A stretch of 64,000 bases of DNA from Chloroflexota bacterium (GTDB lineage: Bacteria; Chloroflexota; UBA11872): positions 1-64,000 of the forward strand of contig JAPOVQ010000023.1 in NCBI GenBank assembly GCA_026708035.1, given 5' to 3'. A program made the translations under genes and the position numbers. Positions 1-64,000 of this stretch are shown here, piece by piece. Numbering within the stretch: the first letter of the stretch is position 1; each line of letters opens with the position of its first letter. The notes under the pieces were generated by a model. The model worked only from the letters and a program-made list of their open reading frames with translations, did not search any database and was not told the DNA's origin.

Positions 1-1563
1 ATCGGCGTCACTGCGGCGCAGGTGGAGTCGTCGGCCTACTACGACGCCAACTTCCGGCTCATCCGCGATCTGGGCGTCGATGGCGTGTTCTGGGAATGGG
101 CCGATCGTGAAGACCTGACGCCGGAGCCCGTGGCGCTCGACTCGCTGCGGCGCCATGACTTGAAGATCGGGCTCTTCTACGACTGGGAGCTGCTGCACGT
201 CGGCGGCCAGCCGGTGCTGAGCGACCGTGCCTACATCGCGGCCGACGAGGCCAGCCTCCGCAAGATCTCGGACGAAGTCATCGCCTTCTACCAGAGGATT
301 CCCGAGGATCTGTGGCTGTACGACGCGCACGGACGATTGCCGGTGATCGTCTACGCCTTCGGCTTTCCCGAAGCGCTCGATGACGTCGACGCGTGGACCT
401 GGTTCTTCACCGAGTTGGCGGGCAGGGTCGAGACCGCGCTAGAGGTCGACGTGATCTTCGACTGGTCGGTGACCTACTTGCCGCCGTCCCAAGTCCAGGA
501 GCTGGCGTTCGAGCGCTGGCCGGACGACTACGCGCCGTTCAACTTCGTGGTGGACGTGCCCCAGTCGCAATTCGGGCATCACGTGGTGACCTGGAACTAC
601 ATCTTCGACAACCTCGGTGTCGCCTTGAACCACGGGCTCCCGCGCGTGGTCCGCGACGATATCCGCTACCTGCAGGAGACCGCCTGGCTGGCCGCGCACA
701 CCAGCCCGAGCCTGGTGTTCATCTACAGCTGGAACGAGTTCTGGGAGGGCTCGCACCTCTTCCCCGACGATACCTACGAGTGGCGGCGCTACGAGCTGGC
801 GCAGGCCCAACTGGCGGAGTTGGCGGAGACGCGTGCCGACGATCTGCCGCGCGCGGTCATCATCGGGGACCCGGCCGACGCGTATCCGCTCGGCACGAAC
901 GACCTGTTCGAGAGCCAGCGCCTGCTGCTGCGGCATTTCCTGCGCCGCTACGTGCCCCAGGCCCACTTCATCACCCCTGACCGAGCTACGGCCGACACGC
1001 TGGCCGGCTATGACCTGGTGGTGAGCCTGACCACCGACCGGGACATCGACCCGCTGCTGGACGAGATGTCCGAATCGGTCCAGATCGTCTATTTGAACGC
1101 CACGGACCTGACAACCGACTTTGCGCGACGTTTCGTGCAGACGGCGGCGGCGATGCAGCCATACGGACGGTTCGAGATTCTGGACCGCGCCGGCCAGCCG
1201 ATCAGCGACTCGGTCTTGGCCAAGGGCGACGTCTGGCGCGTCACGCCGGCGGCCGGCGCCGGCGTGGCCCTGACCTTCGACGAGGACGGCCAGCCCTACC
1301 CGCTGGTCGTACGGGCCGGCAACGATCACTGGATTAACGTCTACAACCCCACCGACGCCGCCCTGGCCGCGGTCTTCGAGACGGTGTATGGCCGTCCGCT
1401 CGAGCCCGCCATTACTTTCGGCCTCGGCGGACGCACGCAGCGACTTGAGATCTATCCCGACGGTCGGGTCTTTCAGAACACCTTCAGCGCCCCGGCGGTG
1501 TTTCTGCATGAACCGCTGGCCATCCCGGAATTCGAACCGGTTCCGCCGGCGGGGATTCCGTAG
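1..1563 (+). CDS. GH99-like glycoside hydrolase, 5' end outside window
   Basis: The frame is open from base 1, so the N-terminus, and any signal peptide, lies upstream; a GTG at 22 is internal. 520 residues are visible. The first 270 look like a (beta/alpha)8 barrel of the GH99/GH71-like type found in many uncharacterised secreted proteins: GVDGVFWEW near residue 24 and, near residue 244, WNEFWEGS, which resembles the WNEWxEG loop carrying the acidic residue in that group. The last 230 residues form a separate domain, starting with a Rossmann-like stretch (RAVIIGDPADAYPLG) and ending in beta-strand-rich sequence. Glycan cleavage outside the cytoplasm is the likely role; the substrate cannot be told. 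The gene is convergent with the RNase J gene, 40 bp away. The family call is moderate and the exact GH number is unsure. Confidence 0.7.
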   Translation: MGVTAAQVESSAYYDANFRLIRDLGVDGVFWEWADREDLTPEPVALDSLRRHDLKIGLFYDWELLHVGGQPVLSDRAYIAADEASLRKISDEVIAFYQRIPEDLWLYDAHGRLPVIVYAFGFPEALDDVDAWTWFFTELAGRVETALEVDVIFDWSVTYLPPSQVQELAFERWPDDYAPFNFVVDVPQSQFGHHVVTWNYIFDNLGVALNHGLPRVVRDDIRYLQETAWLAAHTSPSLVFIYSWNEFWEGSHLFPDDTYEWRRYELAQAQLAELAETRADDLPRAVIIGDPADAYPLGTNDLFESQRLLLRHFLRRYVPQAHFITPDRATADTLAGYDLVVSLTTDRDIDPLLDEMSESVQIVYLNATDLTTDFARRFVQTAAAMQPYGRFEILDRAGQPISDSVLAKGDVWRVTPAAGAGVALTFDEDGQPYPLVVRAGNDHWINVYNPTDAALAAVFETVYGRPLEPAITFGLGGRTQRLEIYPDGRVFQNTFSAPAVFLHEPLAIPEFEPVPPAGIP

Positions 1564-1603
1564 AAACCCCTCAGGACCGGCTGCGCGGGGGCGGTTGCCG
1601 GCG

Positions 1604-3304
1604 CTAGACCTCCGTCACGATCGGCAGGATCACCGGCCGCCGCCGCGTCTTCTGGAACAGGTGCCGGCCGAGCGAGCCGCGTATCTTGCTTTGCAGGTAG
1701 TCCACCTCGGGGTCCGGGTGGTCGCCCCGGTCGATCGTCTGCCGCACGTGCTCCCGCGCCCGCTCCAGCAAGTCTTCGGATTCGGGGGCGTAGACGAACC
1801 CGCGCGAGATGATCTCCGGCGTGCCCACGGACTTGCCGGTGTGGTGGTCCACCGCCGCCACGACCACGACCACGCCGTCCTCGGCCAGGTGCCGCCGGTC
1901 GCGCAGCACGGTCTCGCCCACGTCGCCCACGCCCAGGCCGTCCACGAACACCATGCCGGCTTCCACGTAGCCGGTAATCGCGGCGCGCTCGCGCGTCACC
2001 TCGATCACGGCCCCGTTCTCCGCCATCACGATGTCGTCCCCCGCCACCCCCACCGACTCCGCCAGCCGCCGGTGCTCCACCAGGTGCCGAAACTCCCCAT
2101 GCACCGGCATGAAGAACCGTGGCCGCAGCGTCGTGAGCACCAGCTTGAGCTCCTCCTGGCTGGCGTGGCCGGAGACGTGCACCGGGCGCAGTTGCTCGTA
2201 GTAGACGGTGGCGCCGAGATGCGCCAGCCGGTCGATGGTGTGGTTGACCTTGGCCTCGTTGCCGGGAATAGCAGCCGCCGAAACGATGATCGTGTCGTCG
2301 GGGGCGATGTCGATGTTCCGGTGGTCCCGGTTCGCCATGCGCACCAGCGCCGAGCGCGGCTCGCCCTGCGAGCCGGTGCAGACGATGGCGATGTCCTCGG
2401 CCCGGAAGTTGTCCAGTTCGTCCGCGGCCACGATCAGCCCCTCGGGCACTCGCACGTATCCCAGGTCGGAAGCCACCCGGTGCACGCGCTCCATTGACCG
2501 CCCGACCAGTGCCACCTTGCGTCCGTAGGCGACGGCCGCGTCGAACACCTGCTGCGCGCGCGAGACGAGCGACGAGAACGTCGCCACGATGATGCGCCCC
2601 GGGGCTTCCGCGAAGATCTGGTCGAAGGTCTCCGCCACCACCTGCTCGGACGGCGTGTAGCCGGGACGATCCGCGTAGGTGCTGTCGGCCATCAGCAGCA
2701 GCACGCCGTCGCGCCCGAGCCGGCCCAGGGTCTGAACGTCCGGCGGGCGTCCGTCCACCGGCGTGTAGTCCAGCTTGAAGTCGCCCGTGTGCACGATCGT
2801 GCCGATCGGCGTGTGCACGGCGATGCCCGTGGCGTCGGGAATGCTGTGACACATGTGAAAGAACTCGCAGCGGAACGGCCCGATCTCGACGACGTCGCCG
2901 GCCTCGATCGCGTGGAACTCCTGGCCGTCGACCAGCCGGGCCTCGTCCAGCTTCACCTGCACCAGGCCCAGGGTGAGCGCGGTGCCGTAGAGCGGCAGCG
3001 GAAAGTCCCGCAGCGCGAAGGGCAGCGCCCCGATGTGGTCCTCGTGGCCGTGGGTCAGCAGGACGGCGCGCAGCTTGTGCCGAATCTGGCGCAGATAGGC
3101 GAAGTCGGGAAGGATCAGGTCCACGCCCAGGTGCTCGGCGTCCGGGAACGTCAGCCCGCAGTCGATGATGACGGCGTCGTCGCCGAACTCGATGACGGTG
3201 CAGTTTTTCCCGATCTCTCCCACGCCGCCGATGGGCACGACGCGGACGGTGTCGGGCTTCAGTTCCTGCGGCAACGCGCCAGCTACGTCCGCGGCGCCCG
3301 GCAA
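1604..3304 (-). CDS. rnj: Ribonuclease J
   Basis: 566 residues, close to the usual 550-560 for RNase J, a metallo-beta-lactamase/beta-CASP nuclease for 5'-3' exonucleolytic and endonucleolytic mRNA decay. The N-terminal PIGGVGEIGKN is followed by the zinc motif HGHEDH at residues 85-90, a CHSIPDA and HTGDFK pair, and PVHGE in the beta-CASP part. The C-terminal domain is present. The only start I find ahead of the conserved core is TTG at 3304; a GTG within VVPIGG is possible but would cut close to the fold. It lies downstream of the uracil-DNA glycosylase and dapA genes on the same strand. The 80 bp between it and the UDG gene hold a short palindromic repeat, so it may have its own promoter. 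Family call very secure; start uncertain. Confidence 0.95.
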   Translation of the reverse strand: MPGAADVAGALPQELKPDTVRVVPIGGVGEIGKNCTVIEFGDDAVIIDCGLTFPDAEHLGVDLILPDFAYLRQIRHKLRAVLLTHGHEDHIGALPFALRDFPLPLYGTALTLGLVQVKLDEARLVDGQEFHAIEAGDVVEIGPFRCEFFHMCHSIPDATGIAVHTPIGTIVHTGDFKLDYTPVDGRPPDVQTLGRLGRDGVLLLMADSTYADRPGYTPSEQVVAETFDQIFAEAPGRIIVATFSSLVSRAQQVFDAAVAYGRKVALVGRSMERVHRVASDLGYVRVPEGLIVAADELDNFRAEDIAIVCTGSQGEPRSALVRMANRDHRNIDIAPDDTIIVSAAAIPGNEAKVNHTIDRLAHLGATVYYEQLRPVHVSGHASQEELKLVLTTLRPRFFMPVHGEFRHLVEHRRLAESVGVAGDDIVMAENGAVIEVTRERAAITGYVEAGMVFVDGLGVGDVGETVLRDRRHLAEDGVVVVVAAVDHHTGKSVGTPEIISRGFVYAPESEDLLERAREHVRQTIDRGDHPDPEVDYLQSKIRGSLGRHLFQKTRRRPVILPIVTEV

Positions 3305-3318
3305 AGGGCGCCCCTTCC

Positions 3319-3344
3319 GTCATTCCGGCCAAAGCCGGAATCCA
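3319..3344. repeat. Short palindromic intergenic repeat
   Basis: A GTCATTCCGG...CCGGAATCCA palindrome between the UDG and RNase J genes. Nearly the same unit occurs at 17156-17181, and diverged forms at 8780-8820 and 14155-14210. It can form a hairpin in RNA and belongs to a dispersed family in this genome. Confidence 0.7.
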
Positions 3345-3383
3345 GGCCGGAACCACCCAGCAGCGCTCTAGCGCGCCCCCGCC

Positions 3384-4007
3384 TCATCCGAACATCGACA
3401 GCTGCTGGCTCTCCGGCTCCGCGGGCTCGGCGGCGGGCGCCGGGCCCTCCAGCAGTTTCGGGATTAGCGCAAAGTCGCTGCGCAGCACGTCGCGAAGGCG
3501 CATTTGCCGCAGCGCCGCCGCCGGGTGATAGACGGGAAGGAACGTGCGCCCCTCGCGGCGGCGGGGCACCCCGCGCGCCCGCGAGATCTGCGCGTCGGAG
3601 AAGTGCGCCTGTAGCGCGTGCCGGCCCAGCAGCACGATCACCTTGGGGTCGATCAGCTCGATTTGCCGGTCCAGGTATGGCCGGCAGGCCTCCGCCTCAT
3701 CCGGCGCCGGGTCGCGGTTCTCGGGGGGGCGGCACTTGAGCACGTTGGCGATGAAGACCTCGCGCCGCCGCAGGCCGATGCCCTCGATCAGCTCGTCCAG
3801 CAATTGCCCGGCGGCGCCCACGAAGGGCCGCCCCTGCTGATCCTCGTGATAGCCGGGACCCTCGCCGATGAACATCACCGCCGCGTCGGCCGCGCCTTCG
3901 CCGGGAACGGCGTGCGTGCGACCCCGCGCCAAACGGCAGCGCGTGCAGCCCTTGACGGCGTCGGCGAGCACAGCCAGATCGCTGAAGGTGGGGAGGGCCT
4001 CCGCCAC
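3384..4007 (-). CDS. udg: Type 4 (Fe-S) uracil-DNA glycosylase
   Basis: 207 residues. It removes uracil from DNA as the first step of base excision repair. The family hallmarks are visible: four iron-sulfur cysteines (Cys21, Cys24, Cys92, Cys108), motif A GEGPGYHEDQQGRPFVG at 48-64, NVLKCRPPENR at 88-98 and the late HPAA motif (VYHPAAALR). The GTG start at 4007 directly abuts the TAG stop of dapA (4008-4010), so translation is probably coupled. The C-terminal tail after residue 185 is Pro/Glu rich and probably disordered. The order dapA-udg-rnj puts a DNA repair gene between a lysine-pathway gene and an RNA decay gene, a housekeeping cluster rather than a functional pathway. Confidence 0.93.
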   Translation of the reverse strand: MAEALPTFSDLAVLADAVKGCTRCRLARGRTHAVPGEGAADAAVMFIGEGPGYHEDQQGRPFVGAAGQLLDELIEGIGLRRREVFIANVLKCRPPENRDPAPDEAEACRPYLDRQIELIDPKVIVLLGRHALQAHFSDAQISRARGVPRRREGRTFLPVYHPAAALRQMRLRDVLRSDFALIPKLLEGPAPAAEPAEPESQQLSMFG

Positions 4008-4925
4008 CTAGACGGCCACAGGCGTTCGCGTGAGGTAAGCGTCCAGCGCGTAGGCGTCCATCACCGTTCGCAGGGCGGCCTTCATGTCGTCGGGCAGGTC
4101 GACCAGGGGAAGTCGCGGAACGCCCACGTCGAATCCACCCAAGCCCAGCGCGGCCTTCACGGACACCGGATTCGGCCAGCCGGCCGGAAACAGGATTTGC
4201 GAGATGGGCAACAGGTGCAGGTGCCGGGCGCGCGCGCCGTCGAGATCGCCCGCGACGAACGCGTCGATCATCGCCCGGATTTCGCCGCTCACCACGTGGC
4301 TCGCCACGCTCACTACGCCCACGCCGCCCAGCGCCATGATGAGGTACGTGTCCGCGTCGTTGCCGCTGTATATGGCGAAGTCGTCCGGCGTCGAGCGCGC
4401 AATGTGGCCAATCTGCTCGAAGTCCGCGCTGGCTTCCTTGATGCCGATGATGTTGTCGATGGCGCTCAGCTGCGCCACCGTCGCCGCCTCGAGGTTGCAC
4501 GAGGTGCGGCCCGGGACGTTGTAGAGGATGTTGGGCAGCGGCGTGGACGCCGCGATGGCCTCGAAGTGGCGGAAGAGCCCCGCCTGCGGCGGCTTGTTGT
4601 AGTAGGGCGTCACCTGGAGCAGGCCGTCGACGCCCACGTCTGCCGCCGCGCGCGACAGGTGGATGCTCTCGCTGGTGTTGTAGCCGCCCGTGCCGGCGAT
4701 CACGCGCGCGCGCCCGTCGGCGGCGCTCAGGGCTTCTCGGTAGAGCGACATGCGCTCGGGCTCGGTCAGCACCGGCGACTCGCCGGTGGTGCCGGTGACC
4801 ACGACGGCATCGTTGCCGGCGTCGATCAGGCCGTCGACCATGCGACCGAAGGTGTCGTAGTCGACCGACCCGTCGTCGTGAAACGGCGTGACGACCGCGG
4901 TGATGAGCCGACCAAAGGTCAGCAT
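4008..4925 (-). CDS. dapA: 4-hydroxy-tetrahydrodipicolinate synthase
   Basis: 305 residues from the ATG at 4925, which follows a purine-rich AGGGGGG ribosome site; the longer open frame back to 5066 lacks family similarity. DapA condenses pyruvate with aspartate semialdehyde in lysine and diaminopimelate synthesis. The active-site signature TGTTGES is at 44-50, Tyr135 sits in ILYNVPGRT and the Schiff-base Lys163 in IGIKEAS. All catalytic positions are intact. It is the first gene of the minus-strand dapA-udg-(rnj) group. Related pyruvate-dependent aldolases (N-acetylneuraminate lyase, KDG aldolase) share the fold; TGTTGES and the NVPGRT loop favour DapA. Confidence 0.93.
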   Translation of the reverse strand: MLTFGRLITAVVTPFHDDGSVDYDTFGRMVDGLIDAGNDAVVVTGTTGESPVLTEPERMSLYREALSAADGRARVIAGTGGYNTSESIHLSRAAADVGVDGLLQVTPYYNKPPQAGLFRHFEAIAASTPLPNILYNVPGRTSCNLEAATVAQLSAIDNIIGIKEASADFEQIGHIARSTPDDFAIYSGNDADTYLIMALGGVGVVSVASHVVSGEIRAMIDAFVAGDLDGARARHLHLLPISQILFPAGWPNPVSVKAALGLGGFDVGVPRLPLVDLPDDMKAALRTVMDAYALDAYLTRTPVAV

Positions 4926-5627
4926 GGCATTCCCCCCTGCGAGGCTGGTTCGCGCCTCAGGCGCGGTGCGGTCACCCCGCACGCGACCCCCGCCCGGAAT
5001 TGTACCCGCGACGCGGCAGCGTCCCATGGCAGCACCTTTGCCAGGTGTTGCACTTCGTTTGTGCATTTAGGGAATCCAGTTCGGTCAGGTAGATCGCGTG
5101 CCGGATTGGAGTAGCAGCGGGTCTCAGACCCGCCCGCATTCTGGCGGTCTCCAAACGACTCCGAAAGCGGGAACCCAGGCCAAGGCGGCGTACGTCAGAT
5201 CTGGGGACGCCGCGCGGCCGATTGCGAGATCGTGGCGGCACGGCTCGATCCGCCGTCAGCGGTGCGAGTTCCCGTCCCCTCGCCTTTCGCGGCAATAGCG
5301 GACGGGAGCGCGGGAATGGCGCCAGATCGTCCTTGGTCGCTAGGGGTGAATTGCCGCAAGCCACCAAGCACTCACCGCCGAGCGCCCCCGGAGTAGGCCG
5401 GCATGCCCTACAACCATCCTTGGCATGCCCGCTGTTCGGTATTTGTATGGTATTATCGCGGGCCGTGTGAGGGGGTCCCGCGCGCGGTGGCTGTGTCGTC
5501 GCTCCGGCAGGCTGGGCGTAATCCCCTGCCATCGCCGCCTGCTGGAGCAACGCGAACCGCCGGCATCGCTGCATCCGCCGCGTCCGCGGGGCCTCTTCCG
5601 CGCGGTCTGGGCGTCGCGAGTCCCGGC
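4926..5627. other. 700-bp non-coding stretch
   Basis: No convincing protein-coding frame: the open frames on both strands are short, lack family features and have no ribosome site. It contains a small GGGTCT/AGACCC hairpin near 5115-5135, which recurs in variant form at 17222 and 38512, and the AT-rich element at 5434-5460. I see no tRNA and no recognised riboswitch. A small RNA starting near 5460 cannot be excluded. Confidence 0.5.
5434..5460 (+). promoter_or_regulatory. Promoter-like AT-rich element, copy 1
   Basis: GTTCGGTATTTGTATGGTAT lies in otherwise very GC-rich sequence and closely matches the element at 18868-18890 upstream of the ImmA-like gene. TGTATGGT looks like an extended -10 hexamer. 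No gene is evident immediately downstream on the plus strand. Confidence 0.4.
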
Positions 5628-6128
5628 CTAGCCGTCCGCCTCGTGGCGCTCAATCAGCGCCCAGAGATCCTTGCTGTCCGGCCACTCGAGCGAGTGCCGC
5701 CCCACGAACACCTCGCGCACGATGCCCGCGGGATCGATGAGGACCACCGAGGGCCGCGCCATGTTCCACGACTCGAAGTTGACGCGGACGTAGACGCCGT
5801 AGTCGCGGACCATCCGCCGCTTGGGGTCGACCAGCACCGGGAACGGAAGGGCTTCACGCTTGGCGAAGGCGTCTACAACCTTGAGGCCCTGCGCAAAAAC
5901 GAAGGCGACGGCCACTCCCCGCCTCGTCCACTCGTCCAGCTCGACCTCGAGCCGCGCCATATAGCCGTGGCAGCTCAGTCACCAGACATGCCGCAGAAAG
6001 ACCAAGTAGAGCCAACCGTCGGCAAAGTCCTGCAGCTCGGTGCGCTCGCCGGTTCCAGCGACGTGGACATCGAAGTCCGGCGCGTGCTCGCCGACGGCGA
6101 GCGTCGTCGAGCCTTGGGATCGCGGCAT
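5628..6128 (-). CDS. Candidate selenocysteine-containing peroxiredoxin-like protein (in-frame TGA)
   Basis: Read from the ATG at 6128, one frame runs 166 codons to TAG at 5628-5630, interrupted only by TGA at 5979-5981 (codon 50). Residues 15-49 (HAPDFDV ... LVFLRHVW) and 51-166 (LSCHGYMARLEVEL ... PFPVLVDPKRRM ... ARPSVVLIDPAG) together make one complete AhpC/TSA-like thioredoxin fold. The TGA falls exactly where such proteins have the redox cysteine of a CxxC (here UxxC, with Cys53), as in the FYRGGWCPYC type motif. This is what a selenocysteine codon would look like; selenoprotein Prx-like UxxC proteins are known. The start is 9 nt after the permease stop, in line with the ABC genes. The alternative is a pseudogene with a nonsense mutation, but the rest of the frame is undamaged. 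Without recoding only the C-terminal 110 residues would be found by gene callers. Confidence 0.75.
5937..5981 (-). promoter_or_regulatory. UGA codon with candidate bacterial SECIS hairpin
   Basis: On the minus strand the TGA (5981-5979) is followed after 31 nt by a hairpin: bases 5954-5948 pair with 5943-5937 (7 bp, one G-U) around the loop AGGU. A G in the first two loop positions and this spacing agree with the bacterial SECIS pattern as I recall it. A competing hairpin starts 2 nt after the TGA: 5976-5971 with 5954-5949, extended by 5970-5968 with 5959-5957, loop CGGCUAUA. Both are inferred from base complementarity only. Confidence 0.5.
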
Positions 6129-6137
6129 GTCGGCGTC

Positions 6138-6956
6138 CTACGTCACGATGTCCCGGCGTCGAAATAGTACGACCGCCAGGCCGGTGCCGACGACGGCCAC
6201 TCCCGCCAGCACCACCGCTTCCAGCCACCCGAACTCCCCGGTCGCGAACTGCTCCAGCGGCCGCCAGTAGCGAAACAGCGACAGATGGCCCAACCACTCC
6301 AGCGGTTCGACCACCTCGGCAACCAGAAAGAGCACATACATCACCACGACGATGAGCGCGCTGACGCCGTAGGTGCGGCCCGGCTCCAGCAGGACCGTGG
6401 CCACGACCGCGGCAATCGCCGCGGCAGCCAAGCCGAAGAGCAGCAGCTGCACGTGCACCAGGACGATGTCGCTGGCGGGAATCGGCGTGTCGCCGGCCCA
6501 GGCGGCCACGCCGAGCAGCAGGCCGACCAGCGCGCCGGCCACGATGATCACCGCGCCCAGCGCCACCGCCGCCAACCGCGTGAGCAAAAATCGCTCGCGC
6601 GTGATCGGTTGCGCCAGCAAGACATCGAGGGTGTGGCGGCCGTAGGCCCGGGCAATGGTGCCGCCGCCGACCCACATGCCGAAGTAGGCGGCGAGAATGG
6701 GCAGCCAGGTGGTGAGCTGCGAGCCGAGGTATTGGAGAAACGCGCTTTGCTCGATGGCGGGACTGTCGAAGCCCCGACCCAGGAAGGCGGCGCGCGCCGC
6801 ATCGGGCATGGTTTCGAGGAACGCGTCGAGATCCAGGTCGCGCGACGATGGCCAGAGCGCCATGACCAACAGCGCGAGAATGAACAGACCCACGGTGAAC
6901 CAGAAAATCGCCAGGCGCCGATGCCGCAGGGTGTGCAGCAACAGATGCAGCGTCAC
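6138..6956 (-). CDS. ABC-2 type exporter, permease subunit
   Basis: 272 residues with six hydrophobic segments: a first near 16-33, a large loop to residue 80, then five helices to the end, the layout of ABC-2 permeases. The GTG start at 6956 overlaps the ATPase stop codon by 4 nt (GTGA), so the two are translationally coupled and almost certainly form one transporter. The loop after helix 1 (DLDAFLETMPDAARAAFLG) is typical of small-molecule or drug exporters of this class. Substrate unknown. The candidate selenoprotein follows after 9 nt and probably belongs to the same transcript. Confidence 0.85.
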   Translation of the reverse strand: MTLHLLLHTLRHRRLAIFWFTVGLFILALLVMALWPSSRDLDLDAFLETMPDAARAAFLGRGFDSPAIEQSAFLQYLGSQLTTWLPILAAYFGMWVGGGTIARAYGRHTLDVLLAQPITRERFLLTRLAAVALGAVIIVAGALVGLLLGVAAWAGDTPIPASDIVLVHVQLLLFGLAAAAIAAVVATVLLEPGRTYGVSALIVVVMYVLFLVAEVVEPLEWLGHLSLFRYWRPLEQFATGEFGWLEAVVLAGVAVVGTGLAVVLFRRRDIVT

Positions 6957-7846
6957 GTCGCGGCCTGCTGGTCGTAGTAGCGTAGAAACGCGTCTTCCAG
7001 GCTGGGCTCGTCGATGGTCAGATCGGTGACCTCGAAGCGCGCCAGCGTCTTGATCACCCGGTCCACGGACCCGGTGACTTCGAAGCTGATCGCAGCGTCC
7101 GCGCGTGTCACCACCGTGGCGCCCTCGAGATCGTCATCGGTGGGCGTCGGCCCCGCGAATCGGGCGTGGAACCGTCGCACCCGGGTTTCAGTCAGCACGT
7201 CGACACGCTCCACGGCCACGAGCCGCCCCTCGCGCAACAGGCCCACGCGGTCACACAGATGCTCGGCTTCCGAGAGGATGTGGGTGGAGAGGAAGATGGT
7301 GCGCCCTTCGTCGCGGTACTCGGCCAGGATGCGTCCAAACTCCTGCTGCACCAGCGGATCGAGGCCGCGCGTGGGCTCATCGAGGAGATAGAGCGGCACA
7401 TCGGCCTGCAACGCGCGCACGATGGCGACCTTTTGCCGGTTGCCGGTCGAGAGCGCCTTGATGCGGCGCGAGGTATCGAGGTCCAGCCGCTCGATGAGCT
7501 CGTCGGTGCGATGCACCGGCACCCCACCCATGCGCGCGAAGGCTCGCAGATAGGCCGCCACCCGCGTGGACTCATAGAGCGCGTCGGCGCTGGGCTGATA
7601 GCTCACGGAGCGCCGGGCCGCGGGCCCCTCCGCATGCACGTCGGCGCCGAAGATGCGCGCCGAGCCGCTGGTGGGCCGCATCAGGCCCAGCAGCAACCGC
7701 GCCGTGGTGGTCTTGCCGGCGCCGTTGGGACCCAGGAAGCCGAAGATTTCTCCCCGTTCCACCGTCAGCGACAGATCGGTCAACGCCTGCACGCTGCCGT
7801 AGGACTTCGAAAGCGACTCGGTGACGATAGGCGGCGCGTCGGTCAT
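6953..7846 (-). CDS. ABC-2 type exporter, ATP-binding subunit
   Basis: 297 residues from the ATG at 7846; the open frame extends to 7987 but without homologous sequence. Walker A GPNGAGKT is at 39-46, the ABC signature appears as LSTGNRQKV, and Walker B is LYLLDEPTRGLDP. The C-terminal 80 residues (after HILSEAEHLCDRVGLL) form the small beta-rich domain seen in CcmA/drug-exporter ATPases. It heads the minus-strand operon ATPase-permease-peroxiredoxin. The gene is divergent from the LON-domain gene, with about 150 bp of shared upstream region. Confidence 0.92.
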   Translation of the reverse strand: MTDAPPIVTESLSKSYGSVQALTDLSLTVERGEIFGFLGPNGAGKTTTARLLLGLMRPTSGSARIFGADVHAEGPAARRSVSYQPSADALYESTRVAAYLRAFARMGGVPVHRTDELIERLDLDTSRRIKALSTGNRQKVAIVRALQADVPLYLLDEPTRGLDPLVQQEFGRILAEYRDEGRTIFLSTHILSEAEHLCDRVGLLREGRLVAVERVDVLTETRVRRFHARFAGPTPTDDDLEGATVVTRADAAISFEVTGSVDRVIKTLARFEVTDLTIDEPSLEDAFLRYYDQQAAT

Positions 7847-7998
7847 GGGCGGCGAGTCCCCGATCAGGCCGGTGGCGGCGTGTTCGAAGGCGACTCTACA
7901 CGGCGTCGCCGCGTCGTGCAGTCTCGATGCGGTCCGAGTTCGCGGAAGGCCGAGGCGCCGCGCCAGGAGTTGCGGGGGTCCAGCCATTAGACTCGAAC

Positions 7999-8631
7999 AT
8001 GCAGCTGGACCTGTTTCCCCTCCACACGGTGCTGTTTCCGCGGATGCGGTTGCCGCTGCACATCTTCGAGCCGCGGTACCGCGTGATGATTCGCGCCTGC
8101 ATCGACGAGGAGCGTCCGTTCGGCGTGGCGCTGATCCGCTCCGGGGAGGAAGTTGGCGAGCCGGCGGAGCCTCATGCGGTGGGGACCACGGCGCGCATCA
8201 CCAGTCATGAAACGCTGCCCGACGGCCGGATGAACATCGAGGCGGTGGGCGAGGAGCGCTTTCGCATCGATGCGCTGGAGCAGCGGGAGCCGCACCTGAC
8301 GGCGTCGGTGACCTTGGACGCGATGCCGGTGACGGATCCGCGCGAGATGGCGGCCCTGGCGGCGAGCGTGCGCGAGGACTACCGCAAGGCGCTGCGGCTG
8401 ACGCTTGAGCTGCAGGGCGCGTTCGGCACCCACGAAGAGCTGCCGCGCGATCCGGAGCGCTTCGCCTATTTCACCGCGTCCGCCCTGCCGGCCACGGTCA
8501 GCACCCGCCAGAACTTGCTGGAATCACCGAGCGTCGAGGAGCTGCTGGCCCGCGAGGCCAAGCTGATGCGCCGGCTGCTGCGCGACCTCGATGAGCTCCT
8601 GGACGCGCGGCAGAACTCGCGCCTGAACTAG
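7999..8631 (+). CDS. LON N-terminal (substrate-binding) domain protein
   Basis: 210 residues, starting at the ATG at 7999 just ahead of the conserved LFPLHTVLFPRMRLPLHIFEPRYR. This is the stand-alone LON substrate-binding domain, about 200 residues, without the AAA+ and protease parts of Lon. The features FGVALIRSGEE and GTTARITSHETLPDGRMNI follow, then a helical C-terminal half. Such proteins are widespread in bacteria; their role is not established, though a link to protein quality control is often assumed. No protease partner lies nearby. Confidence 0.9.
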   Translation: MQLDLFPLHTVLFPRMRLPLHIFEPRYRVMIRACIDEERPFGVALIRSGEEVGEPAEPHAVGTTARITSHETLPDGRMNIEAVGEERFRIDALEQREPHLTASVTLDAMPVTDPREMAALAASVREDYRKALRLTLELQGAFGTHEELPRDPERFAYFTASALPATVSTRQNLLESPSVEELLAREAKLMRRLLRDLDELLDARQNSRLN

Positions 8632-8769
8632 ACCGCGGGGTGATCGGGCGGGATCGCCGCGACCGGCCGCCATGCGCCATGCCGCATCGCCCTCACGCCA
8701 ACACTCCCCCTGCGCAGGTGTGCAGACCGGGGACATGGTTTACACATCGGAGCCGCTCGCGGCGCCCCC

Positions 8770-8895
8770 TCCGTCATTTCCCGCGGAGCCTGTCCCCGCG
8801 AAGGCGGGGAGCGGGAATCCACCCTTCATTGAACCTAGGGGCGGACAGGATGCGCCCGGTCATCCCCAAGCCCGGCTGGATTCCGCCAAGGTCGC
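8770..8895. repeat. Dispersed intergenic repeat, copy A
   Basis: In the 396-bp gap before the DUF4389 gene. A block of about 125 bp, including GGGAATCCACCCTTCATTGA followed by GGGGCGGACAGGA and CGCCCGGTCATCCCCAA, recurs with changes at 14151-14275. The left part contains nested hairpins (CCCCGCG/CGGGG). No coding frame is convincing here. Confidence 0.7.
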
Positions 8896-9027
8896 TGGAA
8901 GGAAGAGAGAACCGGGCCCGACCGCGCCCAGGAGACCCCCCTCGTCACGTGTGCCTTGGCGCCCGCCCTCTACACTGGCCGCATCGTGCCTTGTGAGCGG
9001 GCACCGCAATGCAGCGAGGGCTGACGC

Positions 9028-9342
9028 ATGGACAGTTCATCCCCCTATCCGGTCAACGTCACCGCCGAATATCCGGAGCGCAGCTCGCGATTGCTCGCCT
9101 TCTGCGGACTGACCTTCCTGATCAAGGGGCTATTGCTCCTGCCGCACATCATCGTGCTGTACTTCCTATCGATCGTGGCGGTATTGGCCCAGCTGGTGGG
9201 TTACGCCGCCATCATCATCACCGGCTGGTACCCCAGAGGGCTGTTCGACTTCCAGGTCGGCGTGCTGCGCTGGAATCTGCGCGTCAGCGCGTGGTTCCTC
9301 TCGATCGTCGACGAGTACCCGCCATTCCGGCTGCAGGATTAG
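9028..9342 (+). CDS. DUF4389 membrane protein
   Basis: 104 residues with two long hydrophobic stretches (about 26-60, possibly a hairpin) and a C-terminal half with the conserved FLSIVDEYPPF, typical of DUF4389. The usual DUF4389 pattern of a tryptophan/tyrosine pair in TGWYPRGLFDF and a basic RWNLRVSAW segment is present. Function unknown. Many homologues occur in Chloroflexota and Actinobacteria, sometimes as repeats within one protein; this is a single unit. It stands 77 bp upstream of mutS2 with no evident functional link. Confidence 0.85.
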   Translation: MDSSSPYPVNVTAEYPERSSRLLAFCGLTFLIKGLLLLPHIIVLYFLSIVAVLAQLVGYAAIIITGWYPRGLFDFQVGVLRWNLRVSAWFLSIVDEYPPFRLQD

Positions 9343-9418
9343 AGCAGGCGCTACCCTGACCTAGGCCCGCCCGCCTCACCGGCGGCCCCGGTTTCTCGCG
9401 GGGACGCCGCCTGTATCC

Positions 9419-11746
9419 ATGCGTGCGTCCGATCTGTCCGCCGACCGTCTTGAGCTGCCGGAGATCCTGGCGCAGGCCAGCGCCTACGCCGGCTTCGATC
9501 CGGGTCGCGCGCATGTCCGCGCGCTGCGGCCGACCACCGACCATGCCGAGGCGCGCGCCCGGCTGACGGCCACCGCCCAGGCGCGCTGGCTGCTGGGCGA
9601 GGCGCCGGGATTCAGCGTCGGCGGCGCGCAGGACGTTCGCGCCGCGGCCGACGCCGCCGCCCGAGGATCGCGCCTGAGCCCCACGGACTTGCAGGCCGTG
9701 GCCGCGCAGCTTCGCGCCGTGCGCCTCACCCGCCGCACCGTCGAGACCCACCGCGCGGACACGCCGGCGCTGTGGCGCGTCGTCGTGCCGCTGGCCGACC
9801 ACCCGGAGCTTGGCTCGCGCATCGACGCCACGTTCGACGAGCAGGGCCGGGTCGCCGACACCGCCTCCCCCGAGCTGCAATCGCTGCGCCGCCGGCTGCG
9901 TCAGGCCACGGCCGCGGTGCACGCGATCATGCAGCAGCAGCTCCGGTCGCCCGCCGCGCGCGGCGTGCTGCAAGAGGCCCTCGTCACCGAGCGCGCCGGG
10001 CGCCAGGTGGTGCCGGTCAAGCAGGAGCACCAGGGCACCTTCCCCGGCATCGTGCACGACACCTCCGCCAGCGGGGCCACGGTCTACATGGAACCGCTGG
10101 CGGCGGTGCCGGCCAACAACCGCGTGCGAGAGCTGGAGGCGGCCGAGCGACACGAGATCGACCGGATTCTGCGCGCGCTGAGCGCAGCGGTCGGCACGCT
10201 GCGGGACGACATCGTGGCGGGGGTCGACGGCCTGGGCGTGCTCGACGGCCTGCTGGCGCTGGCCCGCTACGCGGATGCGCACGAGGCCGTGGAGCCAAGC
10301 ATCGCCCCGGACGCGGGGTTCCAGCTGAAGGAAGCAAGGCATCCCTTGCTGGAGGGCGACGTCGTACCCATCGACATCGAGATTCCAGCCGGCGGATCGC
10401 AGGCGATCGTGATCACCGGCCCGAACACCGGCGGCAAGACCGTGGCGCTGAAGACGGTGGGGTTGCTGCACCTGATGGCGGCTTGCGGCCTGCACGTCCC
10501 CGCCGCCGGCGCGCGGCTCGCGGTGTACGACCCCGTGCTGGCGGACATCGGCGACGAGCAGAGTATCGAGCAAAGCCTGAGCACCTTTGCCTCGCACATG
10601 CGCAACCTGGTGGCGATGGTGCGGGCGGCGGGACCGCGCGCGCTGGTGCTGACCGACGAGCTTGGCGCGGGCACCGATCCCACCGAGGGCGCGGCGCTGG
10701 GCCAGGCCATCCTCGAACGGCTGCTCGACGCCGGCGCCGTGGCCGTGGTGACGACGCATCACCCGGAGCTGAAGCTCTTCGCGCACCGGCACCCACGGGC
10801 GCGCAACGCCAGCGTGGAATTCGATTCCGCCACTTTGCGCCCCACGTACCGCCTGCTGATGGATGTCCCCGGTCGCAGCAATGCCTTCGACATCGCCACG
10901 GGCTTGGGACTCGATGCCGAGATCGTCGAGGCCGCTCGGGCCAAGCTCTCGGCGGAGTTTCGCGATGTCGAAGGGTTGATTGGCGCGCTCCAGCACGAAC
11001 GACGGGAACTGTCGGAAGCTCGGGCAAACGTGGCCGACGAAGCGGAACGGGTCACCGCGGCGCAGCACGACCTCGACGAGCGGTTGGCGGGCGTCGACGC
11101 CGAGCGCGAGCGCGTGGTGGGCGATGCCCGGCGCGAGGCCCGCGCGCTGCTGCGGCAAACCCGCGCCGCGCTGCGGCAAGCCGAGCAGGCGGCGCGACAG
11201 GCGCCCGGCGCCTCGACCGACGTCGCGCGCAGGCGCATGCGAAATCTCGAAGCGAAGCTCGATGCGACGAGTCCGCCCGCCGAGCTCCCGCGCGCAGCGC
11301 CGCTACTCGAGATTCGGGAAGGGGACCGGGTGCGGGTGGAGGGCTACAGCCGCGAGGCGGTCGTGGTGGCCGTGGACGACGCCGAAGCCGTGATCGGCGC
11401 CGGCAACGTGCGCGCGCGCGTGCCTCGGGCGCACGTGCAGGAGGTGCTCGCGCCACAGCCCCAACCCCGGCCGCGGGCGCGCCGACGCGGGACGGCGGTC
11501 CCAGCCGAGGTCCACGTTCGGGGCGAGCGCGTGGTCGATGCCTTGGAGCAAGTGGACTTGGCGTTGGACGCCGCCGTGCTCGAAGGAGCGTCGGCCCTGC
11601 GGGTGGTCCATGGCGTCGGCACCGGGACGTTGCGCCGAGCAATCCGCAGCCACGTGGGCGAGCATCCGAGCGTGGTCGACCTATCGGACGCGGCGCCAAC
11701 CGCGGGCGGCGCCGGCGTCACCGTCGTCGCGCTGGCCGGCGGCTAA
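9419..11746 (+). CDS. mutS2: MutS2 (endonuclease/ribosome-collision type MutS paralogue)
   Basis: 775 residues, the usual MutS2 length. There is no mismatch-recognition domain. The order is core/lever helices, ATPase (Walker A GPNTGGKT near 334, Walker B LVLTDELGAGTDP near 410), a long charged coiled coil (about 510-610) and a C-terminal Smr domain from about 694 with VRGERVVDAL and VHGVGTGTLR. MutS2 acts in suppressing homologous recombination and, in Bacillus, in rescuing collided ribosomes. All key motifs are intact. The ATG at 9419 is the first in frame and starts a family-like N-terminus. The stop is followed by a dispersed repeat. Confidence 0.95.
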   Translation: MRASDLSADRLELPEILAQASAYAGFDPGRAHVRALRPTTDHAEARARLTATAQARWLLGEAPGFSVGGAQDVRAAADAAARGSRLSPTDLQAVAAQLRAVRLTRRTVETHRADTPALWRVVVPLADHPELGSRIDATFDEQGRVADTASPELQSLRRRLRQATAAVHAIMQQQLRSPAARGVLQEALVTERAGRQVVPVKQEHQGTFPGIVHDTSASGATVYMEPLAAVPANNRVRELEAAERHEIDRILRALSAAVGTLRDDIVAGVDGLGVLDGLLALARYADAHEAVEPSIAPDAGFQLKEARHPLLEGDVVPIDIEIPAGGSQAIVITGPNTGGKTVALKTVGLLHLMAACGLHVPAAGARLAVYDPVLADIGDEQSIEQSLSTFASHMRNLVAMVRAAGPRALVLTDELGAGTDPTEGAALGQAILERLLDAGAVAVVTTHHPELKLFAHRHPRARNASVEFDSATLRPTYRLLMDVPGRSNAFDIATGLGLDAEIVEAARAKLSAEFRDVEGLIGALQHERRELSEARANVADEAERVTAAQHDLDERLAGVDAERERVVGDARREARALLRQTRAALRQAEQAARQAPGASTDVARRRMRNLEAKLDATSPPAELPRAAPLLEIREGDRVRVEGYSREAVVVAVDDAEAVIGAGNVRARVPRAHVQEVLAPQPQPRPRARRRGTAVPAEVHVRGERVVDALEQVDLALDAAVLEGASALRVVHGVGTGTLRRAIRSHVGEHPSVVDLSDAAPTAGGAGVTVVALAGG

Positions 11747-11779
11747 CGACCGGCGCGATCTCGCTGAGCAAGCCCTCCT

Positions 11780-11858
11780 CCGTTCGCCCTGAGCGCAGTC
11801 GAAGGGCGTGGTTCGACAGAGCCTGTCCTGAGCCTGCCGAAGGGCTCACCACGAACGG
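11780..11858. repeat. CCGTTCG...CGAACGG palindromic repeat
   Basis: A 79-bp element flanked by CCGTTCG and CGAACGG, containing two copies of the CCTGAGC/CGAAGGG type unit. A shorter relative lies at 34785-34829. It sits between the convergent mutS2 and small membrane protein genes and may serve as a transcription stop. Confidence 0.75.
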
Positions 11859-11866
11859 AAGCGGCG

Positions 11867-12040
11867 CTACTGCTGCAGGATCTCGAACTCGACCTTGGGC
11901 TCGCGGCGCAGCAGCCAGCGTGCCAGCGCCCGGCGCACGGATTGATGGCGCGCGGCGAACGCCAGGACCGACGCGGTCACGCCCAGGGCGCCGCCCACGA
12001 CCAGCCCCATGCCGAGTCCGGTGCCGAATCCTCGCGACAT
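11867..12040 (-). CDS. Small membrane protein, unknown
   Basis: 57 residues from the ATG at 12040 to TAG at 11867. A glycine-rich hydrophobic segment at about 8-30 (GLGMGLVVGGALGVTASVLA) is followed by an arginine-rich helix and a C-terminal VEFEILQQ. It is 14 bp downstream of rsfS on the same strand, so it is probably co-transcribed with nadD and rsfS. The composition and one-helix, basic-tail layout suggest a membrane-anchored cytoplasmic tail. I do not recognise the family; the reading frame is supported by position and codon use only. Confidence 0.55.
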   Translation of the reverse strand: MSRGFGTGLGMGLVVGGALGVTASVLAFAARHQSVRRALARWLLRREPKVEFEILQQ

Positions 12041-12054
12041 GCGCCCTCCCGCGC

Positions 12055-12372
12055 CTACTGCAAGCGAGCCACGACGGGGGCGTCGCTCCAGAGCTCATCC
12101 AGCCGATAGTACGCCCGCGCCTCGGGCGCAAATACGTGAACCACGACGCCCCCAAAGTCGGCCAACAGCCACCCGTCCGTCACTTCGCCCTCGAATTGCG
12201 GATGCGATGCGGATGGGGGAACGGGTTCGCGGTCCAGGGCGTCGCGGATGGCGCGCATCTGGACGGTGCTGCCGGCGGTGCACACGACGAAGTAGTCGGC
12301 AATGATCGTGAGGCCGCGCAGGTCCAAGAGGGCAACATCCGTGGCGCCCCTTTCCGCCAACACCTCGACCAC
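12055..12372 (-). CDS. rsfS: Ribosomal silencing factor RsfS (Iojap family)
   Basis: 105 residues from the GTG at 12372. RsfS binds uL14 and blocks subunit joining under starvation. The family features are visible: DLRGLTIIADYFVVCTAGSTVQMRAI at residues 17-42 and DGWLLADFGGVVVHVF at 67-82. The frame stays open for 13 more codons upstream (to TGA at 12412-12414), encoding PLERARR, which resembles the normal RsfS N-terminus. The true start may therefore be a non-ATG codon such as CTG further upstream. Its neighbour nadD lies upstream, the common nadD-rsfS pair of many bacteria. Confidence 0.9.
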   Translation of the reverse strand: MVEVLAERGATDVALLDLRGLTIIADYFVVCTAGSTVQMRAIRDALDREPVPPSASHPQFEGEVTDGWLLADFGGVVVHVFAPEARAYYRLDELWSDAPVVARLQ

Positions 12373-12434
12373 ACGGCGCGCCCGCTCGAGTGGGATCAGC
12401 GTGCGCTGTGCTCAGGCATCATGAGGTGCCGCGA

Positions 12435-13055
12435 TTATATCCGACCCTCCGCGGCGTCCCGATGCCCGTAGAGACCGTGGCGTCCGATGTAGTCAGCCAC
12501 CGCGCGGGGCACCAGTCCATCGAGCGAATCCCCAGCCGCAATGCGTCGCCGCACGTCGGACGCCGCGACCTCGCTGGCCGCGTCGGGGAGGATGCGAACC
12601 CGCGTCGCGGCCGCGGGATGGTCGCGGACCAGGTCGTCGGGCAGCGCCGCGTCAAATCCGGGCCGTGCCACCGCGATCACCTCGCTGAGCGCGAAGATGC
12701 CATCCGTGTCGCGCCAGGCCGCCATGGCCTCCAGGGCGTCCGTCCCGACGATGAGCGTGAACACCGAGTCGGGATGGGCCTTGGTGAGCGTTCGCAGCGT
12801 GTCGATGGTGTACGAAGGGGCCGGGCGCGTGAGCTCAAGGTCCTTGACTTCCAGCCACGGGCGATCCCGCACCGCCAGGCGGCACATGGCCAGGCGGTGG
12901 TCGGCGGCCGCGTGCGGCGTCCCGCGAAACGGCGACCGGGCGGCGGGGATGAGCCAGACGCGGTCGAGGGCACAGGTGTCCTTGACCAGCCGCGCCACGG
13001 CCAGATGCCCACAATGCACCGGGTCGAAGGTGCCGCCGAGGAGTCCAATGCGCAT
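12435..13055 (-). CDS. nadD: Nicotinate-nucleotide adenylyltransferase
   Basis: 206 residues from the ATG at 13055. It adenylates nicotinate mononucleotide in NAD synthesis. The nucleotidyltransferase signature GGTFDPVHCGHLAVA is at 7-21, IPAARSPFR at about 36-44, SYTIDTL at about 80-86 and the C-terminal SDVRRRIAAG with VADYIGRHGLY. These are all hallmark NadD segments. The longer frame to 13220 is an overlap with the preceding oxidoreductase gene in another frame. It precedes rsfS, with 62 bp between. Confidence 0.94.
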   Translation of the reverse strand: MRIGLLGGTFDPVHCGHLAVARLVKDTCALDRVWLIPAARSPFRGTPHAAADHRLAMCRLAVRDRPWLEVKDLELTRPAPSYTIDTLRTLTKAHPDSVFTLIVGTDALEAMAAWRDTDGIFALSEVIAVARPGFDAALPDDLVRDHPAAATRVRILPDAASEVAASDVRRRIAAGDSLDGLVPRAVADYIGRHGLYGHRDAAEGRI

Positions 13056-13062
13056 GCGCCGG

Positions 13063-13962
13063 CTACCGCACGACCAGCTGGCGCGGTCTGCCGCTGCCCG
13101 CCGTGGCGAGCGCGGCGCGCACGAGAGCCGCGCTGCGCAGCGCGCCGGAGAGGTTGGGCGCCTCCGCGGGCGCTTGGCCGGTGCGAACCGTCTGCACCAG
13201 GTCGCGCACCGCGTCCCCAATGCCGTCGGCCGGACGCCAATTCACCGTCCCCACGTGCGAATTCCCCACCGCCCGGAATGCGTGAGCCGTGTCCGCTGCG
13301 TCGATCTCGGCGTCGTTGAAGCCGGCGAGCGTGGCCGTGGTGAAGCCCTCCGTCAGCGTCACCGTTCGCCGGCCGTCGGTGAGCTGCACCAGAGCGGCGA
13401 GCCCGTCGCCAGGCTCATCCAGACGGCTGACCGCAAACGCCGCGCTGCCGTGAGCGCCGAACTCCAGCGTGCCGGCCACGGTCGATGGCGCGCCGGGATC
13501 GGTTGACGTTCCAGGCCCGGATTCGGCGTACACGCGACTCGGCGATCGGCCCATCAGGTGCGTCAGGATATCGAGCGTGTGAAAGGCCGCCACGGGCAGC
13601 GAGTCGCCGCCCAGCGTCGTGACGTGCGCATGCATGAACTTGGGCGCTGTGAGCAATCGGCGCGCCAGCCGCACGACGGGAGAGCTTCGCCAGGGCAACG
13701 CGGCCAGCGCCGGCGTCGGCAACGCGCGCAGCGCCGACCGCGACTGCGGGGTGGCGCCGAGCGACACGAGCGCGCCGGGATCGATGAGCATGGGGAGGCC
13801 AGCGGGGGCCGGCTCGGGCAGAGTCGCGGCGTCGGCCAGAATGAGGGCCTGGGTGCCCGGCACCGGTACGACGTCCGCCTCGGCAACGGTCGCCACGGCA
13901 GCGGCGTAGCGCCGCGCCACGGGGCCTTCGCCCACCACGGCGACGCGCACGGGGCGATCCAT
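13063..13962 (-). CDS. Gfo/Idh/MocA-like oxidoreductase, diverged
   Basis: 299 residues. The N-terminal Rossmann start VRVAVVGEGPVARRYAAAVA is typical of the Gfo/Idh/MocA group. The middle has the group's layout with an HTLDILTHLMG helix and a beta-rich C-terminal domain (STVAGTLEFGAHGSAAFAVS). The usual EKP motif is not apparent, and the nucleotide domain is short (about 75 residues between strands 1 and 6), so it is a diverged or degenerate member and may not be catalytic. Substrate unknown. It stops 7 bp before the nadD start and is probably co-transcribed. Confidence 0.65.
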   Translation of the reverse strand: MDRPVRVAVVGEGPVARRYAAAVATVAEADVVPVPGTQALILADAATLPEPAPAGLPMLIDPGALVSLGATPQSRSALRALPTPALAALPWRSSPVVRLARRLLTAPKFMHAHVTTLGGDSLPVAAFHTLDILTHLMGRSPSRVYAESGPGTSTDPGAPSTVAGTLEFGAHGSAAFAVSRLDEPGDGLAALVQLTDGRRTVTLTEGFTTATLAGFNDAEIDAADTAHAFRAVGNSHVGTVNWRPADGIGDAVRDLVQTVRTGQAPAEAPNLSGALRSAALVRAALATAGSGRPRQLVVR

Positions 13963-14037
13963 AGCTATCGAGTCTCCGAACCGTGGGCCAATGGGCTTTC
14001 CTTGCCGTGCGTCGGGTGGAATCTGCCGCGGGGATAC

Positions 14038-14073
14038 CCCTCACCCTAACCCTCTCCCTTGGGAGAGGGGACC
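14038..14073. repeat. CCTCTCCC/GGGAGAGG hairpin repeat
   Basis: A CTCACC-CCCTCTCCC-GGGAGAGGGGACCGG unit, able to form a stable hairpin, upstream of the FabI-like gene. Related sequence recurs at 28796-28900. Confidence 0.65.
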
Positions 14074-14150
14074 GGATTGGGGAGCGGGGACCGGACTGCC
14101 GCCGCGGCATTGGAATGCGTCGCTCCCATCGAAAGACTCTTGCGTAACCC

Positions 14151-14275
14151 TTCGTCATTCCCGCGAAGAGCCTGCCCCGTACTCGATACGGGGCGGGAAT
14201 CCACCCTTCATTGAATCTCGGGGCGGACAGGACGCGCCCGGTCATCCCCAACCCCGCCTGGAATTTGCAAGGGTC
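14151..14275. repeat. Dispersed intergenic repeat, copy B
   Basis: Partner of the block at 8770-8895: CGTCATTCCCGCGAAGAG, an inner CCCCGTACTCGATACGGGG palindrome not found in copy A, then GGGAATCCACCCTTCATTGA and the same right part. Part of the inner palindrome recurs inverted at 17060-17080. Confidence 0.7.
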
Positions 14276-14426
14276 TAATCAAGGAAGAGGGGAACGGGCC
14301 ACCGCCGGTGCATCGGAATACGCCTGATGTCGAGCGGATTCACCAATTGTCGATTTACCGCCGTCCCGCGTCGCGTCAACCGCGCTACGATGCGGCGGGC
14401 AGCACAGCGAGACTCGCGGAGCGCAC

Positions 14427-15233
14427 ATGGCCACCGAAGCCCTGAGGCTGGAGGGTTGGGCTCTCATCCTGGGAGCGTCCAGCGGATTCGGTGCCGCCAC
14501 GGCGCGACACCTGGCGAGCTGCGGCATGAATGTGGTGGGCGTGCATCTCGACCGCCGCAACACGCAGCACCTCGCCGACGCCGTGCGCGACGACATCGAG
14601 GCCGCCGGCGGCCAGGCCAGGTTCTTCAACGTGAACGCCGCGGACGCCGATGCGCGCGCGCGGGTGCTGGACGAGGTCGCGCCCGAGCTGTCGGCGCATC
14701 AGCCGCCGGTGCGCGTGGTGCTGCACTCGCTGGCCTTCGGCACGCTGCGGCCGTTCATCGGCGAGGACGGCGAGCCAGGCATGTCGTCGCGGCAGCTGGA
14801 AATGACGCTAGACGTGATGGCGAACTCGCTGGTGTATTGGACCCAGGACCTGGTGGCGCGGGACTTGCTGGGCGACGGCTCCCGCATTCTGGCGATGACC
14901 AGCGCCGGCTCCGACCGCATCTGGCCGGGATATGGAGCGGTTGGCGCGGCCAAGGCCGTGCTCGAGGCCCACGTGCGCCGGCTGGCCGTGGAGCTGGCGC
15001 CGCGGCAGGTGACGGTGAACGCGCTGCGCGCCGGCGTGACGGACACTCCCGCGCTGCGCAAGATTCCGGGTCACGAAGAGCTGGTGGCCAACGCCCAGCG
15101 GCAGAATCCCGGCGGGCGGCTCACCCGAACCGACGACATCGCACAGGCGATCGCGGCCATGGCGCTGCGTGAAACGAGCTGGATTTCGGGCAACGTCATC
15201 GGCGTCGACGGGGGCGAAAACCTCGCCGGCTAG
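14427..15233 (+). CDS. Enoyl-ACP reductase-like SDR protein (FabI/FabL type)
   Basis: 268 residues. The N-terminal LILGASSGFGAATA (13-26) is the SDR dinucleotide site. The catalytic pair is Tyr169 and Lys176 with six residues between, the Y-x6-K spacing of FabI/FabL enoyl reductases rather than the Y-x3-K of ordinary SDRs. LEMTLDVMANSLVYWTQDLV resembles the FabI core helix. The C-terminal GNVIGVDGGENLAG is the usual FabI-like ending. It probably reduces enoyl-thioesters in fatty acid synthesis, but the genuine FabI may be elsewhere. The ATG follows GCGCAC with no strong ribosome site. No fatty acid genes are adjacent. Confidence 0.8.
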   Translation: MATEALRLEGWALILGASSGFGAATARHLASCGMNVVGVHLDRRNTQHLADAVRDDIEAAGGQARFFNVNAADADARARVLDEVAPELSAHQPPVRVVLHSLAFGTLRPFIGEDGEPGMSSRQLEMTLDVMANSLVYWTQDLVARDLLGDGSRILAMTSAGSDRIWPGYGAVGAAKAVLEAHVRRLAVELAPRQVTVNALRAGVTDTPALRKIPGHEELVANAQRQNPGGRLTRTDDIAQAIAAMALRETSWISGNVIGVDGGENLAG

Positions 15234-15496
15234 CCCCAACCGGTCGGGCCCCGCACGTTGTCCGCCAAGTGGTTATGCTATGGCCCGAAATCGACGCCGG
15301 CCGCTGCCCGGCCGGTCGGGGGGCTTGACCATGTGACGACGCCGCGGGGCCGACGACGACTCCCCCGCGATCCTGTGGGAGCCCCCATGAGCAGCCGCGG
15401 CTGGTGCTCCCCCATTGTCGGCGCGGCAATGGCCTGTGACCCGAGCATCGGCGCGGGGTCGGAAGCGTCGTTTACTTTCACAGGAGCGTTTGCCCT

Positions 15497-16948
15497 ATGA
15501 CATTGTTCTGGTCGCGCGGCCAGCCCCGCTGGGTCGCGACCTTCCGAATTCTCGCCGCCGTCGCCATGGCGCTGGCGGCCTTTCTCATCGTTCGCGGCGT
15601 CGTTCTGGCCGCCGGCGATCCCGGCGGCGCGGACACCCTCGCGGCCGAGCCCGGCGCGGGCGTCGACTTCGTCTGGACGCTGACCTCCGGCGCGTTGGTG
15701 TTCTTTATGCAGGCCGGGTTTGCGCTGCTCGGCGCGGGCCTGATCCGCGCCAAGAACACCGTCAACTACCTGACGAAGAACATCCTGGACTTCGCCGCCG
15801 CCGGGCTGTCGTTCTGGGCCTTTGGGTACGCCTTCATGTTTGGCGGCTCGGGTCTGCCGGGAATGGAAGACGGCAACGCCTTCATCGGCTTTTCCGGGTT
15901 CTTCCTGGTGCGCGACGCATATGACGTGTCGACGACCAGCTTCTGGTTCTTCCAGATGGTCTTCGCCGCCACCACGGCCACGATCGTCGCCGGCGCGGTG
16001 GCCGAGCGCACCAAGGTGACGGCCTACCTGGCCTACGGCTTCCTCGTCACGGCGCTGATATACCCCATCTACGGTCACTGGATGTGGGGCGGCGGCTGGC
16101 TGGGCGGCGAGCAGCTCGAATCGTGGGTCGGCGCCGCCGCCGTGGACTTCGCCGGATCGGGCGTGGTGCACACCATCGGCGGAGTTCTGGCCCTGGCCGG
16201 CGCGGCCACCGTGGGCGCGCGGCTGGGCAAGTACGGACCCAACGGCGAAGTGCGGAGCATTCCCGGCCACAACATGGTCTACGTGGTGATCGGCATGTTC
16301 GTGCTGTTCTTCGGCTGGTTTGGCTTCAACGGCGGGAGCACGGTGGCGGGGAATGACCTGCGCATCGCGGTCATCATCACCAACACCTTCCTGGCCGGAG
16401 CCACCGGCGCGGTCACGGCCGCGTACCTGGGCCTGGTTCGCACGGGCCGCATCAGCGCGGCCAGCACCAGCAACGGCGCCCTGGCCGGGCTGGTGGGCAT
16501 CACGGCGCCCTGCGCCTTCGTGGCGCCCTGGGCGGCGGTGATCATCGGCGCGATTGCGGCGGTGTTGATGCTGGTGAGCGTCCACGTCGTCGAGCACCGG
16601 CTCAAGATCGACGACCCGGTGGGCGCGTCGTCGGTGCACGGCACCGCCGGCGTGTGGGGCCTGCTGGCCGTCGGCATTTTCGCCGATGGCACCTACGGCG
16701 AGGTGAGCGGGTTTATTGCCGGCAACGGCTCGCAGTTCGTGGCGCAGCTCATCGCGGCCATCGTGGCCGTCGCGTGGGCGCTGACTACGGGACTGCTGCT
16801 GTTCAACGTCCTCAAGCGGACGGTCGGCCTGCGCGCCTCACGCGAGGAGGAGCTGAGCGGGTTGGATCTGCCGGAGCACGGCGAGTCGACGTATACGCAC
16901 GACGACGCCGAGCCCGAGGCGGAACCGGCGCCAGAGCCAGCGACCTAG
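15497..16948 (+). CDS. amt: Ammonium transporter
   Basis: 483 residues with about eleven membrane helices after a hydrophobic N-terminal segment (16-39) that may be a signal sequence. The two pore histidines are recognisable in IYGHWMWGGGWL and in SSVHGTAGVWGLL. MQAGFALLGAGLIRAKNT marks the subgroup of Amt proteins with AGF instead of the E. coli PGLALFYGG start. The cytoplasmic tail (last 45 residues) is acidic and Glu/Pro rich. A good ribosome site (AGGAG) precedes the ATG. No glnK/PII gene is adjacent; the glnA gene is 23 kb away. The gene ends at a strong terminator. Confidence 0.93.
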   Translation: MTLFWSRGQPRWVATFRILAAVAMALAAFLIVRGVVLAAGDPGGADTLAAEPGAGVDFVWTLTSGALVFFMQAGFALLGAGLIRAKNTVNYLTKNILDFAAAGLSFWAFGYAFMFGGSGLPGMEDGNAFIGFSGFFLVRDAYDVSTTSFWFFQMVFAATTATIVAGAVAERTKVTAYLAYGFLVTALIYPIYGHWMWGGGWLGGEQLESWVGAAAVDFAGSGVVHTIGGVLALAGAATVGARLGKYGPNGEVRSIPGHNMVYVVIGMFVLFFGWFGFNGGSTVAGNDLRIAVIITNTFLAGATGAVTAAYLGLVRTGRISAASTSNGALAGLVGITAPCAFVAPWAAVIIGAIAAVLMLVSVHVVEHRLKIDDPVGASSVHGTAGVWGLLAVGIFADGTYGEVSGFIAGNGSQFVAQLIAAIVAVAWALTTGLLLFNVLKRTVGLRASREEELSGLDLPEHGESTYTHDDAEPEAEPAPEPAT

Positions 16949-16973
16949 TCGCGGATCGTCAAACGACGGGAAA

Positions 16974-17003
16974 GGGGGCGGACCCTCCGGGGTCCGCCCC
17001 CTT
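16974..17003 (+). terminator. Intrinsic terminator after amt
   Basis: A perfect 11-bp GC stem, GGGGGCGGACC with GGTCCGCCCCC, around a short CTCCG-type loop, 25 bp after the amt stop, followed by a short CTT tract. Confidence 0.8.
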
Positions 17004-17039
17004 GGCGTCAGGGGACTCTCGAACAGGTGAGGCAGCGGC

Positions 17040-17285
17040 GGTTCGCGAACCGCCACCCGTATCGAGTACGGGGCAGGCTCTAGTCGTGCGGGAAGAGGTT
17101 GAGCGACCGCTAGATTCCCGCTCCCCGCCTGCGGAGACCTTGGCGTAATCCCTTCGTCATTCCGGCGAAGGCCGGAATCCAGTCCGGCCGAATCTGGAGG
17201 CGCGTCGGATGCTTGGCGTCGGGCGGGTCTGAGACGCGCCCTTGCCGGATTTTGCGGAGTTTCCCTCTGCGGGAATGACGGAATC
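17040..17285. repeat. Mosaic of palindromic intergenic repeats
   Basis: The gap between amt and the FAD oxidase gene has no gene. It is made of repeat pieces: a CCGTATCGAGTACGGGG palindrome (also at 14175), a GTCATTCCGGCGAAGGCCGGAATCCA unit split here as 17156-17181, and a GGGCGGGTCTGAGAC unit at 17221 related to those at 5115 and 38512. Confidence 0.65.
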
Positions 17286-17290
17286 GACGG

Positions 17291-18646
17291 CTAGCCCGCC
17301 GGCCACATGGCGCCGGGATTGAGGCGCTGATCCGGATCGAAGGCCTGCTTGAGGGCGCGCATGGCGTCGAGCGTCGCCGGGGTCATGGCCTGCGAGACAA
17401 ATCCCCGCTTGACCCGGCCAAGCCCATGCTCGCCTGACAACACGCCGCCGGCGGCCAGCCCCACGTCGGCGATGACGCCCAGCATGGCGGCCGCCGCCTC
17501 GCGCTCCGGCGGGTCATTGGGGTCGTACAGCATGTTGGGGTGGAGCGTGCCGTCGGCGGCGTGGCCAAAGATGGCAATGGGGACGCCGCGGCGCTCGGCT
17601 TCGCCGCGGATGCGCGCGTAGGTGTCCGGCAACGCGCGGCGGGGCACGCAGATGTCCTCGCCGATCTTGGCGGGTCGAATGCGGCTCAGCGAGGCCGTGA
17701 GTCCGCGCCGCGCCGCCCACCAGCGCTCGGCGACGGTGGCGCCGACAACCTCCACGCCCGCGCTCTGCCGGTCCACGACTTCGAGGAGCAGCAGCTCGTC
17801 CGCCCGCACCGCTTCGGGCTCGCCGTCCAGTTCTACCAGCAGCACGGCGCCCGCGTCTTCGGGCAGTCCCCGCGGTCGCGCCCGCTCGATAGCCTGAATC
17901 GTCTGCGCGTCGAGAAACTCCAGCTTGGCGGGCACGAGGCCGGCCTCGAGTAGCGACGGCACGACGGCGAGCGCGTCCGTCGGAGTGTCGAAGGCCGCCG
18001 CGCGCACCGTCCGTGCCGGCGGCGGCTCGATGAGCCGCACCTCGATCCGGGTGACGATGCCGAGCGTGCCTTCCGAGCCGACCAGCGCGTCGACCACCGG
18101 GCCATCGGCCGGGCGGGCGGCCTCGATCACCTCACCGCGGGCCGTGACGGCGCGCAGGCGCGTGACGAAGTCGCGGGTCACGCCGTATTTGAATGCGCTG
18201 GCGCCCCCGGCGTTGGTGGCCACGTTGCCGCCAAGCGTGGAACCTGCTTCGGAGGATGGGTCGGGTGGGTAGCACAGGCCGTGCGCCGCCGCGAAGTCGC
18301 GAAACGCGTGGGTGACGACTCCGGGCTGGACGACCGCCCGACGCGCATCCGCATCAAACTCCTCGATCGCCTGCATGCGATTGGTGTCGATGACCAGGGA
18401 TTGCGGCGGCGGAACGGCGGAGGCCGCGAGGCTGGTGGCGCCGCCCCGCGCCAGGCAGGGAACGTCGGCGGCGACCGCCGCACGAACGAGCCGCCGGACC
18501 TCCGACTCGCTCTTCGGGAACGCCACGACGGCCGGTTGCCCGCGATAGCCCATCGTGGCGTCATAGGCATAGGTCCACAGGGCGTCCGGATCGTCGACGA
18601 CGTTGGCGGCGCCGACGACGGCGCGGGCGCGGGCGGCGAGGGTCAT
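17291..18646 (-). CDS. FAD-linked oxidase (GlcD / D-lactate dehydrogenase type)
   Basis: 451 residues from the ATG at 18646. The N-terminal half is the PCMH-type FAD domain (VAFPKSESEVRRLVRAA, then ARGGATSLAASAVPPPQSLVID and the GGNVATNAGGASAFKYGVTRDFV loop). The C-terminal half is the GlcD/D-lactate oxidase cap with FGHAADGTLHPNMLYD and GEHGLGRVKRGFV near the end. It oxidises a 2-hydroxy acid such as glycolate or D-lactate; I cannot tell which. No GlcE/GlcF or iron-sulfur partner is adjacent. The start at 18679 (TTG) is less likely. Confidence 0.9.
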   Translation of the reverse strand: MTLAARARAVVGAANVVDDPDALWTYAYDATMGYRGQPAVVAFPKSESEVRRLVRAAVAADVPCLARGGATSLAASAVPPPQSLVIDTNRMQAIEEFDADARRAVVQPGVVTHAFRDFAAAHGLCYPPDPSSEAGSTLGGNVATNAGGASAFKYGVTRDFVTRLRAVTARGEVIEAARPADGPVVDALVGSEGTLGIVTRIEVRLIEPPPARTVRAAAFDTPTDALAVVPSLLEAGLVPAKLEFLDAQTIQAIERARPRGLPEDAGAVLLVELDGEPEAVRADELLLLEVVDRQSAGVEVVGATVAERWWAARRGLTASLSRIRPAKIGEDICVPRRALPDTYARIRGEAERRGVPIAIFGHAADGTLHPNMLYDPNDPPEREAAAAMLGVIADVGLAAGGVLSGEHGLGRVKRGFVSQAMTPATLDAMRALKQAFDPDQRLNPGAMWPAG

Positions 18647-18706
18647 CGGCCGACCCTGCAATGGGAGTCCTGACAGCAAGCAAGCAATCCCGTCGCCACT
18701 TCCCTG

Positions 18707-18794
18707 TCATTCCGAACGAACGTGAGGAATCTAGAGCCTCTGGCCTCGCGGCCGGGGTCGGGCATCTGAGATTCCTCGCTGCGCTCGCAATGAC
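18707..18794. repeat. Inverted-repeat element, MITE-like
   Basis: GTCATTCCGA...GAGGAATCT at the left end and AGATTCCTCG...GCAATGAC at the right end are imperfect inverted repeats of about 26 bp around a 35-bp GC-rich centre. A half copy lies at 32855-32883. It resembles small non-autonomous repeats common in bacterial genomes. Confidence 0.7.
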
Positions 18795-18867
18795 ATCGGT
18801 AGGTCAGAAACGGCAAGGCTGGTACCTGCGGCGGCGCGCCCCACCACCCGGCCCGGTCGACGTTGTT

Positions 18868-18890
18868 GTTCGTATTTTGTATGGTATCGC
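18868..18890 (+). promoter_or_regulatory. Promoter-like AT-rich element, copy 2
   Basis: GTTCGTATTTTGTATGGTAT directly upstream of the ImmA-like gene; near-identical to 5434-5460. With TATGGT as the -10 box, transcription would start close to the GTG at 18892. Confidence 0.45.
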
Positions 18891-18930
18891 GGTGCACACG
18901 CATGGGACTTCCCGCCGGCGGATCAGCCAG

Positions 18931-19392
18931 ATGGCCGCACGGCTGCGCTTCATGCCCGGCGGATCGGGCTGGGCCCCAATCGTGGACGTGGCGGGGTACG
19001 CCGCCCAGCGCCGACTGGTGCGGCCGATCACGCTGTCGCTGCCTGCGGGAGTCGAGGCCGCGCTGATGCCGCGGCGGGCGCGGTTGCCGCTGCTGCTCCT
19101 GGGCGCGCACGCCCCGCCCGACTGGAAAAACGTCAGCGTGGCGCACGAACTCGGCCACCTGACCCTGCATCAGGGGCCGGCCGGCGTTCCTCATCCTCGG
19201 TCCACCAGCCGCCGAACGGAGTGGGAAGCCGACCAATTCGCCGTCGAGCTGCTGTTGCCGGACGTCCTCGTGGCGCGCTACGCGCTGAACGCGCACGGAC
19301 GCATTGACGACGTGGCGGCTCGGCTGGTCGTGCCTCCGGCGGTCCTGCGGCGGCGTCTCCGTGAGCTGAGTGCGGCTAGGACGCCTTCTTGA
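18931..19392 (+). CDS. ImmA/IrrE-type metallopeptidase
   Basis: 153 residues from the ATG at 18931; a GTG at 18892 would add 13 residues. The zinc site HELGHLTLH, preceded by NVSVA and followed by EWEADQFAVELLLP, is the hallmark of the ImmA/IrrE family, which cleaves repressors to trigger mobile-element or stress responses. In this family the Xre-type regulator is usually fused or adjacent; none is visible here, so the target is unknown. The N-terminal 70 residues are not recognisable. It converges with a small gene and overlaps its end by 17 bp. Confidence 0.8.
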   Translation: MAARLRFMPGGSGWAPIVDVAGYAAQRRLVRPITLSLPAGVEAALMPRRARLPLLLLGAHAPPDWKNVSVAHELGHLTLHQGPAGVPHPRSTSRRTEWEADQFAVELLLPDVLVARYALNAHGRIDDVAARLVVPPAVLRRRLRELSAARTPS

Positions 19393-19579
19393 GCAACGGC
19401 AGTCCGGTGCGCGGATTCTCCGAAACTTCGTAGCCCGCTGGCAGCTCGTCCAACACGCCGTCCTTCTCCGTTTGGGCGAAGAAATAGATCGTTTGCTGCC
19501 GCCCACCCCGCAAGGTCACGTCCCGCGAGTGCAGATAGTAGGTCTTGCCCGACTTCTGGCTGACTACGCTAAATGCCAC
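19376..19579 (-). CDS. Small conserved protein, unknown
   Basis: 67 residues: a basic, tyrosine-rich start (KSGKTYYLHSRDV), a central GGRQQTIYFFAQ and an end with GYEVSENPRTGLPLLKK. I recall similar short proteins in Chloroflexota and neighbouring phyla with no known role; the pattern is compact and conserved-looking, with no membrane segment. The start is the ATG at 19579. The 3' end overlaps the convergent ImmA-like gene by 17 bp. It is not part of the nearby BirA operon, which runs the other way. Confidence 0.6.
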   Translation of the reverse strand: MAFSVVSQKSGKTYYLHSRDVTLRGGRQQTIYFFAQTEKDGVLDELPAGYEVSENPRTGLPLLKKAS

Positions 19580-19666
19580 CGGCTGTCCCCCTCGTCGCCG
19601 TTCGCACGGATTCTACAGACCGCGACGGAGCATACTCGGAAACGATCGCTACAGAAAGTCCAACCA

Positions 19667-20482
19667 GTGCCGCCAGCGAATGCGCCCCGCCCTTCAGGCG
19701 AGCCCAGAGATCGATCCGTCCTGGACGCGGCGTGCATCTCCGTCGGACTGCGGCGGTGCGGCCACGATGTCGATGTGCGCTGCCATGACGTGGTGGACTC
19801 CACGCAGGATGTGGCGCGGGAGACCGTGCGTCAAGGGGCCGTTGGGCCGGTGTTGGTCGTCGCCCAACGGCAGTCCGGCGGACGCGGTCGCCGCGGCCGC
19901 CGCTGGCTGCACGCGCCGGGCGGGTTGGCGTTCACGATTGCCGTCGAGACGCCGCCCGACGCGTCGTCGGCCTGGCCGACCATGGCCGCGGCCCTTGGGA
20001 CGGCGCGCGCGATCGAGGCCCACACGGGCATCGCGCTCGGCATCAAGTGGCCGAACGACCTGGTGCATGGCGGACGCAAAGTGGGCGGCGTGCTGGCCGA
20101 GGCCCATGGACCGTGGTCGCTGGTGGGCGTGGGGCTCAACGTCAACAGCTCTCCGGGAGTGGCGGACGATACTCCGACGGCGTGCCTGGCGGAGATTGGC
20201 GGGGCCGCGCTGGACCTATCGGCGCTGCTGATCGAGCTGGCGGCGGCAATCGCGTGCGCGTTGGTGGCCGACCCAACCACGCGCCGGGCGCTGCAGCGGC
20301 CCTGGAACGAGTTGTCGGTGGTCCTGGGCGAACTGGTGTTCGTCAGCGGCCCGGACGGCCACGTCTACGGCCGCGTCGAGTCGCTGCCGGCCGACGGCAG
20401 TCTGCATCTGGCGCTGGGCGACGGGACCCGCCGCGTGATCACGACCGGGGACGTGTCCTTGCGCCTGGATCGGACCGGATGA
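19667..20482 (+). CDS. birA: Biotin--protein ligase (BirA catalytic type)
   Basis: 271 residues from the GTG at 19667, chosen because the frame upstream overlaps a minus-strand gene and the core homology begins at SVLDAACI. The ligase joins biotin to carboxylase carrier domains. GGRGRRGRRW is the biotinyl-AMP loop, KWPNDL the biotin contact, GGVLAEAHG follows, and the C-terminal small domain is present. There is no N-terminal HTH, so it is the monofunctional type and not a repressor. The TGA stop overlaps the ATG of the next gene (ATGA). Confidence 0.88.
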   Translation: MPPANAPRPSGEPRDRSVLDAACISVGLRRCGHDVDVRCHDVVDSTQDVARETVRQGAVGPVLVVAQRQSGGRGRRGRRWLHAPGGLAFTIAVETPPDASSAWPTMAAALGTARAIEAHTGIALGIKWPNDLVHGGRKVGGVLAEAHGPWSLVGVGLNVNSSPGVADDTPTACLAEIGGAALDLSALLIELAAAIACALVADPTTRRALQRPWNELSVVLGELVFVSGPDGHVYGRVESLPADGSLHLALGDGTRRVITTGDVSLRLDRTG

Positions 20483-23400
20483 CCCACACGCGCGCGCTGC
20501 ATTGGCTCGCGCTGGCGGCGGTGACCGGCCTGGCGCTCGCCCTGCGGCTGTTCGGACTGGACTGGGATCAGGGTCACCACCTGCACCCCGACGAGCGCTT
20601 CCTGAGCATCGTGCTCACCCAGATCCAGCCGCCGACCGACCTGGCGATGTACTTCGATCCCGCCGTGTCGACGTACAGCCCATTCAATCAGGGGATCGGC
20701 TTTTTCGTCTACGGCACGTTGCCGGTCTTCCTGGTCGATTGGCTGAGCCGGCTGCTGGGCATGCAGGGCTACGACCAGGCCTACCTGGTGGGCCGCGTGG
20801 CGTCGGCCATTGCCGACACCGGCACGGTGGTGCTGGTCTATCTGCTGGGACGGCGCCTGCTCGGCGCATGGCCCGGACTGCTGGCAGCCTTGCTGATGGC
20901 GCTTGCGGTCCACGCCATTCAGCTTTCCCACTTCTTCACAGTCGACACGTTTGCCACCTTCTTCAGCACCGCCGCGCTGTGGCTCCTGGTGCGCGCGGCC
21001 CACCAGCCCCGCTGGCTGGACCTCGGCATGCTTGGGCTGGCCATCGGGCTGGCGCTGGCGAGCAAGCTGAGCGCCGGGCTGCTGCTGGTCCTGGCGGCGG
21101 CATGGTGGGTGGCGCAGGGCTGGCGTGGCCGCAATCTGCGGTCGGGTCCGGCCGCCGCGGCGGCCTGGCTCGGTCGGGGCGTCCTGGTTGCCGTCGCGGC
21201 GGCCGTCGCGTTTCGGGTCGCACACCCTTACGCTTTTGCGTCCGCGTCCCCGCTGGACTGGCGGCTAGGCGAGCCATTCCTCAGCGCCGTATCCCAGCAG
21301 CAGGCGATCCAAACCGGGACCTATGACTGGCCGCCGGGCGTGCAGTGGGCCGGCACCGCTCCCTACCTGTTTCCGTTGGAGCAAATCGTGCGCTGGGGTG
21401 TGGGACCGGCGTTCGGCTTCGCCGCTCTCATCGGCATCGGCGCGTCCGTCGTAGTGCTGTGGCGCGGCGGCCGTCACCCGCTGGCCCTACCGCTGGCCTG
21501 GGCCGCGCTGACATTCGGCTACGGCGGGGCCCTGGTGCTCAAGACCATGCGCTATTTCCATCCACTCTATCCCGTGCTCGCGCTGGTGGCCGCGTGGGTG
21601 CTGGCCGAGATGTGGCGCCGGCGCCACCGCATCCCACGCATTCCCAGAAGGCTCGCGACCCGAGCCATCGTGATCGGTGGAGGTCTGTTGGTTGCCGCCA
21701 CCGCCGCGTGGGCGGCCGCGTTCATGCAGATCTACGCGCGCGAGCATCCGCGCGTGGAAGCGTCCGCCTGGATCCACGCCAACGTGCCCGCCGGCGACCA
21801 CGTGCTGACCGAGCACTGGGACGATCAGCTCCCGCTGGGGCTCCCCGGGCTGCCGCACGACCGCTACGCCTTTAGCCAGCTGCGCGTCTTCGATCGCGAG
21901 AACATCGACAAGCGCGGACATCTCATTCAAGCGCTCGGCGCCGCCGACGTCGTCGTGCTCTCCAGCGACCGCGGGGCGGCGACGATTCCCCGCATGCCGC
22001 AGCGATATCCGCTGGCGGGGCGCTACTACGACGCCCTCTGGGACGGGGCGCTGGGATTCCGGCTGGCCGCGCAGTTCGAGTCGCGGCCATCGCTCGGCCC
22101 GTGGACGATCGACGATGCGAGCGCCGAAGAGGCGTTCACGGTCTACGACCATCCGCGCGTCTCCGTGTTCCTCCGCGATGCGCCCGACATCGCCTCGCGG
22201 GTGGCGTCGAGCCTGGCGGAGGTCGACGAGCGCGGGGCCGTTGCGGTGCTGCCCAAGGAGTCGCAGTCAGCCCCAATCCTCCTGACCCCGGAAGCCGCCG
22301 CCGCCGTTAAGCGCGACGCCGAATGGCCCGACGTCTATCGCGAACGTCCGCTCGAGGGCTGGGCCGCGGTGCTGGCGTGGTACGGCGCTGGTCTGGCACT
22401 CACGCTGGCGCTCTGGCCGCTGCTGGCGCGGGCGCTCGGCGTGCTACCCGATGCCGGCTACGCAGCCGCGCGCGTGCTGGCGCCGGCGCTGGCGGTGCTC
22501 CCCGCCTGGTGGCTGGCCAGCGTGGGGCTGGCGCGCTTCGACACGCCGAGCATCGTCGGCGGCGCGGCCGCGCTGGCGCTGGTCGCCGCCGCGACGTGGT
22601 CTCGCGGCGGAAGGCCGTGGTCGGTGCTGATTCCGCGTCTGCGCACCGCGCTCATCGTCGAAGGCGTGTTCCTCGCCGCGTGGGCCGGGTTCCTGGCGCT
22701 GCGCGCGGCCAATCCCGATCTATGGCATCCCGTGTTCGGCGGCGAGAAGCCGATGGACTACGCCCATCTCAATGCCATCATCCGCACGCCCGCGTTCCCA
22801 CCGCACAACCCCTGGTACGCCGGGGGCCACCTGAACTACTACTACTTCGGCCACGTGCCGACGGCCGCGCTGAGCAAGGTCCTGGGCGTGCCGCCGGGCA
22901 CGGCCTACAACCTGGCGCTGGCCGGTTTCGCGGCGGCCATGGTTGCCGGAGTGTTTGCCGTGGGTCACGGCGTGTGGGCGCTGCTGCGGCGACCGGGTTG
23001 GCGGGCCGTGGCCGTCGGCGTCGCGGCGGTGCTGCTAGTCGTCGTGGCCGGCAACCTGCAGTCGGGTGTGCAGCTCGTGGAAATCGCGGGCGCCCATGCT
23101 GCCGACCCGGCGTCCGGATGGAGCGTTCTCGCGCAGATTCCGGCCACTATCGGCGGGAATCTGGGGGCCGACTACGACCTCTGGGCGCCCACACGGGTCA
23201 TTCCCGACACCGTCAACGAGTTTCCGTGGTTCACGTTCACCTACGGCGATCTTCACCCACATCTGATGAACCTGGCGGCGACGGCCGCGGCGCTCATGGG
23301 CGCACTGGCCCTGGTGGCGCTGGGCGAACGCCGGCGGAGGGGCGAGACGGTTCACTGGTTCTCCTGGGTGGCCGTGCTGGCGTTTCAGGCGCTCGTGCTA

Positions 23401-24726
23401 GGACTGCACCGAGTCACCAATCCGTGGGACTTTCCCACCTATCTGGTCGTGACACTGGCCACGCTGACCTACGGACTCTGGCGCGGGGGCGGATTGGGCG
23501 GGCGAACCGTCATCGCGCTGACGGCGGGGACCGCCGCGGCACTGGTGGCGGCAAGTCACCTGCTGTTCCTGCCGTTCCACCGGCACTACGTGGAGTTCTA
23601 CGGGGGCGTGATTCCCACCCCGCAAACCACGTCGGCGATTCAGTGGCTGCTCATCTTTGGGCTGCCGACCGCCATCGTGCTCACCCTGGCGGCGCGGACG
23701 GTCGCGCCGGCGTTGGCCGATCGTCTGCGCGGGAATGATCGCAGCGTTCCCGCCGCGGCCGCTGCCGTCCCGGCCCTGCTGGCGGTCGGGACGCTGGCAG
23801 CAGCGCTGGTTTGGGGCGCGGAGCCATGGTCCGCGCGCCTGTTGCTCGCGGGTCTCGTGGGAACGGTGGGCCTGGCGGCCTGGCGCGTGCGGGACCGGCC
23901 GCACATGCTCGTCCCACTCGTCCTCTTCGGCGCGGCGGCGCTGCTGACGGCGATACCGGAAGTGGTGGCCGTGCGGGACGACATCGGACGGCTCAACACG
24001 GTCTTCAAGTCCCACCTGCAGGCCTGGGTGCTCGCCGGGCTTGGAGCGGCGATTGCGTTGCCGCAGGTGGCGCGCGCGCTTTGGCGGCAACGATCGCCGC
24101 TGACCATGCCGCTGGGCGCGGGATGGGCCGTCGTGCTCGCCGGCATCCTGGCGGTGGCCCTGATCTACCCGGCGGCCGCGACCCCGCACAAGCTGAATCT
24201 CCGCATCCAGCCCCTGCCCGCCACGCTGGACGGCGAGGCCTTCATGGACGGCGGCGAAATCCTGGACGAGGGCAAGCCCGTGAGCCTGACGCCCGACTTC
24301 CGTGCGCTGACGTGGCTGCGGGACAACGTGACGGGCGCGCCGACCATCGTCGAAGCCCCGACCACGATCTATCGCTGGGGCGGTCGCGCGTCCGTCTACA
24401 CCGGCCTTCCCACGGTTGTCGGGTGGGACTGGCATGCGCGGCAGCAGCACTGGGGCTACGTGCACGCCGTGGACGCCCGGATCGACGACGTGCGGGAGCT
24501 GTTCGACACGCACAACCGTTTCCGCGCGCGCGCGCTGCTGGATCGGTATGGCGTGGATCTGATCTACGTCGGTCCGCTGGAGCGCGCACACCACGAAGGA
24601 CCCGCACTGACCAAGTTCGAGTCAATGGGCGACCTGGGCGTGACGCCGATTTATGCCGACGGCGACGTCACGATCTATCAAGTGGCCCCAGTGCCGGAGC
24701 GCCTGTTGACCGGACCGCGGGGATAG
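20479..24726 (+). CDS. Glycosyltransferase-like giant membrane protein with DUF2298
   Basis: 1415 residues with more than twenty predicted membrane helices. The first half resembles PMT/ArnT-type (GT39) transferases: an acidic loop HLHPDERF at residues 33-40 after helix 1, then repeated helices to residue 430 and a periplasmic region. The second half, from about 740, is the DUF2298 (Chlor_Arch_YYY) domain: PMDYAHLNA, PPHNPWYAGGHLNYYYFGH, PWFTFTYGDLHPHLMN and, after further helices, a soluble end that looks like a binding domain. GT39 enzymes transfer sugars from polyprenyl-phosphate donors outside the membrane, so I infer envelope glycosylation. Such giant two-part proteins are characteristic of Chloroflexota and some archaea. 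It starts within the birA stop codon. Confidence 0.85.
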   Translation: MTHTRALHWLALAAVTGLALALRLFGLDWDQGHHLHPDERFLSIVLTQIQPPTDLAMYFDPAVSTYSPFNQGIGFFVYGTLPVFLVDWLSRLLGMQGYDQAYLVGRVASAIADTGTVVLVYLLGRRLLGAWPGLLAALLMALAVHAIQLSHFFTVDTFATFFSTAALWLLVRAAHQPRWLDLGMLGLAIGLALASKLSAGLLLVLAAAWWVAQGWRGRNLRSGPAAAAAWLGRGVLVAVAAAVAFRVAHPYAFASASPLDWRLGEPFLSAVSQQQAIQTGTYDWPPGVQWAGTAPYLFPLEQIVRWGVGPAFGFAALIGIGASVVVLWRGGRHPLALPLAWAALTFGYGGALVLKTMRYFHPLYPVLALVAAWVLAEMWRRRHRIPRIPRRLATRAIVIGGGLLVAATAAWAAAFMQIYAREHPRVEASAWIHANVPAGDHVLTEHWDDQLPLGLPGLPHDRYAFSQLRVFDRENIDKRGHLIQALGAADVVVLSSDRGAATIPRMPQRYPLAGRYYDALWDGALGFRLAAQFESRPSLGPWTIDDASAEEAFTVYDHPRVSVFLRDAPDIASRVASSLAEVDERGAVAVLPKESQSAPILLTPEAAAAVKRDAEWPDVYRERPLEGWAAVLAWYGAGLALTLALWPLLARALGVLPDAGYAAARVLAPALAVLPAWWLASVGLARFDTPSIVGGAAALALVAAATWSRGGRPWSVLIPRLRTALIVEGVFLAAWAGFLALRAANPDLWHPVFGGEKPMDYAHLNAIIRTPAFPPHNPWYAGGHLNYYYFGHVPTAALSKVLGVPPGTAYNLALAGFAAAMVAGVFAVGHGVWALLRRPGWRAVAVGVAAVLLVVVAGNLQSGVQLVEIAGAHAADPASGWSVLAQIPATIGGNLGADYDLWAPTRVIPDTVNEFPWFTFTYGDLHPHLMNLAATAAALMGALALVALGERRRRGETVHWFSWVAVLAFQALVLGLHRVTNPWDFPTYLVVTLATLTYGLWRGGGLGGRTVIALTAGTAAALVAASHLLFLPFHRHYVEFYGGVIPTPQTTSAIQWLLIFGLPTAIVLTLAARTVAPALADRLRGNDRSVPAAAAAVPALLAVGTLAAALVWGAEPWSARLLLAGLVGTVGLAAWRVRDRPHMLVPLVLFGAAALLTAIPEVVAVRDDIGRLNTVFKSHLQAWVLAGLGAAIALPQVARALWRQRSPLTMPLGAGWAVVLAGILAVALIYPAAATPHKLNLRIQPLPATLDGEAFMDGGEILDEGKPVSLTPDFRALTWLRDNVTGAPTIVEAPTTIYRWGGRASVYTGLPTVVGWDWHARQQHWGYVHAVDARIDDVRELFDTHNRFRARALLDRYGVDLIYVGPLERAHHEGPALTKFESMGDLGVTPIYADGDVTIYQVAPVPERLLTGPRG

Positions 24727-24771
24727 GTCGGCCGCAGCGGCTAGAATTCGGCCTCACGCGAAGGAGGCCTC

Positions 24772-25122
24772 ATGGCCACATCCTTTCTGACCCGCGCCGT
24801 GCTGCAGCAGATTACGCAGCGGGTGCTGGCCAACATCATCGAGCAGCTCCCCCAGCGCATGGCGTCGGGGACCGAGCCGGGCGCCGCCGGTGACCGGGAG
24901 GCCGCCGAGCTACCGCGACTCAACGCCCTGGCCCTTTCTCAGCTTCAAACGCGCTTGGCGGAGTACGAGGCTCAGTTCGAGGCCATGGGCACGCGCATGG
25001 CCCGCATCGAGCGCGAGGTGGGATGGCGAACCACCGTGCGCATCGCCGGAGTCGGCGTGCTCGGCTTGGGTTTGGGCTTTCTGATCGCCGTGGCAGTGGG
25101 CGCGTTGGGGTGGATCGGATAG
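24772..25122 (+). CDS. Coiled-coil protein with C-terminal membrane helix, unknown
   Basis: 116 residues: an amphipathic helix (QITQRVLANIIEQLPQRM), a linker, a coiled coil (LNALALSQLQTRLAEYEAQFEAMGTRMARIEREV) and a single membrane segment near 91-113 (GVGVLGLGLGFLIAVAVGALG). The start ATG is preceded by GAAGGAGG, a strong ribosome site. It follows the DUF2298 gene by 45 bp and may be co-transcribed. I do not recognise the family. Confidence 0.65.
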   Translation: MATSFLTRAVLQQITQRVLANIIEQLPQRMASGTEPGAAGDREAAELPRLNALALSQLQTRLAEYEAQFEAMGTRMARIEREVGWRTTVRIAGVGVLGLGLGFLIAVAVGALGWIG

Positions 25123-25143
25123 GTCGGCTTCGGGCGCCAGCGA

Positions 25144-25473
25144 TCAGCCCTCGAGCGGCTCCCTCAGCCATGCCGGAATGTCCCGCGCCGCGTGCAGGAC
25201 CCTCCAAACATCGATGTCCGCCTCTCGCTCAACGTAGAACACCAGAAAGGGGAATTCCCCCACGACCCACGAGCGCAATCCGGGGATATTCAGCTCAAGC
25301 GCGTAGCGCGGCGAACCGGCTGCCGGGTGTTCTCCCATGCGGCGAAAGGCTTCCTCCAGCATGTCGATGAAGGCCAGCGCGACTGTCGACTGCGCCTCCG
25401 CTAGGTAATGCTCGACAGCCTCGTCCACATCGCTCCGCGCCCGCTCACGCAGGATGACAGGCTTTCGGGTCAC
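25144..25473 (-). CDS. parE: ParE/RelE-type toxin
   Basis: 109 residues of the RelE/ParE fold: ERARSDVDEAVEHYL at the start, AFIDMLEEAF and MGEHPAAGSPRY in the middle, then FPFLVFYVEREADIDVWRVLHAARDI. ParE toxins inhibit gyrase; RelE toxins cut ribosome-bound mRNA. The sequence pattern (HPxxGxPR and LHxARDI) favours ParE. The start overlaps the antitoxin stop by 4 nt. Confidence 0.88.
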   Translation of the reverse strand: MTRKPVILRERARSDVDEAVEHYLAEAQSTVALAFIDMLEEAFRRMGEHPAAGSPRYALELNIPGLRSWVVGEFPFLVFYVEREADIDVWRVLHAARDIPAWLREPLEG

Positions 25474-25709
25474 CCCTTACCGGCTTCGCGGACCCGATGG
25501 CGAAGCCGGTCGAAGTAGCCCGCGTCGGCGGTTCCTGCCGGCGGGGACGCCGCGCCCTCAAGGAGAAGGTCGTGCAGGCGCTGGAGATTGTGATCTTTGC
25601 GGATCAATTCGCGGACGTATTCGCTCGACGAGCTGTAGCCTCGCGACCTGACCTGCTGGTCCACGAAGGACTTGAGGGCCTGGGGAAGCGAAATGTTCAT
25701 CGTGCTCAC
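25470..25709 (-). CDS. parD: ParD-type antitoxin
   Basis: 79 residues: an N-terminal ribbon-helix-helix (MNISLPQALKSFVDQQV with GYSSSSEYVRELIRKD), followed by a disordered toxin-binding tail. This is the classical ParD layout and the DNA-binding half probably represses the operon. The ORF opens with GTG at 25709, but the ATG at 25700 fits the family better. Just upstream, on the minus strand, a TTTGCCAA repeat in tandem (25728-25745) may be the operator. Confidence 0.88.
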   Translation of the reverse strand: MSTMNISLPQALKSFVDQQVRSRGYSSSSEYVRELIRKDHNLQRLHDLLLEGAASPPAGTADAGYFDRLRHRVREAGKG

Positions 25710-25977
25710 AAGGCAACGCTATCCGCTTTGGCAAAGATTGGCAAAATGCCGCGTGATCCCCGGGGAACCGGAGATCCTGTACCGCAATTCGTCAGTCGTT
25801 GGCACTGCGCATCCAGGGGCTGACTATCCATTTGCCCGCCGTGGTCCAGCCAGTTGAGCTGACCACAACGGTGCGCGGCATGGCTGACGGATGGGTAGCC
25901 GCCGGCAATTCGACCGGGGTCAGCCGGCGAGCGCCCGGTTTCGAAATCGCGGCCCGAGCGCAAGGGCGCGCTGACCG

Positions 25978-28095
25978 CTAGCCTGCCGGCGGCGGCAGGG
26001 AGGCGCTGCCCGCCTCGGCTGCGTCCTGGGTTGCCGGCGCGATGAGCTCGACCAGCACCACCAGAAGCAACGGATCGTCGGGATTGGTCGCGTCGACGCG
26101 GTAGGCGACCCGCACAACCGCGCCCGGCTCGACGCCGTCCGGCACCAGGTCCGCCGGGTCGTCCGGGATTCGGAACTCCACGCCGCCGACCCGGAGGGCA
26201 CTCTCCGCAACGCTCTGGACGATGCCGCGGAGCGTGGGCAGGCGTTCCACCTCGACCTCTGATCCGCCGTCGTCCGGGGTCTCCGTCGGCGCTGGCGTCC
26301 CGGTTGGCTCCGGCGTGGGTGTGACTTCCGGCGCTGGCGTCTCCGTCGGCTCTGGTGTGGCCTCCGGGGTCGGGGAGGCGATTGGTTCTGGTGTCGGCGT
26401 CTCGGTAGGAGCCGGAGTTTGGGTGGGCTCTGGTGTGGGCGTGGCCTCCGGCGTCGGCGTGGCTTCCGGCGCTGGCGTCTCGGTCGGGGCCGGGGTTTCG
26501 GTCGGCTCCGGCGTCGGGGTGGTCTCCGGGGTCGGTGACTCGGCGGGGGCCGCAGTCTCCGTCGGCTCAGGCGTGGGTGTGGCCTCCGGCGTCGGGGACG
26601 CGGTTGGTTCTGGCGTCGGCGTGGCTTCCGGTGTCGGTGACTCCGTGGGGGCCGGGGTTTCGGTCGGCTCCGGCGTCGGGGTGGTCTCCGGGGTCGGTGA
26701 CTCGGTGGGGGCCGCGGTCTCCGTCGGCTCCGGCGTCGGGGTGGCCTCCGGGGTCGGTGACTCGGTGGGGGCCGCGGTCTCCGTCGGCTCAGGCGTGGGC
26801 GTGGCCTCCGGGGTCGGTGACGCGGTTGGTTCTGGCGTCGGCGTGGCTTCCGGCGTCGGCGCGTGACCCAAGTTCACCAATCGCAGCTGGCCGTCGCTGT
26901 CGAGGACGGCCACGACCTGGACCCAGTCACCAAGGGCGATGGCCAGGTCGACTTGGGCTGCCGGTTCGTCTGCGCCGGGGAGGCGCACCGCGATGCCCGA
27001 AACCAAGAGCTGCGCGTCATCTTGAGCGTCGAGTCGCCCAACCAGCACGGACTGCTGCTCGGCCGCGACGACAGCATCCGCCGGTGGAGTCGCCTCGGGC
27101 GGCGTTTCGGTCGGCGCAGGCGACGGTGTCGGCGTCTCCGCGGCTGGCGTGGCCGTAGGCGGCGCGGTTGGCGCCGGCGACAGCGTGGGTGCGGCCGTTG
27201 GGGGCGGCGGAGCCGGAGCGGCCGTTGCCGCGGGCGCAGGGGACGGCGTCGGCAGCTCGGCGGATTCAGCCACCACGCCCGGAGTCGCGGTGGGCAGCAG
27301 CGCCAGGTTGGGGCCCCGGCGCGCGTCGAGGAGTCCCTCGTCTGCCGACTGGCTGGCCACGGCGATCGGCTCGCGGACGCCGGGCGCCGACGCCTCGGTC
27401 AGGCCCTGGAGCCGCGATTGGTGGTCGCGCAGACGACTCCGGAAGTCCGCGACGACCGCGGCGGCGTCCTCCCGGTCGGCGGGGCCGGCGGCCGCGCTGG
27501 CGATGCTCAGCGCGCTCACGCCCTTGCGCAGCGAGTCCCGATAGGCGTCGATGGCGTGCTGGACGGCAGTTCGGTCACCGGCGGGCGCCGTCTGCTCGAT
27601 TTCACGCAGCCGCGCCTCGGCGTGCTCGAGATAGAGGGTCGCGCGCTCGTCCTCGTCGACGAAGGCGACGCGAAGCTCCTCGAGGGATAGGCGGTATCCA
27701 TAGAGCGCGCTTCCCGGACCGCTGTTGACGGCGGCGAGCGTGACGCCGCCATAGGCCACGAGCGCCACCGCGACCGCGGCCACCACGCCGGCCAGGCGCA
27801 CCGGCGTCAGGGGCGGTAGGCGTGGGATCAGTCGATCCCAGAGCGAGGTGATGGGCCGAGGCGGTGCGGCGGCGCGCCGCTGAAGCTCTTGATCGATCAG
27901 GGCGAGTCCACGGGCCATCTCGGCAGGCGTCATCGGCGGCGGCGTCATGGCCTGCAGGTCCAGCGCGACCACCAACAACTCGCGCAGGTCCGCAGCCATT
28001 TCGGGGTGGTCGCGGAGCACCTGGTCGAGGGAAGCCTCGCCACGCTGCACGCGGTCCAGGCTCTCCTCGAAGGCAGCCTGGAGTTCCTGGCTCAT
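25978..28095 (-). CDS. DUF5667 anti-sigma-like membrane protein with Pro/Thr repeat
   Basis: 705 residues. A cytoplasmic N-terminus (1-95) with an anti-sigma-like start, a membrane helix at about 99-121, then a DUF5667-type region (about 126-215: SALYGYRLSLEELRVAF, LYLEHAEARLREIE). After a Pro/Ala linker come two small beta domains (about 345-395 and 615-690, the latter with LRGIVQSVAESALRVGGVEF), similar to DUF5666, separated by about 200 residues of TPEATPTPEPTE-type repeat. It overlaps the ECF sigma stop by 4 nt, so I infer an anti-sigma or sigma-linked surface sensor. The repeat probably spans the wall or glycan layer. Confidence 0.75.
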   Translation of the reverse strand: MSQELQAAFEESLDRVQRGEASLDQVLRDHPEMAADLRELLVVALDLQAMTPPPMTPAEMARGLALIDQELQRRAAAPPRPITSLWDRLIPRLPPLTPVRLAGVVAAVAVALVAYGGVTLAAVNSGPGSALYGYRLSLEELRVAFVDEDERATLYLEHAEARLREIEQTAPAGDRTAVQHAIDAYRDSLRKGVSALSIASAAAGPADREDAAAVVADFRSRLRDHQSRLQGLTEASAPGVREPIAVASQSADEGLLDARRGPNLALLPTATPGVVAESAELPTPSPAPAATAAPAPPPPTAAPTLSPAPTAPPTATPAAETPTPSPAPTETPPEATPPADAVVAAEQQSVLVGRLDAQDDAQLLVSGIAVRLPGADEPAAQVDLAIALGDWVQVVAVLDSDGQLRLVNLGHAPTPEATPTPEPTASPTPEATPTPEPTETAAPTESPTPEATPTPEPTETAAPTESPTPETTPTPEPTETPAPTESPTPEATPTPEPTASPTPEATPTPEPTETAAPAESPTPETTPTPEPTETPAPTETPAPEATPTPEATPTPEPTQTPAPTETPTPEPIASPTPEATPEPTETPAPEVTPTPEPTGTPAPTETPDDGGSEVEVERLPTLRGIVQSVAESALRVGGVEFRIPDDPADLVPDGVEPGAVVRVAYRVDATNPDDPLLLVVLVELIAPATQDAAEAGSASLPPPAG
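26283..26866. repeat. Tandem 60-bp repeats coding for Pro/Thr-rich stalk
   Basis: In-frame repeats of about 60 bp (20 residues: TPEPTETAAPTESPTPEATP) with small substitutions. Several neighbouring units are almost identical in DNA, which points to recent duplication by slippage. Confidence 0.85.
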
Positions 28096-28649
28096 GCCGA
28101 GTCCCCTTGCAAAACGTTGCGCAGCGTGGCTATCGCCCGAAATTGCAACGCGCGCACGGCGGGCTCGTTACGGTCCATCAGCCGGCCAATTTCCGCGTGG
28201 CTCAGGCCAATGGCAAATCGATAGGTGATGACCTCGCGCTGATCGTCGGTGAGGTGCCGCATGGCTTTGCGCAGCTCTTCCCGCCTGGAGATGGCGTCGA
28301 ACTGCGAGTCCAGCGTGTCGGACGGGTTGGCCAGCAGGCCCTCTTCGAGCGGCACCGTGTCGCGCGCCGCCCGCCAATGGTCGACGACGACATTCTTCGC
28401 AATGCGGTAGAGCCAGGCCGTGAACTCGCCGGTCGAGCGGTGCTCATAGCGCGCGATCGCGTCCATGGCCCGGATGAAGGTCTGGTTGGTGAGGTCCTCG
28501 GCCAACACGCGGTCATGGGTCTGATAGGCGATGAAGCGCTGGATCTTGGGCGCAAAGAGGCGATACAGCTCACCAAACGCCTCGCGGTCGAGACGCATGG
28601 AGGCCTCGATGAGTGCTTCGAGATGCTCTTCGGGCGATGCGATATCCAC
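28092..28649 (-). CDS. ECF-type RNA polymerase sigma factor
   Basis: 185 residues. Region 2 includes FIAYQTHDRVLAEDLTNQTFIRAM and AWLYRIAKNVVVDHW; region 4 includes LTDDQREVITYRFAIGLSHAEIGRLM and a final helix. There is no region 3, as in ECF sigmas. It directs transcription of a stress or envelope regulon under control of the overlapping membrane protein gene, a standard ECF/anti-sigma arrangement. The GTG start at 28649 is used. Its own promoter probably lies in the repeat-rich gap upstream. Confidence 0.92.
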   Translation of the reverse strand: MDIASPEEHLEALIEASMRLDREAFGELYRLFAPKIQRFIAYQTHDRVLAEDLTNQTFIRAMDAIARYEHRSTGEFTAWLYRIAKNVVVDHWRAARDTVPLEEGLLANPSDTLDSQFDAISRREELRKAMRHLTDDQREVITYRFAIGLSHAEIGRLMDRNEPAVRALQFRAIATLRNVLQGDSA

Positions 28650-28789
28650 GTCCAGGGCGGCGGTCCTGCCAGCGTCGTAACGCGCGGCGCGATCGAGCGT
28701 TATCCGGGGAGGCGAGGCCGCCTATTCCATCATAGGGCCGGACCCGGCCGCACTGGAGACCATTGCGCAATCCCCCCAGTGGGGCTTGG

Positions 28790-28900
28790 AGAGCAGGTCC
28801 GGTCCCCTCTCCCTTGATGGGACCGTTGCGTACCCCATCTTGAGGGGGCTGGGGAGCCGGTCCGGTCCCCTCTCCCTTGATGGGAGAGGGCTACGGTGAG
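28790..28900. repeat. Pair of GGTCCGGTCCCCTCTCCC repeats
   Basis: GTCCGGTCCCCTCTCCCTTG occurs twice in the 290-bp gap, at 28797 and 28860. The second unit is followed by GGGAGAGGGCTACGGTGAGGG and can form a hairpin. Same family as 14038-14073. Confidence 0.7.
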
Positions 28901-28941
28901 GGTGATCCGAGGCTTGGGCGTGGGATGTCGACCATCTACGA

Positions 28942-29883
28942 CTAGGTCCCCACACCGCGGGCACGGCCGGCGAACCATGCGCGCGTCCGGGCCAGTCCTT
29001 CCGCCAGATCCACGCGCGGCGTCCAACCAACCGCCTGGCGCGCCAGCGCCGCGTCGCCGATGTATCGCGCCACCTCGGCCTCGGGATGCGGGTGCGGCAC
29101 GTGGCGGACGCGCGAGGGATCGCCCGCAATGAGGCGGGCAAGCTGGGTGATCGACGTTTCGGCGCCGGAAGCGAGATTCAGCGTGAGGTCCACCGCGGAT
29201 TCCGTCGCCGCGTCGACGATGCCGCGCGCGCAGTCCTCGACATACACGAAGTCGCGGGTCTGTGCGCCATCGCCGTGGACCTCGAGCGGCGCGCCGGCCA
29301 GGTCGCGGCTCAGGAAGCGCGCCACCACGCCGCCTTCCGCGTCGTCGCGCTGCCAGGGGCCGTAGACGTTGAACGGGCGCACCGTGGTTAGACGCAAACC
29401 ATAGGTCCGCGCGTAGCTCTGCGCGATGATCTCGGCGGCGAGCTTGGAGGCGGCGTAGGGCGACGCCGGGATCGCCGCGGCGTCTTCCGCAAGCGGCTCG
29501 TTGGCGGCGGCGTAGACGTGACAGGTGCTCACCAGCACGAGGCGCAGGTCCCGGCGGCGAGCGGCCTCGGTCACAACCAGCGTGCCCAGCACGTTGGCGC
29601 GCATAGCGCCGGTCGGGTCGCGCACGCTCGCACCTACTGCGACGTCCGCGGCCAGGTGGTAGACCGTGTCCACGTCCGCCATCGCGCCACTCACGGCGTC
29701 GGCGTCGGTGACGTCCGCCTGAATCAGCCCGGAATAGGCCGGATCGCCTTCGAAAGCCTCGAGGCCCGCGGAGCGGCTGCGCGACAGGTTGTCGAGCACG
29801 CGCACCGGCTCCCCGCGCTGCAGTAACTCAGCCACCACGTGCCGCCCGATGAAGCCGGCGCCGCCGGTGACGAGCGCGCTCAG
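28942..29883 (-). CDS. NAD-dependent sugar epimerase/dehydratase, second of pair
   Basis: 313 residues if it starts at CTG 29883. The Rossmann motif TGGAGFIG is at 6-13, then STCHVYAAANEP and SPYAASKLAAE with the catalytic Tyr and Lys, and RPFNVYGP: an extended SDR of the UDP-sugar epimerase type. No ATG, GTG or TTG is available at the right place. The frame's homology begins at the CTG that overlaps the upstream gene's TGA (CTGA), so start by coupling from a CTG is likely. The product sugar is unknown; probable role in envelope glycans. It lies directly behind a second epimerase. Confidence 0.82.
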   Translation of the reverse strand: MSALVTGGAGFIGRHVVAELLQRGEPVRVLDNLSRSRSAGLEAFEGDPAYSGLIQADVTDADAVSGAMADVDTVYHLAADVAVGASVRDPTGAMRANVLGTLVVTEAARRRDLRLVLVSTCHVYAAANEPLAEDAAAIPASPYAASKLAAEIIAQSYARTYGLRLTTVRPFNVYGPWQRDDAEGGVVARFLSRDLAGAPLEVHGDGAQTRDFVYVEDCARGIVDAATESAVDLTLNLASGAETSITQLARLIAGDPSRVRHVPHPHPEAEVARYIGDAALARQAVGWTPRVDLAEGLARTRAWFAGRARGVGT

Positions 29884-30839
29884 GCGTCGACCTCCCGCAG
29901 CCAGTCGGCCATGCGCGCGATGCCCGTGGCCAGCGGCGTCTCGGCGCGCCAGCCAAGCTCGCGCTCGATGCGGCCGGTGTCGGCGCACAGCGCCGGCAGG
30001 TCGCTGCGCCGTCCGGGCATGACTTCCACGGCGCTCGTCGAGCCGGTCACGCCCACGATGAGCTCGGCGAGGTCGCGGATCGAGGTCTCCCGACCGGTGC
30101 CGATATTGAAGACCGAGCCCGCCAATCGCGGACCGGCGCCGAGCACGCGCGTATAGGCGTCGACCGCGTCGTCGATGTACATGAAGTCGCGCGTCTGCGT
30201 CCCCCCGCCTTCCACTCGCAGGGGCTCACCGTGCAGTGCGCGCACGATGAAGGCGGGGATGACGGCCGGATAGCCCACGAGGTTCTGATGGGGTCCGAAG
30301 GTGTTGAAGTTGCGAATCAACACCACCGGGTGCCCCCACCAGCGATTAATCGCCAGGCAGTGCATCTCGCCCGCCACCTTGCTGGCGGCGTAGACCGACC
30401 GCGGCTGGAGCGGATGCCACTCGTCCATCGGCACGCGCACCGGCGCGCCGTAGACCTCGGGCGACGAGGCATATACCAGCAGCGGCGGCCGCCGCATGCC
30501 GGCGATGGCGTGGGCGAAACGAAACGTCCCATGCTCGTTGGCGGCGAAGTAGCCCGCGGGGTCGTCCATGGACTCCGGGACCGAAATCCGGGCCGCGTAG
30601 TGCACCACGGCGTCGGGCGCCAGGTCCTCCAGGCGCTCGGTGGATAGCTCCGCGAAGTCGCCCGTCACGACCGTCAGCCGGTCGCAGCGCGCCGCCTCGA
30701 CGGTGAGCGGGTCCGGTCCCGGATATTCGCGCGAAAAGTCGTCAACGCCGATCACCTCGGCGTGCGGATCGTCGGCCAGCAGGCGGCGCGTGAGAGTGAT
30801 GCCGTACATGCCGGCCGCGCCCGTGATGAGCACCCTCAT
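29880..30839 (-). CDS. NAD-dependent sugar epimerase/dehydratase, first of pair
   Basis: 319 residues from the ATG at 30839. The N-terminal VLITGAAGMYGITL is the dinucleotide site; VYASSPEVYG and SVYAASKVAGE provide the catalytic Ser/Tyr/Lys; RNFNTFGPHQ and TRDFMYIDDAVDAY are typical of UDP-glucose 4-epimerase and GDP-mannose dehydratase relatives. Its stop overlaps the next epimerase start, so both are made together. I infer activated-sugar synthesis for surface polysaccharide; the exact reaction cannot be told. Confidence 0.88.
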   Translation of the reverse strand: MRVLITGAAGMYGITLTRRLLADDPHAEVIGVDDFSREYPGPDPLTVEAARCDRLTVVTGDFAELSTERLEDLAPDAVVHYAARISVPESMDDPAGYFAANEHGTFRFAHAIAGMRRPPLLVYASSPEVYGAPVRVPMDEWHPLQPRSVYAASKVAGEMHCLAINRWWGHPVVLIRNFNTFGPHQNLVGYPAVIPAFIVRALHGEPLRVEGGGTQTRDFMYIDDAVDAYTRVLGAGPRLAGSVFNIGTGRETSIRDLAELIVGVTGSTSAVEVMPGRRSDLPALCADTGRIERELGWRAETPLATGIARMADWLREVDA

Positions 30840-31061
30840 GCGAGCGTCCAGTCCAGCGACGCACGGCAAGCAATGGCGAGTGCGTTCACGGAAGCCAGAG
30901 TATAGGCTGTGGGACAGTCCTGATTAGCACTCTCGATCCGGTCTCACGGTTCACTCCGCGGCCTGCCACCCGTCAGCCGTGACTCACACCTCTGGCGTTA
31001 GTTCGGCTCGTTCGCAACAGACTGGCTGAAAGCGATGAGCCCGACTCCAGGCAGCCGGGCG

Positions 31062-31676
31062 TCATCTATCTCCAGGTGATTCGAACGGCCGGTCGTACGG
31101 CCAAGCTCTGTCCTGCTGAATGTCGCGGAACCATCCTTCGTGACGCCACAGCACGTCGTGCCAGTCGGGTCGGCGGGGCTCAACTCTGTGTTCATTGATC
31201 AGGTGCCAGACGACCTGCTCGAGCGAAATCCGGCGTGTTGGGAGATGAAGTCGCGGGAATGGCCTGATCCCGCTGTAGCCCGCTGGATCCGCTTGGACAT
31301 GCAGATGGCAGCGCGGATAAGGCGATGATGCAGCCTTGTCGTACTGGAAGGAGAACAGAGGTCTTGGTTCGTCCAGGTCCTCGCCGGCCTGGTAGGTGTA
31401 GGTCGCCCGAGTGGTTTCGAGCCGTGCAGGTGGCGGTTTCGTGGACTCACGGTTCATTTGTAGGGTCATCTGGACGTTCAGGTACATGCCGTTACTGAGC
31501 GACACCGGCCACCCGTGCTGCGAACTCCGAGACACGCGGTGACCGACGACAAGCACGCTTTCGGCAAGCCATACATGACCAAGCTCCGCGGGCGTGACGA
31601 GCTTGTAGACCTCGCGGATTCGGCGCAGAAAGTCCCTAGCAGCCCGCTGGCTGCTATGCCTCGCTGGGCTCGGCAA
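31062..31676 (-). CDS. Unknown protein, second gene of lower-GC pair
   Basis: 204 residues. The start is basic and helical; the centre has YLNVQMTLQMN, ATYTYQAGEDLDEPRPLFSFQYD and PRCHLHVQAD; the end (SLEQVVWHLINEHRV and HEGWFRDIQQDRAW) is aromatic. The layout of a short beta region with YTYQ, then FxYD, then a His-rich strand recalls DUF6516/TumE-like toxin families, but I cannot confirm it. It overlaps the preceding gene by 23 bp. GC content is visibly lower than around it, which suggests recent arrival. Confidence 0.55.
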   Translation of the reverse strand: MPSPARHSSQRAARDFLRRIREVYKLVTPAELGHVWLAESVLVVGHRVSRSSQHGWPVSLSNGMYLNVQMTLQMNRESTKPPPARLETTRATYTYQAGEDLDEPRPLFSFQYDKAASSPYPRCHLHVQADPAGYSGIRPFPRLHLPTRRISLEQVVWHLINEHRVEPRRPDWHDVLWRHEGWFRDIQQDRAWPYDRPFESPGDR

Positions 31677-31890
31677 TCAGATCAGCGACGTGGCAAAGGG
31701 AGCGGAATCTCAAATCGCCGTGGTATTGCTCCGGCGGGTTCTGGTAGATCGCAAGAAACTCGTCGGCCGACAGGTCGAAGAGCCGCCGCGCGTCTCGGTC
31801 CAGCGCCTGCCAGACGTTCTCTCGCGTCACCTCCACGTGCTCGTACCCATCCGGCAGCCATTCGGGGCGCCCATTGGCGGTTGTGTCCAT
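31654..31890 (-). CDS. Unknown small protein, first gene of lower-GC pair
   Basis: 78 residues from the ATG at 31890, after a GAGAGGG ribosome site. An acidic, aromatic protein (RPEWLPDGYEHVEVTRENVWQ, LSADEFLAIYQNPPEQY) with no recognisable family and no membrane segment. It overlaps the 204-residue gene by 23 bp, so the two are made together and probably work together, as toxin-antitoxin or immunity pairs do. A perfect palindrome lies just upstream. Confidence 0.55.
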   Translation of the reverse strand: MDTTANGRPEWLPDGYEHVEVTRENVWQALDRDARRLFDLSADEFLAIYQNPPEQYHGDLRFRSLCHVADLIAEPSEA

Positions 31891-31916
31891 GGCCCGGCTA
31901 GCCCTCTCGAGTGTAC

Positions 31917-31929
31917 GCACGCTGCGTGC
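31917..31929. promoter_or_regulatory. Palindrome upstream of the unknown gene pair
   Basis: GCACGC-T-GCGTGC, a perfect 6+1+6 inverted repeat 27-39 bp upstream of the ATG at 31890; a possible operator for autoregulation. Confidence 0.4.
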
Positions 31930-32138
31930 ACATTAGCAGGGTCGCACCTTCCCGCCCGCCATGCCTAGCTCGGCGCGCCCGGTTCGTCCCCGGGCGAGTT
32001 GGGATGGACTCCCGCCTCCGCGGAAATGACGGCCTGGACGGCTGACACGGCCAAAGCGATCCAGAATCAAGCCCACAGCTTGGCGGGGATTCCACGGACG
32101 GCGACACTGGGGAGCCGAGACTTGCTGGGAGTAAGCAC

Positions 32139-32423
32139 ATGGCGGTGATTGCCGACGCCGAGATTGCGCAGCGGCTCCTCGACCACCCGGGATGGGCGTT
32201 TCAGGACGGCGCGCTGGTGAAGAAGTTCGAGTTGCCGGGGTTCATGGACGTGGTGCGGCTGGTCAACGACGTGGCCGGGCCGGCGGAGGCCGCCGACCAT
32301 CATCCGGACATGTTCATCAACTATCGCCGCATCACCTTCACGCTGGTGACGCACGACGCGGGCGGGGTGACGGAGAAGGACTTTGCGCTGCTGGAGGAGA
32401 TCGAGAAGGCCGCGGCGGGGTAG
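32139..32423 (+). CDS. Pterin-4a-carbinolamine dehydratase
   Basis: 94 residues, the normal size. The signature DHHPDMFINYRRITFTLVTHDAGGVTEKDFALL (about 54-86) carries the active-site histidines and the family's T-H-x-x-GG-x-T turn. It dehydrates 4a-hydroxy-tetrahydropterins after aromatic amino acid hydroxylation, or a related cofactor. No aromatic hydroxylase lies nearby, so the partner is unknown. The ATG follows GGGAGTAAGCAC, a reasonable ribosome site. Confidence 0.93.
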   Translation: MAVIADAEIAQRLLDHPGWAFQDGALVKKFELPGFMDVVRLVNDVAGPAEAADHHPDMFINYRRITFTLVTHDAGGVTEKDFALLEEIEKAAAG

Positions 32424-32442
32424 CTCGGAGCCGGTCGCCTCG

Positions 32443-32610
32443 ATGCCGTGGCTCGTCGCCGCGTGTCTCGTCGCCATGCTGGCGCTGACGCCGCTGGCCG
32501 CGTGCGGGATGTCGGTGGGCGACGAGCAATCGACCTGGGGCGGCCAGGGACCGGCGCCGCTCGTGGCGACGCCGACGGCGGAGTCGTCCGGTGGGGAGAA
32601 AGCGCCGTAG
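32443..32610 (+). CDS. Small predicted lipoprotein
   Basis: 55 residues: signal peptide MPWLVAACLVAMLALTPLAA followed by Cys21, a lipobox (PLAAC), and a short Gly/Pro/Ser-rich mature part. It lies 19 bp downstream of the pterin dehydratase gene in the same direction. The signal is clear but nothing suggests a function. The start is the ATG at 32443. Confidence 0.6.
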   Translation: MPWLVAACLVAMLALTPLAACGMSVGDEQSTWGGQGPAPLVATPTAESSGGEKAP

Positions 32611-32914
32611 CGAACGCCTGAGGTTCGCCGGGACTCAGTCGATTGAGGCGACGGCGGGTGCGGTCTTCTAGAGAGGATGCGAAGCGGGTCATTTCGTTCG
32701 GAGTCGAAGTTAAACCCCGAACATGCCAAGAAACTCCGGGCTCACAGGTGTAGCGACCGGGTGCGGCGCCTTCCGCGCGTGCCCAAGTTGGTCGTTTTTC
32801 CGGCTCTGAAACGGAGTCCAGGCCGCCCGAAGCGCCGTGCCTTTTCCCGCCCCTTAGATTCCTCGCCTGCGGCTCGGAAAGACAGGAAGGGGAAGGGGCC
32901 GGGCCGAGGATGCT
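32611..32914. other. Non-coding gap
   Basis: About 300 bp between the lipoprotein gene and the convergent methyltransferase gene. I see no gene. It contains a half copy (32855-32883) of the inverted-repeat element found whole at 18707-18794. Confidence 0.5.
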
Positions 32915-33628
32915 CTAGCCCGGGCCTCCGGCCACCCGGCCGCGCGCCATGACGAAGTACTGCTCCGTGGTGGTGACCTCGACCCGGTCGCAGACCAGTC
33001 CAAAGAGAAACCGCAGGTCGAGCGGCGACCAGTAGATCTTCCAGATGTCGTAGACGCTGCCGTCCTTGAGGTTCCGGCGTTGCTGCTGGACCCTCGGCCC
33101 CACGACTCGCTGCCCTTGATGGCCGCTGGTGCGGCTTTGGGCCGAGTCGACTAGCCAGAGCCAGCCTCCCGGCCGCACGACGCGCCGCGCCTCGCGCATG
33201 AACTCGACGGCCCGGCTCACCGGCACGTGGCTGAGCCAGAAGCCGAAGAAGCAGGCATCCGCGGCGCCCTCGGCGACCGGCAGGCGGTAGGCGTCGGCGC
33301 GACAGCGCTCGACCGCGTCCGAGGCGCCGGCGATGCGTTGGGCACTGGCGATCATCTCGGGGGCGTAGTCGGTGGCGATCACGCGATTGCGCGGCGCCAG
33401 ACGCCGGGTCCACCAGCCGGTGCCCGCGGCCACTTCCAGGACCGTGGAATCTCGGAGCGGCTCGATGAAACGGTCCATCTCGGCAAGCTCGCGGTTCCAC
33501 GCCGCATCCGCCTCGGGTCCGTGTTGGTAGCTGCCGCGGCGTCGATACCAGTCCTCGAACTCATCGGCGCGGGCGCGGTAGTAGTCGCGCGTCTCGGCCT
33601 CTACCTGCGCGACGTCACGGGAGGGCAT
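32915..33628 (-). CDS. Class I SAM-dependent methyltransferase
   Basis: 237 residues. Motif I is VLEVAAGTGWWTRRLA, followed by VIATDYAPEMIASA (motif II with the acidic ribose contact), CRADAYRLP and the post-motif PGGWLWLVDS. N-terminal RDYYRARADEFEDWYRRRG is typical of a family of UbiE-like methyltransferases. The C-terminal third (YDIWKIYWSPLDLRFLFG) would form the substrate lid. Substrate unknown. It starts 4 bp after the threonine aldolase stop and is probably in its operon. Confidence 0.85.
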   Translation of the reverse strand: MPSRDVAQVEAETRDYYRARADEFEDWYRRRGSYQHGPEADAAWNRELAEMDRFIEPLRDSTVLEVAAGTGWWTRRLAPRNRVIATDYAPEMIASAQRIAGASDAVERCRADAYRLPVAEGAADACFFGFWLSHVPVSRAVEFMREARRVVRPGGWLWLVDSAQSRTSGHQGQRVVGPRVQQQRRNLKDGSVYDIWKIYWSPLDLRFLFGLVCDRVEVTTTEQYFVMARGRVAGGPG

Positions 33629-33632
33629 TGGA

Positions 33633-34691
<1,059 letters not shown>

Positions 34692-34784
34692 CGGTCCTCG
34701 CGTGTGCGGCGCCGGGGCCGGGCGACGCCGATCGTAGCTCGCGGGGCGCTGGGAGTGGCCCGAGTCAGGCTTTGGCCTCGAATC

Positions 34785-34829
34785 GAATCCGTTCGTCTTC
34801 CCCTTCGACAAGCTCAGGGCGAACGGATT
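34785..34829. repeat. CCGTTCG...CGAACGG palindromic repeat, short copy
   Basis: AATCCGTTCG and CGAACGGATT flank a CCCTTCGACAAGCTCAGGG unit; related to the 79-bp element at 11780-11858. It lies in the upstream region of ltaE, within the unused extension of its frame. Confidence 0.75.
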
Positions 34830-34872
34830 GTGGTTTGTACATGCCTCAGAGATTTGCCTCTTCAGCGGTTCC

Positions 34873-35892
34873 TTAGGCCGATTCCAGATACCGCGCCAGC
34901 TCGTCGCGGGCGAACGTGGGCAGGGGAGTCGAGGCGTGGTCTGCCGTGAATATCGTTCCGACACTTCGGTTCACGACCGACCCGATCCGTGCCGCGTCGA
35001 TGCCAGCGTTCCGGAGCCTGGCGAGCGCGCGTTCGGCGGCGGCAGGATCGACCGACGCCAAGAGGGCGCCCGACGCAATGAGTCCAAGCGGATCGAGGCC
35101 CAGGGCGTCGCAGATGGCCCGGCACTCCGGATAGATGGGAAGGGCGTCGCCGTCGATCGCCAGGCCCACGTCGGCGGCCTCGGCCAGCTCGTGCAGCGCC
35201 ATGACCACGCCGCCTTCCGTCGGGTCGTGCATGGCGTGCACGACCGCACGCTCTTGGAGCAGAACTTCGGCCGCCGCGCGCACCGCAATGCCGGGGGAGC
35301 CTCGCAAGTCGGCCGCGGCGGCAATGACTTCCCGCGGGACCCCGCGCGCCCGGAGCGCCGGCGCGTGCTCCTCGGCCAGGATGGCCGTGCCTTCGATGGC
35401 GATCCCGCCGGTGAGGATGACCGCGTCGCCGACGCGCGCGCCCGACGTTCGCACCACGCCGTCGCGTGGCACGGTTCCCAGCAGGCAGCCAATCGCCATG
35501 GGCCGGTCCAAGCCCACCGTGATTTCCGTGTGCCCGCCAACCAGCGCCACGTCGTGCGCCCGCGCCGCCTGCGCCAGGTCGTCCAAGAGCCGACGGGCGT
35601 CGTCCGCGTCGATGCCTTCCGGCAGCAGCAGCGTGGTCACCAGCCAGCGGGGGCGCGCGCCGGCGGTGACGAGGTCGTTCTCATTGACCGCGAGCAGATC
35701 ATGGGCGAGTTGGGCGCTGCCGAAGGTGATCGGGTCGGACGCGACGACCAGGAGCTCGTCGCCGCCGAGGTCGAGCACGGCCGCGTCCTCCCCAATGGCC
35801 GCGCCGAGGACCACGTCGGGCGGCGGGGCGGGCACGCCGCGCAGGAATTGCCGGAGCAGTTCGGGCGGCAGCTTCCCTGCGGGCAGATTCAC
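34873..35892 (-). CDS. AIR synthase-related protein (HypE/ThiL-like)
   Basis: 339 residues. N-terminal GAAIGEDAAVLDLGGDELLVVASDPITF and NENDLVTAGARPRWL, then GGHTEIT and a C-terminal domain with HDPTEGGVVMALHELAEAADVGL: the AIR synthase (PurM) superfamily, closest in pattern to HypE-like archaeal and bacterial proteins of unknown function. The conserved ATP-binding aspartates are visible. HypE dehydrates a carbamoyl group for hydrogenase Fe ligands, but no other hyp gene is present, so that role is unsupported. It lacks the Cys/Sec-Lys N-terminal motif of SelD. Divergent from the PCMT-like gene. Confidence 0.78.
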   Translation of the reverse strand: MNLPAGKLPPELLRQFLRGVPAPPPDVVLGAAIGEDAAVLDLGGDELLVVASDPITFGSAQLAHDLLAVNENDLVTAGARPRWLVTTLLLPEGIDADDARRLLDDLAQAARAHDVALVGGHTEITVGLDRPMAIGCLLGTVPRDGVVRTSGARVGDAVILTGGIAIEGTAILAEEHAPALRARGVPREVIAAAADLRGSPGIAVRAAAEVLLQERAVVHAMHDPTEGGVVMALHELAEAADVGLAIDGDALPIYPECRAICDALGLDPLGLIASGALLASVDPAAAERALARLRNAGIDAARIGSVVNRSVGTIFTADHASTPLPTFARDELARYLESA

Positions 35893-35933
35893 GGCCGGTC
35901 TCCGTGAGCGTTAGGATTCGACAGGGGGAGCCC

Positions 35934-37154
35934 ATGCGCGATGCCCAACGGACCGGCGCGGGGGGCGCCATGGCGGAGGAGCCCGCGGCGCCGGCGCACG
36001 ACACCCGCGAGAGCGCGCGCCTTCGCGAGGCGCTGGTGCAGAAGCTGTCGCATGAGGCCACGTTACGCGATCCCCGCATCATCGCCGCGCTCCGAGCCGT
36101 GCCGCGGCACGTGTTCGTGCCTGAAGCCAGCCTGGAACATTCCTACCAGGACACGGTGGTGCCGGTGAAGTATGCGGACGACGAGCTGCTGAGCACCCTC
36201 TCCCAGCCGTCCGCGATCGTGGTGATGCTGGAGCAGTTGCAGGTCGGCGCGGGCATGCGCGTGCTGGAGATCGGCACCGGCACGGGCTACAACGCCGCGC
36301 TGCTGGCGGAGCTGGTCGGACCGAATGGCCAGGTGACGACCGTGGACATCGACGAGGATCTAACCCGTCGGGCCCGTCAGGCGCTGCGGAGCGTCGGTTA
36401 CGGGGCCGTGACCGTCCACACCGGCGACGGATTCGACGGCGTCGCGGAACAGGGTCCGTACGACCGGATCGAGCTGAGCGCGTCGACGCCGGTGATCTCG
36501 CCCTCCTGGACCGAGCAGCTGGCCGACGGCGGGTTGCTGGTGGGTCCCATCAACGTGAAGGGGCTGCGATTCCTTACGCCGGCGTTCCGCAAGCACGGGA
36601 CGCGTCTGGTTGCCGAGTCGATGCGCGCCTGCAGCTTCCTGTCGCTGCGCGGGTCCGCCGCGGCCGCGAGCTCGGTTTTTCGATTGCCGGTGCGGCCCAA
36701 GCTCCGGTTCGTGTGGGAATCGCCGGACGAGTTTCCCGCCGGCGTGCTGACGCGGGTGTTTCGCCAGAAGCGCCAGGTGCGGGACGAGGTGCCCATTGCC
36801 TGGGGGGCGGCGGCCTACGTGCTGCTGACGAACGGCGATGCGTTCGTCACTGAAGCCGGCGACGGCCGCGTGCGCGGGATTTCGCTGCTGGACCGCGAAT
36901 CCGAGTCGTTGGCGAGCATCATGACGTCGAGCGACGGATGGGGCACGGCGGGCGTGGTGGTGTACGGCGGCGACGGCGCCCACTCGCGCCTGGCCGCGTC
37001 GATCGATGAATGGGCCAAACGCGGACGGCCAGCCGTGGAGGCCCTGCAGCTGACCGCGGTGCCCTCTCCGGGGCCCGAGCGACTGGGACCCGGCGAATAC
37101 CTGGTTCGCAAGCCCTACTACGACCTGATTGCTAGCTACGACACGCCGCGCTAG
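35934..37154 (+). CDS. Protein-L-isoaspartate O-methyltransferase-like, with C-terminal extension
   Basis: 406 residues from the ATG at 35934 (AGGGGGAG ribosome site). The first 220 residues are PCMT: VPRHVFVPEASLEHSYQD, VLEIGTGTGYNAALLAEL (motif I) and GGLLVGPI. Ordinary PCMT is about 210-220 residues and repairs isoaspartate in damaged proteins. Here a further 185 residues follow, with beta-strand-rich sequence (SSVFRLPVRPKLRFVWESPDE). The extension may be a substrate domain; such long forms exist in Actinobacteria and Chloroflexota and in some peptide-modifying systems. The preceding AIR synthase-like gene shares the short divergent upstream region. Confidence 0.85.
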   Translation: MRDAQRTGAGGAMAEEPAAPAHDTRESARLREALVQKLSHEATLRDPRIIAALRAVPRHVFVPEASLEHSYQDTVVPVKYADDELLSTLSQPSAIVVMLEQLQVGAGMRVLEIGTGTGYNAALLAELVGPNGQVTTVDIDEDLTRRARQALRSVGYGAVTVHTGDGFDGVAEQGPYDRIELSASTPVISPSWTEQLADGGLLVGPINVKGLRFLTPAFRKHGTRLVAESMRACSFLSLRGSAAAASSVFRLPVRPKLRFVWESPDEFPAGVLTRVFRQKRQVRDEVPIAWGAAAYVLLTNGDAFVTEAGDGRVRGISLLDRESESLASIMTSSDGWGTAGVVVYGGDGAHSRLAASIDEWAKRGRPAVEALQLTAVPSPGPERLGPGEYLVRKPYYDLIASYDTPR

Positions 37155-37179
37155 GGCGCCGGAAACCTCCACGTGGCGG

Positions 37180-38487
37180 ATGGCGGCCCTTGGCGCCGTC
37201 CCTCCGCTGCGGGAATGCGCGTCGAACTTTGCAGATTTGCCGCACCTGGCGGTGCTCGACGGCGGCCCGGGCGCGAACGGGCGTTGGACCTATCTGGCGG
37301 CCGACCCGGCGCGGTGCCTCGTGTGGGATGCGCACGGCGGCGACGGCTTTGCCGGGCTGCAGGCCTTGCTTGAAGCCGACGACCGTCACCCGGACTGGCC
37401 GGCGCCGTTCAGTGGCGGCGCCATCGGCTACCTGGCCTACGACGCGGTGTTCGCGCTGGAGACGTTGCGCGTGCCGCCCGCGCCGGCGCCCGCGGGCTAT
37501 CTCTGGGCCGGCGTCTACGACCGGGTGCTCGCGCGGGACGAGGCAACCGGCGAGGGCTTCGTCGCCGCCACCAGCCGCTTCGGACGCGATCCGGAGCAAC
37601 TGATAGATGATGCCCGCGCGCGTCTCGCGGCCACGCCCGCCAGTCCGCGTGAGGTGCGCGCGTCCGGCCTCACCACGAATCTCGATCGCGCGGCCTACGG
37701 CGACCGGGTGCGACGAGTCCTGGACTACATCGCGGCGGGCGATTGCTACCAGGTCAACCTGGCGCGGCGTCTGACACTTCAGTGCCAGGCATCGAGCCTC
37801 GACGTGTATCGACAGCTCGTGGATCGGCACCCGGCGCCATTCGGCGCGCTTATTCGATCGGGGCCGGTCGACGTCGTGAGCGCCTCGCCGGAACTCTTCA
37901 TCCACAGCGACGGCCGGCGGGCGGTGGCGCGTCCCATCAAGGGAACCCGACCTCGGAGCCAGGACCCGGCGGAGGACCAGCGCCGGGCCCGCGCGTTGCG
38001 GGTCAGCGCCAAGGATCGCGCGGAAAACGTGATGATCGTGGATGTGATGCGCAACGACTTCGGGCGCGTGTGTGCGCCGGGAAGCGTGCGGGCGCCGATC
38101 CTGTGGTCGGTGGAGCCGCACCCGACGGTATGGCAGCTCGTGTCCGTGATCCGAGGCGAGCTGGCCGAGGGGGCAACCTCAGTCGACCTGCTCCGCGCGT
38201 GCGCGCCGAGCGGCTCCGTGACCGGCGCGCCGAAACTGCGCGCCATCGAAATCATCGACGAGCTGGAACCGGAACGCCGCGGGGTCTACTGCGGGAGCGT
38301 GTTTCGACTCGGATTCGACGGCGCGCTGACCGCCAGCGTGGCTATTCGGACGCTGCAGCTCGCGAACGGGCGCGCCAGCCTGGACGTAGGCGCGGGGATC
38401 GTGGCGGACTCGGACCCGGATCTCGAGTTCGACGAGACGTCCGACAAGGCGCGCGGGATCCTGGCGGCGCTCGGCGCGCGGGAGTAG
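37180..38487 (+). CDS. pabB: Aminodeoxychorismate synthase component I
   Basis: 435 residues from the ATG at 37180; the frame begins further upstream within the previous gene. The chorismate-binding core has PIKGTRPR, where the Lys marks PabB (PabB has PIKGT, TrpE has PIAGT), and the signatures MIVDVMRNDFGRVC, VTGAPKLRAIEIIDELEP and YCGSVFRLGFDG. It makes 4-amino-4-deoxychorismate for folate. No PabA or PabC is adjacent; they must be elsewhere. The end lies 24 bp before a palindromic repeat that could stop transcription. Confidence 0.9.
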   Translation: MAALGAVPPLRECASNFADLPHLAVLDGGPGANGRWTYLAADPARCLVWDAHGGDGFAGLQALLEADDRHPDWPAPFSGGAIGYLAYDAVFALETLRVPPAPAPAGYLWAGVYDRVLARDEATGEGFVAATSRFGRDPEQLIDDARARLAATPASPREVRASGLTTNLDRAAYGDRVRRVLDYIAAGDCYQVNLARRLTLQCQASSLDVYRQLVDRHPAPFGALIRSGPVDVVSASPELFIHSDGRRAVARPIKGTRPRSQDPAEDQRRARALRVSAKDRAENVMIVDVMRNDFGRVCAPGSVRAPILWSVEPHPTVWQLVSVIRGELAEGATSVDLLRACAPSGSVTGAPKLRAIEIIDELEPERRGVYCGSVFRLGFDGALTASVAIRTLQLANGRASLDVGAGIVADSDPDLEFDETSDKARGILAALGARE

Positions 38488-38511
38488 GAGCCGCCGCCCG
38501 CCGCGCCGATC

Positions 38512-38533
38512 GGGCGGGTTTGAAACCCGCCCC
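38512..38533. repeat. GGGCGGGTTT/AAACCCGCCC hairpin after pabB
   Basis: A 10-bp perfect stem with a one-base loop centre, no T-tract. Variants at 5115 and 17222 show it is a dispersed repeat; it may also end pabB transcription. Confidence 0.6.
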
Positions 38534-38616
38534 TACGTCCAGTCGATTTTCCTCATCCGTAGTGAGCCACGGAATGCAAGCGCCGTGCCCGCCGATTCAC
38601 TTCGGAGAACGGTGCC

Positions 38617-39090
38617 TCAGGGGTCGAGATAGCGCGCCTGCACCCAGCCGTCGGGCTCGAGCTGGACCCAGATGAGTCCATCCGAGGTTCGCTGGCGGCC
38701 GGTGAGTCGCACTTCGGTCTGGAAGAGCAGCACCCGGATCACCGCCGCCCGGACGGTGGGCTCGACCCGGACGTTGAGACCGTCCGTGGCGTTGACGCGA
38801 CGATTCAGTGCCGGCGTGGGCGTGGGCGTCGCCGCCGGCGTCGGGGTTGGGGTGGGCGTGGGCGTGACCAACGGCATCACGGTTGGCGCGCCATCCGGTG
38901 GCGCGACGGCCGGTCGCGGCACGACCGGCGCGCTGACCGTCGGCGCCACGGTCACCGCCGACAGGTCGATCGGCGGACCGCCGAAGAGGAAACGCAGCAC
39001 GATGATGCCCACCACCGGCACCGCCAGCGTGCCGAGGACGCCCAGGGCCACTCCGAGATGGCCACGCAGCCAGCCTGCCCAGCGCTCCAC
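38617..39090 (-). CDS. Membrane-anchored SH3-domain protein
   Basis: 157 residues: an N-terminal membrane helix (about 10-35, GVALGVLGTLAVPVVGIIVLRFLF), a Pro/Thr linker with a TPTPTPTP run, and a C-terminal bacterial SH3 domain (GLNVRVEPTVRAAVIRVL, VRLTGRQRTSDGLIWVQLEPDGWVQARYL). The GTG start at 39090 is used. Such small anchored SH3 proteins bind or sense cell-wall polymers. The stalk composition matches that of the DUF5667 protein. Confidence 0.8.
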   Translation of the reverse strand: MERWAGWLRGHLGVALGVLGTLAVPVVGIIVLRFLFGGPPIDLSAVTVAPTVSAPVVPRPAVAPPDGAPTVMPLVTPTPTPTPTPAATPTPTPALNRRVNATDGLNVRVEPTVRAAVIRVLLFQTEVRLTGRQRTSDGLIWVQLEPDGWVQARYLDP

Positions 39091-39204
39091 GCCGCTTCGC
39101 CACCTCTTGGCCGAACGTGCCGGCTAACCCTAGCGCACGGCCGGCGAGCGGCCCGGCTGCGCGTGCGATCTGGTGGCCCCGAAACGGACGGCCGGTTCGA
39201 CGTA

Positions 39205-39315
39205 GGGTCGGCCCTTGTGGCCGCCCCGATCGGCGTTTCCCAGGCTGCACGCAGCCTGGGCCACCGGGACCCTAGACGGCCAGACGACTCGATGTAGGGG
39301 CAGCCCCTCTGGCTG
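39205..39315. repeat. Tandem GTAGGG...GATCGGCG repeats and 10-bp hairpin
   Basis: Two related units (CGTAGGGTCGGCCCTTGTGG and TGTAGGGGCAGCCCCTCTGG), each followed by CCGCCCCGATCGG or CTGCCCTGATCGG. Between them a perfect hairpin CCCAGGCTGC/GCAGCCTGGG at 39239-39260. Confidence 0.65.
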
Positions 39316-39333
39316 CCCTGATCGGCGCCGCCC

Positions 39334-39798
39334 TCAGTCGGTCTCAGCCTCGGCGCCCGGCCAGGGGGGCCAGTTGCCGAAGGCCTTGGCGGTGCGGCCC
39401 GAGTAGGCGATAGCCAGAGCGCCCCGCGCCTCGTCGCCGATGCCGACGAGCATGCCGTTGGCGCGTCCGCCGGCGCTGATGGCGATGATGCCCTGCGCGT
39501 CGCCGCCGCTGATCGCGACGATGCCGCTGGCCGAACCCGCGCCAATCGCAACCACGCCGACGGCGTTGAAGAGGCTGACGGCGACCAGGCCGACCGCAAC
39601 CAGCGGACTCATGGCAAAGGTTCCAACACCCACCACGTAGGCGAGCGCCGTGCCCTCGACGACCACGCCTTCCATGTCGATGACGCCGAAGGCGCCGAGC
39701 AGCAGGACAACGACGGTGCCCACCAGCACGGCCAGCGTGGCCAGACCGGATGCACCTCGTGCGACGTTGCCGACGGTTGCCTTGCCTGTTTCAGTCAT
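39334..39798 (-). CDS. Glycine-rich membrane protein, unknown
   Basis: 154 residues from the ATG at 39798, preceded by AGGAGGT, a very strong ribosome site. A hydrophobic start ([25 protein letters not shown]) is followed by more membrane-compatible sequence, then a Gly/Ala/Ile-rich repeat ([31 protein letters not shown]) and a hydrophilic end. The repeat resembles beta-helix or glycine-zipper sequence. I do not recognise a family. It is divergent from glnA. Confidence 0.6.
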
Positions 39799-39871
39799 AC
39801 GCGCCACCTCCTGCGGCCCAATGTGCGCCGTGGCCCACCGTTGGTCAAAGGGCCCCAGGGCTGGCACGCCG

Positions 39872-39901
39872 TTGCAGAAGCGGCGCCCCGCCGCCTACAA
39901 T
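39872..39901 (+). promoter_or_regulatory. Candidate glnA promoter
   Basis: TTGCAG, an 18-bp spacer and TACAAT match the -35/-10 boxes of a housekeeping sigma promoter. It lies about 140 bp ahead of the glnA start codon. Confidence 0.55.
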
Positions 39902-39962
39902 CCAGGGCCGTCGATGGACGGTGTCCGCACGGTGCCAGAGCTGGCGCCGCGGGCGGGATCGC

Positions 39963-39997
39963 GCCCATGCAGCGCTGCCGCTGCTGGGCGTTTTTTT
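39963..39997 (+). terminator. Leader terminator upstream of glnA (possible attenuator)
   Basis: GCCCA-T-GCAGC paired with GCTGC-TGGGC (10 bp, one bulge, loop GCTGCC) followed by G and seven Ts at 39991-39997: a textbook intrinsic terminator in the 5' leader of glnA. GGGCG at 39951-39955 can pair with CGCCC at 39962-39966, overlapping the terminator's left arm, which would act as an antiterminator. Confidence 0.6.
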
Positions 39998-40041
39998 GTT
40001 TGGTCGAGCGCGCGGCGCCCGGCCAGGGAGGACAAGTCGAT

Positions 40042-41484
40042 ATGGCAGACGCCTCACAAGCAGACCTGATCCAGGCGGCGCTTCGCAAAGCGCGGGACGC
40101 CGACTGCCGCATCGTGGACGTTCGCTTCACCGATATCCCGGGCACCTGGCAGCACTTCTCCATTCCGCTGGACAAGCTGGACGAGGACGTGTTCACCGAG
40201 GGCCTGGGATTCGACGGATCGAGCGTGCGGGGGTTCCAGCAGATCCATGAAAGCGACATGCTGGTGATGCCCGACCCCACGACGGCGTTCGTGGACCCCA
40301 CGCTGGAAGTGCCCACGCTCGTGCTCACGGGCAACATCCAGGACCCGGTGACCGGCGAGCCGTACTCGCGCGATCCCCGGCACGTGGCGCAGAAGGCCGA
40401 ACAGCACCTGATCGACAGCGGCATCGCGGACGTGAGCTATTGGGGGCCGGAAGCCGAGTTCTTCATCCTCAACAGCGTCCGGTTCGACCAAAGCGCCAAC
40501 GCGGCCTTTTTCTTCATCGACTCCGAGGAGGGCATTTGGAACTCGGGCGCGGACGACGTCCACGCGCCGAACCTGGGGCACCGCCCGCTGCACAAGCGGG
40601 GCTATTTCCCCGTTCCGCCCAACGACAAGCTGCAGGATCTGCGCTCGCGGATCACGCTGGAGTTGATGAACGTGGGCATCGACGTCGAATTGCATCACCA
40701 CGAGGTGGCCACCGCCGGCCAGGCCGAGATCGACATTCGCTACGGCCCGCTGACGAAGACCGCCGACCAGATGATGCTCTTCAAGTACATCATCAAGAAC
40801 GTGGCGCGCCAGCACGGCTACACCGTGACCTTTATGCCCAAGCCAATCTTCGGCGACAACGGCTCAGGCATGCACGTGCACCAGAGCTTGTGGAAGGGCG
40901 GCGACAACCTGTTCTACGACGCGGACGGCTACGCGCGGCTGAGCGAGACGGCCCGTCACTACATCGGCGGGCTGCTGCGGCACGCCCCGGCGCTGCTGGC
41001 CTTCTGCGCGCCGACCACGAACTCCTACCGGCGCTTGGTGCCGGGATTCGAGGCGCCGGTGAACCTGGTGTACTCCCAGCGCAACCGCAGCGCGTGCGTG
41101 CGCATCCCGGCCTACTCACCGAGCCCGGCCGCGCGGCGCGTCGAGTTTCGTCCGCCGGACCCGAGCGCGAACCCGTACCTCGCGTTTGCGGCCATGCTGA
41201 TGGCCGGTCTGGACGGCATTCGCAACCAGATCGAGCCCCCGGACCCGGTGGACCTCGACCTGTACGACCTGGAGCCCGAGGAGGCGGCGAAGGTGCAGTC
41301 GGTGCCCGGGTCGCTCTACGAGGTGCTGGACGCGCTGGAAGCCGACAACGCGTTTCTGCGGGAAGGCGGCGTATTCACGCAGGACCTGATCGACACCTGG
41401 CTGGACTACAAGCGCACCGTCGAAGCGGACGAGGTGAACCTGCGGCCGCACCCGTACGAGTTCATGCTCTACTACGACGTGTAG
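40042..41484 (+). CDS. glnA: Glutamine synthetase, type I
   Basis: 480 residues from the ATG at 40042 after a GGGAGG ribosome site. It makes glutamine from glutamate, ammonia and [14 protein letters not shown] is the latch-type N-terminal segment; the substrate/ATP signatures [32 protein letters not shown] and RSACVRIP follow; the C-terminal [13 protein letters not shown] occupies the adenylylation-loop region. All catalytic parts are intact. The leader carries a complete terminator and a candidate antiterminator, so expression may be attenuated in response to nitrogen. No other nitrogen gene is adjacent. Confidence 0.95.
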
Positions 41485-41502
41485 GCACTCGCCGTGGGCG
41501 GC

Positions 41503-41946
41503 TTAGCCGCCCGCTGAGTCCTCCGGATCGTCGTCCGGGAACGCTTGGCCCAAATCGACCAGGGTCGGCGAGGCGTCGGGATGCCGTCGCCGCACGGCGA
41601 GCAGGCGGTTGATGAACCGCGCGACTCGCCTGGTGCTGACGGGCGGCGGTGCATGCCGTGGCGGCGGGTCGACCGCGTCCACGCGCGCGCCAACGTGCTG
41701 ATCAGGCGAATTGGCGGCGGCTTCCGCGGGCCCGAGCACGCGAAGGGTCGAAATGGCGACTCCCGGTGGAGCCGCCGTCCGTCCCACGGCCACGCGCGCC
41801 GTGCGCTCGCCGTCCTCGGCGGCAATCACGACCCGCTGCCCGGCCTCTGGCCAAGGGTCGCCCGGGTCGAGCCATAGCAGGGGACCGTTGGAGCGCAGGC
41901 GAATTCCGATGACATGGCGAATTGGCGGCGACGGGCCGTCCGTCAC
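41503..41946 (-). CDS. Short PSP1-like protein
   Basis: 147 residues from the GTG at 41946, whose GTGA overlaps the holB stop. HVIGIRLRSNGPLLWLDPGDPWPEAGQRVVI resembles the N-terminal part of PSP1/YaaT proteins, which normally are about 270 residues and follow holB in many Firmicutes and other bacteria. Here the conserved C-terminal Cys-rich half is missing and the rest is unrelated and proline rich, with a closing RRVARFINRLLAVRRRHPDASPT helix. It may be a truncated or diverged PSP1. Its role is unknown. Confidence 0.6.
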   Translation of the reverse strand: MTDGPSPPIRHVIGIRLRSNGPLLWLDPGDPWPEAGQRVVIAAEDGERTARVAVGRTAAPPGVAISTLRVLGPAEAAANSPDQHVGARVDAVDPPPRHAPPPVSTRRVARFINRLLAVRRRHPDASPTLVDLGQAFPDDDPEDSAGG

Positions 41947-43025
41947 TGCGGCTGGCCGTCGGCGGCGGGTCGGAGCGCGAGGTCCTCGAACACCAGCTTG
42001 GGCGTGACGTTGTGCTGAATGTGGACCTGGGCGGCGCGGGCGCGCAGCATGCGCGCCACCACGGAGCGGAGCGCCGCTCGCGTCTCGGTCGGCGCGTCGC
42101 TTGCAGCGGCGCGCATGGCGGCGCGGAGCTCCGACGCCTGCGCCCGATTGATGTGCCCCAGCCATCCATAGGCGCGCTCCGCTTGCTCGAGGGGCCGGCC
42201 GCGGCCCAGCAGTTCATCAACCGCCATGAAGCGCGCGGGGGGCGTCGCACGCTCGAAATCTTCAGCCTTGGCCTGGCGCTCAGCGAATTCACGCCAGCGG
42301 CTCGTGTCGCGCGCCATGCCGATCGCCCATCCGGCGCGTCCCCGCGCCGCGGCGGCAATGGCCTGGGCGGTTTCAGGCTCAAGCGCAGCCTCGCTGACCA
42401 GGTGCGCGGAAACCAGGGCCTCCGGCACGGGCGCCAGCGCGATGTGATGGCAGCGGGATCTCAAGGTGGGCAGCACGCCAGTCGCCTGTTGGGCGATCAG
42501 GATGATGACCGCATGCGGCGCCGGCTCCTCGAGCGTCTTCAGCAGGGCATTGGCCGCGGGAATGCTCATCTCTTCGGCCGCGTCGATGATGGCGACGCGC
42601 GCCGGACCGTGCGCCGGTTTGAGATGGGTCTCGGCCGCAAGCTCGCGCACGCCGCGGATCGGGATATCGCGAAACCCATCGCGACGGCGCAGGACGTGCA
42701 CGTCGAGGTAGGCGGTGTGGACGTAGCCGGCGTCTCGCCGGTCGCGCGGCGGCCGGGGGTCGTCCACTTCGTCGGGATGGTCCCGCCGAACCGCCGCGTG
42801 CCAGAACGGCGCGTCTGGTCCCACGGCACGACACAGGCGGCAGGTCAGGCAGGGCCGCTCGGACTGCGCGCAGCGCAGCGCCTGCGCCATGCGCGCGGCG
42901 AAGGTCCGACGGCCGCAGCCCGGGACGCCCGTAATGAGATAGGCATGTCCGAGGCGGCCCGCACGGTGGGCGCCCTGAAACGCCCGCACGGCCCGCTCGT
43001 GGCCCAGGAGGCCCCAGAGGCTCAT
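41943..43025 (-). CDS. holB: DNA polymerase III, delta' subunit
   Basis: 360 residues. HolB is part of the clamp loader. GHERAVRAFQGAHRAGRLGHAYL and the P-loop-like GVPGCGRRT (33-41) start the protein; a zinc module with Cys52, Cys59, Cys62 and Cys65 follows. Later VAIIDAAEEMSIPAANALLKTLEEP and SRCHHIAL are the classic delta' sensor segments. The P-loop lysine is replaced by Arg40, as expected for a subunit that does not hydrolyse ATP. It sits between a beta-propeller protein gene (4-nt overlap) and a PSP1-like gene. Confidence 0.93.
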   Translation of the reverse strand: MSLWGLLGHERAVRAFQGAHRAGRLGHAYLITGVPGCGRRTFAARMAQALRCAQSERPCLTCRLCRAVGPDAPFWHAAVRRDHPDEVDDPRPPRDRRDAGYVHTAYLDVHVLRRRDGFRDIPIRGVRELAAETHLKPAHGPARVAIIDAAEEMSIPAANALLKTLEEPAPHAVIILIAQQATGVLPTLRSRCHHIALAPVPEALVSAHLVSEAALEPETAQAIAAAARGRAGWAIGMARDTSRWREFAERQAKAEDFERATPPARFMAVDELLGRGRPLEQAERAYGWLGHINRAQASELRAAMRAAASDAPTETRAALRSVVARMLRARAAQVHIQHNVTPKLVFEDLALRPAADGQPQ

Positions 43026-45064
43026 GCCGGAACGGGCACGGTGGCAATGTCCCGGATGCGAATGCCCAGCACCACTTGCTGCGCCAAGTCAAAGGTGTCG
43101 GTGTCAAAGATGCTCACGGTGCCGCCATCGCCGGTGCCCACGACCAGCGTGCGGCGCCCGGCGTCCACGGCCAGCGCGCGGGGGTTTCCCGCCACGGGCA
43201 AAAGGAACGCAATGCCGAGGTCGGTTGGGTCCAACGCGGTGATGGTGTCGGCCCACATGTTGGCGACGAGCAGGGCCGATTCGTCCGGCAGCAGCGCCAG
43301 CCGATGCACGCCCTCCTCCAGGTCGCGCGACGCCGACATCTCCAGGGTGTCGGCGTCGAGGCGGGTCACGCTGCCGTCGCGCAGGCTGGCCACGAACACA
43401 TTGCCGGCCCTGTCCACCGCGATGGCCTCCGGCCACGACGGCACGCTGACGGACTCAAGCTCCTCGCCGGTGGCGACATCCACCAGGGCCACGGTCGAGA
43501 AGGCGCGATTGGCGATATAGACCGATTTGCCGTCGCCACGGGGCACCACGTCGCCGACACCGGCCCGCACCTGCCAGTCATGCACGATGCGTCGCTCGTC
43601 CGGATCGATGACGAACAGGTGTCCGCGGTCGAGGTCGGACCCGGTCACGTAGAGCAGCCCGGAGACGGGGTCGACCGCCATGTCGGCCACGACGAGGCTG
43701 GTGGCCGGGGCCCGATCGTTGCCCGCCAACAGCTGCGGCTCGCCGCCATAGAACATCTGGGCGAAGTCCGCATCCAGGGTGACGGTGGCGAACGCGGTTT
43801 GGTGCGGCTCGATCGTGACGGGATTCGGCGACTGATGGACCGTGATGGGTCCCAAGGCCTCCGCCGTGCGACCGAGGCTTTCGGCGCTTGCCGTCATGGC
43901 GCTCACCACGTAGGAGCTGCCGGCGATCAGATCGTCGAACACCACGACGCCCGACTCGTCGGTCTCGCGCGCCCGCACCAGGACCTCGCTGCCGCGAACG
44001 CTCCAGAGCAAGTGGACGATGGCGCTGCCCGGGGGGCGGTCGTCCTCATCGCGCACCTCAACGCGGAGACTGAACGCCAGGGGAATCGGCGCGGCGATCC
44101 GACCGGTTCGCACATTGAACACTCGGACCTCGGTGGCCAGCTCGTCGGCGACATAGAGGCGGCCGCGCGCGGGATCGGCCGCCAGCGCCCACGCCGCACC
44201 GGCGGCCTGGATCTCGGCGTCCCGCACGGGCGCCAGCGACGGGAGATCGATGACGGCCAGGTTCGCCGACACCGCCTCGCCGCGTCTCGGGACGCCGCCG
44301 ACGAACACGGAGCCCGGCGCGGCGGCCGGGAGCACGAACGTCAGTTCGCCAGGCGTTTCCAGGCCGGCCTCAACCGACGGCGCACGCAGCGTGTCGTAGC
44401 CGGCGGCGCGCGCCGTGACTTGATAGGCCACGTCGGAGGCCAATCCCACGAAGCGAGCAATGCCGTCGGTTCCGGTATGCCCGGCGGCCACCAGCTGCCC
44501 CTGCAGGCCGCGAACCTCAACGAGTGTGCTCGGCAGGGGATCACCCGAGGCATCGGCCAGCACCTCAACATCGAGCCGGCCCGGAGCGGGCTCAACCAGG
44601 AAGGTGGTGCGACCCTCGCCGGCCGGCTCGCCGCCGCGATAGGCCGCGGAGCCGAGGAATTCGATCTGGGTGCCCGGCAGCAGCGGCACGGTGGTCGGCA
44701 GCTGGGTTTCGATGGTGAAGGTGCCGGCACGGGAGATCACGACCTCGCCCACATACACGCCCGGCAACGGCTGCTCGACGGTCTCGATTTCCCCGCCAAG
44801 GGTGATCTGCGGCCGCGCGACCTGCACGACCATCTCCAGCCGCATCAGGGTGCCCTCCTCCCAGCGGCTGCCGCGGATGGTCAACTCGCTGCCCGGCGGC
44901 CCGCTTTCCGGTTCGACACGCATCGCCGGCCCACTCTGATCGACAAGCGGGAAGTCGCCGGTGACCGCCGAGCCATAAAGACCGAGCGCCAGAATGATGA
45001 TGACCGGCAGCAGCGCGATGGACGCCAAAACGGCGGCGATGGTGACGGCGCGACCGGTGGGCAT
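43022..45064 (-). CDS. Membrane-anchored YVTN-type beta-propeller protein
   Basis: 680 residues from the ATG at 45064. A membrane helix at about 4-28 (GRAVTIAAVLASIALLPVIIILALGLYG) anchors a large outer part: two Ig- or carboxypeptidase-like beta domains (about 45-240 and again near 330-400), then repeats of the kind GLLYVTGSDL, KSVYIANRAF, GNVFVASLRDG and SALLVANMWAD, which form a YVTN/NHL-like propeller. Function is probably surface binding or envelope maintenance. The stop overlaps the holB start, so the operon joins a surface protein to the clamp loader gene with no evident link. Confidence 0.78.
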   Translation of the reverse strand: MPTGRAVTIAAVLASIALLPVIIILALGLYGSAVTGDFPLVDQSGPAMRVEPESGPPGSELTIRGSRWEEGTLMRLEMVVQVARPQITLGGEIETVEQPLPGVYVGEVVISRAGTFTIETQLPTTVPLLPGTQIEFLGSAAYRGGEPAGEGRTTFLVEPAPGRLDVEVLADASGDPLPSTLVEVRGLQGQLVAAGHTGTDGIARFVGLASDVAYQVTARAAGYDTLRAPSVEAGLETPGELTFVLPAAAPGSVFVGGVPRRGEAVSANLAVIDLPSLAPVRDAEIQAAGAAWALAADPARGRLYVADELATEVRVFNVRTGRIAAPIPLAFSLRVEVRDEDDRPPGSAIVHLLWSVRGSEVLVRARETDESGVVVFDDLIAGSSYVVSAMTASAESLGRTAEALGPITVHQSPNPVTIEPHQTAFATVTLDADFAQMFYGGEPQLLAGNDRAPATSLVVADMAVDPVSGLLYVTGSDLDRGHLFVIDPDERRIVHDWQVRAGVGDVVPRGDGKSVYIANRAFSTVALVDVATGEELESVSVPSWPEAIAVDRAGNVFVASLRDGSVTRLDADTLEMSASRDLEEGVHRLALLPDESALLVANMWADTITALDPTDLGIAFLLPVAGNPRALAVDAGRRTLVVGTGDGGTVSIFDTDTFDLAQQVVLGIRIRDIATVPVPA

Positions 45065-45217
45065 GCACGAACTCCGGGCCCGGCGGCCTGCCTGACCGGG
45101 CGTCGCCATCCTCGCGGACTCCGCCCAGATGCCTGACGCGCAGCGTCCGCGAGGATCCGGCAAGCCAACCGGGGATGCGCGGAATTGTAAGCCGCCAGCC
45201 GCAAGCCCACCCGGCCG

Positions 45218-45991
45218 CTAGCCGCGCGCGGTGAAGCAGCCGCTGCGGCGGGGGATGACGATTCGCCCTTGCGCATCCGCCGCGGCCATGAGCGAGGCGC
45301 GCATGTGGGGTGCGAGCAGGTCTGCCAGACGCTCGCGATCGGCAGACGACATCCGAGCCGGCGCGCCCCGCGCGAATAGCCCCGCGCGGTAGGCGGCAAG
45401 CGCCCCCGCCACGGAGTCGAACACCAGTGGGTCATCCCGCCAGCGCACCGTCACATCGGCAAAGACCCGGCGCAGCTGGTCGGCGCCGTTCTCGAGCGTG
45501 AAGCGGTGGCGCGCGGTGGGCGCGAGGGCGCGCGCGGCCATGGCCGCCTTGCCGGCGCTGCGGCAGGCGTCCACATGCAGGTCCAGGAGGCGACGACCGG
45601 ACCGCGCGCTGTTGGTGGCGGCGAGCAGCATGCCGCGCGACGACATCACGCGGCGGATCTCCCACAGCCAGCCGGCGGGGTCGCTCGGGTAGTAGAGCAC
45701 GTGACCCGCGAGGACCAGGTCGAAGGAGCCGTCGGGGTGAGGCAGGCGCGAAATGTCGGCGCGTGCGGCATCGACGCCGGGGATCGACCCGCTGGCGCGT
45801 ACGGCGTCGCGGTCGAGATCAACGGCGGTGACAAGCGCGTGCGGCGCCAGCCGCCGGCGCAGCGCCGCGGTACGCGTCCCGTTTCCGCAGCCGGCGTCGA
45901 GCGCCGCGTAGACCGCGTGCGGATCGACGGGCGCGAGCATCCAGGCGGTGTAGTCGCTGTCGCCAGGGCTCGGGGCGCAGGAGGGGGGCAC
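45218..45991 (-). CDS. Class I SAM-dependent methyltransferase
   Basis: 257 residues if the GTG at 45991 is used; the frame opens at 46078. Motif I ALDAGCGNGTRTAALRRRLAP, then TAVDLDRDAVRA, ADISRLPHPDGSFDLVLAGHVLYY and VMSSRGMLLAATNS place it among small-molecule or tRNA methyltransferases of the UbiE-like group. The C-terminal helical region (MSSADRERLADLLAPHMRASLM) is an unusual ending. Substrate unknown. It diverges from csrA, sharing the region with the palindrome at 46041-46062. Confidence 0.82.
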   Translation of the reverse strand: MPPSCAPSPGDSDYTAWMLAPVDPHAVYAALDAGCGNGTRTAALRRRLAPHALVTAVDLDRDAVRASGSIPGVDAARADISRLPHPDGSFDLVLAGHVLYYPSDPAGWLWEIRRVMSSRGMLLAATNSARSGRRLLDLHVDACRSAGKAAMAARALAPTARHRFTLENGADQLRRVFADVTVRWRDDPLVFDSVAGALAAYRAGLFARGAPARMSSADRERLADLLAPHMRASLMAAADAQGRIVIPRRSGCFTARG

Positions 45992-46040
45992 GATCGCGTC
46001 AGCTGCCGTGCTAGGCAGTCCAGCGCCCGCTGACCGGGCC

Positions 46041-46062
46041 GCTTGTGATAAAATGAACAAGC
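46041..46062 (+). promoter_or_regulatory. csrA promoter region with palindrome over the -10 box
   Basis: GCTTGT-GATAAAATGA-ACAAGC: a perfect 6-bp inverted repeat brackets a TAAAAT -10-like box (46049-46054). A protein bound there would block the promoter. Confidence 0.5.
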
Positions 46063-46179
46063 CGCACGATGCGTGCATTCCTCCCCAACGACGGCTGTCA
46101 CGTAGTGTGGCAGTTCACAAGGGTCCGGCCAGGCGCGACGACGTCCGCTCGCAGCCGGCGCAGAAAGGCATGGAGGCCG

Positions 46180-46401
46180 GTGCTCGTTCTCTCCCGTAAA
46201 GCCAACGAGACGATCGTCGTGGACGACGCCATCGAGGTGACCGTGCTGGAAATACTTGGCGACCGCGTAAAGATTGGCATCAACGCTCCCCGCGACGTGC
46301 CGATCGTGCGGCAGGAGTTGCTGCATCAAGGCCGGGACAATCATCGTGCCGCGGCACCGCCGGCGGAGTCGCCGTCTGCGACGACCGAACGCGACGCTTG
46401 A
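46180..46401 (+). CDS. csrA: Carbon storage regulator CsrA
   Basis: 73 residues from the GTG at 46180, the first start matching the family's LVLSRKANETI; GGAGG lies just 3 nt upstream, closer than usual. CsrA binds GGA motifs in mRNA leaders and controls carbon use, motility and biofilm. LVLSRKANETIVVDDAIEVTVLEI, VKIGINAPRDVPIVR and the RNA-binding end are complete. It is normally beside flagellar genes (fliW/fliS) but none is here, nor FliW, so this appears to be a CsrA without its usual partner. Confidence 0.92.
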   Translation: MLVLSRKANETIVVDDAIEVTVLEILGDRVKIGINAPRDVPIVRQELLHQGRDNHRAAAPPAESPSATTERDA

Positions 46402-46503
46402 CGCAGGTCCGCGCCCGTTGACTCGCTGCTCTTCCCTCCGGATCGTGTCCCGCCGCTCTAGGCCTGCGCCGCGCGTCGACCACGGGCGCACGGAGCGTTG
46501 CGC

Positions 46504-49500
46504 ATGAGCGACGCGTTCACCCAGCTGCGCGAGAGCTTTCAAGCTCCGACCCCGGACGACCGGCCGCTCGCGCTGTGGCTCTGGAATGGCGAGCTGCACG
46601 AGGCGCGGATCGCGCGCCAGATTCGTCAGTTGGCCGACAAGGGGATAGGCGGCGTGGTGATTCGCGCCAGCCGGGGGCTGCGCACGCCGTACCTCGGCGA
46701 TCGCTGGTGGGACACCATCGAATACGCGGTGGGTGCCGCCGCCAAAGCCGGGTTGTCCGTGTGGATCGGCGACGACTACCGGTCGCCGAGCGGGGCGGCG
46801 GGCGATCCCGGCGAAGCTGACGGACAGACGCCGTCGCAGGTGCTCGCCTCTGGCCCGGAGCATCAGGGCAAGGCCCTGGTCCGGAGCGTGCTTTCGGTCA
46901 CGGGCCCATCCGAAGTTTCGCTCGAAGGCCGCTACCCCGAGGGCGAGCCGCTGGTGCGCGTGGCGGGCCGGGTGGACGCCGGGCAGGGCCTGGACCCCGA
47001 GAGCCTAACCGAGATTCCGGACGCCCCGACGTGGGAGTGCCCGGACGGCGAGTGGCAGATCTTCAGCTTTGCCGTGGCTCCGGTCGACGATCGAATCGAC
47101 TACTTGCGCCCCGAAACCGTGGCGCGCTTTATCGAAGCCGCCTACGCGCCCTACGCCGAGCGATTGGGCGACGCCATCGCCGGCTTCGCGTTCGATTCGC
47201 CGCACCTGGCCAGCCGACCCATTCCATGGACCGACGACCTGCCCGAGCAATTCGCCGCGCGCAAGGGCTACGCCTTGGCGCCGCTGCTGCCGCAGTTGAT
47301 CGTGCGTGCCGGTCCCGCGACCGCCAGGCTGCGCTGCGACTTCTACGACGTGGTGGCGGCGCGCTACACGGAGTGCTGGTTCGAGCAGCTTGCGGAGTGG
47401 TGCCAGGCGCGCGGCTACTCATGGATGGGGCACACGGAAGAGCACATCGCCGCACATCCGGCTCGCCAGGGCGACTACCTTCGCACGATGCGCGCCGTGC
47501 CGCTGCCGGGCAGTGACATGCACGGCTTCCGCAACGCCCGCCCGCGCACGGTGCAGCCTGCCGAGATCAAGCCCGCCGTATCCGTCGCCGCGCTGGCGGA
47601 GCGCCCCCGGGTTGCGGTGCGCGCGTTCGGCGGCGCCGGGTGGAGCGTGACCCTGGACGATGTGCGGCGGGGGCTGAGTCGCATGGCGGTGATCGGCGCC
47701 GACCTGCCGGTGATCCAAAGCTTCCACTACAGCATGGACCGCGCGGTCGCGGCCGACGATTGGCCCAACACGTTCTTCTCCCAGAACCCGTATTGGCGCC
47801 AGTTCGGCGAGGTCACGTCGTATGCCGCGCGTCTCAGCACCTTGGTGCGCCGAAGTCACGCGACCACGACCATCGGCGTGCTGTCGCCCTTGACCAGCGT
47901 TTGGGCGAACACGGCCGATGGCCGGCCCAATGCGCGCGCGCGGGAAATCGGCGAGGCCTTCGAGTCGCTGGTGGACGGGCTGTATGCGCGCCGCATCGAC
48001 GTGAATGTCGTTGACACCGCGTTCGTCCTTGGCGGCGAGCTTGACGGTGCGTCGCTGCGCCAGGGCCGCGTGGCCGTGAATGCCTTGGTCATCCCGCCCA
48101 TGCCGGTGATGGAGCGTGCCGTGGCGGCGCGGCTGGCCGAATTCGTGAAGGCCGGTGGGCGCCTGATCTGGGGCGGCGAACTCCCGAGCGTCAGCTCCGA
48201 GGCCGGCGCGAGCGACGAGGAGCTGCTGCGCCTGGTGAAGCCGCTGACCCCGGCCGGGGCGTCGACCAAGCGGGGCAGCCGCATGGGCAAAGGCCGCATC
48301 TTCACGCTCAAGGAAGACGCGGCGGACTGGCTGGATCGCCTGACGGCGCGGCTGACGACCGCAACCAGCCTGGCCTCGGACACGGACGGCGTCGCGCTCG
48401 CGGCCCGCCGGCTCGACGGCGGCGAGGTGGTGTTGGTCGTCAACGAAACGCCCGAGGAGCAAAAGGTCGCCGTTAGGAGCCGCGCCCGGGGCGCCGCGGA
48501 GCTGTGGGACCCGGAGAGCGGTTCGCACCAATCGCTCAGCACCACCGGCGCACGCACGCGGCGCACGGCGGAGTTCGTGCTTCCTGGACACGCGGCGCGC
48601 GCCGTCGTGTTCGACGCCGACACCAAGCCCGCCCGCGGCTCGTCGAGCCGCCGGGCGCCGCGCGTGAAGCCCAGGGATCTGGGCTGCGAGTGGCAGTTTG
48701 CGCTGGAAACCGGCGTGCCCACCGGCCAGGGCACGGTGCGCCGCACCGAACTCCCCGTGATGCGGTTTCAGGACTTCGCGCTTGGCGCGGGGCGCCTGGA
48801 GCGACTGCGGGATCCGCTGTATGACGACTCGAGCTGGCGCGAGCTGTGGCTCACCACGGCCGACGCCAATGCCGTGGGCAACTGGCGCGCCTCGTGGATC
48901 ACCGGCGTGCGACAGCCGGAGGGCTGGGTGGTTCGGCCGGATAGTGAGGCCCACGACCGGCTGCGTTTCACCAAGTCGCTGACGATCACCGACCCGCCGA
49001 TCAAGGCCTGGGCCACATTCGTGGGCGTCGAAAAAGCCACGGTCTACATGAACGGCACGGCGCTGGGCGAGTCCGATGACTGGTCCAACCCGGTGACCTA
49101 CAACATCATGCCCTACCTGCGGCTGGGCCAGAACACGATCGTGGCGGACATCGCCAGCACCTCCGGCACACCGCTCTCGCTGCTGTTCGAGGCGCAAATC
49201 GATCTGCGCTCCGGGGAGTCGCTGGTCGTGGTGTCCGACGCGTCCTGGGACGTGCAGGCGCCGCGCTCGGAGATGTGGACCGGCACGGCATTCGCCCGCG
49301 ACGTGCCGACCGTGACGTGGGAGCGCGGGGGACCGCCCGTGCAGCCGTGGAGCCACATTGTGCTATTGGGCGAGCCCGTGCAGTTTCCACGCACGCTGAT
49401 GTATCGCCAACGGCTGCCGACGGGCTGCGTGGGCATCGGCATTCCCTATATCAAGGGCGTGCACAAGGTCTATGTCGACGTGCGGGAACGGACGCCGGAC

Positions 49501-50010
49501 ATCAACGGCGTCTACAACATCACGACCGGCGGCGTGCTGAGCGTGGAGGTCCACGCGACGGACTTTTCCAATGGGGTGCTCGCGCCGCTGGCGTTGTTCA
49601 TGCGCCCAACCACGATCAGCCTCACGCCGTGGGATGAGCTGGGCTATGGGTGGTACTCGGGCTCCGCGGTCTATGAGCAGAGCGTCGAGCTCTCCAAGGC
49701 CGAGGCCGCCGGCACGGTGGTGCTCGATCTTGGGGACGTACGCCACCACGCCGAAGTAATTGTGAACAACCGATCGCTCGGGTCGCGTGTGTGGCCGCCC
49801 TATCGCTTCGACCTCACCGGCGCGGTGAACGCCGGATCCAACACGGTTCGCGTCCGCGTGAGCAACCTGGCCGCGAACGAGATGCGCTGGCGGCGCGACG
49901 AATCGCGCATGGGCGACCCCTGGCACCGCTATTGGCACGAGGGCAACATCGAGCCGGAGCGGCTGGTGTCCGGCCTGTTGGGGCCGGTGCAGCTGGAGCT
50001 GTCGCCCTAG
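46504..50010 (+). CDS. GH106-like alpha-L-rhamnosidase
   Basis: 1168 residues from the ATG at 46504. The architecture is that of GH106 enzymes: an N-terminal ALWLWNGELHEARIARQIRQLADKGIGGVVIRASRGL barrel start, a long central domain with GWSVTLDDVRRG and SFHYSMD, and two C-terminal jelly-roll domains (about 780-920 and 1020-1168, with NNRSLGSRVWPPYRFDLTGAVNAGSNTVRVRVSN). GH106 releases alpha-L-rhamnose from plant or bacterial polysaccharide. No signal peptide is seen at this start, so it may be cytoplasmic, acting on imported oligosaccharides. The terminal GLLGPVQL motif is typical. Confidence 0.82.
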   Translation: MSDAFTQLRESFQAPTPDDRPLALWLWNGELHEARIARQIRQLADKGIGGVVIRASRGLRTPYLGDRWWDTIEYAVGAAAKAGLSVWIGDDYRSPSGAAGDPGEADGQTPSQVLASGPEHQGKALVRSVLSVTGPSEVSLEGRYPEGEPLVRVAGRVDAGQGLDPESLTEIPDAPTWECPDGEWQIFSFAVAPVDDRIDYLRPETVARFIEAAYAPYAERLGDAIAGFAFDSPHLASRPIPWTDDLPEQFAARKGYALAPLLPQLIVRAGPATARLRCDFYDVVAARYTECWFEQLAEWCQARGYSWMGHTEEHIAAHPARQGDYLRTMRAVPLPGSDMHGFRNARPRTVQPAEIKPAVSVAALAERPRVAVRAFGGAGWSVTLDDVRRGLSRMAVIGADLPVIQSFHYSMDRAVAADDWPNTFFSQNPYWRQFGEVTSYAARLSTLVRRSHATTTIGVLSPLTSVWANTADGRPNARAREIGEAFESLVDGLYARRIDVNVVDTAFVLGGELDGASLRQGRVAVNALVIPPMPVMERAVAARLAEFVKAGGRLIWGGELPSVSSEAGASDEELLRLVKPLTPAGASTKRGSRMGKGRIFTLKEDAADWLDRLTARLTTATSLASDTDGVALAARRLDGGEVVLVVNETPEEQKVAVRSRARGAAELWDPESGSHQSLSTTGARTRRTAEFVLPGHAARAVVFDADTKPARGSSSRRAPRVKPRDLGCEWQFALETGVPTGQGTVRRTELPVMRFQDFALGAGRLERLRDPLYDDSSWRELWLTTADANAVGNWRASWITGVRQPEGWVVRPDSEAHDRLRFTKSLTITDPPIKAWATFVGVEKATVYMNGTALGESDDWSNPVTYNIMPYLRLGQNTIVADIASTSGTPLSLLFEAQIDLRSGESLVVVSDASWDVQAPRSEMWTGTAFARDVPTVTWERGGPPVQPWSHIVLLGEPVQFPRTLMYRQRLPTGCVGIGIPYIKGVHKVYVDVRERTPDINGVYNITTGGVLSVEVHATDFSNGVLAPLALFMRPTTISLTPWDELGYGWYSGSAVYEQSVELSKAEAAGTVVLDLGDVRHHAEVIVNNRSLGSRVWPPYRFDLTGAVNAGSNTVRVRVSNLAANEMRWRRDESRMGDPWHRYWHEGNIEPERLVSGLLGPVQLELSP

Positions 50011-50693
50011 CCGCCGTCTCCCGGACAAAGCTCGGCCGCGGGCCGGCTGCCGGAATACCCACGCACGAAGTTGTAGACCTCGGACTTGTCGTAGGCGTCC
50101 AGTCGCTGCATGACCAAGAGGGCCGTGAGCACCACTTCGGAGTCGCCCAAGCCGGCGTCGGGGTGCACGACCACGTCGTAGCCTTCCAGTTCTTGCGCCA
50201 CGCGGTTCATCTCGGCCTCCAGCGCGGCGCCCCCAGACGGGTTGAAATGGACGATCACGTGGCCCGCGCACAGGTTGGCGACCTGGACCACGTCGGCAAT
50301 GGTCGAGGTATGGAAGCCAAAGGCCGCAGGCTGAAGCGCCCGCGCGCCGGAGGTCGGCGGATCGGTGGCGTAGGGCTCGAGTGGCCCTCCGTTGTCCACG
50401 AGGGGCGATTCCTGAATGTCCTGCACGTCACCCGGGCCTTGGTCCAGGTTGCTGAGGCAGAACAGGTTGAGCGGAATGAGCACGGCCATCATGAAGGCAA
50501 AGTAGAGCCAGAATCCGCGGCCCAAGCCGGAGCGCGGCTGTGCGCCCGACTGCTGCCCGCGGCGTTGCCGCTTGGGCTTCTCGTCGGCCTTGGCGGGTGC
50601 GTCGTCGGCTTCGGGGGAATCGGCCGGCCTGCCGCCACGGGCGAGTTCGGCAGCCCGTGAATCCGATGCGCGGCGGCGCCTACGTCTTGCCAT
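50007..50693 (-). CDS. DUF3105-like membrane protein
   Basis: 228 residues from the ATG at 50693. A basic, disordered N-terminus (ARRRRRRASDSR), a membrane helix at about 62-82 (FWLYFAFMMAVLIPLNLFCL) and an outer domain whose second half (VVVHPDAGLGDSEVVLTALLVMQRLDAYDKSEVYNFVRGY) resembles the end of DUF3105 domains. Function unknown; DUF3105 proteins are frequent in Actinobacteria and Chloroflexota. It converges with the rhamnosidase gene, overlapping by 4 nt. Confidence 0.65.
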   Translation of the reverse strand: MARRRRRRASDSRAAELARGGRPADSPEADDAPAKADEKPKRQRRGQQSGAQPRSGLGRGFWLYFAFMMAVLIPLNLFCLSNLDQGPGDVQDIQESPLVDNGGPLEPYATDPPTSGARALQPAAFGFHTSTIADVVQVANLCAGHVIVHFNPSGGAALEAEMNRVAQELEGYDVVVHPDAGLGDSEVVLTALLVMQRLDAYDKSEVYNFVRGYSGSRPAAELCPGDGG

Positions 50694-50790
50694 GGGGGAA
50701 GTGTGTTGCTGCTTTGTGCCGTCCGCGATACTCGCGGTCGCGGACCTCTTGTAGCATAACCAGGTTTTGAGCCCGGCTCGATCACCCCGC

Positions 50791-52674
50791 GTGACGCCCA
50801 CCACCCGACCAGAGACGCGACGCCTGCCACGACGTCGCCTGCTGGCGGCGGGCGCTCTGGCCGCGGCCGGGTTCACGCTTGGCTGGCCTCGCGTCCGCGG
50901 ACTCGAACCCACCGGGGACGCGCGCGCCGTAGCCGTGCGGTTCGAGCCGGAGCTGGGTCACAACATCGCGACGCTCTCGGTGACGGCGGCGGGTGGGCAT
51001 CACCTGGTCGACTTCCTGGGTCACTACTTCCGCACGGGCGGGCTGCGGCGGGCGGGGCTGGCCATCAGCGAACCGATCGTCGAGGACGGCGTGCTGTGCC
51101 AGTACTTCCAGCGCGGCGTGATGGAAAGCCGGCTGACCGGCGATGGGGTGGTGATGCAGTGGCGCGACCTGTGGACCGTGCTGGGTGACGGCGAGGGCGC
51201 GGCGGCGATCGCGGACATTCCCAGCGAGTCGGCGCTCACGAATCCGCACCCCGGCCGCGCGGTGGGGCCCTATGGGCACGTGGTGTCGAACCAAGCGGTG
51301 GACGGGACGCGAACCGGGTTCCTCGAGCTCTACGACGCCGTCGGCGGTGACCTCGGCCTAGGCGCGCCGCTGACGGCGGCACGCCTGGAAACCGGCGATG
51401 ACGACGACCCGATCATTCCGGGGTTGGCGCCGGACTTCGTGCGGCAGTATTTCGAGGCCGGGGTAATGGAGGTTCACCCGCAGACGCCCGGCGCCGCGAG
51501 CCTGGCGTTGGTGGGCGACGTGACCCGCGACACGGCGTATGCGAACTACAACTGGCAGTTCGTGCGAAGCTTTGACGCCGCGCCGGCGCTGGCGCCGGGG
51601 CGGCGCATGCGCCTGGAGCGAACCGAGCGGCCGGCCGGCCCGATTCAAAGCGGCCCGCCCATTCCGCCGCCGGGATTCGAGATCTCGGTGTTCGCCGGCA
51701 CGCAGCGCTTCGGTTTCCCGGCGGTGCTTCGCTTCGCGCCGGACGGACGGCTCTTCGTCGCCTTCTCGAATGACCGGATCGTGACGATGCAGGACTCAAC
51801 CGGCGATGGGCGGGCCGACGTGATTCGCACCTTTGCCTCGGGTGACGGCGTCAAGGATCCGCGGGGGCTGGCGTTCGTGGGCGAACACGTCTATCTATCC
51901 GTCGAGGAGAAGATCATTCGGCTGCGAGACGCTTCCGGCTCGGGGGCCGCCGACGAGTCGGCGGACGTGGTCACCGGCCTGGAACTGGACACGAGGGTGC
52001 CGTTCCATCGCAACAACGGCATCGCCATCGGTCCGGACCAGTTGCTGTACATGACGCTCGGCAGCACGACGAACGCGGGCGAAATCCGCGAGCGTCCGCT
52101 GTCGGCCTCCATCTTGCGGTCGCGGTTGGACGGGACGGGGCTGGAGAAGTTCGCCACCGGTCTGCGCAACCCATTCGGCCTGGCGTTCAGCCCGGACGGG
52201 GAGCTGTTCTGCACCGACAACGGTCCTGACAGCAGCGTGCGGCGCAACGACGATCCGCCCGACGAGCTCAACCACGTGATCCAAGGCGCGGACTATGGGC
52301 ACGCGCGGTTCTGGGGCACGCCGCCGCCGGACTCGGGGACCCGCGGACCCGTGGCGAATCTGCCGGCCCACGGCGCGGCCGCGGGCTTGAGCTTCTTCAC
52401 CGGGCCGCAGGCGGGGGAGTTTGACGGGAACGTGTTGATCGCCATGTGGGGACCGGCGGGGGGACGCAGCTCGTTTGCGCACAACATCCTGCGCGCGCGG
52501 CTGCAGCGCCAAGGCGACTCCTACACGGCGCAGGTGCAACCGTTCGTCAGCTCGCTGACGCGGCCCACAGACGTGGTGGTGGGCCCGCACGGCGACCTCT
52601 ACATTGCCGATCACGTGGGCCGCACGATCTATCGGCTGCGCCGCCGCGGCCTGGCGCCGTCGGTGCTGCGGTAG
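50791..52674 (+). CDS. Secreted PQQ-type sugar dehydrogenase-like protein
   Basis: 627 residues from the GTG at 50791; a TTG at 50767 is possible. A Tat-like signal (RRRLLAAGALAAAGFTLG) suggests export in folded form. The first 250 residues have beta-rich units (HHLVDFLGHYF; FVRQYFEAGVME). The second half is the soluble glucose/sorbosone dehydrogenase propeller: PPGFEISVFAGTQRFGFPAVLRFAPDGRLFVAFSN, HRNNGIAIGPDQLLYMTLGS, GLRNPFGLAFSPDGELFCTDNG and FVSSLTRPTDVVVGPHGDLYIADH. Oxidation of a sugar with PQQ or a related role is likely, but no PQQ synthesis genes are near. Confidence 0.78.
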   Translation: MTPTTRPETRRLPRRRLLAAGALAAAGFTLGWPRVRGLEPTGDARAVAVRFEPELGHNIATLSVTAAGGHHLVDFLGHYFRTGGLRRAGLAISEPIVEDGVLCQYFQRGVMESRLTGDGVVMQWRDLWTVLGDGEGAAAIADIPSESALTNPHPGRAVGPYGHVVSNQAVDGTRTGFLELYDAVGGDLGLGAPLTAARLETGDDDDPIIPGLAPDFVRQYFEAGVMEVHPQTPGAASLALVGDVTRDTAYANYNWQFVRSFDAAPALAPGRRMRLERTERPAGPIQSGPPIPPPGFEISVFAGTQRFGFPAVLRFAPDGRLFVAFSNDRIVTMQDSTGDGRADVIRTFASGDGVKDPRGLAFVGEHVYLSVEEKIIRLRDASGSGAADESADVVTGLELDTRVPFHRNNGIAIGPDQLLYMTLGSTTNAGEIRERPLSASILRSRLDGTGLEKFATGLRNPFGLAFSPDGELFCTDNGPDSSVRRNDDPPDELNHVIQGADYGHARFWGTPPPDSGTRGPVANLPAHGAAAGLSFFTGPQAGEFDGNVLIAMWGPAGGRSSFAHNILRARLQRQGDSYTAQVQPFVSSLTRPTDVVVGPHGDLYIADHVGRTIYRLRRRGLAPSVLR

Positions 52675-52790
52675 CCCGGCGAGACGCGCGGCGGCGGAGC
52701 CGCCATCGGGCCGAGTTCCGGATTCTCTGGCCGCGCGAGCGTGCATCGGCCCCTGGAGAACAGCGGCTGCCGATCGAAGTGGCGCCCGGC

Positions 52791-55601
52791 TCAGCTTCCG
52801 GGCACGGTGTCATACGTCTCGAATGCCACCTCGCCATCCTCGGTGATCTTGATCCCAAGCACCGGCATCACGGCGGCGTCGCGCCAGGCCCCCGGCTCGT
52901 ATTCATGCCGCAGGCGAATCACCAGCACCCAGTCGCCCGCGCCCGGCACGGCTCCCGACGACGCCATCGCCGCGAACACGCCGTCGGCATTCAGCGACGC
53001 CAGGCGGGAAGTCCGCGCATCGAACTCGTAGGTGTGCGTCGTCGTCGTCACGCTCGACCGGAGCCAGCCGTCGAACCACGCGACGGGCGCCGGCGAGCGT
53101 CCGTCGGATGGAAGGGCCAGCGGCAGGGTCCACGGCGAATCGGCGACGGCGAGCACCGCCCAATCCTGGCCGGTCCACCCATCGGGCGAGCGATTGTCAA
53201 AGGCCGCGGTGAAGGCGATCCGTCCATCCGCGGCCCGCACGTCGGACACCCGCACGCCGAAGGCCGGCGGGTCAGGCCGCGCGGGCGGCGGCATGATGGG
53301 CGCGACCGACCCGCTCGGGGCGTAGATGGCCACGTAGTCGTTCCACCAAATCGGTTGCTGTCCGACGGCGGGAAACATCCACGTCCACGGCTCGACCGCA
53401 ATCGGCAGGACCAGGAGATCAGGCGTGCGCTGGCCCAACGGCTCCAGCGTCCACGGCACGGGCGTCATGGAATACAAGAGCCCAGTGTCGAGATGGCCCG
53501 AGAGCCGCGCGTGCGAGAGAGCCGAGGCAATCCGGAGCTCGTGCAGCGGTGGGGTTTGGGGAGCCACGTACACCACCGTCGATGGCGGGAGCGATCGCAG
53601 CGCCGCGAAGGACGCGGGGGTCGGCGGCACGTCCAGCGCCAGGAACGCCGGTCGCACCCGGTAGAGCGCCACGGCACCGTCGCGCACCAGCAGTTCGAAC
53701 AAGCCGGGATCCGCCAGCCAACGCGCCGCTCGCTCGGGCAGCCGCGCCGCCCAGGCGTCCGTCGCGTAGACATAGTCGATGCCCAGGCGCCGCATGGCCT
53801 CCGGCTCCAAGTAGTCGCTGGCATCCAAGTATTCGGGGGACAGCCTGTCGGCCAGGTGGAACACGCCGACGTATCCGGCGTGGTTGGGGCGGCCCGTGAC
53901 GGCGGTCACCTTCCACTCCGGACGGCCGGGTACGAGCACGCGCGCATCCAGTGCCGTGTGGTCGCGGATATAGGCCGCCACACGCGCGGACACGGCCGGC
54001 ATCGCCGCCCGTCCGCTCCCGTAGCCGGCGGCGGCCGCGGGCCCCACGACCCCCGCGTTGGCAAGCTCAACCCCTCCGCCAACCGCCGACCCCAGCGCGC
54101 GAACCGGCCCCACGACGGTCGGCCAGATGATCAGGCCGAGCAGCAATATGCCGGCGGCCCGGCGCCAGCGGGGCTGCAGCCCCGCCAGGCGGGCGCTGAG
54201 CGCCAGCAGCAGCGCGATCAGCGCCAGGTTGCGCGCATTCCCAGCCAAGCGGTCGAGGTCGTGGGGAAACGGTTCATAGTGGAGCAGCAGCCAGGCCACA
54301 ATCGACAGCATGGCGCCCGCCGCCAGCGCCGTCACGAGGCGATCGCGCCAGGCCAGCAATGCCGCGATCCCCGCCACGACCACCGGCCCAACCGCTAGCA
54401 GGCCAACTCCACCCGGATGCGGCTCGAACACGCCGAGCAGCCGCCAGTTGGACGGGGCGCCCTCCCACCAGAGCACCAGCCCCGACGACGCCGAATCAAC
54501 CAGAAGCCCCGTAAATTTGCCGCCACCGGCCAGCAGCAGGACCACGGCGAGCGCGAGCCCCGCGCCGGGCCGCCACACGGCGCGCCACGCCAGGGCCCGC
54601 TCCCGCCAGACCCTTCGCAACTGCGCGGCTTCAAGACCCGCCCACAGCACGAGCACCAGTGGCGTGAACGACGTCGCCAGCAGGCCGACGAAGCCGATCA
54701 ATCCGCCGAGTGTCAAGGTCGCCGGCCACGACCGCCGCCCGGCATGCGCGGCGCGCTCCAGCACCACGATCGCCAGCGCATACGCCAGCAGGAACCCGGG
54801 CGTCCAAATATTGGGCAACAGCCGTTCCCTCCACGACCTGAATTCTGGCTGCCAGTACATCTCCCCCAGCGACGCCCGCAGGCCCGCGTCCGGCCATCCC
54901 GCCGGGATGGGAGTCTGCAGAAGCCCGTATCCCACGTCGCCCCGGGTCCACAGCGCGGTCGAGAGCAGCAGCGGCGCCAGGAGCAGCGCGACCCGCCACG
55001 ACCCACGCGCCGCCAGCGCCGTCACCGTCACCAGCGCGAAGCTCACCCAGGCATAGACGCCAAGCAACTCGTTGACGAAGGCCGGGTCGGGTCCCGTTGG
55101 CGGAGCCAGCAGTCCGGCCAGCAGGTCGACGCCGTGGTGATAGTGCAGCAGCATGCCCGGGTTCCACGGCGCCTCCGGCGGGAATCCGCCCGCACGCAGC
55201 CAGCCCGACAGTCCCAGGTGCATGTATGGGTCGGTAACGATCACCTGCTGCCGACTGGCGAGGCCCGCCCACGCCAGCGCCAGGACGGCGACGGTGAATC
55301 CAGCGACCGTGCGCGACCCCGGGCGAAGGGGGCGGGGTGCGCGCCAGACGAGGATCGCGCCCAGCGCGAGCATGACGCCCCAGCCGATGGCCGCGCCGGC
55401 CAATCCCGGCACGACGTAGAGCACGAAATTGACGATCAGGCCCCAGAGCGCGGGGCCGACAACGAGCCCTTGCGCCAGGGCCATGGGCTCGTCGTCCTGC
55501 CGCAGCGCCACGCGGACGATGACGTAGCCGATGGCGGCGAGCGCGGCGAACTCCGCAGCCAGCAGCAATAGGCCGGGGACCACCGCCGGATCAACGGTCA
55601 T
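52791..55601 (-). CDS. Giant membrane protein of tandem family, copy 1
   Basis: 936 residues, starting at the ATG at 55601. The first half, to about residue 500, is a polytopic membrane domain with about twelve helices; the motif FPPEAPWNPG then LHYHHGVDLL lies near residue 150. The second half is a soluble, presumably outer-face domain with beta-rich parts (RRLGIDYVYATDAW, PTWMFP-type WTWMFPAVGQQPIWWNDY). The motif recalls the YYYFGH loop of DUF2298 proteins, so I infer a GT-C-like transferase or a polymer-exporting protein. Two stretches (52974-53324 and 53563-53720) are base-for-base identical to copy 2 at a 3500-bp offset. Confidence 0.75.
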   Translation of the reverse strand: MTVDPAVVPGLLLLAAEFAALAAIGYVIVRVALRQDDEPMALAQGLVVGPALWGLIVNFVLYVVPGLAGAAIGWGVMLALGAILVWRAPRPLRPGSRTVAGFTVAVLALAWAGLASRQQVIVTDPYMHLGLSGWLRAGGFPPEAPWNPGMLLHYHHGVDLLAGLLAPPTGPDPAFVNELLGVYAWVSFALVTVTALAARGSWRVALLLAPLLLSTALWTRGDVGYGLLQTPIPAGWPDAGLRASLGEMYWQPEFRSWRERLLPNIWTPGFLLAYALAIVVLERAAHAGRRSWPATLTLGGLIGFVGLLATSFTPLVLVLWAGLEAAQLRRVWRERALAWRAVWRPGAGLALAVVLLLAGGGKFTGLLVDSASSGLVLWWEGAPSNWRLLGVFEPHPGGVGLLAVGPVVVAGIAALLAWRDRLVTALAAGAMLSIVAWLLLHYEPFPHDLDRLAGNARNLALIALLLALSARLAGLQPRWRRAAGILLLGLIIWPTVVGPVRALGSAVGGGVELANAGVVGPAAAAGYGSGRAAMPAVSARVAAYIRDHTALDARVLVPGRPEWKVTAVTGRPNHAGYVGVFHLADRLSPEYLDASDYLEPEAMRRLGIDYVYATDAWAARLPERAARWLADPGLFELLVRDGAVALYRVRPAFLALDVPPTPASFAALRSLPPSTVVYVAPQTPPLHELRIASALSHARLSGHLDTGLLYSMTPVPWTLEPLGQRTPDLLVLPIAVEPWTWMFPAVGQQPIWWNDYVAIYAPSGSVAPIMPPPARPDPPAFGVRVSDVRAADGRIAFTAAFDNRSPDGWTGQDWAVLAVADSPWTLPLALPSDGRSPAPVAWFDGWLRSSVTTTTHTYEFDARTSRLASLNADGVFAAMASSGAVPGAGDWVLVIRLRHEYEPGAWRDAAVMPVLGIKITEDGEVAFETYDTVPGS

Positions 55602-56290
55602 TGATCAGCCCTGACCCGACGCTTCCGATCCGGCTAACGACGACGCTCAAATCAGTCCCGGTGCGCGAGGCAACTCCAGGCGGCTCGGGCCCCGCCGTGC
55701 CGGCCTCACCGGCGGTCCCTTGCCGAGCGATAGGACCGGCCCGGGGCGAACGTCGGCCAAAGGAATATGGGTGATTTCACTATCCGGGGAAACTGTGGCT
55801 GAGTCTGCATTGTTTCATAGATGCATGTATGAACGCAGCGAATGGCACCAAGGCGTATCTTGGGCAATAGCGCGGATTCACCCAGGCTAGTGCCAAGTGT
55901 TTACGAATCTAATCTCACGATCCGAGAGGCCAATGAACCTGAATTGACTGTCCTACGGTGCCGCAGGCGGATCGCCAGCACCCAGTCGTCCGCGCCCGCT
56001 ATGGCTCCAGACGTTGATGCCGTGGAGGTAGTCATTGGCTGCGCGGAATCGCTGTTCGACGAGCCAGACTAGTCCGGCATACGACCACGGGCGGCAGTCG
56101 GAATCGGCAGTCTCCGTCACCGCGCCCATTGCGCCCACCAATGGAGCATGGATGCAGCGATCGCGCGGCTTGGCGCTGTCAAGTCGCCGCGAAGAAGGTG
56201 GTGCACGCGGAGTCTGAGCCTCGGTCCGCGCCGTGACCATGACGTGTGCCGCAACACCGAGGTGGGCTGGAATCCTAGACGGCGCGTTAC
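55602..56290. other. Gap between copies 1 and 2 with a lower-GC patch
   Basis: About 690 bp without a gene. Bases 55760-55940 are clearly richer in A+T than the neighbourhood. A relic of the tandem gene family lies at 55957-56012. I see no promoter I would trust. Confidence 0.5.
55957..56012 (-). pseudogene. Relic of another tandem-family copy
   Basis: On the minus strand this 56-bp stretch encodes GAIAGADDWVLAIRLRH, matching GAVPGAGDWVLVIRLRH near the C-terminus of copies 1 and 2; the flanks have no further similarity I can follow. It points to a decayed or deleted copy between the two complete ones. Confidence 0.65.
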
Positions 56291-59107
56291 TCAGCTACCG
56301 GGCAGGGTGTCAAAGGTCTCGAAGGCGATGTCGCCATTCTCGGAAGTCGTGAACCGAAGCACCGGCAGCAGGGCGGCGTCGCGCCACGTGCCCGGCTCGT
56401 ATTCATGCCGCAGGCGGAGCGCCAGCACCCAGTCGCCCGCCCCCGGTACGGCTCCCGACGACGCCATCGCCGTGAACACGCCGTCGGCATTCAGCGACGC
56501 CAGGCGGGAAGTCCGCGCATCGAACTCGTAGGTGTGCGTCGTCGTCGTCACGCTCGACCGGAGCCAGCCGTCGAACCACGCGACGGGCGCCGGCGAGCGT
56601 CCGTCGGATGGAAGGGCCAGCGGCAGGGTCCACGGCGAATCGGCGACGGCGAGCACCGCCCAATCCTGGCCGGTCCACCCATCGGGCGAGCGATTGTCAA
56701 AGGCCGCGGTGAAGGCGATCCGTCCATCCGCGGCCCGCACGTCGGACACCCGCACGCCGAAGGCCGGCGGGTCAGGCCGCGCGGGCGGCGGCATGATGGG
56801 CGCGACCGACCCGCTCGGGGCGTAAATCGCCACGTAGTGCTTCTGCCAAATCGGCTGCTGTCCGACGGAGGGAAACATCCACGTCCACGGCTCGACCACT
56901 GTCGGCAGGACCAGGAGATCAGGCTCGCGCTGGCCCAGCGGCTCCACCGTCCACGGCAGGGGCGTCACGAAATGCACGGGCCCGGTGTCGATATGGCCCG
57001 ACAGCCGCGTGTGCGAGAGAGCCGAGGCGATCAGCAGCCCGTGCACTGGCGGGGTTTGCGGCGCCACGTACACCACCGTCGATGGCGGGAGCGATCGCAG
57101 CGCCGCGAAGGACGCGGGGGTCGGCGGCACGTCCAGCGCCAGGAACGCCGGTCGCACCCGGTAGAGCGCCACGGCACCGTCGCGCACCAGCAGTTCGAAC
57201 AAGCCGGGATCCGCCAGCCAGCGGGCCGCTCGCTCGGGCAGCCGCGCCGCCCACGCGTCCGTCGCGTAGACATAGTCGATGCCCAGGCGCCGCACGGCTG
57301 TCGGCTCCAAGAACTCTCGGGCATCCAAGAACTCGGGGCCGAGTTTGTATTCCTGGTGAACCGCGCCGGCAAATCCTGCATGGTTGGGGCGGCCGGTGAC
57401 GGCGGTTACCTTCCAGGAAGGCTCCACGGTCATCAGCACGCGGGCATCCACTGCGGTGTGGTCGCGGATATAGGCCGCCACGCGCGCGGACACGGCCGGC
57501 ATGACCTCCCGTCCGCTCGTGTTGATGCCGCCGGCCGCGGGTCCCTCGTCCGCGGCGTTGGCGATTTCAATGCCTTGGCCGAGCGACGATCCCAAGGAGC
57601 GAACCTGCCCCACGACCGTCGGCCAGATGATGAGGCCGGCCAGCAACACGGCGGAGACCCGGCGCCAGCGGGGCTGCAGCCGCGCCAGGCGGGTGCTTAG
57701 CGCCAGCAACAGCGCGATGAGCGCCAGATTTCGCGCGTTCCCGGCGAAGCGGCTGAGGTCCCCGGGACGCCATTCATAGTGGAGCACCAGCCCGGCCACA
57801 GCCAACAGAATGGCGCCTGCCGCCAGTGCCGTCACGAGGCGGTCGCGCCAGGCCAGCAGCGCCGCGATCCCCGCCACGACCACCGGCCCAACCGCCAGCA
57901 GGCCAACGCCGCCCGAATGCGCCTCAATATCGCCCAGCAGCCGCCAGTTGGAGGGGTCGCCGTCCCACCAGAACGTCAGCCCCAATGTCGCCGAATCCCC
58001 CAGGAGTCCCGAGAGTCTGCCGCCACCGGCCAGCAGCAGGACCACGGCGAGCGCAAGCCCCGCGCTGGGCCGTACCAGCGCGCGCCACGCCAGGGCGCGC
58101 TCCCGCCAGGCCCTGCCCAGCTGCGCGGCTTCAAGAGCCCCCCAGAGCCCGAGCACCAGTGGGGTGAGTGACGTCGCAAGCAGACCCAGGAAGCCGATCA
58201 ACCCGCCGAGCGTCAGGGTCGCCGGCCACGACCGCCGCCCGGCATTCGCGGCACGCTCCACTACCGCGAGCGCCAGCGCATAGGCCAACGGGAACGCAGG
58301 CGTCGAAATGTTGGGCAACGTCCGTTCCTTCACCGAAAGGAGTTGCTGGTCACCCGGCCAGAACATCCGCTCCAGCGACGTCCGCAGGCCCGCCTGCGGC
58401 CACCCCGCCGGGATGGGAGTCTGCAGGATCCCGTTTTCCACTTCTCCTCGAGTCCAGAGGGCGGTCGAGAGCAGCAGCGGCGCCAGGAGCAGCGCGATCC
58501 GCCAGGACCCACGCGCCACCAGCGCGGTCGCCACCACCAGCACGAAGCTCACCCAGGCATAGACGCCAAGCAACTCGTTGACGAAGGCGGGGTCGGGTCC
58601 CATGGGCGGAGCCAGCAGGCCGACCAGCAGGTCGACGCCGTGGTGATAGCGCAGCGGTATGCCCGGGTTCCAGGGCGCCTCCGGCGGGAACCCGCCCGCA
58701 CGCAGCCAGCCGGACAGTCCGAGGTGAATGTAGGGATCGGTAAGGGGCAGTTGCTGCCGACTGGCGAGGGCCGCCCAAGCGAGCGCCAAGGCGGCGACCG
58801 TGAATCCCGCGACTGTGCGTGGCTGCATGCGTATGCGGCCACGGGCGCGCCAGGCAAGGAACGCGCCTAGCGCCAGCATGACGCCCCAGCCGATGGCCGC
58901 GCCCGCCAATCCCGGAACGACGTAGAGCACGAAATTGACGATCAGGCCCCAGAGCGCGGGGCCGACAACCAGGCCCTGCGCCAAGGCCATGCGCTCGTCG
59001 TCCTGGCGCAGCACCACGCGGACGATGACGTAGCCGACCGCAGCCAGCGCGGCGAGCTCCGCGGCTAGGAGCAGCAGGCCGGGGATCACCGCCGGGTCAA
59101 CGGTCAC
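56291..59107 (-). CDS. Giant membrane protein of tandem family, copy 2
   Basis: 938 residues, GTG start at 59107. Same layout as copy 1: about 500 residues of membrane helices with FPPEAPWNPGIPLRYHHGVD near residue 150, then an outer beta-rich domain. Identical DNA to copy 1 across 56474-56824 and 57063-57220, diverged between and around these. The membrane half has clearly more differences, for example a loop with FWPGDQQLLSVKERTLPN replacing YWQPEFRSWRERLLPN. Both copies look intact. Role as for copy 1, inferred only. Confidence 0.75.
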   Translation of the reverse strand: MTVDPAVIPGLLLLAAELAALAAVGYVIVRVVLRQDDERMALAQGLVVGPALWGLIVNFVLYVVPGLAGAAIGWGVMLALGAFLAWRARGRIRMQPRTVAGFTVAALALAWAALASRQQLPLTDPYIHLGLSGWLRAGGFPPEAPWNPGIPLRYHHGVDLLVGLLAPPMGPDPAFVNELLGVYAWVSFVLVVATALVARGSWRIALLLAPLLLSTALWTRGEVENGILQTPIPAGWPQAGLRTSLERMFWPGDQQLLSVKERTLPNISTPAFPLAYALALAVVERAANAGRRSWPATLTLGGLIGFLGLLATSLTPLVLGLWGALEAAQLGRAWRERALAWRALVRPSAGLALAVVLLLAGGGRLSGLLGDSATLGLTFWWDGDPSNWRLLGDIEAHSGGVGLLAVGPVVVAGIAALLAWRDRLVTALAAGAILLAVAGLVLHYEWRPGDLSRFAGNARNLALIALLLALSTRLARLQPRWRRVSAVLLAGLIIWPTVVGQVRSLGSSLGQGIEIANAADEGPAAGGINTSGREVMPAVSARVAAYIRDHTAVDARVLMTVEPSWKVTAVTGRPNHAGFAGAVHQEYKLGPEFLDAREFLEPTAVRRLGIDYVYATDAWAARLPERAARWLADPGLFELLVRDGAVALYRVRPAFLALDVPPTPASFAALRSLPPSTVVYVAPQTPPVHGLLIASALSHTRLSGHIDTGPVHFVTPLPWTVEPLGQREPDLLVLPTVVEPWTWMFPSVGQQPIWQKHYVAIYAPSGSVAPIMPPPARPDPPAFGVRVSDVRAADGRIAFTAAFDNRSPDGWTGQDWAVLAVADSPWTLPLALPSDGRSPAPVAWFDGWLRSSVTTTTHTYEFDARTSRLASLNADGVFTAMASSGAVPGAGDWVLALRLRHEYEPGTWRDAALLPVLRFTTSENGDIAFETFDTLPGS

Positions 59108-59422
59108 TGATCAACTCTCAACCGATGCTTTCGACCCGTCGGTCTATGACGATCCAAAGTTTCCTCTTCGCAAGCGGACCCGGGATCCGGGGCCGGTTTG
59201 GGCTGACGCAAGCGAGCGGTGCACCCCCTGTCTCGTCGGGTTCGACCGACGAGATGGACGCGAGGCACCGCTCACGACCCATGATGACGTGTCGTATCGG
59301 TTGCGGCTAGGGCCGTTTTCCCTGGCTGACGAGTTGGGCCATGTCCGACCCGCCGGCCTCGGAGCGGGAGAGAGCATCGGCCGTCGATGGAGCGGCGGCT
59401 GACGATGAGCGAAGCGGATGGC
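59108..59422. other. Gap between copies 2 and 3
   Basis: 315 bp, no gene. The first 45 bases after the copy 2 start (reading away from it) resemble those upstream of copy 1, so the promoters of copies 1 and 2 may be similar. Confidence 0.45.
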
Positions 59423-62299
59423 TCAGCCGCGGCGAGCGTTGTCGTAGACCTCGAACGCGATCTCGCCGTCGTCTGCCACCCACATGCGCACCACTGGGAC
59501 GAAGGCGGCCTCCCGCCAAAGGTTCGGCTGCCATTCATGCCGCAGGCGGATGACCAGCGCCCACGTGCCGGTACCCAGATCGCCTCCCGACGCGGGCAGG
59601 GGCGTGAAGGCGCCACGTTCGTTGCGAACCTCGAGGGCGGATGTCGCCAGGTCGAGCCGATAGGTGTGGGTGGTCGCCGCGGAACCCGACGAGAGCAGTC
59701 CGTCAATCCACTTCGCGAACACCGGTCCCCGCTCGTGACGAACAAAGCCGGCGGGGATGCCCAACGGCGATTCGAGAAGCGGGACCAATACCCAGTCCTG
59801 GCTCGTCCAGCGTTCCGGCGCGTGCTCGCTGTACGTGGCCGTGAAGGTCAAGCGGCCTTGGTTCAGGCGCGCGTCAGTGACCCGGACGCTGACCGGGGCC
59901 GGCTCGATGTCCGGCAGCGCCATGACCGGCGGCGCCGCCGAGGGCGACGCGTAGACCACGGCATCCTCGTTCCGCCAGATCGGGCGCCATCCGGCGGGAA
60001 ACATCCAAGGATCGACGGCCGCCGGCAAGACCACGAGGTCCGGAACATTCACGCCCAGCGATTCCACGGGCCGTAGCGGCGTGCGGAGATGGAGGCCCGC
60101 GAGGTTGAGTGCTCCCATTAACTGGGCATCGGGCAGCGCCGAGGCGATCCGGATCCGACTCCACCACGAGGTTTGCTGGTGGAGATAGAGCGTCGGCGAC
60201 GACGGCAACGCGCGCAGCGCCTCGAACGATGCCGGATGCGGCGCGGCGTCAAGCTGCGGGAACGCCGGACGGACGCGGTAGAGCGTTTCGCCACCGTCCC
60301 GCGCGAGAGGCTCGAAGAAGCGCGGATTGTCGAGCCAGCGCACGGCCCGGTCGGGCAAGTCGGCCCGCCATGCATCGGTGGCATGGACGTAGTCGAGTCC
60401 AAGCCGGCGAAACGCGCGCGGCTCCAAGTAGTTCACGGCGTCGAGATATTCGGGGCCGGCGACATAGTTCAGGTGGATCTGCTCGGCGAGGCCCGCCGCA
60501 TTGGGGCGGCCGGTGGCGAGAAAGACGTTGGCGTAGGGCGGTGTGGTGGCGAGCACGCGCGCCTCACCGGACGTGTGGTCCCGTATGCGGGCCGCTAGAC
60601 GCTCAGACATGGCGGGCAGCTGAAAGCGCCGCGCGGACTCCGGCCCGTCCGACGCCAGCGGCTCCTCGTCCATGCCGTCGGCATTGGCAATCTGGATGCC
60701 ACTCCCAAGCGCCAGGCCGACGTTTCGCACGGGCCCCACGACCGTCGGCCAGACGATCAGGCCGACGAACAGCGCGGCGGCGGCGGCGCGCCAGCGCAGG
60801 CCCAATCCCGTCAAACGGGTGCTCAGGGCGAGCAGCAGCGCCACCAGCGCAAGGTTGCGCGCGTGCCCGGCCACGCGGTCCAAGTCCTTGGGCGCCGGCT
60901 CGTGATACAAGGCCAGCCAGGCCAGCGCCAGCAGGCCCGAGCCCGCCGCCAGCGCCAGCACCACTCGATCGCGCCGGGCCAGCAGCGCGGCGACACCCGC
61001 CACGACCACCGGACCCACGCCCAGCAGGGCCACACCGCCGGGCCAGCGGTCGAACGTCCCGAGTAGCCGCCAGTCCCCCGGGTCGAGGCTTCTGGACAGT
61101 GACAGACCCGACGCCGCGCCGCCGTCGAGGAGCCCGGTGAACACGCTTCCACCCCCGAGCAGCAACAGCACGGCCAGAGCCAGCCCACCGCCCGAGCGGA
61201 CCATGGCTCCGCCGAGGAGTCCTGGGGTCACCGCCAAACGCATCCAGTCGCGTGGCTGACGCAAACGCCGAGCGAGCGCCGGCCGATCGCGCCAGGATCG
61301 CGCCAGGTGCAGGGCTTCCAAACCGGCCCACACGGCGAGCACCACCGGGGCGAACGTCGCCGCCAGCACGCCGATGAATCCGACCAGGCCCGCGAGCGTC
61401 ACCGCGGCGGGCCACGAGCGGCGATCGGCGTGGGCGGCGCGCTCCACCACCACAAACGCGAGGGCGTATCCCAGCGTGAAGGCCGGCTTCCATATGTCCG
61501 CCAAGGCCTGGCCCCAGGGCGTGGCGTTCGGTGGGAAGGCAACCGACGGCCAGTAGATATCCGCCAGCGAATCGCGTAGGCCGGCCGCGGGCAGCCCCGC
61601 CGGCAGGGGGATCTCCAACAGGCCGTTGCCCACCCAGATTACGGTCCAGGCGCCATGCGTGAGCAACAGCGGCGCCACCAGCGGCAATGCGAGCCACGAG
61701 CCGCGCCGCACGATCGCCGCGACGGCGACCAGGATGAAGCTCGTCCATCCGTAGGCGTCCAGCAGTTCCGACACGAAGGCCTGATCGGGTCCCACGGGTG
61801 GCGCCAACAGCCCGACCAGCAGCGAAGGCCCGTGGTGATACCGCACCGGCGTCGCCGGATGCCAGGGCAGTTCCGGTGGAAACGCGCCCGCCCGAATCGA
61901 GGACGCCAGGCCCAGTTGGATCGGCCAGTCCTGGATGGTCAAGAGTTGGCGGGTGGCCAGCGCGACCCAGAAGAGCGCCAGGAAGGCAACGGCCAGCCCC
62001 GCCGCCGTGCGGGCTCTCGGGCAAATGCGTCCGCGCGCGCGCCAGGCCACGACCGCGCCGATGGCGAGCATGACGCCCCAGCCGACGGCCGCACCCGCCA
62101 GCCCCGGAACGACGTAGAGCACGAAGTTTGTGATCACGCCCCAGAGCGCGGGGCCCACGACCAGGCCCTGCGCCAGCGCCATGCGCTCGTCGTCCTGCCG
62201 CAGCACGGCGCGGACGATGACGTAGCCGACGGCGGCGAGCGCGGCGAGCTCCGCAGCCAGAAGCAGGAGGCCTGGGACGACCGTCAGGTCAACACGCAT
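59423..62299 (-). CDS. Giant membrane protein of tandem family, copy 3
   Basis: 958 residues from the ATG at 62299. Same fold as copies 1 and 2 but clearly more diverged: the motif reads FPPELPWHPATPVRYHHGPSLL. The outer domain retains HTYRLDLATSALEVRNERGAF and WALVIRLRHEWQPN, family landmarks of the C-terminus. No long block is identical to copies 1 or 2, so this copy appears older. The membrane half is strongest in conservation near the first 100 residues (PGLLLLAAELAALAAVGYVIVR). Confidence 0.75.
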   Translation of the reverse strand: MRVDLTVVPGLLLLAAELAALAAVGYVIVRAVLRQDDERMALAQGLVVGPALWGVITNFVLYVVPGLAGAAVGWGVMLAIGAVVAWRARGRICPRARTAAGLAVAFLALFWVALATRQLLTIQDWPIQLGLASSIRAGAFPPELPWHPATPVRYHHGPSLLVGLLAPPVGPDQAFVSELLDAYGWTSFILVAVAAIVRRGSWLALPLVAPLLLTHGAWTVIWVGNGLLEIPLPAGLPAAGLRDSLADIYWPSVAFPPNATPWGQALADIWKPAFTLGYALAFVVVERAAHADRRSWPAAVTLAGLVGFIGVLAATFAPVVLAVWAGLEALHLARSWRDRPALARRLRQPRDWMRLAVTPGLLGGAMVRSGGGLALAVLLLLGGGSVFTGLLDGGAASGLSLSRSLDPGDWRLLGTFDRWPGGVALLGVGPVVVAGVAALLARRDRVVLALAAGSGLLALAWLALYHEPAPKDLDRVAGHARNLALVALLLALSTRLTGLGLRWRAAAAALFVGLIVWPTVVGPVRNVGLALGSGIQIANADGMDEEPLASDGPESARRFQLPAMSERLAARIRDHTSGEARVLATTPPYANVFLATGRPNAAGLAEQIHLNYVAGPEYLDAVNYLEPRAFRRLGLDYVHATDAWRADLPDRAVRWLDNPRFFEPLARDGGETLYRVRPAFPQLDAAPHPASFEALRALPSSPTLYLHQQTSWWSRIRIASALPDAQLMGALNLAGLHLRTPLRPVESLGVNVPDLVVLPAAVDPWMFPAGWRPIWRNEDAVVYASPSAAPPVMALPDIEPAPVSVRVTDARLNQGRLTFTATYSEHAPERWTSQDWVLVPLLESPLGIPAGFVRHERGPVFAKWIDGLLSSGSAATTHTYRLDLATSALEVRNERGAFTPLPASGGDLGTGTWALVIRLRHEWQPNLWREAAFVPVVRMWVADDGEIAFEVYDNARRG

Positions 62300-62426
62300 G
62301 CATCAAGCCTCGCCTGCCGCGTCCGAACCCCCAGCCATGACACCCCTCATGCGCGCACGGTGCGGAGGTCGTTGCACGGCGACTCCGCCTTGGTCGGGAT
62401 CGACGCGCGCAGGGTCTCGAGAAGGA

Positions 62427-64000
62427 CTATGCGACCGGCGCGCCGCGAACGTCTGCCAATGGCTCATAGGTTACGCGGCCACTCTCGGAGATCCGGATCC
62501 GCAGCAGGGGAATGACGGCGGCGTCGCGCCAAGTGGTCGGCTCATATTCGTGACGCAGCCGAAGGGCCAGCGTGTAGCCGCCGGGTCCAAGATCGTCCGC
62601 TGAGCTCGCCAGCGGCACGAAATCACCGCGGTCGTTGCGCACTGACAGCTCGCGGGCGCGCGCGTCGAAGCGGTAGGTGTGCGAGGTGGTTGCACTGCCT
62701 GCCGACAGCAATCCCGCGAACCACTTGGCAATCGTCGGCTCCGCGCGGCGGCGAAAGACTTCCGTCGGGATGGCCCAGGGCGAGCGGTCGCCTTCGAGGA
62801 TGATCCAATCCTGGCTGGTCCACCCTTGCGAGGTGCGCTCGTTGAAGGCGGCGGCGAACTCGATGCGGCCATCCGCCACCGTCACATCGCGCACTTCCAG
62901 CAGCACCGGCGGCAGATCGCGCGGTGGTCCGGCGGCATCCGGCATCGGAGTATCCAGGATTTGCGGCACCGCGCCGGTGGGCGCGTACACCGCGACGTTG
63001 TGGTCGGTCCACCAGATCGGTGTCCGTGCCGAGGGCGGGAACATCCACGTCTCGCCATTCGACGGCAGGACGACGATGTCAGGCGTCTCGTCGGTGAGCG
63101 GATCGATGCTCCAGTTCGTGGGCGTGAGCAGGTGGAGTTCGTGGGTATCGACCTGCCCGACGAGCCGGGCGTGGGACAGCGTCGACGCGACGCGAAGCGT
63201 CTGGACATCCCGCGGCGGAATCACCAAATACACGGTTGCCGACGGCGGCACGGCCTGACGCAAGGCCTCGAAGGACGCGGGATGGGGTGAAACGTCGAGG
63301 CTCGGGAACGCCGGCCGGACTCGAAACAGCCGCTCGCCGCCGTCTCGGACCAGCAGCTCGAAGAACCGAGGATCGCCCAGCCACGCCTGCGCCCGGGACG
63401 GCAGGCCCGCCACCCACGCATCCGTCGCACGGACATACTGGATGCCCAGCCGCCGGATGGCGGCCGGCTCGAGATACTTGAGGGCGTCCCAGTATTCCGG
63501 TCCGACGTGGAAGAACTGGTGGGTCAGGCCGTAGAAGCCCGCATTGTTGGGGCGGCCGGTGTTGAACTGCACATGCCAGAAGGGCCACGCGGTGTCGAGC
63601 ACGTGGGCATCCACCGCGGTGTGGTCGCGGATATACGCAGCGACGCGCTCCGAAATAGGCCCCACTCTCAAGCTTCGGCCAAATGCCGCCGATCCGCTTA
63701 ACGTGCGCTGTCCCGGCTGGGCGTCCGCGAGCAACGGCCCGTGGCCGAGGGCCAGACCGAGGCTGCGCGCCGGTCCCACGACGGTCGGCCAGATCAACAG
63801 GACCACCAATACCCCGCTGGCGGCGTAGCGCAAGCGGGGCGGCAAGCCGGTCAGGCGAACGCTGAGCGCCAACAGCAGCGCGATCAGCGCCAGATTGCGC
63901 CCGTGACCCGCCAAACGGTCCACGTCAAAAGGGGCCGGCGTATAGCGCAGCCCGAGGTAGGCAAGCGCCAAGACTCCGCTGCCCAGGGCCAGTGCTTGCA
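62427..64000 (-). CDS. Giant membrane protein of tandem family, copy 4 (5' end outside window)
   Basis: The frame is open to the window edge; about 524 residues of the C-terminal part are visible. The last membrane helices (AYLGLRYTPAPFDVDRLAGHGRNLALIALLLALSVRL) align with copy 3, followed by the outer domain with RLGIQYVRATDAWVAGLPSRAQAWL and an end with HTYRFDARARELSVRNDRGDF and TLALRLRHEYEPTTWRDAAVI. It lies 127 bp upstream of copy 3, in the same direction. The tandem array continues beyond the window for an unknown distance. Confidence 0.72.
   Translation of the reverse strand, partial: QALALGSGVLALAYLGLRYTPAPFDVDRLAGHGRNLALIALLLALSVRLTGLPPRLRYAASGVLVVLLIWPTVVGPARSLGLALGHGPLLADAQPGQRTLSGSAAFGRSLRVGPISERVAAYIRDHTAVDAHVLDTAWPFWHVQFNTGRPNNAGFYGLTHQFFHVGPEYWDALKYLEPAAIRRLGIQYVRATDAWVAGLPSRAQAWLGDPRFFELLVRDGGERLFRVRPAFPSLDVSPHPASFEALRQAVPPSATVYLVIPPRDVQTLRVASTLSHARLVGQVDTHELHLLTPTNWSIDPLTDETPDIVVLPSNGETWMFPPSARTPIWWTDHNVAVYAPTGAVPQILDTPMPDAAGPPRDLPPVLLEVRDVTVADGRIEFAAAFNERTSQGWTSQDWIILEGDRSPWAIPTEVFRRRAEPTIAKWFAGLLSAGSATTSHTYRFDARARELSVRNDRGDFVPLASSADDLGPGGYTLALRLRHEYEPTTWRDAAVIPLLRIRISESGRVTYEPLADVRGAPVA

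Follow-up and report, generated by a model that had tools for sequence, protein, structure and literature searches.

A peroxiredoxin-like UxxC gene with a probable selenocysteine codon beside an ABC exporter in a Chloroflexota bacterium

Introduction

The DNA analysed here (the window) is the stretch of 64,000 nucleotides at positions 1 to 64,000 of contig JAPOVQ010000023.1 from a Chloroflexota bacterium. One of its reading frames encodes a thioredoxin-like protein and is interrupted by a single TGA, which raises the question of whether this codon ends translation, is read as a standard residue or specifies selenocysteine (Sec). Sequence comparison indicates that the internal UGA almost certainly encodes the active-site Sec of a redox enzyme. 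With high confidence, the product is predicted to be a full-length cytosolic peroxiredoxin-like (Prx-like) thiol:disulfide oxidoreductase in which UGA is decoded as Sec50 by means of SelB and a downstream hairpin.

Gene structure and translation

The features discussed below are as follows, with the basis of each assignment in parentheses.
5628–6128, minus strand: predicted Sec-encoding gene for an AhpC/TSA (Prx-like) UxxC oxidoreductase (translation with TGA as U, Pfam)
5979–5981, minus strand: TGA codon 50, predicted to be read as Sec, the U of UxxC (translation, homologue comparison)
5970–5972, minus strand: TGC codon of Cys53, the putative resolving or partner Cys of UxxC, which does not vary across alignment A2 (translation, alignment)
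5937–5954, minus strand: candidate bacterial SECIS hairpin, 7-bp stem CGGCUCG/CGAGCUG and loop AGGU (folding, published rules, codon comparison)
6138–6956, minus strand: permease of the ABC-2 family, immediately upstream of the UxxC gene and separated by 9 bp from its start codon (ORF, synteny)
6953–7987, minus strand: ABC transporter ATPase, first gene of a likely operon, overlapping the permease by 4 bp (ORF, synteny)

The UxxC gene is a real bacterial gene. Its strand, left unspecified in the original prediction, is the minus strand, and it runs for 166 codons plus a TAG stop (5628..6128) when TGA is translated as U. The ATG start at 6128..6126 is preceded by an AGGA motif about 10 nt upstream. 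Retranslation agrees with the predicted 166-codon frame broken only at codon 50 (5981..5979), and the coordinates are right. The 166-residue translation begins with MPRSQG, ends with HEADG and carries its single U at position 50, in the context LVFLRHVW-U-LSCHGYMARLEVELDEW. Plain ORF calling yields a fragment of 110 amino acids from Met57 (5628..5960), the very truncation anticipated for standard gene callers; the present reading amends an annotation otherwise prone to automatic truncation. A match to Pfam AhpC-TSA (PF00578; 84.8 bits against a cut-off of 26) covers residues 12–139 and spans the TGA.

Predicted fold and active site

An AlphaFold2 model built from a 39-row alignment (pLDDT 87.5, pTM 0.85) has the thioredoxin/peroxiredoxin fold; together with the Pfam match, this bears out the proposal that the sequences on both sides of the TGA belong to one thioredoxin-like fold and places the protein in the AhpC/TSA superfamily. 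In the model, residue 50 directly precedes helix 51–62 and thus occupies the N-terminus of active-site helix 1. No signal peptide or membrane anchor is seen at the N-terminus of the protein, suggesting a cytosolic location.

An enzyme with this fold could act as a true peroxidase, that is, as a selenoperoxiredoxin, rather than as a disulfide oxidoreductase. AhpC/TSA is the top Pfam match, Bcp and Prx proteins come closest among solved structures (Bcp4 and Prx2; TM 0.81–0.83), and a profile alignment pairs Cys53 with the peroxidatic residue of TxxU peroxiredoxins. The same alignment, however, places Sec50 in the column of the catalytic peroxiredoxin Thr, and Arg46 stands for the Pro of PxxxTxxC, so that the PxxxT(S)xxC/U active site of true peroxiredoxins is not found in the window protein; RxxxUxxC is present instead in all Sec-containing members of alignment A2. 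Placing UxxC or CxxC at the start of helix 1 follows thioredoxin and ResA, the latter being the protein with the best sequence match in the PDB (4nmu, 1.4e-6). The description of the protein as peroxiredoxin-like therefore holds for the fold and fails for the motif. These substitutions make a thiol-disulfide oxidoreductase likelier than a classical peroxidase, and the peroxidase is judged the less probable function, though by no means a negligible one.

For the favoured oxidoreductase, the same residue positions suggest that Sec50 would be the nucleophile at the start of helix 1. Turnover would form an Se–S bond between Sec50 and Cys53 (a selenenylsulfide intermediate), which a cellular thiol reductant would then reduce. 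The substrates would most likely be disulfides or related oxidized compounds, and possibly hydroperoxides.

Selenocysteine machinery and the genetic code

The source genome (3.46 Mb in 36 contigs, 96% complete) contains all four components of the Sec machinery that the prediction had proposed looking for: a tRNA-Sec with a UCA anticodon (71 bits), SelA (416 bits), SelB (score above the cut-off) and SelD (377 bits). SelD itself has one in-frame TGA, in the motif GAGUACK, which fits the UxxK motif described for Sec-containing SelD (PMC13188914). The SelD gene (L019/L124; contig C15:47642-48568) has a hairpin, UGGCGCA-CGUGA-UGCGCCA, at spacing 32. A second, weak match to the SelD profile lies within the window at 35107–35877 on the minus strand (67 bits, below the cut-off, without a TGA) and is probably another AIR-synthase-like ATP-binding protein.

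Taken alone, the sequence is compatible with Sec-free read-through, in which a near-cognate or suppressor tRNA, or a variant code, would insert Trp, Gly or another standard residue. This reading is very unlikely: the homologous position is occupied by Cys (Ser in divergent relatives) and by neither Trp nor Gly, the genome encodes full Sec machinery, and the hairpin downstream is under selection. TGA also serves as the ordinary stop of window genes 3384–4007 and 6953–7987. Since it still ends neighbouring genes, there is no general reassignment of TGA, and a variant genetic code was rejected.

Conservation of the TGA codon

Homologues of the UxxC protein were found in 20 of 24 genomes of the order at E ≤ 1e-8, and exactly one TGA occurs in each of the 31 matches. 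In the 30 close homologues (45–99% identity, 20 genomes) it is invariably at codon 50. Some genomes have two gene copies, with about 63–68% and about 48% identity to the window protein. A phylum-wide comparison of 400 genomes gave 80 matches, in all of which the site codon could be read: it is TGA in 61, Cys in five and Ser in eight, and the other six are Sec-peroxiredoxins with Thr in the Sec50 column and a TGA three codons on. The Ser-containing sequences are divergent non-Sec relatives. A direct Sec/Cys exchange within one clade is seen between L110 (TGA) and its relatives L096 (TGT) and L085 (TGC), at 60–69% identity, on a tree with few Cys rows. Together with the five Cys codons, this exchange upholds the assignment of the TGA to the redox-Cys position of the family; Cys, TGA or, in divergent relatives, Ser occupies the site, and random stops do not occur among the homologues. 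A dN/dS ratio below 1 both before and after the TGA indicates that purifying selection acts on both sides of it.

A pseudogene or sequencing error with a chance TGA would agree with the 110-residue fragment that most gene callers would report. This explanation has almost no likelihood and was rejected on the TGA conserved in 30 of 30 close homologues, which come from 20 independently binned genomes and have no other stop; the TGA in 61 of the 80 phylum-wide matches and the low dN/dS after it count against it as well.

SelB is present in most genomes with the UxxC gene. Two genomes with the TGA gene, G022 and G080 (88–89% complete), gave no SelB match at E ≤ 1e-60, and no tRNA-Sec was detected in G022 and G016; all three are metagenome-assembled genomes (MAGs), 86–89% complete, and SelA is present in each. 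G023 is without SelA, SelB and tRNA-Sec and also without the UxxC gene. A tblastn search of plasmids gave no match. The predicted UxxC selenoprotein occurs in Chloroflexota, including sponge-derived ones, and indicates that members of this order, of which many are represented by MAGs and some come from sponges, depend on selenium for thiol redox enzymes.

The SECIS-like hairpin

The predicted hairpin with a loop G is present as CGGCUCG-AGGU-CGAGCUG (5′ arm 5954–5948, loop 5947–5944 and 3′ arm 5943–5937, minus strand). Its stem begins 24 nt and its loop 31 nt past the TGA, with G at loop position 2. Published rules for bacterial SECIS elements specify a loop of 3–9 nt, a stem of 4–16 bp, a spacing of 16–37 nt and an MFE of −7.5 or lower, together with a G within the first two loop positions (PMC13188914). 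With a spacing of 31, a 4-nt loop, G at the second loop position and an MFE of −12.9 kcal/mol, the window hairpin agrees with all four constraints, and its stem has 7 bp. An Rfam scan of window positions 5500–6300 matched no family. Considered by itself, the window gene has a hairpin that is only mildly unusual, synonymous recodings matching its quality with P of about 0.03, so that the weight falls on comparative tests across species.

Among 16 orthologues, codons +8 to +14 after the TGA show zero synonymous differences, against a gene mean of 0.34; the stem-loop corresponds exactly to codons +9 to +14 (permutation p < 5e-5 for synonymous invariance). The second paralogue has the same hairpin, its loop reading CGGG. 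Eighteen more distant homologues have a hairpin with an AGUU or GGUU loop at spacing 25, with eight pairs, 89.6% pairing and 13 double-compensated changes. Its covariation score of 0.373 compares with 0.159 for shuffled alignments (0 of 500 shuffles as high) and falls to 0.15 or less when the partner is slid by 1–3 columns. This covariation shows that the hairpin is kept, and the element thus lies 6 nt earlier in those clades, although the protein alignment has no gaps in that region. The AGUU hairpin at spacing 25 is absent from the distant matches L075, L076, L091 and L092 (NGQL type) and L080, L086 and L093. Agreement with the published limits, synonymous constraint and covariation in relatives all support the SECIS character proposed for the hairpin. 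The shift between subfamilies, combined with the synonymous invariance of the hairpin codons, provides a clean natural test of what bacterial SECIS elements need.

Two separate polypeptides, with translation ending at codon 50 and restarting from the ATG that the window gene has at codon 57 to give the 110-residue protein, are extremely improbable and were rejected on the poor conservation of this Met: most orthologues have Leu at codon 57, the thioredoxin fold would be split with Cys53 missing from the second product, and the synonymous constraint on the hairpin would be left unexplained. For decoding as Sec, SelB with Sec-tRNA(Sec) would recognize the hairpin 31 nt past the UGA and insert Sec50, giving the 166-residue protein.

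Genomic context and further candidate selenoprotein genes

The ATPase, permease and UxxC genes lie on one strand and nearly touch, as anticipated by the proposal of an ABC exporter operon. The ATPase–permease–Prx-like order is kept in the genus (L023–L026) and beyond it, in L036/L053, in L055 and in the second paralogue (L057, L058 and L062); the window ATPase and permease queries gave no match in the flanks of the first paralogue (L027–L035). The UxxC selenoprotein may be co-expressed with the ABC-2 exporter, and their conserved pairing offers a lead to function. The second UxxC paralogue shares a contig with selB in several genomes (G009, G010, G011, G012, G013 and G015), the two being about 20 kb apart.

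The selenoproteome of the source genome was sampled through one family, AhpC-TSA. In each of four further genes of this family, a single in-frame TGA supplies the U of a UxxC motif (FWUTAC, FWUGTC, FFUGIC and HWUSHC). The genes are located as follows.
Contig C14:14684-15049 and 16464-16829: UxxC genes L119 and L120 (in-frame TGA)
Contig C13:21613-21981: UxxC gene L121 (in-frame TGA)
Contig C1:197228-197599: UxxC gene L122 (in-frame TGA)

L119 and L120 look like a tandem pair, with Pro/Thr-rich, low-complexity N-terminal regions and bacterial SECIS-like hairpins at spacing 21. Sec peroxiredoxins of the TxxU type (LDFTGGUR) occur in other Chloroflexota (L084, L100, L104, L105, L108 and L111). 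On balance, it seems rather probable that this Chloroflexota lineage harbours a largely unreported expansion of UxxC selenoproteins with a thioredoxin fold, with at least five AhpC/TSA genes and SelD in one genome, including a Sec-only subfamily paired with an ABC-2 exporter in which the SECIS element has shifted by 6 nt from one clade to another with no break in protein colinearity.

Comparison with known selenoproteins

The best NCBIfam match of the window protein is the SelL-related redox protein NF040769 (65.6 bits over residues 16–112, below the curated cut-off of 120 bits), which is matched by every member of alignment A2. SelL proper has UxxU. The selenoprotein peroxiredoxin PrxU (NF040737, TxxU) shares the fold and superfamily of the window protein, which scores only 28.5 bits on that model against a cut-off of 270 and, unlike PrxU, carries Sec in place of the Thr, three residues nearer the N-terminus. 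In the ResA/TlpA thiol-disulfide oxidoreductases the redox pair occupies the same place in the fold, whereas the window protein has Sec in place of the first Cys and shows neither a signal peptide nor a membrane anchor at its N-terminus.

The literature searched contained no paper on sponge Chloroflexota selenoproteins, though one may exist. Prx-like UxxC selenoproteins of PF00578 were already reported in the Sargasso Sea survey (PMC1088965), 'Prx-like 1' is of the same PF00578 UxxC kind (PMC2398784), and a Prx-like thiol:disulfide oxidoreductase of PF00578 with UxxC or UxxU is listed in Table 1 of PMC13188914 (e.g. WP_010940744.1), in line with the original prediction that such proteins are known in bacteria. 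The window gene belongs to this known, uncharacterized kind; the member is new and the kind is not. It has in common with the published proteins the Pfam family, UxxC in place of TxxU or TxxC, a bacterial SECIS element, its size and the lack of an assigned function, and differs from them, as compared by description, in forming a separate Chloroflexota subfamily tied to an ABC-2 exporter.
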